From Pseudomonadales bacterium (GTDB taxonomy: Bacteria; Pseudomonadota; Gammaproteobacteria; Pseudomonadales; Pseudohongiellaceae), in NCBI GenBank assembly GCA_022822865.1, contig JAJDYJ010000039.1, positions 62,001 through 126,000 of the forward strand: 64,000 nt of DNA, in the 5' to 3' direction. This document shows positions 1 through 64,000 of the stretch, piece after piece (position 1 is the stretch's first letter; each line of letters opens with the position of its first letter). Made by a program: the position numbers and the translations under genes. Under the pieces are notes generated by a model, which saw only the letters and a program-made list of their open reading frames with translations, made no database searches and was not told the origin of the DNA.

Positions 1-19
1 CGCCGGCCATCTCATCCGG

Positions 20-25
20 TATAAT
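20..25 (+). promoter_or_regulatory. -10 promoter hexamer of the hom operon
   Basis: A perfect TATAAT hexamer lies 35 bases before the hom start codon. The matching -35 box would fall beyond the left edge of the window, so only half of the promoter can be seen. Confidence 0.4.
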
Positions 26-60
26 CCGCGCCTCTTGATTCGGCGCGGAAATCTTCTTCA

Positions 61-1383
61 ATGCAAGCACCCGTCAAGGTAGGAATCTGTGGTCTTGGCA
101 CCGTCGGCGGGGGCAGTTTGCGCCTGCTGCGCGGCAATGCCGATGAAATCGCGCGCCGCGCCGGCTTGCCGATCGAAGTCGTGCGCGTGGCGACGCGGCG
201 GCCCGAGGCGGCGAAAGAGACGGTAACGATCGATTCCGGGATCGCCCTCGGCAACGACCCCTTCGCAGTCGTAAACGATGACGATGTACAAGTCGTCGTG
301 GAAACCATGGGCGGCTTCGAGCCCGCTTTCGACGTGGTCAGCCAGGCGCTGGCCAACGGCAAGCAGGTCGTTACCGCCAACAAGGCGCTGATCGCCGAAC
401 GCGGCAACGAACTGTTCGAAATCGCTGAACGGCATGGAACGACCCTGGCCTTCGAGAGCAGCGTAGCCGGCGGCATCCCCATCATCAAGACCATGCGCGA
501 GGGGCTTGCCGCCAACCGCATCGATTGGCTGGCCGGAATCATCAACGGCACCGGCAATTTCATCCTGAGCGAAATGGCGGCCGGCGGGCGCACCTTCGAG
601 GACGTGCTCGCCGAAGCGCAGGAACTCGGTTACGCCGAAGCGGATCCGAGTTTCGACGTGGACGGCACCGACGCGGCCCACAAGCTCACGATCATGGCGT
701 CCATCGCATTCGGCATTCCCCTGCAATTCGCCGCCACGTATACCGAGGGGATCAGCGCGCTCGTGCCCGAAGACCTCGCCTACGCCGAAGAACTCGGCTA
801 TCGCATCAAGCACCTGGGCATCGCCAGGCGCACCGCGACGGGGGTCGAGTTGCGCGTACACCCCACCCTGATCAGCAAGCGCTGGCTGCTGTCCGAAGTG
901 GCCGGCGTGGACAACGCCATCGTCGTCAAGGGCCACGCTGTCGGCACGACCATGTACCAGGGTCCGGGCGCCGGGTCCGACGCCACCGCCTCGGCGGTAG
1001 TGGCCGACATCGTCGATATCGCCCGCCAGCTTCGCGCCGGCGCCGCGCAACCGCTCGTGCCCGCCTTGCACTATCACGGCGCGGCCTCGGAGCTTCCCAT
1101 CGCGCCGATAGACGGCATCGAATCCGAATGCTATCTGCGCATTCCGGTGCTCGACCGCATGGGAGTGATGGCCAGGATCACGCGGGTGCTCGAACAGCAC
1201 GCCATAAGTATCGAGGCGGTGATCCAAAAGGAGGTCCACGGCGGCAGCGTTCCCGTCGTGTTGCTTACCCATGCGGCGCCGGACGGGAACATGAACGCCG
1301 CCATCGCCGAACTCGGCTCGCTGCCGGACGTCGTCGGTCCGATCGGCCGGATCCGGGTGGCGCCCTTTTCCGCCGGGGAATGA
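61..1383 (+). CDS. hom: Homoserine dehydrogenase
   Basis: This cytoplasmic enzyme reduces aspartate semialdehyde to homoserine with NAD(P)H, the branch point to threonine and methionine. The 440-residue protein has the N-terminal nucleotide-binding loop GLGTVGGG, the central homoserine dehydrogenase region with VTANKAL and the substrate-site stretch GIINGTGNFIL, and a C-terminal ACT-type regulatory domain beginning near LRIPVLDRMGVMA. Its length is normal for the monofunctional, ACT-containing bacterial enzyme. The thrC start follows the stop by 3 bases, so the two are co-transcribed. The C-terminal ACT domain suggests feedback control by threonine. Confidence 0.96.
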   Translation: MQAPVKVGICGLGTVGGGSLRLLRGNADEIARRAGLPIEVVRVATRRPEAAKETVTIDSGIALGNDPFAVVNDDDVQVVVETMGGFEPAFDVVSQALANGKQVVTANKALIAERGNELFEIAERHGTTLAFESSVAGGIPIIKTMREGLAANRIDWLAGIINGTGNFILSEMAAGGRTFEDVLAEAQELGYAEADPSFDVDGTDAAHKLTIMASIAFGIPLQFAATYTEGISALVPEDLAYAEELGYRIKHLGIARRTATGVELRVHPTLISKRWLLSEVAGVDNAIVVKGHAVGTTMYQGPGAGSDATASAVVADIVDIARQLRAGAAQPLVPALHYHGAASELPIAPIDGIESECYLRIPVLDRMGVMARITRVLEQHAISIEAVIQKEVHGGSVPVVLLTHAAPDGNMNAAIAELGSLPDVVGPIGRIRVAPFSAGE

Positions 1384-1386
1384 CAG

Positions 1387-2787
1387 GTGGAGTATCTCAG
1401 CACCCGCGGCGGCTGTTCCGGTCAGACATTCGAAGACGTTCTGCTGACCGGGCTCGCGCCGGACGGGGGCCTGTTCGTTCCGGCCGAATTACCCCGCTTC
1501 TCCGCTTCCGATCTGGCGCAGATGCGCGATCTGTCCTATGCCGAACTCGCCTGGCGGATCGTTTCGATGTTCACCGCCGGCGCTTTTCCCGAAGACGATC
1601 TGCGCCGCATGATCGAGGAGGCTTACGCCGGCTTTTCCCATCCCGAAATCGCGCCGCTGACGGCCCTCGGCGACGGCGAATACGTGCTTGAGCTGTTCCA
1701 TGGCCCGACGCTGGCCTTCAAGGACTTCGCCTTGCAGGTGCTCGGCCGGATGCTCGATCACGTACTGCGGCGCAGGGGCAGGCGCGTACTCATCCTCGGG
1801 GCCACATCGGGCGACACCGGCTCGGCGGCGCTCGAAGGTTGCCGCCATTCCGCCCAGGTCGATATCTGTATTCTCCATCCCCACGAGAAGGTCTCCGAAG
1901 TGCAACGCAAGCAGATGACCACGGTGCCGGGCGACAACGTCTTCAATCTGGCGGTCGAGGGCAGCTTCGACGATTGCCAGAGCCTGGTGAAGGCCGCCTT
2001 CGCCGACCAGTCCTTTCTGCCCGCCGACCGGCAACTCGTGGCGGTGAACTCGATCAACTGGGCGCGCATCGTCATGCAGATCGTCTATTACATCCATGCC
2101 GGCCTGCGGCTCGGCGCCCCGGAGCGGGCGGTTTCGTTCTCGGTGCCGACGGGAAACTTCGGCGATATCTATGCCGGCTACCTGGCCCGGGAGATGGGTC
2201 TGCCGGTGAAGCGGCTGATCGTCGCCACCAACGAGAACGACATCCTGCATCGTTTCATCGGCGGCAACGAATATTCGATCGCGCCGCTCAAGCATACTTT
2301 TTCGCCCAGCATGGACATACTCGTTTCCAGCAATTTCGAACGATACCTGTTCGATCTGCTGGATCGCGACAGCAAGGCCCTCGCGCAATTCATGGCCGAC
2401 GGGGCCGCGGGCAGGGCGAGCCTGTTCGACGCGCGCTGGCGGGCCATGCGCGAAGTTTTCGACAGCGCCAGCGCCGATGATGCGACGACTTGCGCCACCA
2501 TCGCCGAGGTCCGGCGCGACCATGGCGTCCTGCTCGATCCGCATACCGCGGTCGGCGTCCGCGCCGCGCGCGCCACGCGAGAAAGTTGCGGCGACCCGGA
2601 AACGCCGATGATTTGTCTTGCAACCGCGCATCCGGCCAAGTTCGCCGAGGCGGTTACCGCCGCCGGTCTGCCGGCGCCGGAGTTGCCCGAGCGCCTGCAA
2701 CGCCAGTTCCGGCGCCCGGAGCGCTATCGCGTGGTCAAGAACGATCTGGCCACGCTTACCGGGATTTTGGGCGGACTCGCGTCTTGA
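1387..2787 (+). CDS. thrC: Threonine synthase
   Basis: This PLP enzyme converts O-phosphohomoserine to threonine, the last step of the pathway begun by the upstream hom gene. The 466-residue protein opens with the family signature YLSTRGG and carries the PLP-lysine motif FKDFALQ near residue 110 and the phosphate-binding stretch ATSGDTGSAA. It starts at GTG, 3 bases after the hom stop. The last codons overlap the TTG start of recJ, so hom, thrC and recJ form a tight operon. It resembles the long proteobacterial type of threonine synthase. Confidence 0.96.
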   Translation: MEYLSTRGGCSGQTFEDVLLTGLAPDGGLFVPAELPRFSASDLAQMRDLSYAELAWRIVSMFTAGAFPEDDLRRMIEEAYAGFSHPEIAPLTALGDGEYVLELFHGPTLAFKDFALQVLGRMLDHVLRRRGRRVLILGATSGDTGSAALEGCRHSAQVDICILHPHEKVSEVQRKQMTTVPGDNVFNLAVEGSFDDCQSLVKAAFADQSFLPADRQLVAVNSINWARIVMQIVYYIHAGLRLGAPERAVSFSVPTGNFGDIYAGYLAREMGLPVKRLIVATNENDILHRFIGGNEYSIAPLKHTFSPSMDILVSSNFERYLFDLLDRDSKALAQFMADGAAGRASLFDARWRAMREVFDSASADDATTCATIAEVRRDHGVLLDPHTAVGVRAARATRESCGDPETPMICLATAHPAKFAEAVTAAGLPAPELPERLQRQFRRPERYRVVKNDLATLTGILGGLAS

Positions 2788-4529
2788 ACGCGACGACTCT
2801 GATCCGGCGCCAGGCGGCGGACCTCCCCTGGCCCGGCGAGATGCATCCGCTGCTGCGCCGCGTATACAGTCAGCGTGGCGTGACCGGGCCGGAAGAAGTG
2901 GAACTGGGGCTTGTGAAACTGGCGCCGCCCGAATCGCTCAAGGGCATCGACGAAGCCGTCGAGCTGCTGCTCGCCGCCTTGCGCGGGCAATGGAAAATCC
3001 TGCTTGTCGGGGATTTCGACGCCGATGGCGCCACGAGTTGCGTATTGGCGCTTGACGCCTTGCACGGCTTTGGTTTCGATCATCTCGACTACATCGTTCC
3101 GAACCGCTTCGAATACGGCTACGGGCTGACGCCGGCCATCGTCGAACTCGCCCGCGCCCGCAATCCCGATCTGCTGATCACCGTCGATAACGGCATTTCG
3201 AGCCTGGACGGGGTGGCGGCCGCGAGCGACGCCGGCCTGAAAGTCCTGATCACCGACCATCATCTGCCCGCCGCGCAATTGCCCACGGCCGACGCCATCG
3301 TCAATCCCAATCAGCCGGGTTGCGCCTTTCCGGCCAAGAACACCGCCGGCGTCGGCGTGATCTTCTACGTGATGCTCGCCTTGCGCCGCCGCTTGCGCGA
3401 AATGAACTGGTTCGGGAACGAAGGACCGCCCGAGCCGAACCTGGCCGAACTGCTCGACCTCGTGGCCGTCGGCACGATCGCGGACGTCGTCTCCCTTGAT
3501 CGCAACAATCGCATCCTCGTGCACGAAGGGCTGCGCCGTATTCGGGCCGGCAGAGCCAGACCCGGCGTCCGCGCCCTGCTCAAGGTCGCGGAGCGCAATT
3601 ACGCGAATGCCGTTGCCGCGGATCTGGCCTTCGGCGTCGCGCCGAGGCTGAACGCCGCGGGCCGCCTGACCGACATGTCCACCGGCATCGAATGCCTGCT
3701 GGCCGAAGACGAACGTTCCGCCGGCGAACTCGCCGGGGCGCTTGATGAGATCAATCGGGAGCGCCGGGAAATCCAGGCGGAAATGGATGAGCAAGCCACC
3801 GGACTCGTGGCGCAGTTCATGGCGTCGCCGCAGGAATTGCCGGCGGGACTTTGCCTGTACGAGCCGGGCTGGCATCAGGGCGTCGTCGGCATCGTGGCCT
3901 CGCGAATCAAGGACCGGCTGCACCGGCCCGTGATCGCCTTTGCCGCCAACGGTGAAAACGCGCAGGGAGAACTCAAGGGTTCCGGCCGCTCGATCAGGGG
4001 ATTTCACATGCGCGATGCGCTCGACGCAATCGCCAGCCGTCATCCCGGTCTGGTCACACGCTTCGGCGGTCATGCCATGGCCGCGGGCCTGAGCCTGGAA
4101 GCGGACCGGATCGAGGAATTCCGCGCGGCTTTCGCCGAGGAAGCCGCCCGGCAACTTCAGCCCGGACAACTCGAAGCGAAACTGTACAGCGACGGGCAAC
4201 TCGAACCGCAATGGTTCAGTCTCGAAGTCGCCCAGATGCTGCGCAACGCCGGCCCCTGGGGCAAGGATTTCCCGGAACCGGTGTTCGACGGACGTTTCCA
4301 CCTGCGGCGCCAGCAACCGCTCAAGGAAAAGCACCTGCGCATGACCTTGAGTCCGCTGGAAGACCCGAACGTGCAAGTCGAAGCCATTGCCTTCAACGTC
4401 GAAGACTGGCCCGACCCAAAGGCCACCGAAATCAGCCTCGCCTATCGTCTTGACGTCAATGAATTCCGCGGTGAACGCAACCCGCAATTGGTAGTAGAGC
4501 AGTTTTTGACTGAAACTCTCCCGGATTGA
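2784..4529 (+). CDS. recJ: Single-stranded-DNA exonuclease RecJ
   Basis: RecJ degrades single-stranded DNA 5' to 3' in recombination and mismatch repair. The protein shows the DHH phosphoesterase motifs: DFDADGATS, VDNGIS and ITDHHLP, followed by the DHHA1 region (GRSIRGFHM, RFGGHAMAAG) and a C-terminal OB-like part. I place the start at TTG 2784, which overlaps the thrC stop by four bases (TTGA). That gives 581 residues, close to the 577 of E. coli RecJ. The frame stays open much further upstream, but that part lies inside thrC and does not look like RecJ. Translational coupling to thrC is likely. Confidence 0.93.
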   Translation: MNATTLIRRQAADLPWPGEMHPLLRRVYSQRGVTGPEEVELGLVKLAPPESLKGIDEAVELLLAALRGQWKILLVGDFDADGATSCVLALDALHGFGFDHLDYIVPNRFEYGYGLTPAIVELARARNPDLLITVDNGISSLDGVAAASDAGLKVLITDHHLPAAQLPTADAIVNPNQPGCAFPAKNTAGVGVIFYVMLALRRRLREMNWFGNEGPPEPNLAELLDLVAVGTIADVVSLDRNNRILVHEGLRRIRAGRARPGVRALLKVAERNYANAVAADLAFGVAPRLNAAGRLTDMSTGIECLLAEDERSAGELAGALDEINRERREIQAEMDEQATGLVAQFMASPQELPAGLCLYEPGWHQGVVGIVASRIKDRLHRPVIAFAANGENAQGELKGSGRSIRGFHMRDALDAIASRHPGLVTRFGGHAMAAGLSLEADRIEEFRAAFAEEAARQLQPGQLEAKLYSDGQLEPQWFSLEVAQMLRNAGPWGKDFPEPVFDGRFHLRRQQPLKEKHLRMTLSPLEDPNVQVEAIAFNVEDWPDPKATEISLAYRLDVNEFRGERNPQLVVEQFLTETLPD

Positions 4530-4622
4530 AGCCCGTAATGTTACCCTTTGCCACAAAATTCGGGCGCGATTCGCGTAAAATCAATCTGATGCGTCAAGCG
4601 CAAGCAATACGGAACTGACGTG

Positions 4623-7544
4623 ATGTCGAAAACCCTGGCCCGGCTCTCTGCCTTGCTCGTGTTCAGCCTTGCCGGCTTCGGGCTCAAGGCCCAGGTGCAC
4701 AGCACCGAGCAGATCGAAGTCGAACTCGTCGCCGAGACCACGACCGTGGTTCCGGGCGAAACCTTGTGGCTTGGCATCCGTCTCGACCCGATCGAGAACT
4801 GGCATACCTACTGGAAGTTCGGCGGCGACAGCGGCGAGGCCACCAGCACGAGCGACTGGCAATTGCCCGCGGGCATGTCCGACGACGACATCGGCGACAT
4901 CGTCTGGCCGATTCCCGAATGGACGCCTTTCCTCGATTCCGGCCTGGTGACTTTCACCTATGGCCACGAAGTCTTTCTGCCGTTGCCGGTTTCGATTCCG
5001 GCGGACTTCCAGGACGATGCGTTCGCAGCCGAGACCACCATCGACTGGCAGGTTTGCGAAGTCATCTGCATTCCCGGCAGCGCGCGCTTCGCCGTTTCCC
5101 TGCCCGTGGCGGATTCGCTCGAAACCGACGAGCGCTGGCGCGAGGGCTTTGCCGGCGCCCGCGCCAATACGCCGGTTCCGTTCGGCGAACACGACCTGAT
5201 CGCGCAATTCAATCACCACGACGGCAAGGTGAGCGTCATGGTGCAGGCGCCCGATGCGCGCTTCGCCGAAGTCGACGAAGCGTGGTTCTTCCCGACTCGC
5301 GCCCGCGTCATGAAATACGCGCCTTATCGCGACGTGATGCTGGAAGACTCGCGCATCCGGATCTCCACCGAACAGCACAACCGCTATCCCGCCGACATGA
5401 CCGAACTCGACGGCATGCTCGCCTGGATCGACGAAGAAGGCGCCTGGCACGGCTACGATCTGCGGCCGACCCTGACGAGCGTCGCCTGGGGCCATAGCAT
5501 CGAAGTCGAACTGATCGCGGAAACCGCCAATATCGTTCCCGGCGAAACCGCCTGGCTCGGCCTGCGGCTCGATCCGGCGGAGCATTGGCACACCTATTGG
5601 AAGATGGGCGGCGACAGCGGCGAGCCGACCAGCCTCAACGAATGGGATGCGCCGGCGGGCACGCAGATCGGCGAACTGCAGTTTCCCGCGCCGTCCTGGC
5701 TGCCGTTCTACGATACCGACCTGGTCAATTTCGGCTACGAGGAACAGGTGCTGCATCCGGTCGCGGTGACGATTCCCGCGGACTACGAAGGCGATTCGGT
5801 CGAACTTTCCACCCTGGCGTACTGGAACGTCTGCGACCTGATCTGCATACCGGGCGAGCAGCGTTTGAGCATCACCTTGCCGGTGGGCGAAATGCCGCAG
5901 ACCGATACGGCAAACGCCGAATTGTTCGCCGACGCCCGGGAGCAATTGCCTGCCGCCGATCACGATATCCGTCCCTTGATCGCGGTGGCTGGCGAGCGCG
6001 TCAGTCTGGGTTTCGAATCGCCCACGCTGAATTTCAACGGCGTCACCGACGCCTGGTTCTTCCCCGAGCAGCGCCGGGTAATCAAGCCGGGGCCGCTGCG
6101 CGACGTGGCGGTAGAGTCCAATCTCCTGCAGATCACTCACCAGCAGCCGCGCCGCATGCTGGATGATCTGAACGGATCGGTCTATGGCACGCTCGTGCTC
6201 GAAAACACCGAAGGCGAACGCACGGCCTATGATTTCGTCAATCCCGCGGGCATCGCCAACGCGACGACGCTGGCGTCGATGGCGGCGGACATCGGCGGCG
6301 GCGACACCGGCCTCGGCGGATTGCCGCTTTACCTGCTGGGCGCCTTGCTCGGCGGCATGATTCTCAACCTGATGCCTTGCGTGTTTCCGGTGCTGTCGCT
6401 GAAAGCGTTGAGTTTCGTCGCCGCATCGGGCGAAACCGCCCGGCACCAGCGCAACGAAGGTCTGGCCTATACCGGGGGCATTCTCGTTTCCTTCGTATTG
6501 CTCGCCTCGGCGCTGATTGCCCTGCGCGCGGCAGGGGAGCAGGTCGGCTGGGCGTTCCAGTTCCAGCAGCCCTGGTTTCTCGCCTTCATCGTCTACCTGT
6601 TCTTTACCCTCGGTCTGAGCCTGTCCGGCGTGTTCGAGATCGGCACCGGAATGATGGGGGTCGGCAACAATCTGACCATGCAGAAGGGCTACAAGGGTTC
6701 GTTCTTCACCGGCGTATTGGCGACCATAGTCGCAACGCCCTGCACCGCGCCTTTCATGGGTCCCGCGCTCGGATTCGCCCTGACCCAGCCCTGGCTCGTG
6801 GCGATGCTCGTATTCCTTGCGCTCGGCTTCGGCATGGCCTTGCCGATTCTCGTGCTTTCGTTCATGCCCGCGCTGACGCGCTTCCTGCCGCGCCCGGGCG
6901 CCTGGATGAACACCTTCAAGCAATTCATGGCCTTCCCGCTCTACGCATCGGCCGTTTTCTTCCTGTGGGTGCTCGGCAACCAGGTCGGCGTCATGGGCAT
7001 GTCGCTGGTACTCGGCGTATGCATTCTGCTGGCGCTCTCGGCCTGGCTGTACCAGCGCCGCCATGCGGTGGGGCCGATCATGCGCACCGCCAATCTCGCG
7101 GTCGGCGTCGCCACATTGTTTCTGGCCGGCTACCTGATGCAGACGCCGTTCCTGCAGACCATGGCCCAGCCGGATGCCGACCTGGCCCAGGACGCAAACG
7201 CCGATTTCGAACCTTTCAGCAGCGTCCGGCTGGCTGAATATCGCGCCGGCGGCACGCCGGTGTTCGTCAACATGACCGCCGACTGGTGCATTACCTGCCT
7301 GGTCAACGAACAAAGCAGCCTCGGCGCCGAGCGCGTGAAACAGTCCATGGCGGACAACGACGTCGTCTACATGAAAGGCGACTGGACCAACGAGGATCCG
7401 GAAATCACCGCCGTGCTCGAAGAGTTCAGGCGGCCTTCGGTGCCCTTGTATGTGCTGTATCCCGGAGACCCGGCCGGCGAGCCGGTAATCCTTCCGCAGA
7501 TACTGACGCCGGCGATTCTCGACGACGCCTTCAGCGCGATCTGA
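4623..7544 (+). CDS. DsbD/ScsB-type thiol:disulfide interchange protein with duplicated N-terminal domain
   Basis: This inner-membrane protein carries electrons from cytoplasmic thioredoxin to periplasmic thiol proteins. A signal peptide is followed by two tandem copies of the DsbD-like N-terminal domain, at about residues 30-290 and 291-555. Each has a paired cysteine motif (CEVIC near 146-150, CDLIC near 405-409). Next come an eight-helix CcdA-like membrane domain (from about 565, with MPCVFPVLSLK and ATPCTAPFMG) and a C-terminal thioredoxin domain with WCITC near 889-893. At 973 residues it is far longer than ordinary DsbD (about 570). GTG 4620 directly precedes ATG 4623; I prefer the ATG. 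The duplication is discussed in the findings. Confidence 0.9.
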   Translation: MSKTLARLSALLVFSLAGFGLKAQVHSTEQIEVELVAETTTVVPGETLWLGIRLDPIENWHTYWKFGGDSGEATSTSDWQLPAGMSDDDIGDIVWPIPEWTPFLDSGLVTFTYGHEVFLPLPVSIPADFQDDAFAAETTIDWQVCEVICIPGSARFAVSLPVADSLETDERWREGFAGARANTPVPFGEHDLIAQFNHHDGKVSVMVQAPDARFAEVDEAWFFPTRARVMKYAPYRDVMLEDSRIRISTEQHNRYPADMTELDGMLAWIDEEGAWHGYDLRPTLTSVAWGHSIEVELIAETANIVPGETAWLGLRLDPAEHWHTYWKMGGDSGEPTSLNEWDAPAGTQIGELQFPAPSWLPFYDTDLVNFGYEEQVLHPVAVTIPADYEGDSVELSTLAYWNVCDLICIPGEQRLSITLPVGEMPQTDTANAELFADAREQLPAADHDIRPLIAVAGERVSLGFESPTLNFNGVTDAWFFPEQRRVIKPGPLRDVAVESNLLQITHQQPRRMLDDLNGSVYGTLVLENTEGERTAYDFVNPAGIANATTLASMAADIGGGDTGLGGLPLYLLGALLGGMILNLMPCVFPVLSLKALSFVAASGETARHQRNEGLAYTGGILVSFVLLASALIALRAAGEQVGWAFQFQQPWFLAFIVYLFFTLGLSLSGVFEIGTGMMGVGNNLTMQKGYKGSFFTGVLATIVATPCTAPFMGPALGFALTQPWLVAMLVFLALGFGMALPILVLSFMPALTRFLPRPGAWMNTFKQFMAFPLYASAVFFLWVLGNQVGVMGMSLVLGVCILLALSAWLYQRRHAVGPIMRTANLAVGVATLFLAGYLMQTPFLQTMAQPDADLAQDANADFEPFSSVRLAEYRAGGTPVFVNMTADWCITCLVNEQSSLGAERVKQSMADNDVVYMKGDWTNEDPEITAVLEEFRRPSVPLYVLYPGDPAGEPVILPQILTPAILDDAFSAI

Positions 7545-7574
7545 CTCCGCTACGGGAAACAAGGGCCAACCAGG

Positions 7575-8594
7575 ATGACAAGGATCGTGCGAATTCTCCT
7601 GCTCCCGCTCATGCTGCTGCTTGCCCTGCCTGTACCGGCCCAGCAGCTCGATTTCACTTCCGTCGACGGCGCGGCGCAGCGTTTGCCGCGGCTGCACAGT
7701 TTGCTTGTCCAGCACGAAGGCGAGCTGGTGTTCGAAAAGTATTACAACGGCGCCAGGGCGAACCGGCCGGCGAACATGAAGTCGGCATCCAAGAGCGTCA
7801 TTTCCGCGCTGGTGGGAATCGCCATCGAAGAAGGCTTCATCGAATCGGTAAACAGCACCCTGGCGGAGTTTTTCCCCGAATATCTCGAAAGCGAGGATTA
7901 CGCCGAGAAGCGACGAATCACGGTGGAAAACCTGCTCACGATGCAGTCGGGCCTGGAAACCACGAGCAACCGCAATTACGGCCGCTGGGTCGCAAGCCGG
8001 GACTGGGTGAAATTCGCGATCGATCAGCCGCTCGTCGCACGGCCCGGCACGAGAATGCTTTACAGCACCGGCAGCACGCATCTGCTTTCGGCTATTCTGA
8101 CCCGCGCGTCAGGTATGGACGCCAAGCGGTTCGCGCAGGAATATCTGACGAGTCCCATGGGCTATTCGATGTCCTATTGGCCCCAGGATCCCCAGGGCAT
8201 TTATTTCGGCGGCAACGACATGGAAATGACGCCGCGGCAGATGCTTGCCTTCGGCGCCATGTATCTGAACGAAGGGATGCATGGCGAGACCCGGGTCGTA
8301 CCGGAAGAATGGGTGACCGCGTCGCATCGGCCCCGCGCGCGTTCCCCGCGAGGCCAGGGCCGTTTCTACGGCTATGGCTGGTGGCTGCGCGATCTGGCGG
8401 GCATGCAGGTGCCGGTAGCCTGGGGCTATGGCGGCCAACTCATCTTCGTGGTCGAGGATCTCGACCTGGTTGTGGTCGCCACGTCCGACAGCAATCCCGG
8501 TCCGACGCGCCGCGGCCATCTCGGCCGCCTCTACGACCTCGTCGAAGACCACATCCTGATGCCCGTGCGCTTCGCCTCCAGCGTCGGCCCCTGA
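7575..8594 (+). CDS. Exported serine hydrolase of the beta-lactamase/class C family
   Basis: This is a 339-residue periplasmic serine hydrolase of the penicillin-binding-protein/class C beta-lactamase superfamily (esterase or amidase; substrate unknown). A cleavable signal peptide ends near PVPAQQ. The nucleophile motif S-A-S-K is at residues 70-73, the Tyr motif YST at 163, and a late GYGG may replace the usual KTG/HTG box. It starts 30 bases after the dsbD-like gene on the same strand and may be read from the same message. It ends one base before the convergent SulP gene. True beta-lactamase activity is unlikely given the atypical third motif. Confidence 0.8.
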   Translation: MTRIVRILLLPLMLLLALPVPAQQLDFTSVDGAAQRLPRLHSLLVQHEGELVFEKYYNGARANRPANMKSASKSVISALVGIAIEEGFIESVNSTLAEFFPEYLESEDYAEKRRITVENLLTMQSGLETTSNRNYGRWVASRDWVKFAIDQPLVARPGTRMLYSTGSTHLLSAILTRASGMDAKRFAQEYLTSPMGYSMSYWPQDPQGIYFGGNDMEMTPRQMLAFGAMYLNEGMHGETRVVPEEWVTASHRPRARSPRGQGRFYGYGWWLRDLAGMQVPVAWGYGGQLIFVVEDLDLVVVATSDSNPGPTRRGHLGRLYDLVEDHILMPVRFASSVGP

Positions 8595-8595
8595 C

Positions 8596-10716
8596 TTACG
8601 TTGCACCTCTCGAATGATGGGAGGACAGCAGATAGCGATACAGTCTCATCGCCAGCCGCGTTTCGCGCTCTTCGAGCCATTGCCGGATTTCCCGCCCCAG
8701 CACCATAACGCTGCCTGATTCGTCGGCGACGATCGATGCGGCTTTCGAATCCACGCGATGCAAGGGCAAGACCAGGTCTCCCACGCCACATTGGCACAGG
8801 CGTGCGCCGCCGTCGTCGTATGCCGAGGCGCGACCCTCGATCAGAATCTGCAGTTCGTTCTCTTCCGACGCAAGAAATTTATCTCCGGGCTCGAAATTCC
8901 GCGTTTCCGACCAGGGCGCCAACGCCTCGATCAGTTCCTCGAACAGCGCCCGTCTTTCCAGAAATCGGTCGAGGTCTTCGGCGGTACGGCTCAGGAGCGA
9001 GGCCCTCTTCTCGTCCGCGGCCCCGGAATCGGATTTCCAGGCCTCGATGGCGAAGTCCTCGCATTTCTCCATCGCACGGTCCTCATCGGGTTCGATTTTC
9101 ACTTGTCTGAATGTCTCCGCCGGGACGTTTCTTTTCAGCCCCGACCGCAAGGATTCCGAAGGCGAACTCAAGACGATGCGCACCCCATCGGCGACCGCGG
9201 TCCGCATGAATCTGCCGAGCACGTTGATCGCCGAAAAGTCGAAACCCGAAACGGCTTTCATATCCAGAATCAGACAAACCGGGGGAACAGGGCCTTCCAG
9301 CGACTGCTTCAGATTCGCTACCAGCGGCCAGGCGCTGCCGAAAAACAGGTAACCGCGCAAGCGGTAGCCGTGAATTCTTTCCCCGCTTTCCAGCAGGATG
9401 GCGCGGTCCGGAGGCGGTCTGGCCTTGTTGCTGCGATGATCGCGTCCGCTGAATCGACCGGCGATCGGATCCACGCGGCTCAAGCGCAGGACGAATAACA
9501 CGAGGGCGGCGAGCAATCCGGTAACGACGCCTTCGATCAGCCCGAAGACGACGATGACGACAAAGATCAGCGCAACTATGGCGTATTCCGGGGCGGGCAG
9601 CCGTTGGCGGCTCCGCAGCAATCCCTGATCGATCATCCCGGCGCCGGCGAAAACCAGCATGCCGGCAATCAGCGCGGCGGGAATGAACTCCAGCAGACTG
9701 TCGCCCAGAAACAAGCCTGCCCCGATTACCAGTGCACAGGTGATTCCGGTCAGGCGCGTCGAGGCGCCGAACAGTTTGCTGCGAAACGAGGCGGGAACGA
9801 TCATGCAGACGAAAGCGCCGCCTCCGGCTCCGCTGAACGCGCTGGCGATGCCCGTTGCCCGAAACTCCCGGTCCCAGTCGAGTTCCTCGTTCAGCGCCAT
9901 TTCCAGGCCGGCGAGGCTCATGACCACACAGACCAGGGCGACGAGAACCAGCACCAGCAGATTGGGAATCTGTCCCGGCATCGCGCTCCAGTCCACCAGC
10001 GCGATATCGGCGGGGCCGACAGGCGGCCACAAGGTTCCGTCCGCCGTGCCGGTCATCAGCAGGCCGGCGGCTCTCGCTTCGTCGCCGCTCATGCCCAGGG
10101 CGGCGAAGACGGCGTAACAGCCACTCACCGCAAGCGCCACGCTGATCGGCAGGATCAGGGGATTGCGCCAGCGCCGCATGGCCAGATACAGGGCAAGCCC
10201 ATACAGGGCTCCGGGCGCCCAGATCCACACCTCCGATTCGATTGCGCCCAGCAACACGGCGCCGCCGATCCCGGCAACGAAGCCGCTGGCCACGGGATAC
10301 GGTATGAAGCGAACCAGGTTGGCCAGACGCAGGTTTCCGATCAATGAGCAAAGCGCGGCGGAGAAGATTACCCCGATTACAAGAGCCGCCACGGTGGTGA
10401 CGAACAGCGAGCGGCCCTCGGCATCGATCGTGGACCCGATGTCCGCCATCACGATCACGAGCGCGGGCGACAGCCCCGCTATCGCCCCGCGAAAGCCGCC
10501 GGTCAGCGCCAGGACCAGGCATCCCGCAAAGGCGCCGAAGAGTATCAGCCCGATTCTCTGGGAGGACCATGGCTGCAAGGGACCCGAAAAGATGAAACTC
10601 GCGAAGGCGATATGGCTCACCAGCAGGCCCAGTCCCGAGGTGGACCCCGCCGATAGTGCCGGAATCAGTCTGGAAGTCTCGAAATCCCGAACGGTCTCGC
10701 TGAGGGAATATCGCAA
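8596..10716 (-). CDS. SulP-family anion transporter with STAS and cyclic-nucleotide-binding-like domains
   Basis: This is a 706-residue inner-membrane carrier of the SulP (SLC26) family, which moves sulfate, bicarbonate or other anions. The first 410 or so residues hold the transmembrane core (FIPYPVASGFVAGIGG is typical). A STAS domain follows around 450-560 (LILDMKAVSGFDFSAINVL), then a C-terminal domain resembling cyclic-nucleotide-binding folds (about 600-695, FEPGDKFLASEENELQIL). The TTG start lies only one base after the stop of the upstream PP2C gene, so the two are co-translated. Pairing with a phosphatase suggests control of the STAS domain by phosphorylation. The transported ion cannot be read from the sequence. 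Confidence 0.85.
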   Translation of the reverse strand: MRYSLSETVRDFETSRLIPALSAGSTSGLGLLVSHIAFASFIFSGPLQPWSSQRIGLILFGAFAGCLVLALTGGFRGAIAGLSPALVIVMADIGSTIDAEGRSLFVTTVAALVIGVIFSAALCSLIGNLRLANLVRFIPYPVASGFVAGIGGAVLLGAIESEVWIWAPGALYGLALYLAMRRWRNPLILPISVALAVSGCYAVFAALGMSGDEARAAGLLMTGTADGTLWPPVGPADIALVDWSAMPGQIPNLLVLVLVALVCVVMSLAGLEMALNEELDWDREFRATGIASAFSGAGGGAFVCMIVPASFRSKLFGASTRLTGITCALVIGAGLFLGDSLLEFIPAALIAGMLVFAGAGMIDQGLLRSRQRLPAPEYAIVALIFVVIVVFGLIEGVVTGLLAALVLFVLRLSRVDPIAGRFSGRDHRSNKARPPPDRAILLESGERIHGYRLRGYLFFGSAWPLVANLKQSLEGPVPPVCLILDMKAVSGFDFSAINVLGRFMRTAVADGVRIVLSSPSESLRSGLKRNVPAETFRQVKIEPDEDRAMEKCEDFAIEAWKSDSGAADEKRASLLSRTAEDLDRFLERRALFEELIEALAPWSETRNFEPGDKFLASEENELQILIEGRASAYDDGGARLCQCGVGDLVLPLHRVDSKAASIVADESGSVMVLGREIRQWLEERETRLAMRLYRYLLSSHHSRGAT

Positions 10717-10717
10717 T

Positions 10718-11467
10718 TTATTCTATCCGCATCAGGATGACGGATATGTTGTCCTTTCCGCCGTTGCGGTTGGCGCTGTCTACCAGTTTCGCGATACAGC
10801 GATCGATATCTTCGTGGTTGTAATTGAGGATGTCCTTTATCTCCCATTCGGCGACCATGTTGTAGAGCCCGTCGGAACACATCAGCAGCAAATCGCCGCC
10901 TTGCAATTCGTGTTCGAGGCGATCGATTTCGACCGCGTCGTGTATGCCCAGCGCTCGAGTGAGAATATGGTCGATATTGGTCAGCGAGAAGTTGTTATCC
11001 GGCATCGCGCCCTTGGCAAGCAGGTCGTTGATCAGTGTGTGGTCGTGCGACAACTGCTCCAGTTCCCGGTTGCGCAGCAGATACAGGCGCGAATCTCCCA
11101 CGCATCCCGCCAGCATGCGCCGGCCGTCGATCCGGGCCGCGATCAGCGTCGTGCTCATGCCGTTATGGCACTTGTTCGCGTTGGCGGCGTGGAAAATCCT
11201 GAGATTGGCCGCGTCAATCGCGCGCAGCAATTCGTCGAACGAATTGCCGGTTTCGGCATTGAGCGGCCGGTCCGGACGCAATTCGGTCAATATCGATGTG
11301 ACCGCCATGCACGACGCGACCTCGCCGGAAGCGCGGCCGCCAAGTCCGTCGGCGAGCACCGCCAGCGCGGCGCCTTCGTCAAAGCCGATGAAATCCTCGT
11401 TGTGCTCGCGCAGCATGCCGGTATCGGTCTTGCCGGCGATATGCAGCTTGAATTTCTTTCCCGTCAT
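10718..11467 (-). CDS. PP2C-family serine/threonine protein phosphatase
   Basis: This 249-residue soluble phosphatase removes phosphate from Ser/Thr residues of protein partners. All metal-site motifs of bacterial PP2C are visible: REHNED near the N-terminus, LADGLGGRASGE, CVGDSRLYL, MCSDGLYNM and the closing KDNISVILMRIE. I chose the ATG at 11467 because homology begins right after it (MTGKKFKLHIAGKTDTG). An earlier in-frame start at 11530 would add 21 residues that look unrelated. It is the first gene of a two-gene operon with the SulP transporter, the best candidate for its substrate. No kinase gene is nearby. Confidence 0.9.
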   Translation of the reverse strand: MTGKKFKLHIAGKTDTGMLREHNEDFIGFDEGAALAVLADGLGGRASGEVASCMAVTSILTELRPDRPLNAETGNSFDELLRAIDAANLRIFHAANANKCHNGMSTTLIAARIDGRRMLAGCVGDSRLYLLRNRELEQLSHDHTLINDLLAKGAMPDNNFSLTNIDHILTRALGIHDAVEIDRLEHELQGGDLLLMCSDGLYNMVAEWEIKDILNYNHEDIDRCIAKLVDSANRNGGKDNISVILMRIE

Positions 11468-11717
11468 GAACAGGCCCCGATGTTTTCTATACAGTCCTGG
11501 TTTGCGTCCCTCGATTCCTCCGCTTGGCACCTTCTCGGCCTGACCGGAGGACGCCGCCGGGGCGCGGCTGCATCAAAGTCTAGCGCAAGCCGCCGTCTTT
11601 GTGGATATGAAATTTTCGTCGAATCGTATCGAATGGGGAAGGACAAAATATGATAATCTTCGCGGGTTTTGGAGAACGGCTTTATCCCTTGCCGGTTCCC
11701 GAAGGAAATTTCAGACG

Positions 11718-12860
11718 ATGAAAGTGCCGAACTTCCTGGCCGTCGTGCTGCTGGTAGTCGTTATCTTCTACCTGCTGATTGTCGGCGAATTCCTGCTGCT
11801 GCCGCTGGTGATCGCGATCGCCCTCTGGTACCTGATCAATACCCTGGCCGCAACGCTGGGACGACTTTCCATCGGGCGTTTTTCGATTCCCGGGCCGATA
11901 TGCCTGAGCTTGTCGATCCTGACATTTCTCGCGGCAATCTGGGCCGTGGTCAATTTTCTCAGTTCGTCGTTCGGCGGCGTCATGGAGATGGCGCCGGTAT
12001 ACCAGGAAAACCTGATTCGCCGGCTGGAATCGCTGTCGATTCCTTTCCTGGACGTCGGCGATTTCCAGGGCGAGAACTTCGGCCAGTTGATCGTCGACCA
12101 GATCGATCTGCCGAGTTACGCAGCCTCGCTGGCCGGGTCGGCGGCCGGAGTCCTGGCAAGCAGCAGCCTGATCCTGATCTACGTCGGTTTCCTGTTCTTC
12201 GAGCAGGGCCAGTTCAGGAACAAGATCGCTGCGCTGGTATCCGATCCCGGGAAGGAGAAGGAAGTAAGCGGGATTATCGACCGCATCCGCGACGACATCC
12301 AGAAATACATCACCATCAAGATGTTCACGAGTACGCTCACCGGCCTGCTCAGTTACGGACTCATGTTGCTGATGGGCGTGGATTTCGCCGGCGTCTGGGG
12401 ACTGCTGATCTTCCTGCTCAACTTCATCCCGACCGTCGGCTCCATCATCGCCACCATGTTTCCCGCGATGATCGCACTGGCCCAGTCCGACGGTTATTTT
12501 CTGTTCTTCATGGTGCTGGGCGGCATCGGCGCCTTGCAGATGATGATCGGCAATGTTATCGAGCCGCGGCTGATGGGCAGTTCGTTCAATCTGAGCCCGA
12601 TCGTCATTCTTCTGAACCTGGCGCTGTGGGGCACGATCTGGGGAATACCCGGCGCGTTTCTCTGCGTTCCGTTCCTGATCATCTTCACCATCGTCATGAG
12701 TCATTTCCCGAGGACTCGGCCCATCGCCATCATCCTTTCCAGTGACGGCGACCTGCGCGTACCACTCGAAGAGGCGCTGGAAACGTTTTCCTTCACCGGC
12801 GGAGACGGCAATGCGCCGATGCTCGGTTCGGACGACGAGCGCGACAAGAACGGCGATTGA
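11718..12860 (+). CDS. AI-2E-family (YdiK/PerM-like) membrane permease
   Basis: This 380-residue integral membrane protein has the layout of the AI-2 exporter/PerM family: three N-terminal helices, a soluble middle segment (about 115-190) and a C-terminal helix block containing [12 protein letters not shown] and the family signature [14 protein letters not shown]. The cargo is unknown; known members range from autoinducer export to Na+/H+ antiport. The ATG at 11718 fits the hydrophobic start ([14 protein letters not shown]); longer readings upstream are less convincing. It is divergent from the PP2C gene and lies 20 bases before alaS on the same strand. Confidence 0.85.
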
Positions 12861-12880
12861 CGCCGTACCGGCCCGCCACG

Positions 12881-15493
12881 ATGAACAGCGCCGACATACG
12901 CAAGAGTTTCCTTGACTATTTCGCCGGTCATGGCCACAAGGTATTGCCGAGCAGTCCGCTCGTGCCCGGCAACGACCCGACCCTGCTTTTCACCAATTCC
13001 GGCATGGTCCAGTTCAAGGATGTCTTCCTTGGCCGGGAAGCGCGGCCCTACAAGCGCGCGGTGACTTCCCAGCGCTGCCTGCGCGCGGGCGGCAAGCACA
13101 ACGATCTGGAAAACGTCGGCTATACCGCGCGCCATCACACTTTCTTCGAAATGCTCGGCAATTTCTCCTTCGGCGACTATTTCAAGCGCGAGGCGATTCA
13201 TTACGCCTGGGAGTTTCTTACCGTAAATCTCGGTCTGCCGCCGGAGAAACTCTGGGTGACGGTGTTTCGCGACGACGACGAGGCGGCGGATATCTGGCTG
13301 AACGAAATCAAGGTGCCCCCGGAACGTTTTTCGCGCATGGGCGAGAAGGACAATTTCTGGGCCATGGGCGATACCGGCCCTTGCGGCCCCTGTTCCGAAG
13401 TCTTTTACGATCACGGTCCGGAAGTCGCCGGCGGACCGCCCGGTTCGCCCGACGAAGACGGCGACCGCTATATCGAGATCTGGAACCTGGTATTCATGCA
13501 ATTCGAGCGCAAGGATGACGGTTCGCTCGAACCCTTGCCGCGGCCGTCGGTCGACACCGGCGCCGGGCTCGAGCGCATTGCCGCGGTTATGCAGCATGTG
13601 CACAGCAACTACCGGATCGACCTGTTTCAGTCCCTGCTCAAGGACATTCGGGACATTACCGGCGCCGGCGACCTGGAAGACCCTTCCATGCGCGTGATCG
13701 CGGATCACATCCGCTCCTGCGCCTTCCTGGTCGCCGACGGCGTACTGCCTTCCAACGAAGGCCGCGGCTATGTGTTGCGCCGCATCGTTCGCCGTGCGAT
13801 TCGCCATGGCCACCGGCTCGGCGTCAAGGACCTTTTCTTCCACAAGCTCGTGCAATCGCTGGCCAATGTAATGGGCGAGGCGTATCCCGAACTCGTCGAA
13901 CAGCGGTCGCGCATCGAGAACGTACTGCTCGAAGAAGAACGGCAGTTTGCGCGCACACTGGAAAACGGCATGGCCATTCTGGAAAAGGCCATCGCCGAAC
14001 TCGACGGCAAGGTAATTTCCGGCGAGACCGTGTTCCGCCTGTACGACACATACGGCTTCCCGATCGACCTGACTGCCGACGTCGCCAGGGAACATGGCCT
14101 GACGATCGATTCCGAAGGATTCGAGCGAGCGATGGCGGCCCAGCGCGAACAGGCCCGGGCCGCGAGCAATTTCAGCGCCAGCGAACTCGTCGATATCGAC
14201 GCGGACCAGGCAACCGAATTCATCGGCTACGAGCATCTGTCGGGCGCCGCCACGGTGATCGGCATGTTCTCGGTGGAGGACCGCCAGCCGCTCGATGCGT
14301 TGAGCGACGGCCGGGAAGTGCGCCTGTTGCTCGACACCAGCCCGTTCTATGGCGAATCCGGCGGCCAGGTGGGGGATACCGGCATACTGGAAAACGGCGA
14401 AATGCGTTTTCTCGTCACTGATACGCAAAAACAGGGCGAGGCGCTCGTGCATATCGGCAAACTGCAGCAGGGCGCGTTGCGCACCGGCGACCGGCTCGAG
14501 GCGCGCGTCGCCGCGGAAGAACGCGGCGCCATCACCTTGAACCATTCCGCGACCCATCTCATGAACGCGGCGTTACGCAATATTCTCGGCGCCCACGTTA
14601 CCCAGCAGGGTTCGCTCGTGGACAAGGACCGGCTGCGATTCGATTTCTCTCATTCGGCGCCGGTGGGCCCGGAACAGATCAGGGAAATCGAGCAGCAGGT
14701 GAACAGCGAAATCCTGCGCAATTCCGCCGTCAGCAAGGAAATCATGCCGATCGGAGAAGCCCGCAAGCGCGGCGCACTCGCCATGTTCGGCGAAAAATAC
14801 GGCGACGAGGTGCGCGTGGTGAGCATGGGGGGCGAATATTCGGTGGAATTCTGCGGCGGCTGCCATGTCGAGCGCACCGGCGACATCGGCCTCTTCAGGA
14901 TCACCTCGGAATCCGGTATCTCCGCCGGTGTGCGCCGGATCGAAGCGGTTACCGGCGGGCGGGCGCTCGAACTCGTGCATCACGAAGAACAGACCTTGCG
15001 CGACGCCTGCCGCGTCGTGAAATCGAGCCCCGACGAACTCGTCGAGCGGGTGAGCCAGTTGACCAAAGCCAACCGGGCGCTGGAAAAACAGATCGAACAA
15101 CTCAAGGCAAGACTGGCGACCGGCGCCGGTGGCGACCTCGCCGATCAGGCGCGCGATGTGGCGGGGATCAAGGTACTGGCCACGCAGGTTGACGGGCTCG
15201 ACGCGAAGGCCATGCGCGACGCCGTGGACAAGCTCAAGAATCGGCTCGACAGATGCGTCATTGTGCTCGCCAGTAGTGAAGGCGGGAAGGTCGGTCTGGT
15301 CGCCGGAGTTAGCAAAGATCTCACTGACAAGGTGAATGCGGGAGAGTTGGCGAACTATGTTGCCGGAAAACTTGGCGGCAGAGGCGGTGGCCGTCCCGAC
15401 ATGGCCATGGCCGGCGGCCGCGATACCGGCAATCTCCCCGCCGTACTCGAAAGCGTGGGCCCTTGGGTCGTGGCAAAATTGATGCCCGTGTAG
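12881..15493 (+). CDS. alaS: Alanine--tRNA ligase
   Basis: AlaS charges tRNA-Ala and edits Ser/Gly misacylation. The 870 residues (E. coli: 876) contain the class II catalytic core ([31 protein letters not shown]), the tRNA-recognition domain, the editing domain with the zinc ligands HSATH and CGGCH, and the C-terminal C-Ala region with [12 protein letters not shown]. The ATG at 12881 gives the canonical N-terminus [14 protein letters not shown]. An in-frame ATG 24 bases earlier would add eight unrelated residues overlapping the previous gene. It is followed 4 bases later by lysC, the usual gammaproteobacterial order. Confidence 0.97.
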
Positions 15494-15497
15494 GCTG

Positions 15498-16727
15498 ATG
15501 TCCCTCTTTGTCCAGAAATTCGGCGGCACCTCGGTCGCCTCGGTCGGTCATATCGAGGCGGTGGCCGACAAGGTCGCGCGCTTCCGTGACGCGGGCCACG
15601 ACGTCGTGGTCGTACTGTCGGCCATGGCCGGCGAAACCAATCGGCTCGTGGCGCTCGCCCACGAAGTCATGGAACAGCCGACGCCGAGGGAGATGGACGT
15701 ATTGTTGTCCACCGGCGAGCAGGTCACCATATCCCTGCTCTGCATGGCGCTCGAACGCCGCGGTTACGGCGCGCGCTCGTTCACCGGCGGCCAGGTCCGC
15801 ATCCTGACCGACGAAAGTCACACGAAGGCGCGAATCAGGGAAGTCGACAGCACCAGACTTCATGCGCAACTCGAACAGGGCAATGTGGTGGTTGTCGCCG
15901 GATTCCAGGGAATTACCGAAAACGGCTGTATTACCACCTTGGGCCGCGGCGGCTCGGACACCACGGCGGTCGCATTGGCCGCGGCGCTGGAAGCCGACGA
16001 ATGCCAGATCTACACCGACGTCAAGGGCGTTTACACCACCGACCCGCGCATGGTCGACGGCGCTCGTCTGCTGCGTCATATCACCTTCGAGGAAATGCTC
16101 GAGCTCGCCAGTCTCGGCGCCAGGGTGCTGCAAATCCGGGCTGTCGAGTTCGCCGGCAAATACAAGGTTCCCCTGCGGGTGCTGTCGACATTCGAAGAAG
16201 GCCCCGGAACCCTCATCACGCTGGAGGAAGAAGAAATGGAAACACCCGCCATCGCCGGCGTCGCCTTTGAGCGCGACGAAGCCAAATTGACCGTGAAAGG
16301 CGTGCCCGACGTTCCCGGCGTTGCCTACAAGGTCATCGGTCCGGTCAGCGAACAGGGCATAGAGGTCGACGTGATCGTGCAGAACGCGGCCGCGGACGGC
16401 AGCAACGACATCACTTTCACCGTCAAGCGCGGCGACGCCGAGCGCACCCGGGAGATACTTGAGCAAGTCATACCCTCGGTGCCGGCCCAGTCGGTGGAAC
16501 TCGATACGAAAATCGCCAAGGTCTCCCTGGTCGGCGTCGGTATGCGTTCCCACGCGGGCATCGCAAGCCGGATGTTCAAGGCGCTGGCCGGGGAAAACAT
16601 CAATATCCAGATCATCACCACATCCGAAATCAAGATTTCCGTCGTGATCGAAGAGAAGTATCTGGAGCTGGCGGTGCGGGCGCTACATGGCGCTTTCGAA
16701 CTCGAACAGCATGAAAACGGACAGTGA
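15498..16727 (+). CDS. lysC: Aspartate kinase
   Basis: Aspartokinase phosphorylates aspartate, the first step toward lysine, threonine and methionine, and so feeds the hom-thrC genes at the window start. The 409-residue protein starts with the signature LFVQKFGGTSVASV. It has the kinase-site stretch TLGRGGSDTTAVALAAAL and two C-terminal ACT domains (from about residue 265, with GVGMRSHAGIASRMF) for allosteric control. It follows alaS by 4 bases and precedes csrA, as in Pseudomonas. Confidence 0.97.
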   Translation: MSLFVQKFGGTSVASVGHIEAVADKVARFRDAGHDVVVVLSAMAGETNRLVALAHEVMEQPTPREMDVLLSTGEQVTISLLCMALERRGYGARSFTGGQVRILTDESHTKARIREVDSTRLHAQLEQGNVVVVAGFQGITENGCITTLGRGGSDTTAVALAAALEADECQIYTDVKGVYTTDPRMVDGARLLRHITFEEMLELASLGARVLQIRAVEFAGKYKVPLRVLSTFEEGPGTLITLEEEEMETPAIAGVAFERDEAKLTVKGVPDVPGVAYKVIGPVSEQGIEVDVIVQNAAADGSNDITFTVKRGDAERTREILEQVIPSVPAQSVELDTKIAKVSLVGVGMRSHAGIASRMFKALAGENINIQIITTSEIKISVVIEEKYLELAVRALHGAFELEQHENGQ

Positions 16728-16763
16728 GGAACGCGGTCCGTCAAGAAAAATTACCAAATCAAT

Positions 16764-16793
16764 TTGCAAACTGTGAATTTAGACGGATACTAT
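16764..16793 (+). promoter_or_regulatory. Probable sigma-70 promoter of csrA
   Basis: TTGCAA at 16764-16769 could be a -35 box and TACTAT at 16788-16793 a -10 box, 18 bases apart, in the A/T-rich gap after lysC. An overlapping TATAAG at 16791 is an alternative -10. Either gives a leader of about 65 bases before csrA, which is preceded by the ribosome site AGGAG. Judged by eye only. Confidence 0.4.
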
Positions 16794-16861
16794 AAGCGCT
16801 CAACCGGTACAAGCGCCAAAAACGAAGGAATTGCGATGGAACGCCAACCAGGAGAAGCGCA

Positions 16862-17059
16862 ATGCTGATATTGACACGCCGGATCGGCGAGACACTGATG
16901 GTGGGGGACGAGGTAACTGTTACCGTGCTGGGCGTCAAAGGCAACCAGGTGCGGATAGGGGTCAACGCGCCCAAGCACATCGCTGTTCACCGTGAGGAGA
17001 TATATCAGCGAATTCAGCGAGAAAAGGACAGTCAGGCCCAACCCCCCGAAGACGACTGA
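16862..17059 (+). CDS. csrA: Carbon storage regulator CsrA/RsmA
   Basis: CsrA is a small dimeric RNA-binding protein that binds GGA motifs in mRNA leaders and controls translation of metabolism, motility and biofilm genes. The 65-residue protein has the near-invariant N-terminus [24 protein letters not shown], the RNA-contact motif [10 protein letters not shown] and a variable acidic tail. The start is preceded by AGGAG. Its place right after lysC is the common one in gammaproteobacteria. Confidence 0.98.
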
Positions 17060-17221
17060 ATTTTTTGCATCGTCTGCATCGTCGTGATTCCTCGACGCCT
17101 TTCACTTCGATTTGAGCGAGGAGTCCTGTCCGCCTCTGTGAAAGTTTGACTCCGATCCGACCGACTTTCCGCGCCATACAATAAGCTTGCAAATCTGGAT
17201 TAATTGTCCATAATTGCAAGG

Positions 17222-18394
17222 ATGATTGTGCGCCGATTGCAAACGAGATTGCGTTATCTGCTGGAAGATTTTCCGGCCGTCGCCTTGCTGGGCCCGCGCC
17301 AGGTGGGGAAAACAACACTTGCAATGCAGATTGCCGAAGGTCTGGATTCCGTTTATCTCGATCTCGAATCGCCTTCGCAGCGGGAAAAGCTGTCCGATCC
17401 GGAACTGTATCTTGCGGACCACAAGAGAAAGTTGGTAATTCTCGATGAGGTGCACAGGGTTCCGAATCTTTTCAACAGCTTGCGCGGGATAATCGATCAG
17501 GGCCGACGCGAGGGACGAAGAGCGGGCGGGTTTCTGTTGCTGGGCTCGGCCTCCATGGATCTGCTGCGGCAGACTGGGGAGTCGCTGGCGGGAAGAATCG
17601 CGTATCTCGAACTCAAGCCCCTGGACATACTTGAGACAGATGCCGGCGCGCAAGACCGATTGTGGGTGCGCGGAGGCTTCCCGGAAAGCTATCTGGCCAA
17701 AAACGACATGCGCAGTTTCGACTGGCGCGAAAACTTCATTCGAACATATCTCGAACGAGACGTTCCTCAGCTAGGCCCCCGCGTTCCCGCCGAAACACTG
17801 CGGCGGTTCTGGGTGATGCTGGCGCACAATCAGGGAAGCCCGTTAAACGCCGCGGCGCTCGCGCGGGCGCTAGGCGTGGACGGCAAGACGGTAGCGAAAT
17901 ACCTCGATCTGATGGTCGACTTGCTGCTCGTCAGGCGCTTGCAGCCCTGGCATGCGAATGTCGGCAAGCGTCTGCGCAAGTCTCCCAAGGTTTACGTTCG
18001 CGACAGCGGGATTCTTCACACCTTGCTGAACCTTGCCACAAAAGAAGATGTTCTCGGACATCCGGTCTCCGGATTTGGCTGGGAAGGGTTTGTAATCGAA
18101 AATCTGCTCTCGGTGGCGCCGGAGCGGAGCGAGGCGAGCTTCTATCGTTCCAGCGGCGGGGCGGAAATCGATCTTGTGCTGACCCTGCCCGGCCGCGAGC
18201 CCTGGGCGATCGAAACAAAACGCCGATTGGCTCCGAAACCCGCCAGGGGATTTTACAGTGCCTGCGAAGTCGTCAATCCCGAGGCGCGATTCGTGGTCTA
18301 CCCCGGTTCCGAAAGATTTCCGGTTACCCGCGGCGTCGAAGCTATTGGCTTGAAAGAATTGACTGAACTGATTGGCTTGCAGAACCGGAACTGA
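17222..18394 (+). CDS. ATP-binding protein of the AAA/DUF4143 family
   Basis: This is a 390-residue ATPase of the widespread AAA_14/DUF4143 family; the cellular role of the family is not established. Walker A is GPRQVGKTT near residue 29, Walker B is LVILDEVHR near 73, and the C-terminal half is the DUF4143 region with a nuclease-like EIDLVL...WAIETK stretch (residues about 310-335), similar to PD-(D/E)XK folds. I chose ATG 17222; TTG 17204 is also in frame. It is followed 69 bases later by a lone antitoxin-like gene. The family is patchy in genomes and suggests past transfer, but no mobile-element sequence flanks it. Confidence 0.8.
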   Translation: MIVRRLQTRLRYLLEDFPAVALLGPRQVGKTTLAMQIAEGLDSVYLDLESPSQREKLSDPELYLADHKRKLVILDEVHRVPNLFNSLRGIIDQGRREGRRAGGFLLLGSASMDLLRQTGESLAGRIAYLELKPLDILETDAGAQDRLWVRGGFPESYLAKNDMRSFDWRENFIRTYLERDVPQLGPRVPAETLRRFWVMLAHNQGSPLNAAALARALGVDGKTVAKYLDLMVDLLLVRRLQPWHANVGKRLRKSPKVYVRDSGILHTLLNLATKEDVLGHPVSGFGWEGFVIENLLSVAPERSEASFYRSSGGAEIDLVLTLPGREPWAIETKRRLAPKPARGFYSACEVVNPEARFVVYPGSERFPVTRGVEAIGLKELTELIGLQNRN

Positions 18395-18463
18395 ACTCCG
18401 GAAATGCGGGGAAGCGGAGATTGCTTGAGAATCTGGGGCCAGGAACAATCCAGGAGGCGTTGA

Positions 18464-18706
18464 ATGAAGGCTAAAGATTTCGACCGAAAGTTTGATTCCG
18501 GCAAGGAGGATATCGTTTCGGACCTGAATACGGCCTCGCTTTCGAGGCCAAATCAGGAACTCAAACGAGTCAACGTAGATTTGCCGTTATGGATGGTCGA
18601 ATCGCTGGACCGGGAAGCGAGCAGGGTCGGTGTGACGCGGCAATCGATTATCAAGATGTGGCTCGCGGAGAAGCTGGAGTCCGCCAAAGACACCGCACGG
18701 CCATAG
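18464..18706 (+). CDS. BrnA/CopG-type antitoxin without visible partner
   Basis: This 80-residue protein has an N-terminal acidic KFDSGKEDIVSDL segment and a C-terminal ribbon-helix-helix domain (KRVNVDLPLWMVESLDREASRVGVTRQSIIKMWL). This is the form of antitoxins usually paired with BrnT-like toxins, and such proteins repress their own operon. Here the upstream neighbour is the DUF4143 ATPase and the downstream gene is on the other strand, so no BrnT-like toxin is present. A strong AGGAGG ribosome site precedes the start. It may be a remnant, an anti-addiction factor, or work with the ATPase. Confidence 0.75.
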   Translation: MKAKDFDRKFDSGKEDIVSDLNTASLSRPNQELKRVNVDLPLWMVESLDREASRVGVTRQSIIKMWLAEKLESAKDTARP

Positions 18707-18738
18707 CGGTCGCGCAAAGTTCGTCAACCTGTAGAAGT

Positions 18739-19692
18739 TCAGGGCAAGGCATAGCGCAGCGAGAGCATCAGCGAGGCGCGTGAAGTGTCTTGCGTTCTGG
18801 ACCAGGCCTGAACCGGTTCGCCGCCGTCAAGGCGCAGATTCGGCGCGTGGCTGCGCAGCAGGACGCCTTGGTAGGCATCGGATTCGAAGTCGTCGAAGCT
18901 CTTCCATTGGAGTTTGAGCCCCAGGGTCAGGGATTCGGTCAGTGCGCGGTCGATGCCTGCCGCGACCAGAACTCCGGTCATCCGGTCCTTGAGTGTGGCG
19001 CGGCCGGTGCTGACGGTTCCCGCGAGGTTGCGGCGGATTTCATCCACATTGGGCTGGCCGGCGCCGGTCGTGATGTCGGCCGGATTCGCGCTGCGCGCCC
19101 AGACCCAGGAGAAGTCCTTCCGCGCCCAGGCTATTCCGACGCCGGCGCCGGCCCAGGGTGTCCAGCGCGAAGCGTTCGGCCAGTCGCGATAAGCGGTCAG
19201 AAACAACTCATGTGAAATTGCCGTGCCGAGAGTTTCCTCGCCGACCGAAAGTTCGTTGCTGATCTTGTCGAAATCAGCGCCCGAAGCGTCCGTGGAAGAT
19301 ACGGTCTGCTCGAAGCGGGTCGCGTTGTAGGCGTATACCGCGGCGGCCCTGAAGCGTGGCGAAAAGCGGTAGCCAAGTTCGGCTTCCGCGGAGAATCCTT
19401 CGCTGCCGCCGAAAGGAGCCAGCCAACCGTCGCCGGCGCCGCGGCCGGGCGCGTTGCAACTCGGAATGGAGGGCGTGCGGGGGTTGATATATTCGTCGCA
19501 GATGCTTGCCCGGTCGTTACTGCGGCTGACGACGGTAACATCCGGGGAGGCGTTGCCGCCGACCGCCATGCCCGCGTACAGTTCCGCGGCGTTCGCGCCG
19601 GCACTGGCGAGAAGGCCCAGAGTGAAAAGCAGGCGCAACAAGGGAAATCGCTCGATGGCCGGCGGCAGGGAGGTCAGGACAAGATGGATCAT
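18739..19692 (-). CDS. Small outer-membrane beta-barrel protein, function unknown
   Basis: This 317-residue protein has a long N-terminal signal segment ending near SAGANAAEL. The mature part alternates polar and aromatic residues as in outer-membrane barrels (AELGYRFSPRFRAAAVYAYN, GAGVGIAWARKDFSWVWA, LGLKLQWKSF) and closes with a barrel-like strand (SLMLSLRYALP). It looks like the OmpW/opacity-type group of small barrels, but I cannot name a specific family. Two cysteines occur near residues 65 and 80. It stands alone, convergent with the antitoxin-like gene and next to a tRNA gene. Confidence 0.65.
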   Translation of the reverse strand: MIHLVLTSLPPAIERFPLLRLLFTLGLLASAGANAAELYAGMAVGGNASPDVTVVSRSNDRASICDEYINPRTPSIPSCNAPGRGAGDGWLAPFGGSEGFSAEAELGYRFSPRFRAAAVYAYNATRFEQTVSSTDASGADFDKISNELSVGEETLGTAISHELFLTAYRDWPNASRWTPWAGAGVGIAWARKDFSWVWARSANPADITTGAGQPNVDEIRRNLAGTVSTGRATLKDRMTGVLVAAGIDRALTESLTLGLKLQWKSFDDFESDAYQGVLLRSHAPNLRLDGGEPVQAWSRTQDTSRASLMLSLRYALP

Positions 19693-19743
19693 GGGCGCCC
19701 GGGAAAAATTCTTACCTGCGTCTCCGGAAAGAAACCGCGAAAA

Positions 19744-19833
19744 CTGGCGGAGAGAGAGGGATTCGAACCCTCGATAGGGTTTAACCTATACGCCCTTAGC
19801 AGGGGCGCGCCTTCAGCCACTCGGCCATCTCTC
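19744..19833 (-). tRNA. tRNA-Ser(GCT)
   Basis: A 90-base cloverleaf with a 7-bp acceptor stem (GGAGAGA pairing with TCTCTCC), anticodon loop CTGCTAA (anticodon GCT), the long variable arm expected of serine tRNAs, the T-loop TTCGAAT and an encoded CCA end. It reads AGC/AGU serine codons. No direct repeat of its 3' end or integrase gene is seen nearby. Confidence 0.97.
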
Positions 19834-19975
19834 CGCTGGGGCGGGAGATGGTATCACAGGCGGTCTCGTGCGTTGAATCCGGGAGTTGCGTTTGCGCGGG
19901 GGTTGGCTGTGATTCGGTGCGAGCGTATGCGACCATTGGTCGGAAACGCGAAGCGGGCAGTGCCGGAGGTTTGGC

Positions 19976-21691
19976 ATGAATCAGAATCTGACTGCGGCGG
20001 CTAAGGTATTGGCCTTGTCGGTCTTGTCTCCCATGGCCGCGGCCCAGCTCGAACCGCTGACGATCTTTCCGGCGAGTACGGTCATCACGATGGATCCGTC
20101 GCTTCCCCGCGCTTCGGCGGTCGCGGTCAGCGAGGGGCGGATCGTGGCGGTGGGTGACGTTGCAGATTTCGCAGTTTGGGAAGCGAGCCGGGAAGTCAGC
20201 ATCGACGAACGATTCGCGGACAAGGTGATCGTGCCCGGCCTGATCGACAATCACCTGCATCCCTTCCTTGCGTCTATCGTCCTGAATACGGTCTGGATCA
20301 CGCCGCAGGAATGGCAGGTGGGCGACATGCAGGTGCCGGCCACGCGCACGCACGAAGGCTTTGTCCGGCGCCTGGAAGAAGAACTCGCCGCAAATGCCGA
20401 CCCCGCCGCGCCGCTGCTAAGTTGGGGCTATCACGCTTCCTGGCACGGCGAGGTGATGCGGCCGGAACTCGATGAGATTTCCACAGACAAGCCAATCGTC
20501 CTGATCCAGCGTTCGTTCCACGAGATCATCATGAATTCCGCGGCCCTGGACTGGCTTGGGCTTAACACCGACGACATCGGCGTCCATCCCGATGTCGAAC
20601 TGGGCGAGGGATTCTTTTCCGAAAGTGGAGTCGATGTGGCGCTCGAACGACTGGTGCCGTATTTCTTCGCTCCGGAGCGCTTGCGCGCCGGACTCGATGC
20701 CCTGCGGGACGCCGTCCACGCGGGCGGTATCACCACTATCGGCGACATGGGCGTCGGCGGATACCTCGGTTTGCAGGAGGAAGCGCAGGTCTATCAGGAC
20801 CACTTCGGCGACTCGCGGACGCCTTTCCGGATGTTCATGGTTGCCTCGCCCGGAACCATGCTCACGCCGCCTCCGAAGCAGGACGTCGATGCATTTGCCG
20901 CGATTGATTTTCCCAGGGTCTTTTCGGGCCGGCACGTCAAGTTTTTCGCCGACGGCGGCTTCTTCGCGCTCAACATGCGCATGAAATATCCCGGCTACAC
21001 GGACGGCCACGAGGGCAGATGGATGATGGCGCCGGACGCGCTGGAAGCCGCGGTTCGCCCCTACTGGAACGACGGCTACCAGGTCCACGTTCACGTCAAC
21101 GGCGACGAAGGGCTCGATGTGGTGCTGGATATCCTGGACGGACTGCTGCAGGAAAAGCCAAGATTCGACCATCGTTTCACCTTGCATCACGTCGGCATAT
21201 CCACCAACGAACAATTGCGCAGGGCCACGGCGCTCGGCGTGGTGATTTCGGCCCAGCCCAACTACCTGTGGGCGCTTGGCGACAAGTACGCCGAAAGCGG
21301 GCTGGGCTACGATCGCGCCTCGCAGATGTCGCGCATCGGCGCGATGGTGCGAAACGGCATTCCGACTTCCCTGCATTCGGATTTCACGATGGCGCCGGCA
21401 TCCCCCTTGTGGCTGGCCTGGGTGGCGGCGAACCGGATCACGGCGGACGGGACGCTGATGGCGCCGGAAGAGCGCATCAGCGTCGAGGAGGCCTTGCGCG
21501 CGGTGACGATCGACGCGGCTTTCGCCATGGGCCTCGAGGACGAAATCGGCAGCATCGTGGCGGGCAAGAAGGCGGATTTCACGATCCTGGAGTCCGATCC
21601 GTTCGAGACGCCGGTCTCGGCCCTGAAGGACATCGAAATTTGGGGCACGGTTTTCGAAGGTACGGTGTATCCGGTCAGTTCGATTCAGTAG
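19976..21691 (+). CDS. Exported amidohydrolase of the YtcJ/amidohydrolase_3 family
   Basis: This is a 571-residue metal-dependent hydrolase. A signal peptide (MNQNLTAAAKVLALSVLSP, cleaved near MAAAQ) sends it to the periplasm. Metal ligands of the amidohydrolase superfamily are visible: HxH in DNHLHPF, His in HVHVNGDEG, His in LHHVGIS and Asp in LHSDFTM. The chain ends with the typical GSIVAGKKADFTILESDPF segment. The start has a clear GGAGG site. The substrate (an amide, carbamate or cyclic imide) cannot be inferred. It is a single gene upstream of the TonB receptor region. Confidence 0.85.
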   Translation: MNQNLTAAAKVLALSVLSPMAAAQLEPLTIFPASTVITMDPSLPRASAVAVSEGRIVAVGDVADFAVWEASREVSIDERFADKVIVPGLIDNHLHPFLASIVLNTVWITPQEWQVGDMQVPATRTHEGFVRRLEEELAANADPAAPLLSWGYHASWHGEVMRPELDEISTDKPIVLIQRSFHEIIMNSAALDWLGLNTDDIGVHPDVELGEGFFSESGVDVALERLVPYFFAPERLRAGLDALRDAVHAGGITTIGDMGVGGYLGLQEEAQVYQDHFGDSRTPFRMFMVASPGTMLTPPPKQDVDAFAAIDFPRVFSGRHVKFFADGGFFALNMRMKYPGYTDGHEGRWMMAPDALEAAVRPYWNDGYQVHVHVNGDEGLDVVLDILDGLLQEKPRFDHRFTLHHVGISTNEQLRRATALGVVISAQPNYLWALGDKYAESGLGYDRASQMSRIGAMVRNGIPTSLHSDFTMAPASPLWLAWVAANRITADGTLMAPEERISVEEALRAVTIDAAFAMGLEDEIGSIVAGKKADFTILESDPFETPVSALKDIEIWGTVFEGTVYPVSSIQ

Positions 21692-21700
21692 GGTAAACTG

Positions 21701-21800
21701 AAGCTCAAATTGCGGATGTTCCCGGACTGCGACCATGTCGTCGACGTTGGCCCCTATAGTGTTCCGCAGATTCCCTTCGCCAGTCGGCATTGCAATACTC
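21701..21800 (-). pseudogene. Degraded fragment of a CaiB-type CoA transferase
   Basis: On the minus strand, positions 21757-21701 encode IGANVDDMVAVREHPQ, which closely matches GIAWANVNDMAAVWDHPQ inside the intact CaiB-type gene at 25436-26665. Slightly upstream, another frame reads RLAKGICGTL, resembling the preceding CaiB segment and implying a frameshift. No other part of the gene remains. This is a short match found by eye, so confidence is modest. Confidence 0.35.
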
Positions 21801-22009
21801 TCCAAAATCAATGCGTTAGGTCGGATTAGCTCTGGAAGTCCAGTTATGAGAGGCAAAAACTGAATTACTATTGCAAAATTTTGTATAAAATTCTGTGTGG
21901 AAAACAGTTCCCCTTTCTGCAATAAACTGAGTATCGACAAGATTTATTCCTGTGGAAACCCGAGAGATTACATGGGTCGTTCCAACCGTCGTACAAATTG
22001 GGGAAACAA
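21801..22009. other. A/T-rich gap upstream of the TonB receptor
   Basis: No gene is seen here. The stretch is unusually A/T-rich for this genome and holds the near-palindrome TTTTGTATAAAA at 21879-21890, which also occurs at 33711-33722 upstream of a metallo-hydrolase gene. It probably carries the promoter and control sites of the TonB receptor, but no clear -35/-10 pair stands out. A GGGGA ribosome site lies just before 22010. Confidence 0.4.
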
Positions 22010-24868
22010 ATGAAATCACTTCTCACTATGGCAGTAGCGCGCAATTATTGCAGACTGTCGATGATTCTGGTGGGTTCAAGCCTTACGTTCTGGAGCGGTC
22101 AGGCAAACGCCCAGGCTTCCTCGGAAGAAACCATCGAGCAAGTTGTCGTAACCGGTTCCCGGATCACTCGCAGGGACTTCGCGTCCCCGAGTCCTCTGGT
22201 CACAACCGAAATGGAAGACGTTTCCACTTCGGGTAAAGCCACTATCGATGATTTTCTCAGAAACTTGCCGCAATTCGGACCTGGCACCGGCGACTTCAGT
22301 AACGACAGTAACGGCGGTACGGCGGGACGCGCGACCCTGAACCTCAGAAACCTGGGAGCGAAACGCAATCTGGTCATTATGGATGGTCGCCGCCTGATCT
22401 CTTCGGGAACGGATGGCGCGATCGACATCAACACGATCCCATCGCTTGCGATCGGCAACATTGAAGTGATCACGGGCGGCGCCTCCGCGACTTATGGTTC
22501 CGACGCGTTGTCCGGGGTCGTGAACTTCAGGACCCGCACGGACCTGGACGGATTTGAAATCGACGCGCAGGGTTCCACGCTCGACGACGCGGGCGAAAAC
22601 AACTATCGGCTGGGCGTCGCATACGGAACGGATTACGCCGACGGCAGGGGCAATCTGCTGCTGACCGCCGAGTTCAACGAACGCGGCGGCGTTCGTTATC
22701 GCGAACGCGAGTTCTTCGCCGTCAATCCACAGCACAGTACCTTTATTGTGCACGGCCACACCCGAATAGGGCGCAATATCTGGTCGGTCAATGACGACGG
22801 CACGGTGTTTGACGCGGGAGACATAGACCATCCGGCCAGACCTTTCACCGGCCAGGCCGAACTCCCGCTTCTGATCAGGGGCGATGATCTGAGAACCCAC
22901 GGCCAATACCAGAACTGGATTCAGGTACCCCTGGAGCAAAGAAACATCTTCGCCAAGACCGACTATGAGCTGGACAACGGTGTGACGGCCTATGGGCATG
23001 TGTTGAGTTCGTCGTCCACCGCCCTGAACGAGGGCGCCGCGCCAAATTCGGCCGGCATCTGGGGCGTGACCATACCGCAGGACAATTACTACCTGCAGCA
23101 GATTCCCTTTCTGGCTGATCGAGTAGGGCCGGCGGGCATTCTCAATAACCAGAGACGATTCTTTCAGGCCGGCGGACGAGTGTACGAGACCGACAACGAC
23201 GTACTGCAGGTTCTCGGCGGACTGCGGGGAGAATTCGCGGATCGGGATCTGAACTGGGACATTCATTGGTCCCGCGGCAGTACAAGTACCGAAGACCGCA
23301 CCACGTCCGGCTCGGTCAGTTTCGCTGCCGTTCAGGACATAATCGATTCGACGGATCCCGCAACCGGCGTTTCGCCGCTTTGTTCCGGGGGATTCAATCC
23401 GTTTGGCGGTACGACGCCGTTGTCGCCCGCTTGCCTGGAATTCGTCTCCCGCACGCCGGTGAACGAAACGACGCTTGAACAAACTGTTCTCGAAGGTGTC
23501 CTTGAGGGCAAGCTTGCCGACATGCCCGCGGGCGAAGCACGATTCGCCTTGACCGGGCACTATCGCGAAAATACCTATGAATTCGATCCCGATCCCGACA
23601 TCGCCGCCGGCAACCTGGCGAATCTGGCGAGTTCCGGATTCACGACGGGTGACGTCGAAGCCCTGGAAATCGCCGGCGAGGTGCTGCTGCCGCTCATAGC
23701 CGATTCCGAAGCAATCCAGTCCATGAACCTGACGCTGGGATTGCGCCTTTCGGACTACGACCCGGCAGGTTCGAACCAGACCTGGAAAGCCGAAATCGAT
23801 GCCCAGGTGACCGATGATTTCATGTTGCGAGGCGGTCTCCAGCATGCGGTGCGCGCACCGAATGTCGAGGAATTCTTCAGAGCCAGCCTGCTGCGCGTTC
23901 AGCCGTTTCTCGACCCATGCAGCTCGCGTTACCGGGGCGTGAGCACAGACCGCGCCGCCGAGTTGGCGCTATGCGCGGAGCAAGGCGCCGATCGAAGATA
24001 TACGCAAGGCGGATCTTCCGCGCCTACCTTCACCAACGGCAATCCGGCGCTGACGCCGGAAGAAGCTGATACGTTCACCGTTGGCGCGGTCTACGAATTC
24101 GAGATGGGCGACGCGAACGTGCAGTTGAGCGTCGACTACTACAACATCGAGGTGGACGATGCGATCGAGACCTTGTTCGCCCAGCAAGTCATGACCAAGT
24201 GTTTCAACCTGGACGGAACATCCAACCCCACCTACGACAACAACTATTTCCCCTGCCAGCAAATCCACCGTCCGATTCTGGCGCCCGCGACGACGGCGTT
24301 CGATCTGGACCCGGTCAATCAGCCGGTTCTGAATCTGGGAGGCATCAAGACCGCCGGCGTCGACGTTGCGGCGGGCATAGACGTTCCCGTTGAAGCGCTG
24401 GCCTGGGGCGGCGGCGCCGGACGCGTTGCGCTGCAGACGGGCGTTACCTTCCTGAATCAGCATGAAATTCAGGCATTTTCCGACGAACAGTTCGTTGATT
24501 TTGCCGGAGTAGTCAGCGGCAACGTCGCTTATCCGGAAACCAAAGCGTTTACTACGCTGACCATCGAGACGGGCCCATTGCAATTCAATGCCATGTGGCA
24601 ACACATCTCGGACATGGTGGACATCTCCGCCGCCGGTGGCGTGGCCTCGACCATTCCAGGCGCGGATGCATATGATTACCTGGACCTGACAGGGCTCTTG
24701 ACGATCAATGACCAGCTTGAAATCTATGCCGGAATCAACAATGTATTCGATGAATTGCCGCCGCAAATCGGCGGTGAAGCTGTCGGCAGCAATTTCTCGG
24801 GCACTAACCAGGGCGTGTACGACGCCATCGGCCGCGCCACGTATCTTGGCGTGAGAACCCGCTTCTGA
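22010..24868 (+). CDS. TonB-dependent outer-membrane receptor
   Basis: This is a 952-residue outer-membrane transporter driven by TonB. A signal peptide (ends near ANAQAS) is followed by the plug domain (EQVVVTGSRITRRDF, NLRNLGAKRNLVIMDGRR, GGASATYGSDALSGVVNF), a long 22-stranded barrel and a C-terminal strand ending in aromatic Phe (YLGVRTRF). I chose ATG 22010 because GGGGA sits just before it; TTG 21998 is also in frame. The plug resembles sphingomonad/Caulobacter-type receptors for organic substrates rather than siderophores, but the ligand is unknown. Its stop overlaps the start of the DUF3237 gene by one base. Confidence 0.9.
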   Translation: MKSLLTMAVARNYCRLSMILVGSSLTFWSGQANAQASSEETIEQVVVTGSRITRRDFASPSPLVTTEMEDVSTSGKATIDDFLRNLPQFGPGTGDFSNDSNGGTAGRATLNLRNLGAKRNLVIMDGRRLISSGTDGAIDINTIPSLAIGNIEVITGGASATYGSDALSGVVNFRTRTDLDGFEIDAQGSTLDDAGENNYRLGVAYGTDYADGRGNLLLTAEFNERGGVRYREREFFAVNPQHSTFIVHGHTRIGRNIWSVNDDGTVFDAGDIDHPARPFTGQAELPLLIRGDDLRTHGQYQNWIQVPLEQRNIFAKTDYELDNGVTAYGHVLSSSSTALNEGAAPNSAGIWGVTIPQDNYYLQQIPFLADRVGPAGILNNQRRFFQAGGRVYETDNDVLQVLGGLRGEFADRDLNWDIHWSRGSTSTEDRTTSGSVSFAAVQDIIDSTDPATGVSPLCSGGFNPFGGTTPLSPACLEFVSRTPVNETTLEQTVLEGVLEGKLADMPAGEARFALTGHYRENTYEFDPDPDIAAGNLANLASSGFTTGDVEALEIAGEVLLPLIADSEAIQSMNLTLGLRLSDYDPAGSNQTWKAEIDAQVTDDFMLRGGLQHAVRAPNVEEFFRASLLRVQPFLDPCSSRYRGVSTDRAAELALCAEQGADRRYTQGGSSAPTFTNGNPALTPEEADTFTVGAVYEFEMGDANVQLSVDYYNIEVDDAIETLFAQQVMTKCFNLDGTSNPTYDNNYFPCQQIHRPILAPATTAFDLDPVNQPVLNLGGIKTAGVDVAAGIDVPVEALAWGGGAGRVALQTGVTFLNQHEIQAFSDEQFVDFAGVVSGNVAYPETKAFTTLTIETGPLQFNAMWQHISDMVDISAAGGVASTIPGADAYDYLDLTGLLTINDQLEIYAGINNVFDELPPQIGGEAVGSNFSGTNQGVYDAIGRATYLGVRTRF

Positions 24869-25428
24869 TGAGAATCGCAATCATGGTGCGCACGAGTAGT
24901 TTACGGCTGATTCTGGCGGTTTGCGTCTTCCTGATTTCGGGAGGCGCTCAGGGAGCGTCCCCTGTTGTCTTCGAACAAAATCCGGACCTGACGATTCCCT
25001 CGGTCAATGCCGAGCCCGTACTGCAACTGCACGTTACGCTATCCGACAATATCCCGGTGGGTCTGACGGATCGCGGCGAACGGGCAATCGTTCCCATTAC
25101 CGGCGGCAGTTTCTTCGGAGACGGCATAAGAGGAGAAGTCATGCCCGGCGGCGCCGACTGGCAATTGATCCGCGCAGACGGTGTGCAGGAGATCGTGGCA
25201 AGGTACACCATCAGGACCGATGACGGACAGATTATCTTCGTCGACAATCAGGGCATCAGCCATACCGATGACGAGGGCGTGAGATATCGTATGACCGCGC
25301 CGAAATTTCACGCGCCGCAAGGCCCTTACGACTGGCTCAACAAGAATATTTTCGTCGGCACCATCACTTCCGTCACTGAACCGCGCGCCGTCATTATCCG
25401 CATCTATCGGGTTGACGCGGCTCAGTAG
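24868..25428 (+). CDS. Exported DUF3237-family protein
   Basis: This 186-residue protein has an N-terminal signal peptide (hydrophobic LILAVCVFLISGGAQGAS) and a single DUF3237 domain, shown by GGSFFGDGIRGEVMPGG, DWQLIRADGV, ARYTIRTDDG and PYDWLNKNIFVG. The family forms a small beta-barrel of unknown biochemical role, often next to hydrolases and aromatic catabolism genes. It is translationally coupled to the TonB receptor (TGATGA junction), so it may handle the imported compound in the periplasm. Confidence 0.82.
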   Translation: MRIAIMVRTSSLRLILAVCVFLISGGAQGASPVVFEQNPDLTIPSVNAEPVLQLHVTLSDNIPVGLTDRGERAIVPITGGSFFGDGIRGEVMPGGADWQLIRADGVQEIVARYTIRTDDGQIIFVDNQGISHTDDEGVRYRMTAPKFHAPQGPYDWLNKNIFVGTITSVTEPRAVIIRIYRVDAAQ

Positions 25429-25435
25429 CGGCGGT

Positions 25436-26665
25436 TCAAATCACTTTATCGTCCGCGAGATTCCTGACTTCGTCGTCGGTATAGCCCAGATCGCGCAAAA
25501 TGTTATCGGTTTGCTCCCCAACCGCGGGGACAGGGCCGATCTCAGGTTCGTATGAGCTATTGTTGCCTGGCGGTTTCAGGGCGGTGATCAGGCCGCCCGG
25601 GCTGTCAACTTCGATAAATCTCTCCAGCGCCTTCAATTGCGGGTGATCCCATACCGCGGCCATGTCATTGACGTTGGCCCAGGCGATTCCGGCGGCGTCG
25701 AGTCTGGCGGTAACCGTGCCTGAGTCGAGATACTCGAACGCCAGTTGGATCAATTCGCGCAATGCGCCGCGATTCCGCGAGCGGGCGGCGTTGCCTGCGA
25801 ACCTGGGATCTTCCGCCACCGGCGGCATGGATGGGACACCCACTTTTTTCGATGGGTGTGCCGTGAGTTGCGGGTCCAGGATTTCGGTGCAGAAAGCTTT
25901 CCATTCGCGTTCGTTCTGGATGCCGAGCAGCAGGCTCTTGCCGTCGCCGGCGGTGAATATGCCGTAGGGATAGATGCTGGCATGGTCGGAACCGCTTCGT
26001 TCCGGCGGGGATTGGCCTTCGTAGGCGTAATAGAGCGGGAATCCCATCCATTCGGCCATGGCTTCGAGCAGGGAGACGGTGATATGCGAACCCTTGCCGG
26101 TCTTGCCGCGCTGAATCAGCGCCGCGAGGATGGCGGCATGGGCCTGGCTGGCGGCCGCGATGTCGGCGACGGAGATTCCGCTCTTGACCATGTTTTCGCC
26201 ATCGCCCGTCACCGACAGGAAACCGGCTTCGGCCTGCATGAGCAGGTCGTAAGCTTTCCTGTCGCGCCAGGGCCCGTTGTCGCCGTAACCGCTGATGTCG
26301 CAGACGATCAGTTGCGAATAATCAAGCGACAGCTTTGCATAAGAAAGTCCTGCCCGTTCGGCCGCGGCGGGCGCGAGATTCTGCACGAGAATGTCGGTTC
26401 GGGCGAGCAGGCGCTGCAGGATTTCCGCGGCGGCAGGCTGCTTGTTGTCGAGCGTCAGGCTTTCCTTGGAGCGATTGGTCCAGACGAAATGCGAGCAGAG
26501 ACCCTTGACCCGCTCGTCGTAGTAACGCGCGAAGTCGCCGCTCTCGCGCCGCTCGATCTTGATCACCCGGGCGCCGAGTTCGGCGAGCTGCCGGGTGCAA
26601 AGCGGCGCGGCGATGGCGTGTTCGAGCGAGAGAACCGTGATGCCGGTCAGGGGCGGCTGGTTCAT
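25436..26665 (-). CDS. Family III CoA transferase (CaiB/BaiF)
   Basis: This 409-residue protein swaps CoA between carboxylic acids in the cytoplasm. It has the class III fold signatures (LSLEHAIAAPLCTRQLAELGARVIKIER near the N-terminus) and the catalytic Asp at about residue 140 in AYDLLMQAEAGF. Its start overlaps the stop of the upstream HTD2-like gene (ATGA), so the two are one operon. With the neighbouring hydratases, lyase and dehydrogenase it could activate a C5-dicarboxylate such as itaconate or mesaconate using succinyl-CoA. This substrate is an inference from gene company. Confidence 0.88.
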   Translation of the reverse strand: MNQPPLTGITVLSLEHAIAAPLCTRQLAELGARVIKIERRESGDFARYYDERVKGLCSHFVWTNRSKESLTLDNKQPAAAEILQRLLARTDILVQNLAPAAAERAGLSYAKLSLDYSQLIVCDISGYGDNGPWRDRKAYDLLMQAEAGFLSVTGDGENMVKSGISVADIAAASQAHAAILAALIQRGKTGKGSHITVSLLEAMAEWMGFPLYYAYEGQSPPERSGSDHASIYPYGIFTAGDGKSLLLGIQNEREWKAFCTEILDPQLTAHPSKKVGVPSMPPVAEDPRFAGNAARSRNRGALRELIQLAFEYLDSGTVTARLDAAGIAWANVNDMAAVWDHPQLKALERFIEVDSPGGLITALKPPGNNSSYEPEIGPVPAVGEQTDNILRDLGYTDDEVRNLADDKVI

Positions 26666-27522
26666 TCCGGCGCCATCCGCGCTTTGCCTTGCAGGCAGAG
26701 CGCACCCGCTTCATTGGCAATCCAGATTTGGGTTTGTCCCGATGCTTCGGGCGCGCGGCCACACAAGCTGAATGTTTCGGTGTCGAAAACGGGATGCAGA
26801 ACGCGAAACGAGTATTCGAGCAGCGGTCGGCCCGGGAATCGGCGCAGCAACTCATCGATCAGCATGGTCGCCAGCAAGGGCCCATGCACGAGCAGGCCGG
26901 GGTAGCCTTCCACCTCGCGCACGTAATCGCGGTCGTAGTGGATACGGTGGGCGTTGAAAGTCAGAGCCGAATAGCGAAACAGCACGATGGCGTCGGCGCG
27001 GCATTCGCGTTCGAAATCTGGGTTCGCCGGCGCGGGCTTCGGCGCCGGCGCGGCGGCATTCGCGGAACGCGCTTCGCGATAAACGATGTCGTGCCGTTCG
27101 CTGAAGGCAAGCCCCGCGGGGCTTTCGTACTCGTGTCCGACCTCGAGAAAGGCGAGTTGTCCGCTGCGCCCCTGCTTGAATTCGATGCCATCGATGCGCG
27201 AACGCCTGGTGACGGATTCGCCTATGTGCAACGGGTGATGGAAGCGAAACCGGCTGCCGGCCCACATGCGCCGGGGCAATTCGATGGGCGGCAGGAAACC
27301 GCCTTTCTGCGCATGTCCGTCATGGGCGATCTCGCTCTGCGGCGTCATTTCGAGGAAATGGAGCCAGTGCCACAGCGGCGGGAGGGGCGAGCCCGCCGCG
27401 GCCGGCGTTTCCGGGCGGTCGAGCAGGGCGGCGAAGCCGCGCAACGGGTCCGGGCCGATGACTTCGGTGCGGCATTCGGTCTTGCCGAGCCATGCGTCAA
27501 ATTTGCCCGCTGTATCTGTCAT
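26662..27522 (-). CDS. HTD2-like MaoC-fold hydratase (mesaconyl-CoA/itaconyl-CoA hydratase type)
   Basis: This 286-residue protein has the two-hotdog layout of FAS1-N/HTD2-like hydratases. The N-terminal half includes PPLWHWLHFLE, IELPRRMWAGSRFRFHHPLHIG and FLEVGHEY; the C-terminal half holds FRYSALTFNAHRIHYDRDY, VEGYPGLLVHGPLLATML. Such proteins hydrate mesaconyl-C4-CoA or itaconyl-CoA. I chose ATG 27522 because MTDTAGKFDAW matches the usual N-terminus; a longer reading from 27579 adds 19 unrelated residues. It is the first gene of an operon with the CaiB-type transferase and is divergent from the small MaoC gene. Confidence 0.82.
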   Translation of the reverse strand: MTDTAGKFDAWLGKTECRTEVIGPDPLRGFAALLDRPETPAAAGSPLPPLWHWLHFLEMTPQSEIAHDGHAQKGGFLPPIELPRRMWAGSRFRFHHPLHIGESVTRRSRIDGIEFKQGRSGQLAFLEVGHEYESPAGLAFSERHDIVYREARSANAAAPAPKPAPANPDFERECRADAIVLFRYSALTFNAHRIHYDRDYVREVEGYPGLLVHGPLLATMLIDELLRRFPGRPLLEYSFRVLHPVFDTETFSLCGRAPEASGQTQIWIANEAGALCLQGKARMAPE

Positions 27523-27577
27523 AATGCCTGCGCCGGACGGGTAACATCCGGCAGGAAAATAACAGGAATCTCGATCC

Positions 27578-28036
27578 ATGTCCGGGAAGTATTTCGAAGA
27601 ACTGGAAATCGGCGCGGTGTTCGATCATCTGCCGCATCGCACGATCACCGAGGCGGACAATCTGCTGTTTTCCACCATGACCCACAATCCCCAGCCGCTG
27701 CACATCGACGCCGAATTCGCCGCCTCCTCGCAGCACGGCCAACGCCTGGTAAACAGCCTGTTTACCCTCGGCCTGGTGATCGGCCTTTCCGTAGGCGACA
27801 CGACGCTCGGCACCACCATCGGCAATCTCGGCATGGAACAGGTCGAATTCCCCAACCCGGTGTTCATCGGCGATACCATCCGCGTGCAGACGCGCATCAC
27901 CGACAAACGCGAATCGAAGACCAAAGCCGACCGCGGCATCGTCTGGTTCGAGCATATCGGCCGCAATCAGCGCGACGAGATCGTCTGCCAGTGCCTGCGC
28001 AAGGGGATGATGCTGCGCTCGCCGAAAAATGTTTGA
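27578..28036 (+). CDS. MaoC-family dehydratase
   Basis: This 152-residue single-hotdog protein has the MaoC hydratase-2 signature (ITEADNLLFSTMTHNPQPLHIDAEFA, in which Asn/His near residue 38-44 form the active site). It adds or removes water on enoyl-CoA-type substrates. The N-terminus GKYFEELEIGAVF is typical of MaoC proteins next to CitE-type lyases. It starts 55 bases from the divergent HTD2-like gene with a CAGGA ribosome site. It most likely acts on the same CoA ester as its neighbours. Confidence 0.85.
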   Translation: MSGKYFEELEIGAVFDHLPHRTITEADNLLFSTMTHNPQPLHIDAEFAASSQHGQRLVNSLFTLGLVIGLSVGDTTLGTTIGNLGMEQVEFPNPVFIGDTIRVQTRITDKRESKTKADRGIVWFEHIGRNQRDEIVCQCLRKGMMLRSPKNV

Positions 28037-28092
28037 GATTGAAATGGAATAGGGTAGCGTACGGCCTATCGAATGTACCGGAGTCGCACAAT

Positions 28093-29040
28093 ATGAACGG
28101 GATCCTCATGAAAACACTGTATGCGCGCGTGGTAATTCTCACTTCCTCCTTGGTGTTGCTCGGCGCTTCGGTCGCGGCTGGCGCCCAGGTCAGGCTGGAA
28201 AAAAATGTCGTTTACGGGATGTATTCGGGCCTGGCCTTGTTGATGGATGTGTACCATCCCGCCGAACCGAACGGCTACGGCGTTATCTTCATCTCGGGCA
28301 GCGGCTGGACCCGCGAACTCAGCCTGGACGCTACCCCGCTGACCGAGACCGGCCAGGAGGAGATTTACGCGCAACCCCTGGCGGAAGCGGGCTATACCGT
28401 ATTCAACATAAATCATCGCGCCGCGCCGCGTTTCCGCCATCCGGCGCATCTTGAAGACGCGCAGCGGGCCGCGCGTTTCATTCGGCATCATGCCGACGAG
28501 TACGGCATTGACGCCGAGCGAATCGGGGCGATGGGCGGCTCTTCCGGCGCTCACCTCGCAGCCATGCTGGGCGTCATGGACGGTGAAGGCGATCCCGACG
28601 ATCCAAGTCCGGTAAATCGTGAAAACGCGAAAGTGCAAACCGTCGTGACACGGGCCGCACCGCTGGACCTGCGCGGCGACGCGGATGCGCCGCTTTTTGG
28701 TTTTCGCGGCAATGCCGGCAGGGAGGGAAGCGTCGAATACAGCCAGATGAGCGAAGCTTCGCCCATCGTCTACGTAACGCCCGACGATCCGCCATTTTTG
28801 CTGATCCATGGCGACGCCGATCCGGTCGTGCCTTATGAGCGCTCCGTGGAAATGCAGGCCGCTCTGGAAGAAGCGGGAATCGATGCGGTGCTGGTGACGG
28901 TGCCGGGTGGAGGTCATGGCCCGAGATTCGAATCCACGGTTGTGGTAGACGGGAGGCCGGTCAGACGCGAACCGGAAAACGCGCCCGACTACATCGGCGC
29001 CATGATCGACTGGTTCGACCGCTACCTGGTTGTGAGATAA
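28093..29040 (+). CDS. Exported alpha/beta-hydrolase (BD-FAE/esterase-like)
   Basis: This protein of about 315 residues has a signal peptide (VVILTSSLVLLGASVAAGAQ) and a lipase/feruloyl-esterase-like alpha/beta-hydrolase fold. The nucleophile elbow is GGSSGAH, the acid Asp lies in IHGDADPVVPY and the catalytic His in PGGGHGP. It probably cleaves an ester or peptide bond in the periplasm. ATG 28093 and ATG 28108 are both possible starts; the second gives a tidier signal peptide. It sits between the MaoC and CitE-type genes and may supply their substrate. Confidence 0.83.
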   Translation: MNGILMKTLYARVVILTSSLVLLGASVAAGAQVRLEKNVVYGMYSGLALLMDVYHPAEPNGYGVIFISGSGWTRELSLDATPLTETGQEEIYAQPLAEAGYTVFNINHRAAPRFRHPAHLEDAQRAARFIRHHADEYGIDAERIGAMGGSSGAHLAAMLGVMDGEGDPDDPSPVNRENAKVQTVVTRAAPLDLRGDADAPLFGFRGNAGREGSVEYSQMSEASPIVYVTPDDPPFLLIHGDADPVVPYERSVEMQAALEEAGIDAVLVTVPGGGHGPRFESTVVVDGRPVRREPENAPDYIGAMIDWFDRYLVVR

Positions 29041-29054
29041 AGGTCATCTCGACC

Positions 29055-29939
29055 GTGCGCCGGCGCAGCATTCATTTCGTGCCCGGCGGCAACGAGCGCA
29101 TGTTCGAAAAGGCGCTGGGCCTGCCCGCGGACGCCTTGATTCTCGATCTTGAGGATTCGGTCACGCCGGAAGCCAAGTCCGGGGCGCGGGACGCGGTTTG
29201 CGGCTGGCTGCGGGACGCGGATTTCGGCGGCGGGCAAAAGCTCGTGCGCATCAATCCGCTCGCCTCAGGCTGGGGCGAAGCCGACATTGCCGCCGCCGTT
29301 GCCTGTGCGCCCGATGGCCTCGTCGTGCCGAAAGTGACGGAAGCAAGCGACGTCGATGCCGTCAATGCCTTGGTCGCGGAACAAGAACAGCGTGCCGGGC
29401 TGGCATCGGGCTCGGTCAAGTTGTTGCCGATCGGAACCGAAACTCCCGGCTCGGCCTTTCGCCTGCCGGAAATAGCCGCTCATCCGCGCGTCGACGGATT
29501 GACCTGGGGCTCGGAGGATCTCTCCGCCGAACTCGGCGCAAGCGCGATCCGGGACGCCTCGGGCGAGTATCTCGAAGTATTCAGCCTCGTGCGCTCGCTT
29601 GCCTTGCTGGCGGCGGCAGCGGCCGGCAAGCAGCCGGTCGACACGATTTACGCCGATATCCGCGACCTTGATGGATTGCGGGAAGATTGCCGGCGCGCGG
29701 CGGCGATGGGCTTTACCGGCAAGTTGACCATTCACCCCGATCAGGTCGAAATCGTCAACGAGATGTTTACACCGGGCGATGCTGACGTCGCTGACGCACG
29801 GGAATTGCTCGAGGCCGCGGCGGAGCAGCGCCGGCAGGGCCGCATCGCCTTCCGCTTCAAGGGGCGAATGGTCGATGTACCGCATCTGAAACGCGCGCGC
29901 CGGATTCTGGCCCGGGCCGGCGTGCAAACGGAAGATTGA
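29055..29939 (+). CDS. CitE-like CoA ester lyase (malyl/citramalyl-CoA lyase type)
   Basis: This 294-residue TIM-barrel enzyme of the HpcH/CitE family cleaves a 3-hydroxy-dicarboxyl-CoA into acetyl-CoA plus a keto acid. Visible motifs are the N-terminal RRSIHFVPGGNERMFEKAL, LDLEDSV, the Mg-binding Glu in IGTETPG and LTWGSEDLSAELG, and GFTGKLTIHPDQV near the C-terminus. It begins at GTG. In itaconate degradation the analogous enzyme splits citramalyl-CoA. The next gene begins 2 bases after its stop. Confidence 0.87.
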   Translation: MRRRSIHFVPGGNERMFEKALGLPADALILDLEDSVTPEAKSGARDAVCGWLRDADFGGGQKLVRINPLASGWGEADIAAAVACAPDGLVVPKVTEASDVDAVNALVAEQEQRAGLASGSVKLLPIGTETPGSAFRLPEIAAHPRVDGLTWGSEDLSAELGASAIRDASGEYLEVFSLVRSLALLAAAAAGKQPVDTIYADIRDLDGLREDCRRAAAMGFTGKLTIHPDQVEIVNEMFTPGDADVADARELLEAAAEQRRQGRIAFRFKGRMVDVPHLKRARRILARAGVQTED

Positions 29940-29941
29940 AC

Positions 29942-31108
29942 ATGGATTTCGTCGAAACCGAAGAACAACGCATGATCCGCGAGTCGGTCGCGAACCTGTG
30001 CAGCCGCTTTCCGGACGAATATTGGGAAGAACGCGACCGGCTCGGCGAGTTCCCACAGGAGTTCTACGATCTCGTCGCCGAGGCTGGCTGGATCGGCACC
30101 GCGATCCCCGAACGCTGGGGCGGCGCCGGCCGCGGCATCCGCGATGCAGCGATATTGCTTGAGGAAATCGCCGCTTCGGGCGCGGCCATGAACGGCGCCT
30201 CGCCGGTGCATCTGTCGATGTTCGGCATTCATCCGCTGGTCAAGCACGGGTCCGACGCCATGCGCGAAAAATACCTGCCAGATGTCGCCGGCGGCTCGCT
30301 GCACGTGGCTTTCGGCGTTACCGAGCCCGACGCCGGCACCGATACGACTTCAATCCGCACATTCGCGCGCCGCGAAGGCGACCGCTATATCGTGCGCGGA
30401 CGCAAGGTCTGGACCACCAAGGCCACCCATTGCGAGCGCGTGGTGCTGCTCGTGCGCACTACTCCGAAAGAAGAAGTCGAACGCAAGACCGACGGAATGA
30501 CCTTGCTTTTCGCGGAATTGCAACGGCCCGAAGTCAGCATTTCGCCGATTCCCAAGTTGGGCCGCAATGCCGTTACGACCTGCGAAGTCGTCTACGACGA
30601 TCTGCCCGTGGCGGTTTCCGACCGCATCGGCGAAGAGGGGAAAGGCTTCTATCACTTGCTGGACGGGCTCAACGCCGAACGTATTCTCGTTGCTGCGGAA
30701 GCCATCGGCATCGGCCGCGCCGCGTTGCGCAGGGCGGTGGATTATGCCAACGAAAGAACCGTATTCGACCGCCCCATCGGCAAGAACCAGGGCATTGCCT
30801 TTCCGCTGGCCCAGGCGCGCACCCAACTCGAAGCCGCCGCGCTGATGGTGGCGAAGGCGGCCTGGCTGATCGACCACGACAAACTCTGCGGCAAGGAAGC
30901 GAACATGGCCAAATGGCTTGCCGCCGAAGCCGGATTCAACGCCGCCGACGTGGCGCTGCAGACCCACGGCGGCTTCGGCTATGCCCGGGAGTACCATGTC
31001 GAGCGTTACTGGCGCGAAGCCCGCCTGATGAAACTCGCCCCGATCACCCAGGAAATGATCCTGAACTACGTCGCCGAGCATGTGTTAGGCTTGCCGCGCA
31101 GTTACTAG
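29942..31108 (+). CDS. Acyl-CoA dehydrogenase
   Basis: This 388-residue FAD enzyme introduces a double bond into an acyl-CoA thioester. It shows the family signatures VTEPDAGTDT and KVWTTKATH, the FAD-binding FDRPIGKNQGIAFPLA region and the C-terminal THGGFGYAREYHVERYWREAR. The ATG at 29942 lies 2 bases after the lyase stop; the in-frame TTG at 29936 would overlap it. Acyl-CoA dehydrogenases accompany itaconate-type gene sets in Pseudomonas, possibly for methylsuccinyl- or related C5-CoA substrates. Confidence 0.9.
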   Translation: MDFVETEEQRMIRESVANLCSRFPDEYWEERDRLGEFPQEFYDLVAEAGWIGTAIPERWGGAGRGIRDAAILLEEIAASGAAMNGASPVHLSMFGIHPLVKHGSDAMREKYLPDVAGGSLHVAFGVTEPDAGTDTTSIRTFARREGDRYIVRGRKVWTTKATHCERVVLLVRTTPKEEVERKTDGMTLLFAELQRPEVSISPIPKLGRNAVTTCEVVYDDLPVAVSDRIGEEGKGFYHLLDGLNAERILVAAEAIGIGRAALRRAVDYANERTVFDRPIGKNQGIAFPLAQARTQLEAAALMVAKAAWLIDHDKLCGKEANMAKWLAAEAGFNAADVALQTHGGFGYAREYHVERYWREARLMKLAPITQEMILNYVAEHVLGLPRSY

Positions 31109-31129
31109 CCTCAAGGCAATGGAGCGGAC

Positions 31130-32452
31130 GTGGCCACAGACATAGTCGCAAGCATGAAGGAAGGTCCCATGCGGCCGGTACAGATCCTGGCGGTGACGAT
31201 CTGCGTGGTCATCAACATGCTCGACGGGTTCGACGTGCTGGTGATGGCGTTCACCGCCCCTTCCATCGCCGCCGAGTGGTCGCTCGAACCCCAATCCATC
31301 GGGATACTGTTGAGCGCCGGCCTGTTCGGAATGTCCGCGGGGTCCCTGTTTATCGCGCCGCTGGCGGACCGACTCGGTCGCCGCAACAACATACTCATTT
31401 GCCTGTCGATCATCAGCGTGGGGATGTTTGCCTCGGCCTTTACCAACTCCGTGCCGGAACTCGCCGCCGCGCGCGTCGTGACCGGACTCGGCATCGGCGG
31501 CGCTTTGGCGAGTCTGACCACGATCACGGCCGAGTATTCCTCGTACAAGCGGCAGGGATTCGCCATCAGCATGGTGCAGTCGGGATACCCGGTCGGCGCG
31601 ACCATCGGCGGAACCATCGCCGCGTTCCTCATCGTCGCTTATGGCTGGCGCTCGGTATATGTGTTCGGTGCGGTATGCACGCTCCTGATGATTCCCCTGG
31701 TGCTCAGATATTTGCCCGAATCGCTCGAATTCCTGATCGAACGCAAGCCCCGTAACGCGCTCGGCAAGGTAAATCAGCTCTTGGCGAAACTTGGCATGGA
31801 GCAGCTCGCGGAAATGCCGGACTCGCGGCAGACTGCGGATACGCACAAGGGCAGAGTGCTCGATCTCGTTTCCGCACCGCTGCGCACTTCGACCTTGCTG
31901 CTGTGGTGCGCGTTTTTCATGGTGATGCTCAGCTTCTATTTCGTTCTGAGCTGGACGCCCACCTTGCTGACCGAGGCGGGGCTGCGCGCGGAGCAGGGAA
32001 TTTCCGGCGGCGTGCTGATGAATATCGGCGGCATCATCGGCGGGGCGACACTGGGCTACCTGACCGCGCGTTTCTCCGCGCATCGGCTGACCGGCCTCTA
32101 CATGGTGCTTTGCGTCGTTTTCATGACCGTGTTCGGGCTGCTGGACGGCTATCTCGGCCCGATGCTCGTGGTCGGTTTCGTCGTGGGCTATTTCATCTTC
32201 GGTTCGATAATCGGCCTGTACAGCATCGCGCCGGACATTTACGACACGAGCGTGCGCAATACCGGTATGGGATGGGCCATCGGCATTGGCCGGTTCGGCG
32301 GTATCATCGGCCCTTCGGCCGCGGGTTTCCTGCTTGCGCAGGGATGGACGGGCGCCCAATGCTTTTACGCTTTCGGCATTCCCTTGCTGATCGCCATGGC
32401 CGCCGTGCTGCTGCTGAAGGCACAGCAAGGCACGAGATTACGAACCGCCTGA
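31130..32452 (+). CDS. MFS transporter of the aromatic acid:H+ symporter type
   Basis: This is a 440-residue inner-membrane carrier with 12 predicted helices. The first helix carries the NMLDGFDVLVMAF motif typical of the AAHS group (PcaK, BenK), loop 2-3 holds PLADRLGRRN, and the mid-loop LPESLEFLIERKP is also characteristic. It starts at GTG after GGAGCGG and follows the acyl-CoA dehydrogenase by 21 bases, so it probably imports the acid processed by the preceding operon. The exact solute, aromatic or short dicarboxylic, is not evident. Confidence 0.88.
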   Translation: MATDIVASMKEGPMRPVQILAVTICVVINMLDGFDVLVMAFTAPSIAAEWSLEPQSIGILLSAGLFGMSAGSLFIAPLADRLGRRNNILICLSIISVGMFASAFTNSVPELAAARVVTGLGIGGALASLTTITAEYSSYKRQGFAISMVQSGYPVGATIGGTIAAFLIVAYGWRSVYVFGAVCTLLMIPLVLRYLPESLEFLIERKPRNALGKVNQLLAKLGMEQLAEMPDSRQTADTHKGRVLDLVSAPLRTSTLLLWCAFFMVMLSFYFVLSWTPTLLTEAGLRAEQGISGGVLMNIGGIIGGATLGYLTARFSAHRLTGLYMVLCVVFMTVFGLLDGYLGPMLVVGFVVGYFIFGSIIGLYSIAPDIYDTSVRNTGMGWAIGIGRFGGIIGPSAAGFLLAQGWTGAQCFYAFGIPLLIAMAAVLLLKAQQGTRLRTA

Positions 32453-32469
32453 TCGGCAATTCCGCGAGT

Positions 32470-33570
32470 TCATTCTCTGGCGCTGAGCGCGGTTTCCGCG
32501 GCCAGGCGCTCAGCCTGCGCCATGGCGCAATTGTGGAGCGTTTCCAGCGAGGCGTAGACCATCTCCCGATCAACGAATGGATGCGGCTCTCCGGCCTCTC
32601 TCTGGGCCAATTCACGCATGCGACCGGTGGAATTATCGCGCGCCGGGTGGTTGGAAAGGATTATGGAAATATCCTCTTCCGCGGCCAGTTGGCGCAAGTC
32701 CGCCGCTGATTGGGCGTAAACGCGAAGCCGCTCCTCGTTACGGCCGAAATTGAAGCCGGTGCCGCCCCAGAGCACGGCGCGATAGGGCACGCCGTTTTCA
32801 AACACCGTGAATACCGGGGACAGGGTTCCCATGGTATGACCGGGCGCCAGATTCAGGGTCACACTGGTGTTGCCTGCGGTCAGGATTTCACCGTCGGCCG
32901 TGGCAACGTCCCGCTCGGGTGGAAGGCCGAACCGGGGATGCTCCGGCAGCGTTTCCGCCAATTGCCAATCCAGTTCGCTCATGACGAAGCGGGGAGCGAA
33001 TCTTTCGGCCAGGTACTGGTGGCCCCCGAAATGATCGCCATGGGCATGGCTGATGACCACATATTCCACGAACTGCGGGTCTATGCCCAATTGTTCCATA
33101 CCGGCCATGATCGAATTCTCGGCTTCTTCGTTGCTGCGCATCGCGTCGAGCATTATGTAGCCTTCTTCATCGCCGATGACCCAGGCGGAAGTGCTGTTGT
33201 CTCCGACGAAGTAAAGGTTGTCGAATACCTGCATCGGCTCCGGCGGGGGCAGATCGCGGCCACCGCCCCGAGTCTGTTGCGGCGCCTGCGCCTCGGGCGG
33301 AATCGGCAGCGTGGTCTCGGGAATCGGAGCGTCTTCGCCCTGACCGGGCGACGCCGGGTTTACGTTCCTGAAGGTCATGTCCAGCGCACACAAGCTGGCG
33401 AAACCCGGAGAAGACCGTGACGCCCGGATTCCCGCTTCCGCATAGGCCAGGGCGTTCGCCCAGTGGCCTTCCGCCTGCTGCGCCGAAGTCGCGGTGCTGA
33501 AAGCGACGGTCGCAAGCGCTACGCACAGGTTCCCGGCGTGAATCCGGTTAAACGATCTGGAATGGGTCAT
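32470..33570 (-). CDS. Exported metallo-beta-lactamase-fold hydrolase
   Basis: This 366-residue protein begins with a signal peptide (LCVALATVAFSTATSAQQ). It has an extra proline-rich insert before a B3-like MBL domain, which shows QVFDNLYFVG, the zinc motif SHAHGDHFGG, a later His in APGHTMGT and a final SNHP. The start at 33570 (MTHSRSF) is preferred to a longer reading at 33645. It is paralogous to the MBL protein at 52351 (shared VFDNLY.VG, HPFVD). It may cleave a lactone or ester in the periplasm; lactamase activity is not implied. It ends 17 bases from the convergent MFS gene. Confidence 0.83.
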   Translation of the reverse strand: MTHSRSFNRIHAGNLCVALATVAFSTATSAQQAEGHWANALAYAEAGIRASRSSPGFASLCALDMTFRNVNPASPGQGEDAPIPETTLPIPPEAQAPQQTRGGGRDLPPPEPMQVFDNLYFVGDNSTSAWVIGDEEGYIMLDAMRSNEEAENSIMAGMEQLGIDPQFVEYVVISHAHGDHFGGHQYLAERFAPRFVMSELDWQLAETLPEHPRFGLPPERDVATADGEILTAGNTSVTLNLAPGHTMGTLSPVFTVFENGVPYRAVLWGGTGFNFGRNEERLRVYAQSAADLRQLAAEEDISIILSNHPARDNSTGRMRELAQREAGEPHPFVDREMVYASLETLHNCAMAQAERLAAETALSARE

Positions 33571-33743
33571 GATTACTGCTCCAAACGATTCCGGTATTTC
33601 CGCTCCTGAGCGGAGATGTCCCGCAGGCGTTAAACGCTGCGCCACCGCTAGTGGGCGTCACCCTGGGCAATCAGGATAGCAAATAGACTCGCGCAGAAAT
33701 TAGATTACTTTTTTGTATAAAAAATGGGAGTGTTCTGCGTCAA

Positions 33744-34652
33744 TCAACTGGAATAGCGGTCCAGGTTGGTTTTCAGCAATTCAATCATCAGCGACCTGTA
33801 CTTGTCCTTGGTGCCTCGCACCCAGGCCGCGGCCAGCGGCAGTTCCCTGATGGCATCCCCGGTCGCGCTCACCAGGGGGCGGTACACGACTCCGCTGACG
33901 GCGATGCGGCTGGTCCAGTAGGGGACCAATGCGGCGCCGATTTCCGCCCCTACCATGTTTACGATGGTCTGCTTCTCTTCCGCCTGCTGGGCGATGATCG
34001 GATGCATTCCGGCATCGAGGAACAGGCGCATCGTCAAATTGTAGCTGTGGGGCCTGGTGCGGGGAGAAGGCACGATAAGGGGCACTTCGGCCAGGTCCGC
34101 GATCTTGAGCTTTTTTCTTCTCGCGAGAGAGTGACTTTCCGGCAGCGCCACAACCGTGGCCTCATCGAGCAGAAACTCGAATTCGACCGCGGACCTGGGC
34201 GCGTAGGACGGGCGGACGATAGCGAGGTCGAGCGCGCCGGAAAGAATCTTGGGCAATAGCCTTACGGACTTGTCCTCGATCAGTACGACTTCGATGCTCT
34301 CTTCGATTTCATGAAAATCATGCAGCAGTTGCGGGATGAGCCCGGTCGCGGCGCTGTCTATGGCGCCGATTCGAAATACTCGCTCGTGGCTGGCGGCCGA
34401 GATTCTTACCCGCTCTTTCAAGGCCTGCTCACTTGCGAGCAAGTCGCGGGCTTCGGTAATCAGGAGATGTCCGCTGCGGGTAAGCGTCACATTGCGGGTG
34501 GTGCGCGCGAACAGCCGGACGCCGAGTTCTTCCTCAAGCAGGCGGACATTTCTGCCCAGGGCCGATGGATGCATGTCGAGTTTTTGCGCGGCATTGCCGA
34601 AGTGGAGTTGTTCCGCCACCGAAATGAAACATTCTAGCAGTTTGGAATCCAT
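33744..34652 (-). CDS. LysR-family transcriptional regulator
   Basis: This 302-residue regulator has an N-terminal winged helix-turn-helix (LECFISVAEQLHFGNAAQKLDMHPSALGRNVRLLEEELGVRLF) and a C-terminal two-lobed inducer-binding domain (from about residue 90). The gene is divergent from an ACS-type MFS carrier. A 24-base element in the shared gap, 9 bases before its start, recurs almost unchanged before the FAD monooxygenase at 39345. It is therefore the likely activator or repressor of the catabolic island and probably of itself. Confidence 0.92.
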   Translation of the reverse strand: MDSKLLECFISVAEQLHFGNAAQKLDMHPSALGRNVRLLEEELGVRLFARTTRNVTLTRSGHLLITEARDLLASEQALKERVRISAASHERVFRIGAIDSAATGLIPQLLHDFHEIEESIEVVLIEDKSVRLLPKILSGALDLAIVRPSYAPRSAVEFEFLLDEATVVALPESHSLARRKKLKIADLAEVPLIVPSPRTRPHSYNLTMRLFLDAGMHPIIAQQAEEKQTIVNMVGAEIGAALVPYWTSRIAVSGVVYRPLVSATGDAIRELPLAAAWVRGTKDKYRSLMIELLKTNLDRYSS

Positions 34653-34661
34653 GGGCCGTTG

Positions 34662-34685
34662 ATTATGCCAATTATTTAATTAATC
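34662..34685. promoter_or_regulatory. Shared A/T-rich operator or promoter element, copy 1
   Basis: This 24-base A/T-rich sequence begins ATTATGCC, ends TTAATC and is framed by the inverted repeat ATTA-N15-TAAT. It matches the element at 39371-39394 at 21 of 24 positions. It sits 9 bases upstream of the LysR start and about 105 bases upstream of the MFS start. Read on the minus strand it also contains CATAAT, which could be a -10 box. Confidence 0.6.
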
Positions 34686-34789
34686 ATTAGGCCCGCTACG
34701 CTATGCCCATTTCATAGAATAATCAAGTCGTTCCCGGCGGCGCGCCCATGCCGGCCCGCTGTAAAATTCGCGAACCCGGTAATTTGCAT

Positions 34790-36121
34790 ATGTCCGTGTC
34801 TTCTTCTTTTGAAGCAGGAGTCATTCGGAAGCTGACGATTCGCATCGTGCCTTTCATCATGCTTTTGTATTTCATCGCCTATCTGGACAGGGTGAATATC
34901 GGCTTTGCCTCCCTGACGATGAACCAGGACATTCAGTTGTCCAACGCCGCTTACGGGCTTGGGGCGGGATTGTTCTTCATCGGCTATTTCCTGTTCGAGG
35001 TGCCGTCGAACCTGATCCTGCATCGGATCGGCGCCAGAATCTGGATCGCCAGAATCATGTTCACCTGGGGCGTGATTTCAGCGCTTATGGCCGTAGTTCA
35101 GGGTCCGATCAGCTTCTATATCCTGCGCTTCCTGCTCGGCGCCGCCGAGGCAGGCTTCTTTCCCGGAATCATTCTGTATCTGAGTTACTGGTTTCCGGCC
35201 AGAAGCCGCGCCGGGATAACGGCCATGTTCATGGCGGCCGTTCCCATTTCGACGGCCCTGGGTTCGCCGATATCCGGCGCGCTTCTGCTCATGGAAGGTA
35301 TCCTCGGCCTGCACGGCTGGCAATGGCTGTTCATCATCGAGGCCCTGCCCGCGATATTGCTGAGTTACGTCGTGCTGAAATTTCTGACCGACCGGCCGGA
35401 GAAGGCCGACTGGCTGGAAGCGGACGAAAAGAGTTGGTTGATCGAAAAGATGAGCCAGGAAAGCCGGAGCGTCAAGGAGTCGCCGTCCTTGCTGAAAACG
35501 CTTTCCAATCCCAGGATACTCGCGCTTTCGCTGGTGTATTTCGGAACGTCGGCGGGGCTGTACACGATCGGCATCTGGGCGCCGCAGATCATTGCTGCAC
35601 AGGGTGTCGGGCCCCTGGCAACGGGATTTCTGAATGCAGTGCCCGCGGTTGTCGCGGTAATCTGCATGGTCTTGTGGGCCAGGCATTCGGACCGCACGAA
35701 CGAACGCCACTGGCATGTCGCTCTTGCGTGCCTGCTCGCCGCTATCGGACTGGTGCTGGCGGCGTTGAGCACAAGTCTCGCGGCGGTAATCGCCGCGCTC
35801 ATATTGGTCAACGTCGGCGTGAGTTCGTCGAAGCCGCCGCTCTGGAGTCTGCCGACGCTGTTTCTGTCCGGGTCGGCGGCGGCGGCGGGCATTGCCACGA
35901 TCAATTCGATCGGCAATCTCGGAGGCTTCGTCGGCCCCACGCTGATCGGCTGGATCAGGGACGAGACCGGAGGATTTGAAGGAGGGTTGTACAGTGTCGC
36001 CGCATTGCTGACAATTTCGGCGGTATTGGTCCTGTTTCAAACCAGAACCGGGAAATCACGAAATGAACAGAGCTTTGAATCTGCCTTGCAAACTTCGAGT
36101 GAGGAAATAACAAATGCCTGA
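34790..36121 (+). CDS. MFS transporter of the anion:cation symporter (ACS) type
   Basis: This 443-residue carrier has 12 membrane helices and the ACS/phthalate-permease hallmarks: YLDRVNIGFA in helix 1, GLFFIGYFLFEVPSN in helix 2, and RFLLGAAEAGFFPG in helix 4. ACS members import organic acids such as phthalate, tartrate, hydroxyphenylacetate or glucarate. ATG 34790 (MSVSSSFEAGV) is preferred to ATG 34748. It overlaps the tartrate dehydrogenase-like gene by 8 bases and is divergent from the LysR gene, which probably controls it. Confidence 0.9.
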   Translation: MSVSSSFEAGVIRKLTIRIVPFIMLLYFIAYLDRVNIGFASLTMNQDIQLSNAAYGLGAGLFFIGYFLFEVPSNLILHRIGARIWIARIMFTWGVISALMAVVQGPISFYILRFLLGAAEAGFFPGIILYLSYWFPARSRAGITAMFMAAVPISTALGSPISGALLLMEGILGLHGWQWLFIIEALPAILLSYVVLKFLTDRPEKADWLEADEKSWLIEKMSQESRSVKESPSLLKTLSNPRILALSLVYFGTSAGLYTIGIWAPQIIAAQGVGPLATGFLNAVPAVVAVICMVLWARHSDRTNERHWHVALACLLAAIGLVLAALSTSLAAVIAALILVNVGVSSSKPPLWSLPTLFLSGSAAAAGIATINSIGNLGGFVGPTLIGWIRDETGGFEGGLYSVAALLTISAVLVLFQTRTGKSRNEQSFESALQTSSEEITNA

Positions 36122-37205
36122 GTACAAGGTGGCGACCATTCCTGCGGACGGCATTGGCATTGAAGTGATCGCGGCGACAAAAGAGGTGCTGGCCGCCTTG
36201 GAATTTCAGGTATCCGGCCTGGGATTCAGTTTTACGGATTTCGACTGGGGCTCGGAGCACTATCGGAAAAACGGCAGAATGATGCCGGCGGACGGGCTCG
36301 AAAGACTCAAGGCATTTGACGCGATATTGTTCGGCGCGGTGGGGGCGGCGGATATTCCGGATCACATCACCTTGTGGGGACTTCGCATAGCGATTTGCCA
36401 GGGGCTCGATCAATACGCGAATGTCCGTCCGACACGCATTTTTCCGGGAATTACACCCCCGCTCCGCAATTGCAAGCGGGAAAATCTCAACATTGTCATC
36501 GTCCGCGAAAATACAGAAGGAGAATACTCGGGGCAGGGAGGGCGATCTCATCGCGGTTTTCCGGAAGAAGTGGCGACCGAGGTTTCGGTATTCACTCGCT
36601 CCGGAGTTGAGCGAATCATGCGCTTTGCTTTTCAACTCGCCCAATCGAGGCCGCGCAAACTTCTGACCGTGGTGACCAAATCCAATGCGCAAAAACACGG
36701 CATGGTGTTCTGGGACGAAATTGCCGAAGAGGTATCCCGGGATTTTGCCGACGTGACATGGGACAAGGAACTCGTGGATGCAATGACGGTGCGAATGACG
36801 CTCAAACCGGAAACTCTCGATACAATTGTCGCCACCAATCTGCACGCCGACATCCTGTCGGATCTGGCGGGGGCGTTGTCGGGCAGCCTGGGCATGGCGC
36901 CGACGGCAAACCTCGATCCGGAACGGCGCTTTCCGTCGATGTTCGAACCCATCCATGGTTCCGCTTTCGACATCACCGGCAAGGGAATCGCCAATCCGAT
37001 CGCCAGTTTCTGGTGTGCGGTTCAAATGCTGGAACATTTGGGCGAAACGGAGGCCGCGCAAAAGCTGATGACAGCCATAGAGCGAACCACCGAAGCCGGC
37101 TATCTCACCCCCGATGTCGGTGGTACGGCAACGACAAGAGAAGTTACGGATGCAGTAATCGAGAGCCTTGATTACAAGCGCACGGTCGTAAATCTGAAAT
37201 CCTGA
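36114..37205 (+). CDS. Tartrate/D-malate dehydrogenase-like enzyme
   Basis: This 363-residue NAD-dependent oxidative decarboxylase belongs to the isocitrate/isopropylmalate dehydrogenase family. The N-terminal IPADGIGIEVI, the WGLRIAICQGLDQYANVRP segment, VRENTEGEYSGQGG and the metal-site Asp in TNLHADILSDLAGAL follow the tartrate dehydrogenase (TtuC) pattern, as does IANPIASFW. The gene overlaps the ACS carrier by 8 bases, so uptake and first oxidation of a hydroxy-dicarboxylate may be coupled. Isopropylmalate activity is less likely because leu genes are absent here. Confidence 0.85.
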   Translation: MPEYKVATIPADGIGIEVIAATKEVLAALEFQVSGLGFSFTDFDWGSEHYRKNGRMMPADGLERLKAFDAILFGAVGAADIPDHITLWGLRIAICQGLDQYANVRPTRIFPGITPPLRNCKRENLNIVIVRENTEGEYSGQGGRSHRGFPEEVATEVSVFTRSGVERIMRFAFQLAQSRPRKLLTVVTKSNAQKHGMVFWDEIAEEVSRDFADVTWDKELVDAMTVRMTLKPETLDTIVATNLHADILSDLAGALSGSLGMAPTANLDPERRFPSMFEPIHGSAFDITGKGIANPIASFWCAVQMLEHLGETEAAQKLMTAIERTTEAGYLTPDVGGTATTREVTDAVIESLDYKRTVVNLKS

Positions 37206-37229
37206 AGCGTCCTGTCGTCGTCAGCTTTT

Positions 37230-37997
37230 CTACTCGCCGCCCTGGCTGAATTTTTCGAAGTTCGCCTTGGTTTCGGCGAGTTTCGAGAGCGCCGCGGTCT
37301 GGGTTTGCTCGTAGCGATAGCCGTTTCGTAGCGTCATTTCTTCGGTGAATTCGAAAGAACGCTTGGCGGCCATGATTGCATCCGCATGTTTGGAGGCGAT
37401 TTCTTCCGCGATACCATGGGCCGCGGGCAGCAGCTCCTCTGGCGGCAGACATTGCGAGACCGCGTTCATTCGATACAGTTCGGGCCCCGTGATTCGCCGT
37501 GCAGTGTAGATCATCAGACGGGCGTCGGATGGGCTGAACATGCGCAGCAGGTGCCTCACGCCGCCCGCCATGCCGAAATTGACTTCAGTCATTGAGAAGA
37601 AGGCGTTTTCGGATGCGAGCACGATGTCGCAGACCGAGGCCAGAACGCAGCCCGCGCCGACCGCCGCGCCGTTGATGGCGCCGACAACGGGCTTGGGGCA
37701 TTCGAGCACGACATCGAAAGATGCGCGCACTATCCGGTTATGTTCAGCGAAACCGCCTGGCCTGGAATGAATCAGTTCCCGCTCTTTCAGATCTGCCCCC
37801 GCCGAAAAACATTTGCCTTCCCCGGTCAGCACGATAGCGCGGACTTCGTCATTCAATCCAAGCTGGTCGAAGACGGAAATCAACTCAAGCCGCGCTTGCC
37901 GGTTCTGTGCGTTTACCGGAGGCCGGGCGAGCGTCACCGTGGCGACTCCCGAATCGATCGAAACCTTCAGGTTTTCAACTTCGCTGAACAGCGGCAT
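37230..37997 (-). CDS. Enoyl-CoA hydratase/isomerase
   Basis: This 255-residue crotonase-fold enzyme acts on acyl-CoA substrates. The oxyanion-hole segments FSAGADLKE (near 65) and GAINGAAVGAGC (near 108) are intact, and the catalytic Glu region SMTEVNFGMAGG is present. The gene is convergent with the tartrate dehydrogenase-like gene and lies downstream of the FAD monooxygenase on the same strand, about 100 bases away. It may hydrate a CoA intermediate of the island's pathway or act in a retro-Claisen step. Confidence 0.88.
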   Translation of the reverse strand: MPLFSEVENLKVSIDSGVATVTLARPPVNAQNRQARLELISVFDQLGLNDEVRAIVLTGEGKCFSAGADLKERELIHSRPGGFAEHNRIVRASFDVVLECPKPVVGAINGAAVGAGCVLASVCDIVLASENAFFSMTEVNFGMAGGVRHLLRMFSPSDARLMIYTARRITGPELYRMNAVSQCLPPEELLPAAHGIAEEIASKHADAIMAAKRSFEFTEEMTLRNGYRYEQTQTAALSKLAETKANFEKFSQGGE

Positions 37998-38094
37998 GTT
38001 TCGTTTCCTGTGTTCTCGTTTCCCGATATCCCTGGCGGGGTACTGATGTGAAAGGTGCGAACTCTATATTTTCGTCAGGACGCTGTCCAGCAGA

Positions 38095-39345
38095 TCAAGC
38101 TTCCCGTTGGTGGGCGACCTTGTTGACTTCCGCTATGGTGAATCCAGCCGCTTGCTTGTAGCGCATCGAGATCTCTTCGAGTTCCCGGCGCGGAATCACT
38201 TGCTCAATATCGTCGAATCCTTCGGGTGCGCGTTCTTCCGCAAGTTGCATGACCTGCTCAGGCCCGTTGTTACGATTCATGAGCACGATTTTTGCGGTAG
38301 CCGGACGCCTTGCTTCCTCGTAGGCTGAAAATGCCTCGATTACATCGTCGCGCGCGGCCAGTTCGGCAGCCAGTTTTTCGGCATCGAGAATGCCCTGGGA
38401 AGCGCCGTTCGAACCGATCGGATACATGGGATGCGCCGCGTCTCCGATCAGGGTCATGCGACCATGGCTCCAGCGCGGCAGGGGATTCCTGTCCGAGAGA
38501 GGAAACTCGTAAACCGCCTCGCAATCTTCGATGAGAGCGGGTATGTCCAGCCAGGAGAAGCGCCAGTCCCGGAAAGGTTCCTTGAAGGCTTCGGCGGATA
38601 CCCGCCTGTTCCAGTCCTGGCGCCCGGGATTGAAGTCGGGTCTGGACAATTCGGCTATCCAGTTGATCAGCGCCAACCCTTTTTCCGGCCCGGAAATCGG
38701 GTAGGCTACGAATTTGCAGTCCTGGTGGCCCGCCATGAACATCGTGCGAGCGTCGAGAAACGCCCGCGAACGAGTAGTGCCGCGCCATAATATCCGGCCG
38801 CCGTAAATCGGCTTGCCTTCGTCGGGGTAGAGTACTTCGCGGGCGCTGGAATTGATGCCGTCCGCGGCGATCAGGCAGCCACCCTCCATCTCGTGGATTC
38901 TTCCCGACTTGTCCGCGAAGCGGGCGATGATTTTTGCGCTGCAGTCTTTCCAGCCGACCAGTTTCATGCCGGTTGTTACGCTGGCCACGCCCAGCTCCGA
39001 CCGCACCTGCTCCAGCAACATGAACTGGAGCGTTCCCCGATGAATGGAGTATTGAGGAACAGGGTAACCGGCCGCCACCCCGCGCGGTTCCGTCCAGATC
39101 AATTGTCCGAATTTGTTGTAGTAATGCAGTGCGCTGGTGCGTACGGCATCCGCATCGAGCCTTTCGGCGAATCCCAGGTCATGAAGAATTCTCGCCGAAT
39201 GAGGCAGGAGATTGATCCCGACGCCAAGCGGCTTCAATTCGGAAACCGATTCGAAAACTCGAACTTCGCGACCCTGCCGGTGCAGCATCAATGCGAGAAC
39301 CAGGCCGACCGGGCCCGCCCCGGCGATCAGAACGGTTTTACTCAT
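38095..39345 (-). CDS. FAD-dependent aromatic monooxygenase
   Basis: This 416-residue group A flavin hydroxylase is similar in layout to PhzS, salicylate and 6-hydroxynicotinate hydroxylases. It shows the FAD motif IAGAGPVGLVLALML, the DG motif LIAADGINSSAREVL and the GD motif LIGDAAHPMYPIGSNGASQGI. These enzymes hydroxylate aromatic or heteroaromatic rings using NAD(P)H and O2, which would prepare a substrate for ring cleavage. It lacks an export signal. It is divergent from a TonB receptor, and the shared 24-base element lies 25 bases before its start. Confidence 0.88.
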   Translation of the reverse strand: MSKTVLIAGAGPVGLVLALMLHRQGREVRVFESVSELKPLGVGINLLPHSARILHDLGFAERLDADAVRTSALHYYNKFGQLIWTEPRGVAAGYPVPQYSIHRGTLQFMLLEQVRSELGVASVTTGMKLVGWKDCSAKIIARFADKSGRIHEMEGGCLIAADGINSSAREVLYPDEGKPIYGGRILWRGTTRSRAFLDARTMFMAGHQDCKFVAYPISGPEKGLALINWIAELSRPDFNPGRQDWNRRVSAEAFKEPFRDWRFSWLDIPALIEDCEAVYEFPLSDRNPLPRWSHGRMTLIGDAAHPMYPIGSNGASQGILDAEKLAAELAARDDVIEAFSAYEEARRPATAKIVLMNRNNGPEQVMQLAEERAPEGFDDIEQVIPRRELEEISMRYKQAAGFTIAEVNKVAHQREA

Positions 39346-39370
39346 GCCCCGTAGCCCCGAGAATCCGGAA

Positions 39371-39394
39371 ATTATGCAAATTAATTAAATAATC
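39371..39394. promoter_or_regulatory. Shared A/T-rich operator or promoter element, copy 2
   Basis: This is the second copy of the 24-base element at 34662-34685, differing at three positions. It lies 25 bases upstream of the monooxygenase start and 175 bases upstream of the TonB receptor start. The same ATTA-N15-TAAT inverted repeat and minus-strand CATAAT are present. It suggests common control of both divergent units, probably by the LysR protein at 33744-34652. Confidence 0.6.
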
Positions 39395-39569
39395 TCCCAA
39401 AATTGAGAAATCGCCTGTTTCCAGAATCATAATCCCAATTAGCCACGATGCCGGCTGCAATTTCCGGCTGGAAATTGTCGGTCCACGAGACCGCGTCGGA
39501 GAAGCAAATTCATCGTGTTCCGCCTTTCGATCCGGCATGGATTGAATCACAACGGTCAGGGGAGTCTCT

Positions 39570-42341
39570 ATGAACAGAAAATTTTCTTCAACCGCAGCGG
39601 TAATGGTCGGACTTACCTTGTCGCAAGCTTTGTACGCGCAACAGACGGAAATCGAGGAGATCACCGTCGTCGGCACGGGAACCTCGATTCGTGGAGTCGC
39701 TCCCGTGGGCGCGAACGTGATCAGTATCGAGCATGAGGATCTGCTGAACACCACCTCGGTCGACACCACGTCCTTTATCCGGGATCTTCCGCAGGGATCG
39801 GGTCTTGCCGTGCAGGAAGTACAGGCAGTGGGAGGCAATGTGGGTTTCGCCCAGGGCGTCAATCTGCGCGGCCTCGGCAACAATGCGACGCTGGTGCTAT
39901 TCGATGGCCACCGTCTCGTCGGGCAAGGCGTAACTTCGCAGTTTGCCGATCCGAACCAGCTTCCCATCTCGGCTATCGAGCGGGTCGAAGTCGTAACCGA
40001 CGCGGCTTCGGCGGTCTACGGTTCGGATGCGATCGCCGGCGTGGTGAACTTTATCCTGCGCGACGATTTCGAAGGCCTCGAAGTCAACGCCCGCTATACC
40101 GATTCCCTGTACCAGGCCACCGCCATGGATCTGCTGGCGGGTTTCAACTGGGATTCGGGGAATGCCTGGGTGGGAGCGATGTTCGAGGACCGCGGCACCT
40201 TCCGCCGCAACGAGCGCCCCTACCTGATGCAGAATCTGACGCAATTCGGCGGCAACGATGGCCGAATCAGCGGTCTCAACGTGCGCCCCGGCCCGACGCC
40301 GAACATCATTGCCAACGGCACGGTTTACGGTGTGCCGGTAACCGGCGGCAGGGTGCCCACCGCCGGGGAAGTGCTGGCCCTTGAGGGACAGCAATCGATA
40401 TCGGACCAGGGCGACGAACAGAACTATTGGCCCGACCGCGAGCGGCTCGCGGTCTCCTTCCGGGCCCGCCAGGACATTCTCGACGACCGCGGCCAGCTAA
40501 CCCTGACGGGTATCTACAGCAAGCGCGAAAGCTGGTATCAGCAGTTCAACACATCGCGAACCTCTACGGTCAGGCCCAGCAGCCCTTACTGGATCGATGG
40601 TCTGACCAACGCCCGCAGCTACCGCATGGCATACAGCTACTATTACAACAATCAGGGACCGGGGTCGGTCGAAGTGCTGAATTCGCCGGTTGAAGACGCT
40701 TTCAATGTCTATCTCGATCTTACTTACGACTTGACCGACGACTGGCAGTTTTCCGCCAATTACACCCACGGCAAGAACGATGGCTGCGGCCGTTGCGGAA
40801 AGCGTCTGAATTCGCGAGTGGCGGATGCGGGCTACAACGACGCCAGCAGATCCTCCACCGCCTATTCGAACATATTCAATCCCTTCGTCCAGGGCCCCCA
40901 GACCGAATTCATGAATCTGGTGTTCGGCCCCCAGGATCAGCAGACCAATTTCGATCTCGATCGCGGAAGCCTGAAATTCGAGGGCGGGTTGTTTGAAACC
41001 GCCGGCGGTCAGAGTCGGGTGGCGTTCGGCGTGGACCACGAAGAAACCAGGCAGGTTCTGTTTCTGAACGGAGTTGGCCGGGCCAACCCGCCGGCGCCCT
41101 TTGTGCTGCGCGATACCGAGTCGGACCGTAGCGTGAGTTCGGCCTATGTAGAGTTCTATGTTCCCGTTGTAGGGCCCGCAAACGCCAGGCCCGGGATGGA
41201 AGTCCTGAACCTCAGTCTGGCGGTTCGTCATGACGACTACAGCGATGCCGGCGCCACGACCAATCCCCGCATCGCGACCACCTGGGAGCCGAACGATGCG
41301 CTTTCCTTCCGCGCAAGCTGGGGCCAGGCTTTCCGGGCGCCCACGCTGGTGGAAACAAATCCGGGCGTGCTCGAGCAGATCCGGCGACGGGAGTACCAGA
41401 ATGGCGCGAACGACCCCAATCTACCGATATTCGACGAGTTGACCGGCACGACTCCGGTGATCGACCGAATCGGCAATACGCCGGGTCTTGGACCCGAGAC
41501 CGCGGAAATGTGGACGCTTGGCCTTGATATCACTCCCGCCGCCATTGATGGTCTGCGAATTTCAACCACGTACTACGATGTTTCCTACGAAGGCCGAATC
41601 CAGGCGTTGCCGAACCAGGCGGCCGCGATCGCCACCCCGGAAAACCGTCGCTTGTACGATCCGTTCATTACGATTGCGCCGCAGCCCACCACCTGTGTGA
41701 ACGGAGATTTCTCGACGTACAATCCGCTGTATTTTCCCTACGTGAACAGCCCCAATCTGTTTCGCAACGCAGCCGTCGACGATTGTACGCTCGGCGGCAT
41801 CATCCTCGGCGGCACCCGCAATCTCGGGACCACCAATCAGAGTGGCGTAGACCTGCTGGTGGATTACGACTGGTTCAATGAAGCCGGTGAATGGTCGGCC
41901 GCGCTGAACGTTTCCAAGATATTGGGCCTTGAGCAAAGTCTTCTGCCGGCCGGAGACCTCACCGAACAACTGGACTCCATCGGATTCCAGAACAGCACTC
42001 GGGCGACTGGCCGGGTCGGCTGGCGTCAGGACCGCTGGAGCGCAAGTCTGGACGCAACGTATATCGGTTCCTACGTAAACGACTTGCCCATAACGGTGAA
42101 TCGGGTACGCCGCCCGGTAGAGACCGTTGACGCCTGGGTAACGCTGGGCGCCAACCTCACCTACGCCGTTCCGTATACCGACAATGCCGGCTGGCTGAGC
42201 GGAACCCGGATCGGATTGAGCATCGACAATCTGACCGACGAGGATCCGCCCATCGTCCTCTTCAGCGACGACGGCATGGACTACGCCAACGCGAACCCGT
42301 TCGGAAGGATCATGTCCATCACCGTGCAGAAGCAGTTCTGA
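39570..42341 (+). CDS. TonB-dependent outer-membrane receptor of the catabolic island
   Basis: This 923-residue receptor has a signal peptide (ALYAQQ), the plug motifs EIEEITVVGTGTSIRG, NLRGLGNNATLVLFDGHR and AASAVYGSDAIAGVVNF, a long barrel and a C-terminal Phe (SITVQKQF). A GGGGAG ribosome site precedes ATG 39570. It is divergent from the FAD monooxygenase and is followed on the same strand by the exported dioxygenase, metallo-hydrolase and tandem hydrolase. This suggests it brings the pathway's substrate into the periplasm. Confidence 0.92.
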   Translation: MNRKFSSTAAVMVGLTLSQALYAQQTEIEEITVVGTGTSIRGVAPVGANVISIEHEDLLNTTSVDTTSFIRDLPQGSGLAVQEVQAVGGNVGFAQGVNLRGLGNNATLVLFDGHRLVGQGVTSQFADPNQLPISAIERVEVVTDAASAVYGSDAIAGVVNFILRDDFEGLEVNARYTDSLYQATAMDLLAGFNWDSGNAWVGAMFEDRGTFRRNERPYLMQNLTQFGGNDGRISGLNVRPGPTPNIIANGTVYGVPVTGGRVPTAGEVLALEGQQSISDQGDEQNYWPDRERLAVSFRARQDILDDRGQLTLTGIYSKRESWYQQFNTSRTSTVRPSSPYWIDGLTNARSYRMAYSYYYNNQGPGSVEVLNSPVEDAFNVYLDLTYDLTDDWQFSANYTHGKNDGCGRCGKRLNSRVADAGYNDASRSSTAYSNIFNPFVQGPQTEFMNLVFGPQDQQTNFDLDRGSLKFEGGLFETAGGQSRVAFGVDHEETRQVLFLNGVGRANPPAPFVLRDTESDRSVSSAYVEFYVPVVGPANARPGMEVLNLSLAVRHDDYSDAGATTNPRIATTWEPNDALSFRASWGQAFRAPTLVETNPGVLEQIRRREYQNGANDPNLPIFDELTGTTPVIDRIGNTPGLGPETAEMWTLGLDITPAAIDGLRISTTYYDVSYEGRIQALPNQAAAIATPENRRLYDPFITIAPQPTTCVNGDFSTYNPLYFPYVNSPNLFRNAAVDDCTLGGIILGGTRNLGTTNQSGVDLLVDYDWFNEAGEWSAALNVSKILGLEQSLLPAGDLTEQLDSIGFQNSTRATGRVGWRQDRWSASLDATYIGSYVNDLPITVNRVRRPVETVDAWVTLGANLTYAVPYTDNAGWLSGTRIGLSIDNLTDEDPPIVLFSDDGMDYANANPFGRIMSITVQKQF

Positions 42342-42486
42342 CAGGCGTTGCCCGGCTGGAATTGTCGGCCAACTCCCAGGCCGGCGATTTCTGCGCGAGC
42401 GTCTTTCAGGAAAATCTTGTGCAAGCGCATCCGGCTGGGCACAATCGGATGGCTCGAATGAAAATGCGGAATAAAGAGGTTGACCC

Positions 42487-43194
42487 GTGAAAAGAAGACA
42501 GATGATCGCAGGCTCGCTGGGCGCGCTGCTGGCCGGAAGTTTCGGCAGATTGCATGCGGCGGAAAATGAAGAACTCTTCATTCCGCCGCAATCGTGCAAG
42601 GAAACCCTGCGACTTACCCAAGGACCGTATCTTACGCAAAGCCCGCTCCGCTCCGACGTTCGGGGCGGCCGGGAAGGCGTCCCCTTGCGACTCAGACTCA
42701 GGGTGCTCGACCATTATTACTGCACTCCGGTCGAAGGCGTTCTCGTTGAACTCTGGGGTTGCGACGCCGAGGGAATCTATTCCAATGTCGAGAACATCAT
42801 CTTCGATTACGAGACGACCGAGCGCAGTGGAATCGCCCAGGACACGCGCGGAACGGACTTTCTGAGAGGGCACCAATTCACGGACAGCAACGGGGAAGTA
42901 GAGTTCCTGACCAATATCCCCGGCTGGTACGCGGGCCGCCTGCCCCACATTCACGTGCGAACCGTGGCGGTGCGCGAATGGACCGCGCTGGATACGCAAC
43001 TGTTTATCCCGAGAGATGTCGAACGCCGCGTATTTGCTTCGGGCGCCTATGCCAGCCACGGCCAGAATCCGTGGACGATAGACAGGGATCTCGTCGTCAA
43101 GGGAGATCAGAGTATCGTGGATGAGTTGACTATCCCCATGTCGGAAGAGGGCGAAGGCTTCGCGGGTGAGTTCACCATATCCATGACAGCCTGA
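42487..43194 (+). CDS. Exported intradiol ring-cleavage dioxygenase
   Basis: This 235-residue non-haem Fe(III) dioxygenase of the catechol/protocatechuate 3,4-dioxygenase superfamily cleaves between two ring hydroxyls. All four likely iron ligands are present: Tyr98 (WGCDAEGIY), Tyr148 (PGWYAGR), His154 and His156 (PHIHVR). Unlike the usual cytoplasmic enzymes it carries an N-terminal signal (MKRRQMIAGSLGALLAG, cleaved near LHAAE), possibly a weak Tat signal. It starts at GTG after AAAGAGG and overlaps the next MBL gene by one base (TGATG). Confidence 0.85.
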   Translation: MKRRQMIAGSLGALLAGSFGRLHAAENEELFIPPQSCKETLRLTQGPYLTQSPLRSDVRGGREGVPLRLRLRVLDHYYCTPVEGVLVELWGCDAEGIYSNVENIIFDYETTERSGIAQDTRGTDFLRGHQFTDSNGEVEFLTNIPGWYAGRLPHIHVRTVAVREWTALDTQLFIPRDVERRVFASGAYASHGQNPWTIDRDLVVKGDQSIVDELTIPMSEEGEGFAGEFTISMTA

Positions 43195-44465
43195 TGCAGA
43201 TGGACATTCGAAAAAGCCTGTTGTTATCGATTGCCATAACGGCGGCCGGCGCAAACGCGCAAGTTTCCGACGATCCGCTGAATAGTTCGTCCATCCAGGC
43301 CAGGGCGAAGATTTTCGGCTCCGAGAACGTCGATTCCGTCACGGGTGAGACGCCAGGGGACAAGGTCATTTTTTCCTGGCTGTCCAACTCGACTTTCGCG
43401 GCCTCCATCGAGGGCAGGGTGGTTCTGCTGGACACCTTCGTAACCCGGCTGGAAGTCGAACCGGGGCGTACGCCAGTCGTCGTCGGCGATATGGTGGATT
43501 TACGCCCGGAAGCGATTCTGCTGGGACACGGTCATGGCGACCACGCCAACAACGCGGCCTATATTGCCGGCAAGACCGGCGCCGTCATCTACGCTTCCGA
43601 GGAAACCTGCGGTGTCATGCGCCGGGATTTCGAGCGAATCAGCAACGACCCGTTGATCCAGAGTCATCCGGTCGCGAGATTCGACGCATCCGCCGCGCTG
43701 GAATGCGTCGACGTGACCACGGCCGATTCCGTGCCGGGAACGGAAGTCGTGACTTTGCCGGTGCTCGAACCCCAGGCCTGCGTAATCGCCTTTCGCCATT
43801 TGCATTCGATCGCGGTTCCCCCGGACGACAGCTTCCCGCCTACGCCCGTGCGGATCATCGTCGATCCGCGGGATGAGGAATTGTTTCCGCGCGGCACTCC
43901 CTTGACCCCGGAAGAGGATCCGCTGCCGGGACAGATGGACTTGACGACATTCGGCAATCCTGGTGGCGGGGTCAGCATCTTTTACAGCTTTGTGCTTCGA
44001 GGCGGCGAAAATTTCACCTTTGTCTGGCACAACACCGCGGGAGCGCTAAAGGAAGGCAAGGGAAGAGGATGGGACGGCACACCGGAAGACGGCCGGCGCA
44101 TCATTGCCGTGCTTGAATCTCTTCCCCCGACGGACGTACAGATGGGAACGGCTTCCAGCGGCAACTTCAACAATAACGGACTGCGCGACCTGATCATGTA
44201 TCAGGAAGCATTGCAGCCGCGCATCTACATCCCGAATCACATCACGTCTGGCACCGCGACGCGGGAAGCTTCTTCGCTTTCCGTTTACGCTGGATACATC
44301 GAACAATTGCAATTGATGGGAAGGCCTCGCGAGGAATGGCCGGAAATACGCTGGCTGATCGACCCGACCGACTATCTCAAGCCTATCGCTTTCGATACGA
44401 CGAGTGCCGCCTGGGCCAATCCCCGGAAACAGGACAGTTTCGATCGGTTCTGCGCCGCCGGCTAG
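43194..44465 (+). CDS. Exported metallo-beta-lactamase-fold hydrolase
   Basis: This 423-residue protein has a signal peptide (SLLLSIAITAAGANAQ) and an MBL zinc motif GHGHGDHANN near residue 107. It has long inserts and four mature-part cysteines, and lacks the strong B3-like pattern of the other two MBL proteins in the window. It is coupled to the dioxygenase start-to-stop, so it may hydrolyse the ring-opening or lactone product in the periplasm. An alternative ATG at 43200 is possible. The exact reaction is unknown. Confidence 0.8.
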   Translation: MQMDIRKSLLLSIAITAAGANAQVSDDPLNSSSIQARAKIFGSENVDSVTGETPGDKVIFSWLSNSTFAASIEGRVVLLDTFVTRLEVEPGRTPVVVGDMVDLRPEAILLGHGHGDHANNAAYIAGKTGAVIYASEETCGVMRRDFERISNDPLIQSHPVARFDASAALECVDVTTADSVPGTEVVTLPVLEPQACVIAFRHLHSIAVPPDDSFPPTPVRIIVDPRDEELFPRGTPLTPEEDPLPGQMDLTTFGNPGGGVSIFYSFVLRGGENFTFVWHNTAGALKEGKGRGWDGTPEDGRRIIAVLESLPPTDVQMGTASSGNFNNNGLRDLIMYQEALQPRIYIPNHITSGTATREASSLSVYAGYIEQLQLMGRPREEWPEIRWLIDPTDYLKPIAFDTTSAAWANPRKQDSFDRFCAAG

Positions 44466-44492
44466 CGGAATTGATTTGTACCGGATTCAATT

Positions 44493-46298
44493 GTGTTCGG
44501 AACCACGAACAATTCAATACCTGAATTCCTGGCAAGGCTCCTGATTTTATTGAGCCTGACTTCCACACAGCAGGCGTTCGCCCAATCCGGGGATCTGCCC
44601 ATCCAGGTCGTCGAGGCGCAACAAACCTGGGAGGATGTACCGGAGCAGGCGGCCGCCACCGAGGGTCTTCTGGATGTCGGCGGGGCCAGAATCTGGTACT
44701 GGGATACGGGTGGCGAAGGCGAACCCGTGGTATTGGTCCACCCCTTCAGCGGCAGTGCCCTGATCTGGGGTTATCAGCAACCGGTACTGGCGCAGGCCGG
44801 CTATCGCGTCATCGCCTATTCACGCCGCGGTCACTACGGTTCCGACGTCGGATCGGAAGAGAGTCCAGGCACGGGCGCCGGCGATCTGTATCGACTGGCC
44901 GAGCATCTCGGCCTCGAAAAATTCCACTTGGTAGGATTTGCCGCGGGGGCCGATGTCCTGCCGGATTTTGCCGTCTCCTTTCCCGATCGCCTGATGAGTC
45001 TGACTATCGCCTGCACGATCGGAGTGCCTGGCGATCCCGCCTACCGCGAGACCGACAGTACGCTCCTGCCGCCTGAATTCAGGGCGCTTCCGGCATGGCT
45101 GAAAGAACTCAGCGCCGCTTACAGGGCCGCCAATCCCGATGGAACGGAGGAATGGCGCCGACTGGAATCGATCTCGAAAACACAACGCGTGGCGGTGCCG
45201 GCCCTGACCAATGTCACTCCGGCGATGATCGCCGGAATCGATGTGCCCGTATTGCTCTTGACCGGGGATTCGGACCTGTACATGCCTCCCGAGCGACTAC
45301 GCGCCTACGCCGATTACTGGACCGATCCGGAAGTGGCGGTCTTTCGCGAAGCAGGACATTCGGTTTATTGGGAGCAGCCCGAGGGATTCAATCGTCTACT
45401 GCTGGATTTTCTGCGGCGAAATTCCGCGCGGGAGCGGATTTCAGGTCAATTCGGCGGCGAGGTGAACACAATTCCCGGTCAGTCCGAATGGCGACCGGAA
45501 CCGGAGCAGGCGCCGGTCGAGGAAGGCTATGTCGATGTCGGCGGTGGCGTACGCCTTTGGTACTGGGATACCGGCGGCGAAGGCGAACCGGTGATTCTAT
45601 TGCATCCCTACACGGGCAGCGCCGCAATCTGGGGATATCAGCAACCCGTGCTGGCCGGCGCGGGTTTTCGCGTGATCGCCTATTCCCGGCGAGGACACTA
45701 CCGGTCGGATGCAGGTCCCCCGGACGATCCGGGCAACCATGTCGATGACCTTCACGCGCTGGTGGAGCACCTGGGATTGACGAGATTTCATCTGGTCGGC
45801 AGCGCGGCCGGGGGATTCATCGTTCCCGACTATGCCGCCAGCTATCCGGAACACCTCATAAGCATGACGATCGCCACCAGCACCGGCGGCGCCGTCGATT
45901 CTGATTACACCGCCACTTTTTTCAGAATTCGCACTCCGGAAATCGTCGAACTTCCTCATTGGATAAAGGAGTTGGGGCCTTCCTATCGGGCGTCTTACCC
46001 GGAAGGCGTACAACGCTGGCGGGATCTGGAAGCGCAATCCGTACACCGGGTCATGCGGCCTCCCGCGAAGAACCGTCTGACCTGGGACGTTTACGAGAAC
46101 ATGCGGACGCCGGCGCTGCTGATTGGCGCGGACGCCGACATGTACATGCCGCCAACGATGTTGCGTGAACTGGCAAGTCACTTGCGAGACCCTGAAGTCG
46201 TAACGATCGTGGACTCCGGCCATTCGGCCTACTGGGAGCAATATGAAGCGTTCAATTCCGTGCTGCTTGATTTTCTGCAACGCCACCGGGCGAACTGA
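44493..46298 (+). CDS. Exported tandem alpha/beta-hydrolase-fold protein with altered nucleophile
   Basis: This 601-residue protein has a signal peptide (ending near QQAFAQ) and two homologous alpha/beta-hydrolase domains at about residues 55-310 and 340-598. Each repeats the WYWDTGGEGEP...GYQQPVL...AYSRRGHY block. In both, the nucleophile elbow GxSxG is changed: GFAAG (Ala150) and GSAAG (Ala438). The acid Asp (GDSDLYMPP, GADADMYMPP) and His (AGHSVYWEQ, SGHSAYWEQ) are kept. It starts at GTG 27 bases after the MBL gene. It may be a lyase, a cofactor-free oxygenase-like enzyme or a binding protein. Confidence 0.82.
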   Translation: MFGTTNNSIPEFLARLLILLSLTSTQQAFAQSGDLPIQVVEAQQTWEDVPEQAAATEGLLDVGGARIWYWDTGGEGEPVVLVHPFSGSALIWGYQQPVLAQAGYRVIAYSRRGHYGSDVGSEESPGTGAGDLYRLAEHLGLEKFHLVGFAAGADVLPDFAVSFPDRLMSLTIACTIGVPGDPAYRETDSTLLPPEFRALPAWLKELSAAYRAANPDGTEEWRRLESISKTQRVAVPALTNVTPAMIAGIDVPVLLLTGDSDLYMPPERLRAYADYWTDPEVAVFREAGHSVYWEQPEGFNRLLLDFLRRNSARERISGQFGGEVNTIPGQSEWRPEPEQAPVEEGYVDVGGGVRLWYWDTGGEGEPVILLHPYTGSAAIWGYQQPVLAGAGFRVIAYSRRGHYRSDAGPPDDPGNHVDDLHALVEHLGLTRFHLVGSAAGGFIVPDYAASYPEHLISMTIATSTGGAVDSDYTATFFRIRTPEIVELPHWIKELGPSYRASYPEGVQRWRDLEAQSVHRVMRPPAKNRLTWDVYENMRTPALLIGADADMYMPPTMLRELASHLRDPEVVTIVDSGHSAYWEQYEAFNSVLLDFLQRHRAN

Positions 46299-46328
46299 AG
46301 CATCGGCTGACTGACAGGGAGACTTTTT

Positions 46329-47660
46329 ATGGCTGTCCATCAGCCAGGCATAACTCAACCGGGCATTGCCGGAGAGCGGGAACTGGACCTGGTCTACGGC
46401 AAGATCATCCGGCGCATTGTCCCGTTCCTGATCGTCGGCTATATCGCCGCCTACCTGGATCGATCCAATATCGGATTCGCCAGAGTCCAGATGCTGGGAG
46501 ACCTCGGTTTCAGCGAACTGGTGTACGGAGTAGGCGCCGGCCTGTTCTATCTCGGCTATAGCGCTTTCGAGATTCCCAGCAACCTTTTGCTGAAACGGAT
46601 CGGCGCCCGCCTGACCTTTGCCAGGATCATGATTCTCTGGGGCACTATTTCCGCGAGCTTCGCCTTCATCGACACCTCATTCCAATTCGGCCTGCTGCGC
46701 TTCCTGCTCGGCGCCGCCGAAGCCGGTTTCTTTCCCGGCGTTCTGCTTTATATCACTTACTGGGTGCCGACCTATCGCCGCGCCCGCATAACGGCCATGT
46801 TCATGTCGGCTATCGTGTTATCCGGCCTGATCGGCGGTCCGTTGTCCGGGTTGATCATGGGTTACATGGATGGAATCGCGGGAATGCGCGGCTGGCAGTG
46901 GCTGTTCATCGTCGAGGGCCTGCCTTCCGTTGGACTGGGAATCCTGGCCCTGGTCTGGCTGACCGATTCTCCGGCCAAGAGCAATTGGCTGACGAGCCGG
47001 GAAAAGGAGATCGTCCTGGCCGACCTGAAGCAGGACGAAGAAAGTCGAGTGCAAAACACGGCAAAGGTGAGCCATAACCTGCTCGACGCGCTGAAAGACA
47101 CGCGGCTGTACATCTTAGGGTTCATGTCCGTTGCGCTGATTTCGGGAATCGGCGGACTTTCGTTCTGGCTGCCGACGATCCTGCAGGATTCCGGCATCGA
47201 AGACGTTGTGACGCTGGGCTTTCTGGCGGGAATTCCTTATCTCATTGCCCTGGTCGTGCAGCAGTGGGTTGCTCACCACTCGGACAAGACCAAGGAACGC
47301 CGGCTGCACGTTTCGGTTTGCGCGCTGGTGTGCGGGGTTTCCTGGATACTGTTGCCGGCGCTGGCGGGCCAGACCTGGCCGGCCGTCATCCTGCTGACGC
47401 TGGCGTGCGCCGGCGCCTTCGGCGCAACCGGCCCGTTCTGGTCCATGCCCGCGAGTTTTCTTGGCGGTTCAGCCGCTGCCGGCGGCATCGCGCTGGTGAC
47501 GACCTTCGGCGGCATTTCGGGATTCATCAGCCCCATTTTCGTGGGCTGGGCAACGGATCTTACCGGTTCGCTCACGGCCGGACAGTATTACTATGGCAGT
47601 TTGTACCTAATCGCAGCCGTGGCAATTTATTTCGGAACCCGCGAACAGCGAAGGAACTGA
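46329..47660 (+). CDS. MFS transporter of the ACS type (second copy)
   Basis: This 443-residue inner-membrane carrier is closely similar to the one at 34790: YLDRSNIGFA, GLFYLGYSAFEIPSN and RFLLGAAEAGFFPG are shared. It has an AGGGAG ribosome site and follows the tandem hydrolase by 30 bases. It likely imports an organic acid produced in the periplasm by the preceding exported enzymes. A TTG-started GST gene begins 2 bases after its stop. Confidence 0.9.
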   Translation: MAVHQPGITQPGIAGERELDLVYGKIIRRIVPFLIVGYIAAYLDRSNIGFARVQMLGDLGFSELVYGVGAGLFYLGYSAFEIPSNLLLKRIGARLTFARIMILWGTISASFAFIDTSFQFGLLRFLLGAAEAGFFPGVLLYITYWVPTYRRARITAMFMSAIVLSGLIGGPLSGLIMGYMDGIAGMRGWQWLFIVEGLPSVGLGILALVWLTDSPAKSNWLTSREKEIVLADLKQDEESRVQNTAKVSHNLLDALKDTRLYILGFMSVALISGIGGLSFWLPTILQDSGIEDVVTLGFLAGIPYLIALVVQQWVAHHSDKTKERRLHVSVCALVCGVSWILLPALAGQTWPAVILLTLACAGAFGATGPFWSMPASFLGGSAAAGGIALVTTFGGISGFISPIFVGWATDLTGSLTAGQYYYGSLYLIAAVAIYFGTREQRRN

Positions 47661-47661
47661 C

Positions 47662-48279
47662 TTGAAACTGCATTGGTCTCCCAGATCCCCCTTTGTCCGC
47701 AAGGTCATGATCGTCGCGCACGAAACGGGCCTGGCCAACCATATCGAGCGTATTCGGTCCGTGGCGGTGCGAACCAGGGTCAACCCCGACATTATCGAGG
47801 ATTCGCCGGTCGGACGAATTCCGGTAATGGCGCTGGAGGATGGAACGGTTCTGACCGGTTCATTCGCCATCTGCGACTACCTGGATTCGCGGCACGAGAG
47901 GCGGAAGATGATTCCGCCTCCTGGCCCGGCGCGCTGGCGCGAACTCGAACTGCATGGAATCGCGGACGGAATGCTGGACCTGTTGATCGTCTGGCGCGGC
48001 GAATTCATGAAACCCGAAGAGCACCGCAATGAGCCTCTGTGCGGGTCCTGCGCGGCGAGGGTCCGCCATTGTCTGACCTGGCTGGACCGGCGGGCCGGAG
48101 GATTCGATAGCGAAGATTACGCAATCGGCCAGATAACGACGGGTATCGCGCTGGATTACCTAGATTTTCGGTTTCCCGATATTGACTGGCGTGGAACGAA
48201 TCCCCGGTTGCGCGAGTGGCACAGGGCGTTTTGTGAACGCCCTTCCAGCATAGCGACGGAGATAGTGAATGACGAGTAA
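47662..48279 (+). CDS. Glutathione S-transferase-family protein
   Basis: This 205-residue protein has an N-terminal thioredoxin-like GST domain (KLHWSPRSPFVRKVMIVAHE, cis-Pro region GRIPVMALEDG, and GSFAICDYL for glutathione binding) and an all-helical C-terminal domain. In aromatic pathways such proteins isomerise maleyl-type intermediates or remove substituents. It starts at TTG after the MFS gene and overlaps the CaiB-type gene by 11 bases. The glutathione-contact residues look ordinary, but activity is not proven. Confidence 0.8.
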   Translation: MKLHWSPRSPFVRKVMIVAHETGLANHIERIRSVAVRTRVNPDIIEDSPVGRIPVMALEDGTVLTGSFAICDYLDSRHERRKMIPPPGPARWRELELHGIADGMLDLLIVWRGEFMKPEEHRNEPLCGSCAARVRHCLTWLDRRAGGFDSEDYAIGQITTGIALDYLDFRFPDIDWRGTNPRLREWHRAFCERPSSIATEIVNDE

Positions 48280-49510
48280 TGCCGAATCACGAAGCGGGCC
48301 GCTTTCTCATGTGCGAGTCCTCGACCTCAGCCGGATCATGGCGGGTCCCTGGGCGAGCCAGATTCTCGCGGACCTCGGAGCGGACGTGATCAAGGTCGAG
48401 CGGCCGGGCGTCGGCGACGACACTCGCGGTTGGGGCCCGCCGTTTCTGAAGGACCGGGAAGGCAATGCGACTCGCGATTCCGGCTACTTTCTTTGCGTCA
48501 ATCGGGGCAAGCGTTCGATCACGATCAACATCGCCACCACGGAAGGACAGGAAATCGTCCGCAAGCTGGCGAGAGAGAGCGACATCCTGCTGGAAAACTA
48601 TAAGGTGGGCGCACTGGCGCGTTACGGCCTTGCTTATGATGACCTGAAAGACGAAAATCCAGCGCTGATCTATGCTTCGGTTACCGGCTTCGGTCAGGAC
48701 GGCCCGAAAGCGCCCCGGGCCGCATACGATTTCATGATCCAGGCCATGGGCGGATTGATGAGCGTGACCGGCGAGTCCGATGAAAGGCCCGGCGGGGGGC
48801 CGCAGAAAGTCGGCGTGCCGATCGTCGACCTGATGACCGGCATGTACACTGCCGTTGCCGTGCTGGCCGCCCTCGCGCGCCGGGCGGAAACCGGGCGGGG
48901 CGAGTTTATCGATCTGGCCATGCTCGACGTGCAACTGGGGTTTCTTGCCAACCAGGCGATGAACTACATGATTTCGGGCAAGGCGCCGAAGCGCAACGGC
49001 AACAGTCATCCCAACATTCAGCCGCAGAATGTTTACCCTTGCCGCGACGGTCATATCGCGATTGCTGTGGGCAACGACGGGCAATTCGTCAAGTTCGCCG
49101 AACAACTCGGCCGCAAGAAGTTAGGGGAAGACGAGCGATTTCGCCTCAATGCCGATCGCGTAGTCAATCTTGTGGCATTGAATGAAATCATCGTTGATAC
49201 GCTCGCCGGCGATTCGATGGCGGGATGGGTCGCGAAATTCGAGTCGGCCGGCGTTCCCTGCAGTCCGATCAACACCGTTCCGGATTTATTCGAGGACCCC
49301 CAGGTAAAACATCGCGGCATGTTGCGCGAACTCGATCATCCGCAGGCGGGAAAAGTTCCCCAGGTTGTCAGTCCTATGAATTTTCGTAACGAGCCGCTGG
49401 CGTTCGACCGGGCGCCGCCGTTGCTCGGGCAGCACACGGAAGACATTCTGACCATGCTCGGATTCAGCCAGTCCGAAATGGAAGACTTACGAGGCAGGGA
49501 TGTCATCTGA
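48269..49510 (+). CDS. Family III CoA transferase (CaiB/BaiF), second
   Basis: This 413-residue cytoplasmic class III CoA transferase has VLDLSRIMAGPWASQILADLGADVIKVE at its N-terminus and the catalytic Asp near residue 154 in AYDFMIQAMGGLMSVTGE. It moves CoA onto an organic acid, probably the product delivered by the MFS carrier upstream. It overlaps both neighbours (GST and carboxymuconolactone decarboxylase-like), so this is a tight operon. The acid acceptor is unknown. Confidence 0.9.
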   Translation: MTSNAESRSGPLSHVRVLDLSRIMAGPWASQILADLGADVIKVERPGVGDDTRGWGPPFLKDREGNATRDSGYFLCVNRGKRSITINIATTEGQEIVRKLARESDILLENYKVGALARYGLAYDDLKDENPALIYASVTGFGQDGPKAPRAAYDFMIQAMGGLMSVTGESDERPGGGPQKVGVPIVDLMTGMYTAVAVLAALARRAETGRGEFIDLAMLDVQLGFLANQAMNYMISGKAPKRNGNSHPNIQPQNVYPCRDGHIAIAVGNDGQFVKFAEQLGRKKLGEDERFRLNADRVVNLVALNEIIVDTLAGDSMAGWVAKFESAGVPCSPINTVPDLFEDPQVKHRGMLRELDHPQAGKVPQVVSPMNFRNEPLAFDRAPPLLGQHTEDILTMLGFSQSEMEDLRGRDVI

Positions 49511-50162
49511 TTCCGGCACGGAAATTGGCGCCGGCCGGCGAATTCCCATGATCGATCCGGAGCGCTTGAGCGATTCCCAGCAAGTCGTTTATGACAAGAT
49601 CGTCTCCGGCGCGCGCGGCGTCATCGTCGGTCCGTTGCGGGTCGCGTTGCATTCGCCGGAACTCGCCGACCGCTGGCAGTCGTTGGGAGAGTTTCTGCGC
49701 TTCAATACCACGCTGCCGAAAGTCGTCAGCGAACTGGCCATTATCGTGACCGGCCGTTACTGGAATTCACAAGTCGAATGGTCCATTCATGCCGGCATCG
49801 CCCTGGATTGCGGTGTGCCGGAAGAAGTCGTTGAAGCCATCCGACGTGCTGAAGCGCCGGTTTTCGATGATCCCGCTCACGCCCTTGTTTACGAGTTCAC
49901 CCGGAGTTTGCTTGAATTCGGACAGGTCGACGACGATGTCTATCAGGCTCTTTACAATCTAACGGACGAACATTTTCTGATTGAGTTGACCGCCCTGGTC
50001 GGATATTACAGCCTTGTGGCAATGACCTTGAATGTCCACCGGGTGCCGTTGCCCGAAAATCTGTCCGCCCGGGGTCTTGACTTGCCTGAATCCGGAGCGC
50101 TCATGCATCCCGCACGATTGCCGGCATGCAAGCCGGCGCAATTCAGCGATAAGGAAAACTGA
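49500..50162 (+). CDS. Carboxymuconolactone decarboxylase-family protein
   Basis: This 220-residue protein contains a CMD-like helical domain (FLRFNTTLPKVVSELAIIVTGRYWNSQVEWSIHAGIALDCGVPEEVVEAI) similar to PcaC: it keeps the Glu...His pattern and lacks the CxxC or CxxH of AhpD-type peroxidase members. It is therefore more likely a lactone decarboxylase or related hydrolytic enzyme than a peroxidase. It overlaps the CaiB-type gene by 11 bases and precedes the amidohydrolase. Confidence 0.8.
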   Translation: MSSDSGTEIGAGRRIPMIDPERLSDSQQVVYDKIVSGARGVIVGPLRVALHSPELADRWQSLGEFLRFNTTLPKVVSELAIIVTGRYWNSQVEWSIHAGIALDCGVPEEVVEAIRRAEAPVFDDPAHALVYEFTRSLLEFGQVDDDVYQALYNLTDEHFLIELTALVGYYSLVAMTLNVHRVPLPENLSARGLDLPESGALMHPARLPACKPAQFSDKEN

Positions 50163-50166
50163 AATC

Positions 50167-51045
50167 ATGGACCACGTCCCAGCCGTATTCCCCGCGCAGC
50201 GCGCGCGGACGCAAATCGAGAACATTTGCGATACCCATAATCACGTATTCGGCCCATTCGACCGGTTTCCGTTGCAACATCCGCCCGATTACACGATGCC
50301 GCTGGCGCCGCTGGAGACTTACCTGGAGATGCAGGACCGGACCGGCGTGGCGCGCGGCGTACTCGTGCAGCCGACGCAACAGGGTTGCGACAATACGGAC
50401 CTGTTGCACGCGCTGGAGTCGGCGGGGGACCGGCTGCGGGCGGTAGGCGGACTGCGCTCCGCAGTGGACGACAAGACCTTCGCCAGGTTGGACAAGGCCG
50501 GGGTCACGGCGCTGCGTTTCGTCGAAGCGCCGCTGCCGGACGGCTCGCCCCGTCCCGGCGCAGTGGAATTCGCCGAGATACCGGGGCTTGCCTCACGCCT
50601 CGCGGCCTGCAATTGGGCGGTCGATGCCTGGGCGCCGCTGCCGCGGCTGATCGCCAGCCTGGATGTGATCATGCAGGAAGACGTTCCGGTCATTTTTGAA
50701 CACATGGGAATGCTGGACGTTCGATCGGGGGTCGCCGACAGGCATTTCCAATCGATGCTCGGGCTGGTTCGAGAAGGGCGGATCCACGTCAAGCTCTCGG
50801 TTTGCCGTTGCTCGACCGAAGCGCCGGAGTACGAGGATCTGCGGCCGTTCCACGACGCGCTGGTGGAAGCGAATCCGGATCAACTCGTCTGGGGCTCCGA
50901 CTGGCCGTTCATCCGCATGGACGGTAACGAGCCCGATCCGGCGAAATTGCTCGACCTGTTCTGCAAATGGACGGACGACGCCGGGTTGCAACGGAAAATA
51001 CTGGTGGACAATCCCACCCGCTTATACGGGTTCCCGGAAGGGTAA
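50167..51045 (+). CDS. Amidohydrolase_2-family hydrolase (PDC lactonase-like)
   Basis: This 292-residue TIM-barrel hydrolase resembles 2-pyrone-4,6-dicarboxylate lactonase (LigI) and related amidohydrolases. Metal or catalytic residues include the HxH in CDTHNHVFGP, His in FEHMGMLD and Asp in VWGSDWPF. It begins at ATG 50167 with an AAGGAA site, 4 bases after the CMD-like stop. It has no signal peptide and would hydrolyse a lactone or pyrone in the cytoplasm. It closes the plus-strand operon of the island. Confidence 0.85.
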   Translation: MDHVPAVFPAQRARTQIENICDTHNHVFGPFDRFPLQHPPDYTMPLAPLETYLEMQDRTGVARGVLVQPTQQGCDNTDLLHALESAGDRLRAVGGLRSAVDDKTFARLDKAGVTALRFVEAPLPDGSPRPGAVEFAEIPGLASRLAACNWAVDAWAPLPRLIASLDVIMQEDVPVIFEHMGMLDVRSGVADRHFQSMLGLVREGRIHVKLSVCRCSTEAPEYEDLRPFHDALVEANPDQLVWGSDWPFIRMDGNEPDPAKLLDLFCKWTDDAGLQRKILVDNPTRLYGFPEG

Positions 51046-51092
51046 ACCTTTCCGGGGAGATTCCGCGCCTGCGCGCGGAATGACCGGATTGG

Positions 51093-52214
51093 CTATAGCG
51101 TCTCCAGCGCCTGTTCCGGCGTTATGAAACTTCTGCCCAGGGCGCTCGCCACCGCTTCGTAGGTGATTTGGCCGCGGCAGACGTTCATCCCGCGGCGCAG
51201 ATGCACGTCCCGTTCGAGCGTCTGCCTGACGCCATCGTTCGCGAGCCGGCGCACATAGGGCAAGGTCGCCCGGCACAGCGCCTTGGTCGATGTGACCGGA
51301 ACGGCGCCGGGAATGTTGGCGACGCAATAATGCACCACGCCATGCTTGATGAAGGTCGGCTCGTCGTGGGACGTCGGCCGCGAAGTTTCCACACAGCCCC
51401 CCTGATCGATGCAGACGTCCGCAACCACGGCGCCCGGTTTCATCTTCATGACCAGGGATTCGGAAACCAGCGGTTCCAGTTTTCCGCCCGGCACGAGCAG
51501 GGCGCCTACGACCAGATCGGCTTCGGTTACCAGCCGCTCGACGTTCTCCGGCGTCGAATCGACGCATTCCAGTTCCGGTCCGAGCATTTCCCGCAACTGT
51601 TCCCGCCGCGCGGGAAACTTCTCGACGACGGCGACCCGGGCGCCGAGCCCGAGCGCGATGCGGGCCGCGTTGCTGCCCACCGTGCCGCCGCCGATGACCA
51701 CGACCTTGCCCGGTTCGACGCCGGTAGCGCCGCTGAGCAACAGGCCCATGCCGCCCTGGCGTTTTTGCAGAAAGCCTGCCGCCGCCTGTACCGACATGCG
51801 TCCGGCGATCTCCGACATGGGGATCAGCAGGGGCAGGGCGCCCTGGTCATTGGTGACCGTCTCGAAAGCGATGCAAAGCGCGCCGCTCGCCAGCAGGTCG
51901 TCGGTCTGCTCCGGGTCCGAGGCCAGATGCAAATAGCCGAACAGCGTGTGGCGCTGCTGCAGGAGAGCGCGTTCGGCGCTGTTGGGCTCCTTGACCTTCA
52001 CAATCAGATCGACCGCTTCGAAGAGTTCGGCCGTATCGGCGGCGATTCGCGCCCCGGCCCGCTCGTAGTCCGAGTCGCTTTCGCCGATGCCGGCTCCCGC
52101 GCCGGTCTCGATCCAGACTTCATGTCCGTCGGCCGCGAGGGCCGCGGCGGACTCAACGTCGAGTCCGACCCGGTATTCGTGATTCTTGCTTTCCCTTGGC
52201 GCTCCAATACGCAT
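51093..52214 (-). CDS. ald: Alanine dehydrogenase
   Basis: This 373-residue NAD-dependent enzyme interconverts L-alanine with pyruvate and ammonia. Diagnostic motifs are GAPRESKNHEYRVGL at the N-terminus, the catalytic Lys and His in VKVKEP and GYLHLA, the NAD-binding VVIGGGTVGSNAARIALGLGA and HYCVANIPGAVPVTST. The ATG at 52214 has a good GGAAG ribosome site. Its length matches ordinary alanine dehydrogenases (about 371). It is a single gene, divergent from an exported MBL protein. Confidence 0.95.
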   Translation of the reverse strand: MRIGAPRESKNHEYRVGLDVESAAALAADGHEVWIETGAGAGIGESDSDYERAGARIAADTAELFEAVDLIVKVKEPNSAERALLQQRHTLFGYLHLASDPEQTDDLLASGALCIAFETVTNDQGALPLLIPMSEIAGRMSVQAAAGFLQKRQGGMGLLLSGATGVEPGKVVVIGGGTVGSNAARIALGLGARVAVVEKFPARREQLREMLGPELECVDSTPENVERLVTEADLVVGALLVPGGKLEPLVSESLVMKMKPGAVVADVCIDQGGCVETSRPTSHDEPTFIKHGVVHYCVANIPGAVPVTSTKALCRATLPYVRRLANDGVRQTLERDVHLRRGMNVCRGQITYEAVASALGRSFITPEQALETL

Positions 52215-52350
52215 GATGACTTCCCCCCGAGGAATCGATGGCGTCCGGATCCGAACAGGCAATGAGACGGCGGTTCCTTATGCCGGTGATATCGTATATA
52301 ACGGCGTTTGCCGCGGACGCAAATTATAAGTCCTCCACCTGGTAAATGAA

Positions 52351-53196
52351 ATGAAATCAAAGGCGGCCATCTGGCCCGCGCTGCTGCTGGCGTGCCTGCT
52401 CGGCATGCATCAGGGCCTGGCCCAGGACACGGCCGAACTGGACGACCCCGAACTGCAACGCGTCCCCCCGTTCCAGGTCTTCGACAATCTCTATTACGTC
52501 GGCGCGCGCTGGGTCTCGGCCTGGCTGCTGGAGACCGATCAAGGGCTGATCCTGTTCGACGCGCTCTATGGCGACCTGGTCGATATCGCCATCGACGGCA
52601 TTCGCGAACTCGGCTTTGATCCTGACGACATCCGTTACCTGATTGTCAGCCACGCGCATTACGATCACATCGGCGGCGCCCGGCGTTTCCAGCAGGAGTT
52701 CGGCGCGGTGGTGCTGATGACCGAAGCCGACTGGCAATTGAGTGAGGGTGAACCGGATTTCCGCGACTATCCGCGTCCGATGCGGCATCTCTCCCTGGGC
52801 AACGGCGATACCCTGAATCTCGGCCGGACGCGGCTGCAGTTTCTGCAGACGCCGGGCCACACCCTGGGCGTGTTGAGCACCATTTTCACGGTCTACGACG
52901 GCGGCTATCCCCACACCGCGGTGATGTTCGGCGGCGCCGGCCTGAACTTTGCAGGCGCGGACCGGCTGCAAATGTATATCGATAGCGTCGGCCGCTTGCT
53001 GTCGATCCCGGACGTCGAAGTGAACGTCTCCAATCATCCCGATTCCAGCGATGTATTCGCCAGATATGAGATGTTGCAGGAGCGCCGGGACGGCGACCCG
53101 CATCCCTTCGTAGACCCGGAAAGCTGGACCGCCTGGCTTGAACTGATGCGTCGCAACGCCCAAACCATGCTCGACGCCGAAACCACCGCCAACTGA
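52351..53196 (+). CDS. Exported class-B3-like metallo-hydrolase
   Basis: This 281-residue protein has a signal peptide (ALLLACLLGMHQGLAQD) and a B3-type MBL fold with PPFQVFDNLYYVGARWVSAWLL, the zinc motif SHAHYDHIGG, a second His in TPGHTLGV and a C-terminal VNVSNHPDSSD. It is paralogous to the protein at 32470-33570. It may hydrolyse beta-lactams, lactones or other esters. The subclass B3 signature is good but not decisive. It is convergent with the Sel1-repeat gene. Confidence 0.85.
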   Translation: MKSKAAIWPALLLACLLGMHQGLAQDTAELDDPELQRVPPFQVFDNLYYVGARWVSAWLLETDQGLILFDALYGDLVDIAIDGIRELGFDPDDIRYLIVSHAHYDHIGGARRFQQEFGAVVLMTEADWQLSEGEPDFRDYPRPMRHLSLGNGDTLNLGRTRLQFLQTPGHTLGVLSTIFTVYDGGYPHTAVMFGGAGLNFAGADRLQMYIDSVGRLLSIPDVEVNVSNHPDSSDVFARYEMLQERRDGDPHPFVDPESWTAWLELMRRNAQTMLDAETTAN

Positions 53197-53208
53197 TTCT
53201 TCTCCGGC

Positions 53209-53790
53209 TTATTCGATCTGCCATCGGGCGAAGGTCCGGCGCGCCTCGCTGAGTTGTTCGGGCCGCATGCGGTCTTCCAGTTCTTCCATCATGGCGGCGG
53301 CTTCGGGGTGATCGTAGCGCGCGGCCCAGGCGGCCCAGGCGTGGGCCAGCACCGGGTCGTGGTCGACATGGTCGCCGTCCCGGTGCATCGCCGCCAGCGT
53401 GAAAGCGGCCGCGCCGTTGCCGGCTCTGGCGGCGAACTCATACCATTCCACGGCCTGGTCACGGTCCTCCCGCACGCCGTTGCCGAAGTAATACAGGCTG
53501 CCCAGATTGAGTTGGGCCGCGGCATGGCCTTGCAGGGCGGCGGCTTCGGTCCAGCGGAAGGCCGCCTCAAAGTCCTGCTCGACGCCCTGGCCGGTGAAAT
53601 ACAGAATGCCGAGATTGTATTGTGCCAGGTCGAGGCCCGCTTCGGCTGCGATCGTAAATTCACGAAAGGCAGTGTCGTAGTCCCCGGCCAGCGCGGCATT
53701 CACCCCGTCTTCGTAGTCAGCCGCGGCCGGCAACGACAGCAGGGTGAAGCCCGCGGCAATAATCGCTCTTGCTGGAATCTTGAGATTCAT
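53209..53790 (-). CDS. Exported Sel1-repeat protein
   Basis: This 193-residue protein has a signal peptide (IIAAGFTLLSLPAAADYEDG) followed by at least three Sel1-like repeats, seen in AQYNLGILYFTGQGVEQDFEAA, AQLNLGSLYYFGNGVREDRDQA and AAFTLAAMHRDGDHVDHDPVLA. Such repeats form helical solenoids that bind partner proteins in the envelope. The start at 53790 (MNLKIPARA) excludes an upstream extension that overlaps nothing conserved. No partner is evident. Confidence 0.82.
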   Translation of the reverse strand: MNLKIPARAIIAAGFTLLSLPAAADYEDGVNAALAGDYDTAFREFTIAAEAGLDLAQYNLGILYFTGQGVEQDFEAAFRWTEAAALQGHAAAQLNLGSLYYFGNGVREDRDQAVEWYEFAARAGNGAAAFTLAAMHRDGDHVDHDPVLAHAWAAWAARYDHPEAAAMMEELEDRMRPEQLSEARRTFARWQIE

Positions 53791-53897
53791 GTCCTGGTCA
53801 ATGTTACTACAGACCCCACACTGACATGGCGCGCCGGTTTCTAGTAGAATCTGCCACTTCCCGCCGCCGGGAGCCCGGCGGCGGAAGTCTCGACAAT

Positions 53898-53974
53898 GCA
53901 CCCGTAGCTCAGCTGGATAGAGTACCTGGCTACGAACCAGGTGGTCAGAGGTTCGAATCCTCTCGGGTGCGCCA
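53898..53974 (+). tRNA. tRNA-Arg(ACG)
   Basis: A 77-base cloverleaf with acceptor stem GCACCCG pairing with CGGGTGC, anticodon loop CTACGAA (anticodon ACG, read as ICG), T-loop TTCGAAT and encoded CCA. It decodes CGN arginine codons. No integrase or repeat marks it as an integration site. Confidence 0.97.
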
Positions 53975-54028
53975 TTTCACGAAGAGTCCATTCCGGACAC
54001 ACAGGTAACAGTCGAACGAGGCAGATTC

Positions 54029-55306
54029 ATGAAGTCTCACTGGTTCACCGCTTTTATCCTGCTGACGCCCTTCATTCTGAACAGTTCTGCTTTCGCCAAC
54101 GAGGGCAGTATCGCTTTCACCGGCGCCACGATCATCGACGGCACCGAGGCCGCTCCACTGCCGGACGGCGTGCTCGTCATCACCGACGGGCGCGTGCGCA
54201 GTATCGGGCCGGCGTCCGAAGTCAGCATTCCCGCGGATGCGCAGCGCATCGACGTCAGCGGCAAGACCATCATGCCCGGCATGATCAACGCTCACGGGCA
54301 TGTCGGCGACACCCTGGGACTGGAAACCGGCCACTACAGCCGCGAAAACGTGCTCGACCAGCTTGGCCTTTATGCGCGTTACGGCATCACCACGGTGCTC
54401 AGCCTCGGCGGCGACGAGGCGCCGGGCTTCCAGGTGCGCAACGAACAATTCCACGCCGGGCTGGACCGGGCGCGGTTATACGTTGCCGGTAGCGTCGTCA
54501 ACGGCGAGACTTCGCCGGAAATTCGCAGCCAGTTGAACGCCAATGCCGACCTGGGCGCTGACTACATCAAGACGCGGATCGATTCCGAACTCGGCCAGTT
54601 GCCGACGCTGGCGCCTGAAGTGTTTCAGTCATTGATGGACCTGGCGTCGAGCCGCCGGCTGCCCGTGGCGGTGCATATCTACTATCTGGAAGACGCGCGC
54701 ATGGTGCTTGAGGCCGGCGCCGACATCATCGCCCATTCGGTGCGCGACCTGGAAGTCGACCGGGATTTCATCGACCTGATGATCGAGAACGACGCCTGCT
54801 ACATCCCCACCATGATGCGCGACGTTTCGACTTTCGTGTACGAGACCGAGCCCGATTTCTTCTCCGACCCCTTTTTCCTGGCCGAGGCCGACCCGGCGGT
54901 CATCGCCGAACTGAGTACGCCCGAGTATCGCTCGGGCATCCGCAACAGCGCCGCCTCCCAGCAATACAAGGCGGATTTGCCGAACGCGCTGGTCAACGTG
55001 GGGCTGCTGCATGAAGCCGGCGTGCGCGTCGCCATGGGCACCGACACCGGCCCGCCGGCGCGCTTTCAGGGCTATTTCGAACACGAGGAAATGCAGATGA
55101 TGGTGGACGCGGGCATGAGCCCGCTCGACGCCATTCGCGCCGCTACCGGCGAAGCCGCGCAATGCATCGGTCAAAGCGAGATCGGCACCCTCGAACCCGG
55201 CAACTGGGGCGATTTCATCGTACTCGACGGCAACCCGGCCCAGGATATCGCCAACACCCGCCTCATCGACAGCGTCTGGATAGCCGGCAACCGCGTCCCG
55301 CGCTGA
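54029..55306 (+). CDS. Exported amidohydrolase (imidazolonepropionase/HutI-like fold)
   Basis: This 425-residue metal-dependent amidohydrolase has a signal peptide (ending near NSSAFANE). It has the metal ligands HxH in INAHGHV, a likely carboxylated Lys in YIKTRID, His in VHIYY and IAHSV, and Asp in MGTDTGPP. The C-terminus EIGTLEPGNWGDFIVLDGNP is typical. It resembles the periplasmic amidohydrolases of marine heterotrophs that act on cyclic amides, dipeptides or organophosphates; the substrate is unknown. It follows tRNA-Arg. Confidence 0.86.
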   Translation: MKSHWFTAFILLTPFILNSSAFANEGSIAFTGATIIDGTEAAPLPDGVLVITDGRVRSIGPASEVSIPADAQRIDVSGKTIMPGMINAHGHVGDTLGLETGHYSRENVLDQLGLYARYGITTVLSLGGDEAPGFQVRNEQFHAGLDRARLYVAGSVVNGETSPEIRSQLNANADLGADYIKTRIDSELGQLPTLAPEVFQSLMDLASSRRLPVAVHIYYLEDARMVLEAGADIIAHSVRDLEVDRDFIDLMIENDACYIPTMMRDVSTFVYETEPDFFSDPFFLAEADPAVIAELSTPEYRSGIRNSAASQQYKADLPNALVNVGLLHEAGVRVAMGTDTGPPARFQGYFEHEEMQMMVDAGMSPLDAIRAATGEAAQCIGQSEIGTLEPGNWGDFIVLDGNPAQDIANTRLIDSVWIAGNRVPR

Positions 55307-55309
55307 TTT

Positions 55310-56179
55310 TCAGGGGCAGGGATCCTCGCCTTGCACCGGGGTTGCGCCTGAGGGCAGGAAGCGGCACGGGTCGGCGTCTTCGAGCATCACTCTCGCTCCG
55401 GCGCGAATGATTGCGCCGGTGCCCGGCGCCTGGAAGAAGTTGTAGCCTTCCCGCGTAGTCATCCAGGCCGAAGGGCCGCCGAGATATTTGCCGGCACTGG
55501 TTGTTGCGCCAACGACATCGTCCACCAGACCTTCGTAATACGGGTCGCCCTGTCTGGCGCCGCTGAAACTGCCGAGGTCGGAACTGGCGACGAAGACGAC
55601 ATCGACGCCGTCTACCGCGGAGATTTCGCCGGCGGCTTCCACGCCTTCCACGGTCTCGATCATGGCGATAATCATGATGTTTTCATTGGCGCTCTGGCGA
55701 TAGCCGCCGCCCCAAATCGCGCCGTATTGGCCGCCGCCCTGGCTGCGGCGTCCCTCCGGCGGGTACTTGGCGAAACGCACGGCGTTTTCCATTTTCTCCG
55801 CGGTGTCGACCATCGGCACGATGATGCCGAGAGCGCCGATGTCGGTCGCCTTCTGGATATCGCCTTCGGTGGCGTCAGGCACGCGGATGAAGGGAATCGC
55901 CGGTGCGTCGCGGCAGGCGAAGATCATGCGCGCCACGTCGGTGTAGTTGAGATGGCTGTGCTGCATCTCGATCCAGATGAAATCGAAGCCCGCGCCGGCC
56001 ATGGCGCAATAGATTTCCGGATCGGCCGTCGACACGGTACCGCCGAGCACCTGCTCGCCGGCTTCGAGCTTGGCCTTGACGGTGTTGTAGAGCCCGCCGT
56101 CCTGGGCCGGAACCGCGGCGGACCAAAGCAGGGCCGCCATGGTGGGAAACAGGTATTTCAGTAATCTGTTCATTTTCAC
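55310..56179 (-). CDS. Exported HpcH/HpaI-type aldolase
   Basis: This 289-residue class II aldolase of the HpcH/HpaI (2-keto-3-deoxy or HHED aldolase) TIM-barrel family has metal-site residues in the IAMIETVEGV and FVASSDLGSF segments and a catalytic region IWIEMQHSH. Unusually, it carries an N-terminal signal peptide (FPTMAALLWSAAVPAQ), implying periplasmic action. It lies 30 bases downstream of the selenoprotein gene on the same strand, so the two may be one operon. Its real substrate is unknown. Confidence 0.82.
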   Translation of the reverse strand: MKMNRLLKYLFPTMAALLWSAAVPAQDGGLYNTVKAKLEAGEQVLGGTVSTADPEIYCAMAGAGFDFIWIEMQHSHLNYTDVARMIFACRDAPAIPFIRVPDATEGDIQKATDIGALGIIVPMVDTAEKMENAVRFAKYPPEGRRSQGGGQYGAIWGGGYRQSANENIMIIAMIETVEGVEAAGEISAVDGVDVVFVASSDLGSFSGARQGDPYYEGLVDDVVGATTSAGKYLGGPSAWMTTREGYNFFQAPGTGAIIRAGARVMLEDADPCRFLPSGATPVQGEDPCP

Positions 56180-56209
56180 CTCGCAGAATTCGGCGGCCTG
56201 GGCGCCGCG

Positions 56210-57094
56210 TCAGACTTCGGAAATCATCGGCGCTCTCGTTTCACCGGACGCCTTCGCGGCAACCTGTTGTTGCCGCCGTTTTTCGCCGCGCAGCCGCAGT
56301 TCCTCGCGGTTGCTGTCGTCCACCCTGGCGTATTCGTCGCGCCATTCGTCGCCGCCGCGCCAGCCGAGGCTGGTGCGCCAGGTCGTTTCCGGACCTTCGG
56401 CCTCTTCGAGCAATTTCAGCCCCCGGCGCACGATGCCGATCTGGCTGAGGATATCCCCGGGAGCGCCGCAGGGATTGCCGAGCGGAAAATCGGTATGCAG
56501 ATAACGGGCGACGCCGCAATGTTCCACCACGTCAAGGGCGCTGCCGATGATCACGGTGGGAATTCCGTTCTCTTCCAGGTGCCGGCTGACCAGACTCACG
56601 GTCTGGTGACAGACGGGTCACAAGGGCACGAGCATGGCCACGTCGATATGATCTTCGCGGCATAGCTCGAGAATCCTTGGCGCGTCCTTATCCGTAGTAT
56701 TGCGCTTGCTGTATTCCGTCGGCACGGAATAGAAGCGGCCGGAAAGGCTTTCGAACACTCCCGCGCGCGCCGTATTGCGCAAGTGATTGAGCGGCAGAAA
56801 GCTGCCGAGATCCCTGGTATGCGTGACGGTCTTCTGCCAGGACAACTCGTCCGTATACATCGATTCCGGCGTCGGCGTCGACATCGAGGCATGGACCTGC
56901 CGCTTCGCCCGGCCTTCGACCGTGTCCGGCATCGCCGTCGTGATCAGCCCCAGGCGGCATTCGCGCAAGGGTTTCGGCAGCGGCGTAAAAGGCATTTCGT
57001 CGTGGTGGGCCCAGACGTAATCCTTCTCGTATCCCTGGGCCCGGTAGTAATCCCGGGTGCGCTGAATGTAGGGAACGTCATACTTGCCCGGCAT
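56210..57094 (-). CDS. GrdB-like selenoprotein with in-frame UGA (selenocysteine 159)
   Basis: This gene of 294 codons is read through a single in-frame TGA at 56618-56620. The 158 codons before it (MPGKYDVPYIQRTRDYY... to VAMLVPL) and those after it (PVCHQTVSLVSRHLEENG...) are in the same frame. Together they form a protein of the glycine/sarcosine/betaine reductase selenoprotein B family: UPVC matches the U-x-x-C of GrdB, and GIPTVIIGSALD and TDFPLGNPCG match its following segments. No signal peptide is seen. The start has a clear AAGGAG site. A SECIS-like hairpin follows the TGA. No GrdA, GrdC or GrdD gene is nearby, so the reaction is unknown; a thiol/selenol redox or reductive cleavage is likely. 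Confidence 0.85.
56586..56612 (-). promoter_or_regulatory. Bacterial SECIS-like hairpin for selenocysteine insertion
   Basis: On the minus strand the mRNA after the TGA folds as ACCAGAC / GTCTGGT (7 bp perfect) closing a five-base loop CGTGA. A further 3 bp CTG/CAG pairs below it, separated by a two-base UC bulge on the 5' side. The loop begins 17 bases after the TGA and has the conserved G in its first two positions. This matches the expected bacterial SECIS geometry, including a bulged U. Confidence 0.7.
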
Positions 57095-57169
57095 TTGTGG
57101 CTCCTTGGTCTTAAAGTCGGGACTCCGGCGGCAGAATAACCCGATAGGAATCGAAGGAAAAGCGCGACG

Positions 57170-57853
57170 ATGTACGAAACCGAACTCTATGGGCCGGTAA
57201 AGGCCTTTCTGGAAGCCCAGGGCTACGAAGTCAAGGCCGAGGTCAATGGCTGCGACGTGGTGGCGATCCGTGGCGGGGAGGCGCCGCTGATCGTCGAGTT
57301 GAAAACGAATTTCTCGCTGCCGCTGGTGTTGCAGGGAATCGACCGCCAGCGGCTCACCGACAACGTCTATCTGGCGGTTCCGCCGTTCCCGGGCCGCAGC
57401 TTACGCCGCAAGGAGGCCCTGTTCCTGTGCCGCAGGCTCGGACTCGGCCTGTTGACCGTGCGGCCGGCGCCTGCCTGCTTTGTGGAAGCGCTGCTCGATC
57501 CTGCCGAATACAAACCCCGCAAACGCAAGCCGGCGCTGGGCCGCTTGCTGCGCGAGTTCCAGCAACGCGTCGGCGATCCCAACACCGGCGGCTCGACCCG
57601 CCGCAAGATCATGACCGCCTACCGCCAGGACGCCCTGCGCTGCGCCGGTTATCTGAATGAAAACGGTCCCACCCGCGCGGCCAGGGTCGCCAAGGCCACC
57701 GGCGTGGCCAAAGCCGGCCAGATCTTCCTCAAGGATTACTACGGCTGGTTCGAACGAGTCGCCGACACCCAGCGCGGGATATACCATTTGACTCCGAAAG
57801 GGAAGAAAGAAGTGATGGAACATATTGATTCGATCCCCATTTCTACACAATAA
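57170..57853 (+). CDS. DUF2161-family protein with PD-(D/E)XK-like nuclease fold
   Basis: This 227-residue protein is recognised as a DUF2161 member. The N-terminal half has a restriction-endonuclease-like core (ETELYGPVKAFLEAQGYEVKAEV, VAIRGGEAPLIVELKTNF) with the E-x-K triad typical of PD-(D/E)XK folds. The C-terminal half is predicted helical with a winged-helix look (PTRAARVAKATGVAKAGQIF). It may be a DNA-repair or defence-related nuclease; the family's role is unknown. It is divergent from the selenoprotein gene. Confidence 0.72.
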   Translation: MYETELYGPVKAFLEAQGYEVKAEVNGCDVVAIRGGEAPLIVELKTNFSLPLVLQGIDRQRLTDNVYLAVPPFPGRSLRRKEALFLCRRLGLGLLTVRPAPACFVEALLDPAEYKPRKRKPALGRLLREFQQRVGDPNTGGSTRRKIMTAYRQDALRCAGYLNENGPTRAARVAKATGVAKAGQIFLKDYYGWFERVADTQRGIYHLTPKGKKEVMEHIDSIPISTQ

Positions 57854-57986
57854 GCGAATTTCAGCACATCACGAAAAGCGATTATCAGTACCGGACAAAT
57901 CCGACAGGACCGGAATCCGCTATGGTTCACGGACTTTTTTCCGCCTCCATGCTAGGCTTTGGCCCGGATTTTTCGGAGGGTTCCCC

Positions 57987-59060
57987 ATGACCAGATACTT
58001 GCCGCCGATAGCCCTTGCGCTGCTGCTTGCCGTGGGCGTCGCACAGGCGCAACAGGGAGACGACAACATGAACTCGCAATCCCCGGTGGACGGCGTCAGC
58101 AGCCGGTTCATTGAAAGCAACGGCATTCGCATGCGCATTTTCGAGGCGGGCGATTCCGGGCCGCTGGTGCTGCTGGCCCACGGCTGGCCGGAATCCTGGT
58201 ACAACTGGCGGCACCAGTTGACCGCGCTCGCCGACGCCGGTTATCGCGCCGTGGCGCCGGACATGCGCGGCTACGGTGAAACCGATGCGCCGCCCGACGT
58301 GGACGATTACGATATCGTCGATCTGACCGACGACATGGTCGGCATTCTCGACGCTCTCGGCGAAGAGACCGCGGTCATGGTGGGACACGATTGGGGCGCC
58401 ATCGTCGCCTGGCATGCGGTCGTGCGTTATCCCGAGCGCTTCGACGGACTCATCGCCATGAGCGTGCCTTATGGCGGCACCGCGCCGCGTTCGCCGATGG
58501 AAGGCTGGCGCGAAGCCTTCGGCGACAATTTCTTCTACATCCTGTACCACAACGAGCCGGGCGGAGTGGCTGAAGCGGAATACGACAGCGACCCGCGCGG
58601 CTTGATCAGCCGGCTGTACCTGTCGCCGAACTCTCCCCGCCAGGCGCCGGTTATCACCGACCCGTTGCGTGCGGCGGGGGGCTGGATCGGGCGGCTGGGT
58701 GCGCCGACCGGACTGCCCGACTGGCTCACCCAGGATGATCTCGACTATGTTGTCGGCCAGTTGGAGCAGGCCGGATTTCGGGGTGGCATCAATTACTACC
58801 GGAACTTCCACAGTAACTGGGAAATCAGCCTGGAATACGAAAGCGACCGCGTCACCGTGCCGACGATTTTCATCGCCGGGGCAGGGGATATGGTTATCGG
58901 CGGCGCCACCGCGGAGCAATTGACCGCGTCTATGTCAAGGGTGACCGACGATCTGCGCGGCGTGGTGCTGATTCCCGAAATCGGCCACTGGGTGCAACAG
59001 GAAGCGCCCGAAGAGACCAACGCGGCGATGCTGGAGTTTCTCGGCGGGCTGGACCTCTAG
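57987..59060 (+). CDS. Exported epoxide hydrolase-like alpha/beta-hydrolase
   Basis: This 357-residue alpha/beta-hydrolase has a signal peptide (ALALLLAVGVAQAQQ). It has the epoxide-hydrolase/dehalogenase pattern: HGWPESW (oxyanion HGxP), an Asp nucleophile at residue 135 in VGHDWGAIVAW, two Tyr residues in the cap region and His in EIGHWVQQE. The Asp nucleophile rather than Ser makes epoxide or halide chemistry more likely than esterase activity. ATG 57987 follows a GGAGGG site. It converges on the methyltransferase gene 10 bases away. Confidence 0.87.
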   Translation: MTRYLPPIALALLLAVGVAQAQQGDDNMNSQSPVDGVSSRFIESNGIRMRIFEAGDSGPLVLLAHGWPESWYNWRHQLTALADAGYRAVAPDMRGYGETDAPPDVDDYDIVDLTDDMVGILDALGEETAVMVGHDWGAIVAWHAVVRYPERFDGLIAMSVPYGGTAPRSPMEGWREAFGDNFFYILYHNEPGGVAEAEYDSDPRGLISRLYLSPNSPRQAPVITDPLRAAGGWIGRLGAPTGLPDWLTQDDLDYVVGQLEQAGFRGGINYYRNFHSNWEISLEYESDRVTVPTIFIAGAGDMVIGGATAEQLTASMSRVTDDLRGVVLIPEIGHWVQQEAPEETNAAMLEFLGGLDL

Positions 59061-59070
59061 TTTCACGTAC

Positions 59071-59697
59071 TCAGCGGCCGGCCTCCGGCCTGCGCAGCCA
59101 GACCATCTCCCACGAGATTTCCGGCCGTCCGGCGGCGTCCTTGTGCTCCGTGGTACGGACGACCTCAAGGCCGCGTTCGCGGGCCAGTTCCGTAATTTCT
59201 CCGGCGCTGACGGCTGCCATTGGCCGCTCGGGCGGCAGCGGCCCGAGCCGCAGGCTGAACATCATGCCGCCGCCGGGTTTCAACAATGAGGTCAGGGTCT
59301 GAAAAGCGCACGCCCGATCATCGGGCGGCACGTGCATCCACATGGCGCTGAGCCAGATCAAGTCGAATGCCGACTCCGCGTCGCGCACAGCTTCCAGATC
59401 GGGCAGACAATCGTCGACCCATTGGATAGCGGGCGATTCGTGCAATTCCTGCCCGGCCCGGCGCAATTCCCGCGAAGGCTCGACCGCGACGACTCGATGA
59501 CCCTGCCGCGCCAACCAGGCGGCGTCGCGGCCGGTGCCGGCTCCCACGTCCAGAATCAGCGCCTTGGGGGGTGGCAGCAAATCGAGCGTTGCGGGATGAA
59601 CTTCCTCGAAGGTCAGGCTCTCGTAGTCCGGCACGATTTCGCCTGCGAGCCGGTCGTAGCTGGCGAGAACATCCTTGATGCGGAATTCGTTAGTCAT
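59071..59697 (-). CDS. Class I SAM-dependent methyltransferase
   Basis: This 208-residue soluble methyltransferase has the motif I glycine loop ILDVGAGTGRDAAWLARQG, the acidic residue after motif II in VVAVEPSRELRRAG, and FDLIWLSAMWMHV in motif IV. The acceptor substrate (a small molecule, protein or DNA) is not evident. It starts 36 bases downstream of the Tat-exported aminotransferase on the same strand. Confidence 0.85.
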   Translation of the reverse strand: MTNEFRIKDVLASYDRLAGEIVPDYESLTFEEVHPATLDLLPPPKALILDVGAGTGRDAAWLARQGHRVVAVEPSRELRRAGQELHESPAIQWVDDCLPDLEAVRDAESAFDLIWLSAMWMHVPPDDRACAFQTLTSLLKPGGGMMFSLRLGPLPPERPMAAVSAGEITELARERGLEVVRTTEHKDAAGRPEISWEMVWLRRPEAGR

Positions 59698-59733
59698 CCG
59701 GATAGCGGGCGAGATATGCGTCGCCCGCGAAAA

Positions 59734-60987
59734 TCATGCAAGTAGTGTCTTTACCGCAGCCACGGCGCGGTCGACGTGTTCGACCGTATTGTAGATTGTC
59801 GGGCACAGCCGCAGGCCACCGGTGGCCGCACCTGCGATTCCGTGCTCGCGATACAGGCGATCGACGATTTCGCCTCGCTGCGCCGGGTCGAGATTCGTGA
59901 TGCAAACGCTGTGGCTGAATTCGGGGGCCATCGGCGTCAGCAGTTTCAGTCCGGCATCGGCTATGCCTTGCTTGAGATGTTGCGCGAGTTGGGCGATGCG
60001 CTGTTCGATTCGCTCGGGCCCTATCGTATCGTGAATGCCGGCGGCCACGCCGAGCCCGGCCAGCGCCGCGTCGTCACGCTGACCCAGCGATTCGAACTTG
60101 CGCGCGCCGGCCAATGAAGTCTCCGGGCCGTTGCCCCAGCCCGGCGCGACGACCGAAGGCCAGATTTCGGCGATGCGCGACTCCCTGACATAGAGCAGGC
60201 CCACTTCTTTCGGCCCCATGTACCATTTGTGCGCGCTGGCTGAATAGGAATCGACTTCGAGATCGCGCAGGTCCATTGCCATGGCGCCCCAGGTCTGGGC
60301 GCCGTCGAGATGTACGTGGATGCCGCGCTCGCGGGCAATGCGCGTCAATTCCTTCACCGGTAGCTTGATGCCGCTGACGTTGGAGACGTGTGTAATCGCC
60401 AGCACCCTGGTGTTGTCCAGAAATTCGTCGGCGAAAGCATCGATCAGTTCCTGAGCCGATTGCGGCGCTTCCGGAGTCTGTACTTTGCGCACCTGGAATC
60501 CGTAGCGTGCCGCGCGAACCTCCCAGGCGACGTTGTTGGTGGGATGATTCTGGTCCCAGACAAGCACATCGTCGCCGGCCTGCAAGGGCAGGCCGGCGTT
60601 TACGATGTTGTTTGCCTCGGAGGTATTGCGCACCAGCGCCACCTCGTCCGCCGAGACATTCAGTTGCGCGGCCACTCGGACGCGCGTTTCTTCCAGCAGG
60701 TCGGAGAACTTGCCCCGATTGTTGAATGAGCAATCGCGGTCGATGTCGGCCGTGAGCGAGGACACATTCTCCGCCACGGCGCGGAAGGACGGACACAGAT
60801 TGGCCGCGTTCATGGGAACGGCTTCCTCTGTAAACGAGAACTGGGCGCGCACCATCTCCCAATACGATTCATCCTGACCGGGCGCCGCGAGATGCTGCTG
60901 CGCCTGGGCGGCCGACATGCCGGCCCCGCCAAGCATCAGGGCGCTCGTGGTCTGTAGGAATTCGCGTCGTGTCTGCGATCTGGTCAT
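59734..60987 (-). CDS. Tat-exported class V aminotransferase-fold protein
   Basis: This 417-residue PLP enzyme of the isopenicillin N epimerase/cysteine desulfurase-like group has a twin-arginine signal (TRREFLQTTSALMLGGAG) and an AQAQ cleavage site, so it is folded and cofactor-loaded before export. PLP-site motifs are RNTSEANNIV, WDQNHPTNN, HLDGAQTWGA and the PLP-lysine segment SASAHKWYMGPKEVGLLY. It lies between a CaiB-type transferase gene and a methyltransferase gene. Its amino-acid or sulfur substrate is unknown. Confidence 0.86.
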   Translation of the reverse strand: MTRSQTRREFLQTTSALMLGGAGMSAAQAQQHLAAPGQDESYWEMVRAQFSFTEEAVPMNAANLCPSFRAVAENVSSLTADIDRDCSFNNRGKFSDLLEETRVRVAAQLNVSADEVALVRNTSEANNIVNAGLPLQAGDDVLVWDQNHPTNNVAWEVRAARYGFQVRKVQTPEAPQSAQELIDAFADEFLDNTRVLAITHVSNVSGIKLPVKELTRIARERGIHVHLDGAQTWGAMAMDLRDLEVDSYSASAHKWYMGPKEVGLLYVRESRIAEIWPSVVAPGWGNGPETSLAGARKFESLGQRDDAALAGLGVAAGIHDTIGPERIEQRIAQLAQHLKQGIADAGLKLLTPMAPEFSHSVCITNLDPAQRGEIVDRLYREHGIAGAATGGLRLCPTIYNTVEHVDRAVAAVKTLLA

Positions 60988-61016
60988 TGTGGCTGCCCCG
61001 TGTCGATGTGAATGTT

Positions 61017-62201
61017 TCAGATTACCCGTTTTAACCGCAATGCGTCGATGTCTTCGTCGCCGTAACCAAGTTCGCGCATGATCCGGTTCGTATGTTCGCC
61101 AAGCGTCGGCGGCCGCTCGCGAATTTCCCCTGGTGTTTCCGATAACTCCACCGGCGTCTTCATCAGTGGCGCGGGTCGTTCCAGCCCCGGATATTCAGTG
61201 GCCTGGAACAAGCCCTTGGCGGCGATGTGCGGATCGTCCAGCACTTCCTGGGGCGACAGCACGGGCCCGGCCGGCAGCCGGGCTTCTTCCATCGCCGCCA
61301 GTACCTCCTCGCTCGTGCGTTCGGCGCACCAGCGCGCCAGGCGTTCGCTGATAATCTCACTGTTGTCTCCGCGCGAGATATCGTCCGTGAACCGCGGGTC
61401 GTCGAGCCAGTGATCTTCGCCCATCAGGTCGGCCCAGCGCTTGAACAGCGGTCCGCCTACGGTCTGCACGAGCACCCAGCCGTCTTTGGTGCGGAACGTG
61501 TCCGCCGGCGCCGCGGTCTGGGCGCGATTCAGACTCGCGACGCGGTCGCGCCGGATTGTGTGTTGCTCGATGAGTGTCCCGTTCATGATTGTCAGGGCGG
61601 TATTGAACAGCGAGCCCTCGACGATCTGGCCTTTGCCGGTTTTCGCTCTTTCAAAAAGCGCGGCCATGGTGCCGAAGGCCGACAGGCTGGCGGTGCCGAA
61701 ATCGACCCAGGGTCCCCAGGCGCGCACCGGCTGTTCGGGAGTGCCGGTGAGATACATGCAGCCGGACATGGCTTGTCCGAGGCCGTCGAAACCGACACGG
61801 TTGGCGTAAGGTCCGCCCTGTCCGAAAGCGGAAATCATCGTCAGGATAATGTCGGGCTTTACCGCGCAAAGACTGTCGTAATCGAGCCCCATGGCCCGCA
61901 AGGTATCCGGCGGCAGATTGGCGACCACCACATCGGCCGTGGCCACGAGTTTTTTCACGATCTCGCGGCCTTCCGGCTTCATCGGATTGAGCGTCATCGA
62001 TCGCTTGTTACGCGCGAGTTGCAGGAACAGCGCGCCATCCCCGTTTTCGGTAACCGGTGACACAAACCTGTCTTCCGACCCGTCGACCTTCTCGATGCGA
62101 ATCACCTCCGCGCCCATATCCCCAAGCAGGGTGGCGCAATACGGCCCCGCGATATAACGCCCGAAATCGAGCACCCGGATGCCTTGCAGAATCTCGCTCA
62201 T
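61017..62201 (-). CDS. Family III CoA transferase (CaiB/BaiF), third
   Basis: This 394-residue class III CoA transferase has the N-terminal ILQGIRVLDFGRYIAGPYCATLLGDMGAEVIRIE signature and the catalytic Asp near residue 139 in VGFDGLGQAMSGCMYLTG. It is cytoplasmic and not obviously paired with a lyase or dehydrogenase. It is 29 bases upstream of the Tat-exported aminotransferase gene on the same strand. The acid it activates is unknown. Confidence 0.9.
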   Translation of the reverse strand: MSEILQGIRVLDFGRYIAGPYCATLLGDMGAEVIRIEKVDGSEDRFVSPVTENGDGALFLQLARNKRSMTLNPMKPEGREIVKKLVATADVVVANLPPDTLRAMGLDYDSLCAVKPDIILTMISAFGQGGPYANRVGFDGLGQAMSGCMYLTGTPEQPVRAWGPWVDFGTASLSAFGTMAALFERAKTGKGQIVEGSLFNTALTIMNGTLIEQHTIRRDRVASLNRAQTAAPADTFRTKDGWVLVQTVGGPLFKRWADLMGEDHWLDDPRFTDDISRGDNSEIISERLARWCAERTSEEVLAAMEEARLPAGPVLSPQEVLDDPHIAAKGLFQATEYPGLERPAPLMKTPVELSETPGEIRERPPTLGEHTNRIMRELGYGDEDIDALRLKRVI

Positions 62202-62262
62202 TTCAATTGGTTCCTTATTGAATCAGAATGGTTTTGATCGGCCGGGATCGGCGACGATGCAT

Positions 62263-62676
62263 TCAAATCGATGCGTCCAGAGTCTGAACATGTCCGTCGC
62301 CGGCGTATTCAAGGATTGCCCGGTCCGCCGTAACCAGCGGAATGCGCAAGTAGCGGGCGGTAGCGATTATCAGGCGATCCGCCGGGTCGGCGTGAAAGTT
62401 GCCCGGCAATCGTACGCTATCGACCGCCAATTCCGGTTCGATGGGTGCGACCCGCAAACCGGGCAAGGCCAGCGCGGCATCCAGCCAGATTTCGATTTCC
62501 CGTCCCAGTTGCAGGCGGCCCTTTTCCGCCAGCAAGGCTACCTCCCAGGGGGTTATCGCCGAAACCAGGACCCCATCATCGCGAGCGGTTTCCTCGATCG
62601 TCTCGCTCGCCTTGTCGCCAAGACGCGGGTCGGCATTCACGGCCCATATCAGCACGTGAGTATCGAGCAAAATCAT
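62263..62676 (-). CDS. vapC: PIN-domain toxin (VapC type)
   Basis: This 137-residue PIN-domain ribonuclease has the conserved acidic residues: Asp5 in MILLDTHVLIWA, Glu in TPWEVALL, and the DPADRLIIATA and VTADRAIL segments. VapC toxins usually cut tRNA or rRNA when freed from the antitoxin. The start overlaps the antitoxin stop (ATGA), as in most TA operons. Confidence 0.88.
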   Translation of the reverse strand: MILLDTHVLIWAVNADPRLGDKASETIEETARDDGVLVSAITPWEVALLAEKGRLQLGREIEIWLDAALALPGLRVAPIEPELAVDSVRLPGNFHADPADRLIIATARYLRIPLVTADRAILEYAGDGHVQTLDASI

Positions 62677-62909
62677 TTGTTTGCGGACCAGTCAGACGGT
62701 TCCACCGCAGGACTGAAAGGATCGTCAAAGCTCAATACCGAACCTCGCAGGGCTCCGATCAGCGGCCTGTCATCCATTCTGGGCAGCGGCGACAGCACCG
62801 CCACGGGCCGGCCACGATTTGTAATGGTCACCGGCTCGCGATCAGTGCTCATCTGCCTTATCACTCGCAAACACCTTGCCTTGAATTCCGTTGCCGCGAT
62901 GGTCTTCAT
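62673..62909 (-). CDS. Phd/VapB-family antitoxin
   Basis: This 78-residue antitoxin has the Phd/YefM-like N-terminus MKTIAATEFKARCLRVIRQM for DNA binding and TNRGRPVAVLSPL, followed by a C-terminal region that would wrap the toxin. It is the partner of the downstream PIN-domain toxin and represses the shared operon. ATG 62909 is preferred over ATG 62924, because the upstream direct repeat covers the latter. Confidence 0.86.
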   Translation of the reverse strand: MKTIAATEFKARCLRVIRQMSTDREPVTITNRGRPVAVLSPLPRMDDRPLIGALRGSVLSFDDPFSPAVEPSDWSANK

Positions 62910-62924
62910 AATAAACTCGCACAT

Positions 62925-62948
62925 TTCTGTACATTTTTTCTGTACATT
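62925..62948 (-). promoter_or_regulatory. Direct-repeat operator of the Phd/VapC toxin-antitoxin operon
   Basis: The 11-base TTCTGTACATT occurs twice on the plus strand, at 62925-62935 and 62938-62948, with a 13-base period. Each contains the palindrome TGTACA. It lies 16-39 bases upstream of the antitoxin start, the normal position for the autorepressor of a TA operon. Confidence 0.7.
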
Positions 62949-63024
62949 AATCCAATTCAGCACTGGTTGCAACTTTGCCGTCGATGCTTCCAGAATCGGC
63001 CATACGATTGTTACTATCGTTGGC

Positions 63025-64000
63025 ATGAATATCGATGAACCATGGCGCTGGTCGCCATTGCGGGAAATGCCGCCGGGCGCCGAGGACTGGGCGCTGCCCG
63101 GGCAGGCGGAACAGGAGGCCGCCTGGGCGCGTTGCCGCGCATCTCTCAAGCAACACGCGGCCAAGGAACGCTTCATGCAGGGCTGGCTGCGCGAGCGGGT
63201 GCGCGCTTTCGCCATCGAAACCGGCCAGATCGAAGGACTCTATACCCTGCGCCGGGGAGTTACCGAGCAACTCGTGGCGGAGGGCTTCGCCGGAGTCGTG
63301 GGCGCTCACACCTACGAATCCATCGAGGACGAGACCATCCGCGGTCTGCTGGAAGACCAGGAGGCGGCCTACGACATGATGTTCGAGGATGTCGCCAGCG
63401 GCCGCGCGCTTTCGGAGTCCATGGTCAAGAGTTGGCATCAGTTGCTGACGCGGCATCAGGCGACGGTCACCGGCCTGGACATGCAAGGGCGCAGGGTTGA
63501 AATACCCTTCCGCACCAAGGGACGCTGGAAGATCAGGCCGAATAATCCGCGCCGTCTCGATGGCCACGTTCACGAGTATTGTCCGCCGGAACATGTCCAG
63601 GCAGAAATGGACCGTTTTTTCGCCTTGTATCGGGAAATCCAGCAGCGCGGCTATGCGGTGAACGTGGAAGCCGCCTGGCTGCATCACCGCTTCGTGCGCA
63701 CCCACCCTTTCCAGGACGGCAACGGCCGCACTTCGCGCCTGCTCATGGCCTGGGCGTACATCAAGCGTTCGCTGCCGCCGCCGGTCATCACCGCCCTGGG
63801 TAAGCCGGACTATATAGACGCACTTGAGTTCGCCGATGCCGGCAACTTGAAGACGTTCGCCGATCACCTAGGCTTCCTGGCCGCCGCTTCGCTCAACAGT
63901 GCGATCCAACTAGCGGAGCGAGCCCTCGAAGGCAAACTCAACCGCGCCAACGGCAACGGCGGCCGCACCATCGGCGACACCTATCATCCGCCAATAGCGG
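63025..64000 (+). CDS. Fic-domain protein, cut by the window end
   Basis: This gene starts at ATG 63025 (MNIDEPWRWSPLREMPPG) and runs off the window, leaving 325 visible codons. It holds the Fic motif HPFQDGNGRTSRLL (catalytic His227), which transfers AMP or another nucleotide part to target proteins. Before it, TGQIEG (residues 66-71) matches the N-terminal inhibitory motif (S/T)xxxE(G/N), with Glu70. The enzyme is therefore a self-inhibited class II Fic protein. It is divergent from the toxin-antitoxin pair. Confidence 0.88.
   Translation, partial: MNIDEPWRWSPLREMPPGAEDWALPGQAEQEAAWARCRASLKQHAAKERFMQGWLRERVRAFAIETGQIEGLYTLRRGVTEQLVAEGFAGVVGAHTYESIEDETIRGLLEDQEAAYDMMFEDVASGRALSESMVKSWHQLLTRHQATVTGLDMQGRRVEIPFRTKGRWKIRPNNPRRLDGHVHEYCPPEHVQAEMDRFFALYREIQQRGYAVNVEAAWLHHRFVRTHPFQDGNGRTSRLLMAWAYIKRSLPPPVITALGKPDYIDALEFADAGNLKTFADHLGFLAAASLNSAIQLAERALEGKLNRANGNGGRTIGDTYHPPIA

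What the first reader, a model, noticed from the sequence alone, without database searches (positions are those of the whole stretch)
56210..57094. GrdB-like selenoprotein with a UGA-coded selenocysteine, unlinked to glycine reductase partners
The gene has an in-frame TGA at codon 159. The next codons give P-V-C, so the motif is U-x-x-C, as in GrdB. The downstream GIPTV and PLGNPCG segments fit the same family, and both halves stay in one frame with no other interruption. A SECIS-like hairpin follows at the right distance. No GrdA, GrdC, GrdD or prd genes are in the window; instead an exported aldolase gene follows. This suggests a stand-alone selenoenzyme in a genome that otherwise looks aerobic. 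A simple gene caller would call two short genes.
Basis: partly seen in the sequence, partly recalled or inferred. Interest (0 to 1): 0.88.

Follow-up and report, generated by a model that had tools for sequence, protein, structure and literature searches.

The report
Stand-alone PrdB-like selenoprotein in marine bacteria
A gene that looks split in two by a stop codon is really one gene in which that codon adds the rare amino acid selenocysteine; it belongs to a selenoprotein family already known from marine bacteria, whose exact job is still unknown.

Summary
On the minus strand, 57094-56210 is one 294-residue gene whose codon 159 (TGA, 56620-56618) is read as selenocysteine (Sec). The genome carries selA, selB, selC and selD. 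All 17 loci from other species (61-92% identical) keep TGA there, as do 29 of 30 matches in related genomes; the 30th is a fragment ending before it. More distant relatives carry Cys at exactly that position. A hairpin 17 nt after the UGA fits the bacterial SECIS model: its five codons show 97% synonymous identity against 40% across the gene, with two compensatory pair changes. The interpretation needs correcting. The protein is nearer PrdB than GrdB and misses the curated cut-offs of both. Its UxxC motif lacks GrdB's third Cys. PrdA, the pyruvoyl partner, was not found, although the same search finds it in a control. The gene is not without context: a HpcH/HpaI aldolase follows in 21 of 30 relatives, and an alpha/beta hydrolase diverges upstream in 26 of 33. 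Sec-containing 'PrdB' proteins of aquatic bacteria have been known since 2005. This is a well-supported new member of a known family of untested function, most likely a selenol/thiol redox enzyme and not a proline or glycine reductase.

The parts
56213..57094 (-). PrdB-like selenoprotein CDS, 294 aa, with Sec at residue 159 (stop TGA at 56212-56210)
   Evidence: homologues; NCBIfam TIGR04483 E 1e-19
56618..56620 (-). UGA codon read as selenocysteine (residue 159 of motif U-P-V-C)
   Evidence: TGA in all 17 GTDB loci and in 29 of 30 related-genome matches, the exception being a fragment without this region; Cys at this position in L042-L045 and L088
56589..56607 (-). bacterial SECIS apical hairpin ACCAGAC-CGUGA-GUCUGGU; core 56591-56605 (codons 164-168)
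   Evidence: fold; synonymous identity 0.97 vs 0.40 mean; two compensatory pair changes
57101..57106 (-). Shine-Dalgarno-like AAGGAG, 6 nt before the ATG at 57094
   Evidence: sequence printed
55310..56179 (-). HpcH/HpaI-type aldolase with a signal-peptide-like N-terminus, 30 nt downstream, same strand; conserved neighbour
   Evidence: Pfam PF03328 E 2.5e-23; same-strand downstream in 21 of 30 relatives with enough flank
57987..59060 (+). alpha/beta hydrolase with a signal-peptide-like N-terminus, divergent; conserved neighbour
   Evidence: Pfam PF00561 E 7e-30; divergent upstream in 26 of 33 relatives
54029..55306 (+). amidohydrolase with a signal-peptide-like N-terminus, convergent with the aldolase; frequent neighbour
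   Evidence: Pfam PF01979; seen downstream in 13 relatives

Best explanation
The gene encodes a 294-residue PrdB-like selenoprotein. SelB, carrying Sec-tRNA(Sec) made with SelC, SelA and SelD, binds the hairpin just after the UGA and inserts Sec at residue 159; comparative evidence supports this step very strongly, but no experiment has been done. In the AlphaFold2 model the Sec lies between a beta-strand and a helix of a Rossmann-like alpha/beta fold, with Cys162 as its UxxC partner. Inferred: it works as a selenol/thiol redox centre, in which a selenolate attacks a substrate or peroxide and Cys162 resolves the selenyl-sulfide. Because PrdA is absent, it is probably not a D-proline or glycine reductase. 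It more likely acts alone, or with the neighbouring aldolase and alpha/beta hydrolase, in reducing or detoxifying an organic or peroxide substrate.
For: Sec decoding: selC 66 bits over cut-off and ARAGORN tRNA-SeC(tca); selB 346 bits; selA 579 bits; selD 250 bits. TGA conserved in 17/17 loci at 61-92% identity and in 29 of 30 related-genome matches, the 30th being a fragment. Sec/Cys exchange at the same column, at least two changes on the tree and most simply three; Cys form L088 keeps a SECIS-like sequence and is sister to Sec form L092 at 100/97 support. SECIS: codons 164-168 synonymous identity 0.97 vs 0.40, 0 of 100000 random draws as high; compensatory G-C to A-U (L092, silent in the protein) and A-U to U-A (L068); published bacterial SECIS constraints met (PMC13188914). 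Family: TIGR04483 hit in 29/29 members; 26% identity to a clostridial PrdB with Sec aligned to Sec. Among cysteines only the Sec/Cys159 and Cys162 columns are invariant. PrdA not found, with a working positive control. Model pLDDT 89.7.
Against: No biochemical or proteomic data. The substrate is unknown, and no solved structure matches convincingly. Gene neighbourhood suggests partnership but does not prove it; several relatives lack the aldolase next door. The GrdA search had no working positive control.
Confidence: 0.85

Rival explanations
1. It is a true D-proline or glycine/betaine reductase B subunit working with an unrecognised partner encoded elsewhere in the genome.
For: Homology to PrdB over residues 36-232, including U-x-x-C-H; the Sargasso Sea authors filed marine sequences of this kind under proline reductase PrdB (PMC1088965).
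Against: PrdA not found in a 96% complete genome while the same search rings at 969 bits in a prd operon; GrdA not found (weaker test); score far below the equivalog cut-off (71 vs 300 bits); conserved neighbours are an aldolase and a hydrolase, not prd genes.
Confidence: 0.08
2. The TGA is a real stop: the gene is a pseudogene, a frameshift artefact, or two separate genes.
For: A standard ORF list shows two ORFs.
Against: The same TGA in many assemblies with intact frames on both sides, Cys replacements exactly there, RNA-level conservation of the hairpin, and a complete sel gene set.
Confidence: 0.01
3. The protein is mainly an antioxidant enzyme (peroxidase or disulfide reductase) and the aldolase and hydrolase neighbours are incidental.
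For: UxxC is a redox motif, listed as such for this family (PMC1088965); a paper whose title reports peroxidase activity of GrdB is cited in PMC3091704 (title only); the genome has a haem-copper oxidase.
Against: Conserved synteny with aldolase (21/30) and hydrolase (26/33) suggests a catabolic context; no thioredoxin-fold match was seen in the structure searches.
Confidence: 0.3

Closest known systems
Marine 'proline reductase PrdB' selenoprotein family (Sargasso Sea and GOS selenoproteomes)
   Same: Sec in a UxxC motif, homology to PrdB, abundant in aquatic bacteria; 42 and 235 Sec forms reported (PMC1088965, PMC2398784)
NCBI 'glycine/sarcosine/betaine reductase selenoprotein B family protein' (e.g. 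WP_207415257.1, Roseomonas haemaphysalidis)
   Same: 43% identity over 86% of the query
   Different: That protein has Cys (TGC) instead of Sec and its hairpin sequence is not kept; different neighbours
Clostridial D-proline reductase PrdB (TIGR04483)
   Same: Same domain, Sec aligned with Sec, U-x-x-C-H
   Different: 26% identity, 71 bits against a 300-bit cut-off, extra C-terminal extension, no PrdA found in the genome
Glycine reductase GrdB (TIGR01917)
   Same: Distant homology of the Sec-containing part (E 2e-4)
   Different: Lacks GrdB's N-terminal part; UxxC where GrdB has UxxCxxC (PMC13188914); below cut-off; no GrdA found

Membership tests
UGA-encoded bacterial selenoprotein | Genome encodes selA, selB, selC and selD | tested here: met
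   all over curated cut-offs
UGA-encoded bacterial selenoprotein | In-frame TGA conserved among orthologues, Cys in other homologues at the same column | tested here: met
UGA-encoded bacterial selenoprotein | bSECIS: 3-9 nt loop, 4-16 bp upper stem, G in first two loop positions, 16-37 nt from UGA, MFE at most -7.5 kcal/mol | tested here: met
   loop CGUGA, 17 nt, -16.4 kcal/mol; constraints from PMC13188914; covariation
UGA-encoded bacterial selenoprotein | Selenium shown in the protein | not testable with these tools
   needs 75Se labelling or mass spectrometry
D-proline reductase PrdB (equivalog TIGR04483) | Score above the curated cut-off of 300 bits | tested here: not met
   71 bits
D-proline reductase PrdB (equivalog TIGR04483) | Pyruvoyl partner PrdA in the genome | tested here: not met
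   no match in G000 (96% complete); positive control 969.5 bits
Glycine reductase GrdB | Score above TIGR01917 or TIGR01918 cut-off | tested here: not met
   20.2 vs 602 bits and 21.3 vs 65.45 bits
Glycine reductase GrdB | UxxCxxC motif | tested here: not met
   U159-P-V-C162-H-Q-T165; residue 165 is T or S in 28 of the 29 aligned members and A in the other, never C
Glycine reductase GrdB | GrdA partner in genome | tested here: inconclusive
   no match, but no positive control rang
PrdB-like / selenoprotein B family in the broad sense | Homology to the PrdB/GrdB Sec domain with UxxC | tested here: met
   29 of 29 members match TIGR04483 and TIGR01918 at E up to 0.01

The most novel reading that the evidence does not exclude
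A stand-alone selenoenzyme that, with an apparently exported HpcH/HpaI aldolase, an alpha/beta hydrolase and often an amidohydrolase, forms an undescribed pathway of marine Gammaproteobacteria with aerobic respiration, in which a selenolate performs a reductive cleavage or detoxification different from proline and glycine reduction.
Probability: 0.3. Interest if true: 0.6.

Novelty: new member of a known kind. Interest (0 to 1): 0.35.

Why it matters
A 2026 review says aerobic bacteria rarely retain selenoproteins (PMC13188914), yet most sampled members of this genus keep this one with a nearly frozen SECIS, and the studied genome has a haem-copper oxidase. The family is abundant in aquatic samples and I found no tested function for these stand-alone forms. 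The conserved neighbours and the naturally occurring Cys forms make the question 'what does it reduce, and why does it need selenium' directly testable. The practical lesson is that automatic gene calling splits it in two.

Tried and rejected
No relatives in viral contigs. No related solved structure by sequence; Foldseek gave no hit with E at or below 0.001; the best VIA-align Z was 8.6, to LacI/periplasmic-binding folds, which may reflect only a common alpha/beta arrangement and is not used as evidence. A weak Pfam hit to 2-hydroxyglutaryl-CoA dehydratase D (E 0.048) and a bzdN hit in one member were judged too weak. Single-sequence folding alone would not have established the SECIS (z -0.95). 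An off-by-one error in the hydrolase coordinates was found, and the neighbourhood count was redone; hydrolase figures are not used. Two paper searches found nothing. Rejected: sequencing error, pseudogene, frameshift.

Full report
What is there. The finding's coordinates are right, but the gene lies on the minus strand, from ATG 57094 to the stop at 56212-56210. Codon 159, at 56620-56618, is TGA in the context L-V-P-L-U-P-V-C-H-Q-T-V. Both halves stay in one frame with no other stop. A mechanical ORF list gives two pieces of 158 and 129 residues. An AAGGAG sequence precedes the ATG by 6 nt.

Is the TGA selenocysteine? First, machinery. The genome (3.2 Mb, 105 contigs, 96% complete) has tRNA-Sec on contig C5 (66 bits, over cut-off; ARAGORN anticodon tca), SelB 18 kb away (346 bits), SelA (579 bits) and SelD (250 bits, in a frame that continues an N-terminal oxidoreductase-like part). 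The finding's own refutation test (no selB/selC) therefore does not refute it.

Second, conservation. A scan of one genome per species gave 17 loci at 61-92% identity, all with TGA at the same codon. A search of 58 genomes found matches in 30, the window's own included. Twenty-nine have exactly one internal TGA, and the exception is a fragment covering profile positions 2-93, which ends before the Sec codon. More distant relatives either keep TGA (L046, L047, L077, L092, L098) or carry cysteine exactly there: the TGC codon was read in L042-L045, L088 and Roseomonas L099, and the translations of the L079-L093 group show Cys. A tree needs at least two Sec/Cys changes and most simply three. One Cys form, L088, is sister to the Sec form L092 (100/97 support) and still carries a SECIS-like sequence.

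Third, the SECIS. The hairpin core CAGAC-CGUGA-GUCUG (56605-56591, codons 164-168) has its loop 17 nt after the UGA, a 5-nt loop with G in second position, and an MFE of -16.4 kcal/mol for the 48-nt stretch. This satisfies the published bacterial SECIS constraints (PMC13188914). Among pairs of Sec homologues that share the amino acid, these five codons are identical in 97% of comparisons against 40% for the gene, with 0 of 100000 random draws as high. In L092 a G-C pair became A-U through two changes that are silent in the protein, and in L068 an A-U pair became U-A. The four distant Cys forms examined have a broken hairpin. By energy alone the hairpin would be unremarkable (z -0.95).

What the protein is. 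NCBIfam places it nearest PrdB (71 bits, cut-off 300), then the betaine, sarcosine and glycine reductase B proteins at 20-32 bits, all below cut-off. All 29 aligned members match the PrdB model. It aligns with Peptoclostridium PrdB at 26% identity, with Sec on Sec and the U-x-x-C-H motif shared. GrdB's third cysteine (UxxCxxC, PMC13188914) is Thr, Ser or Ala in the aligned members. Among cysteines only the Sec/Cys159 and Cys162 columns are invariant. PrdA was not found in the genome, while a positive control rings at 969 bits. GrdA was not found either, but that search had no working control. The AlphaFold2 model is confident (pLDDT 89.7) and puts Sec159 between strand 152-156 and helix 160-175. 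Structure searches gave nothing beyond common alpha/beta arrangements.

Surroundings. The gene is followed after 30 nt by an HpcH/HpaI aldolase (Pfam E 2.5e-23) on the same strand. In relatives the aldolase lies same-strand downstream within 12-165 nt in 21 of 30 loci that have enough flank, and an alpha/beta hydrolase lies divergently upstream in 26 of 33. The window's aldolase, hydrolase and amidohydrolase have signal-peptide-like N-termini by eye; this was not tested. So the gene has a conserved context of its own, different from the prd operon seen. The genome also has a haem-copper oxidase subunit I (460 bits), consistent with aerobic respiration.

How it most likely works. Supported by comparison: Sec insertion at 159 directed by the hairpin. 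Inferred: Sec159 as nucleophile with Cys162 resolving, as in the mechanism proposed for PrdB (PMC3091704), but without a pyruvoyl partner and hence on a substrate other than D-proline. Peroxidase or disulfide chemistry is the main alternative.

Known or new. Sec-containing PrdB-family proteins were the third most abundant known selenoprotein family in the Sargasso Sea set (42 genes, UxxC), and 235 were found in GOS samples. I could not align to those sequences directly, so the identity of this clade with theirs is inferred from the shared motif, the PrdB homology and the habitat. This gene is best treated as a new member of that known kind. The added points are the frozen SECIS with compensatory changes, the repeated Sec/Cys exchange, the absence of PrdA, and the conserved aldolase/hydrolase context.

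Noticed in passing
L018 (G000:C98:25753-26649, minus): SelD is encoded in a 773-residue open frame behind an oxidoreductase-like domain, apparently the known Ndh-SelD fusion type, with Cys rather than Sec in the CGGCGAKV motif.
   Followed up: partly
L088 (G621:C1:2994344-2994844): A Cys-containing relative retains a SECIS-like sequence (CAGACCGTGAGCCTG), apparently a fossil of recent Sec loss; the same genome has a second, different Cys paralogue (L097).
   Followed up: partly
L048 (G265:C42:5160-5573): A much more distant TGA-containing homologue (motif U-P-A-C) in a genome that also has a Cys form (L044), suggesting a further Sec subfamily.
   Followed up: no
window 59737-60987 (-): Class V aminotransferase resembling the periplasmic PvdN and cysteine desulfurases but below all cut-offs; neighbour in several relatives.
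   Followed up: no
G000 contigs C5, C71 and C98: The sel genes are dispersed (selC and selB 18 kb apart, selA and selD on other contigs), unlike the selA-selB-selC operon described for Pseudomonadales in PMC1794560.
   Followed up: no
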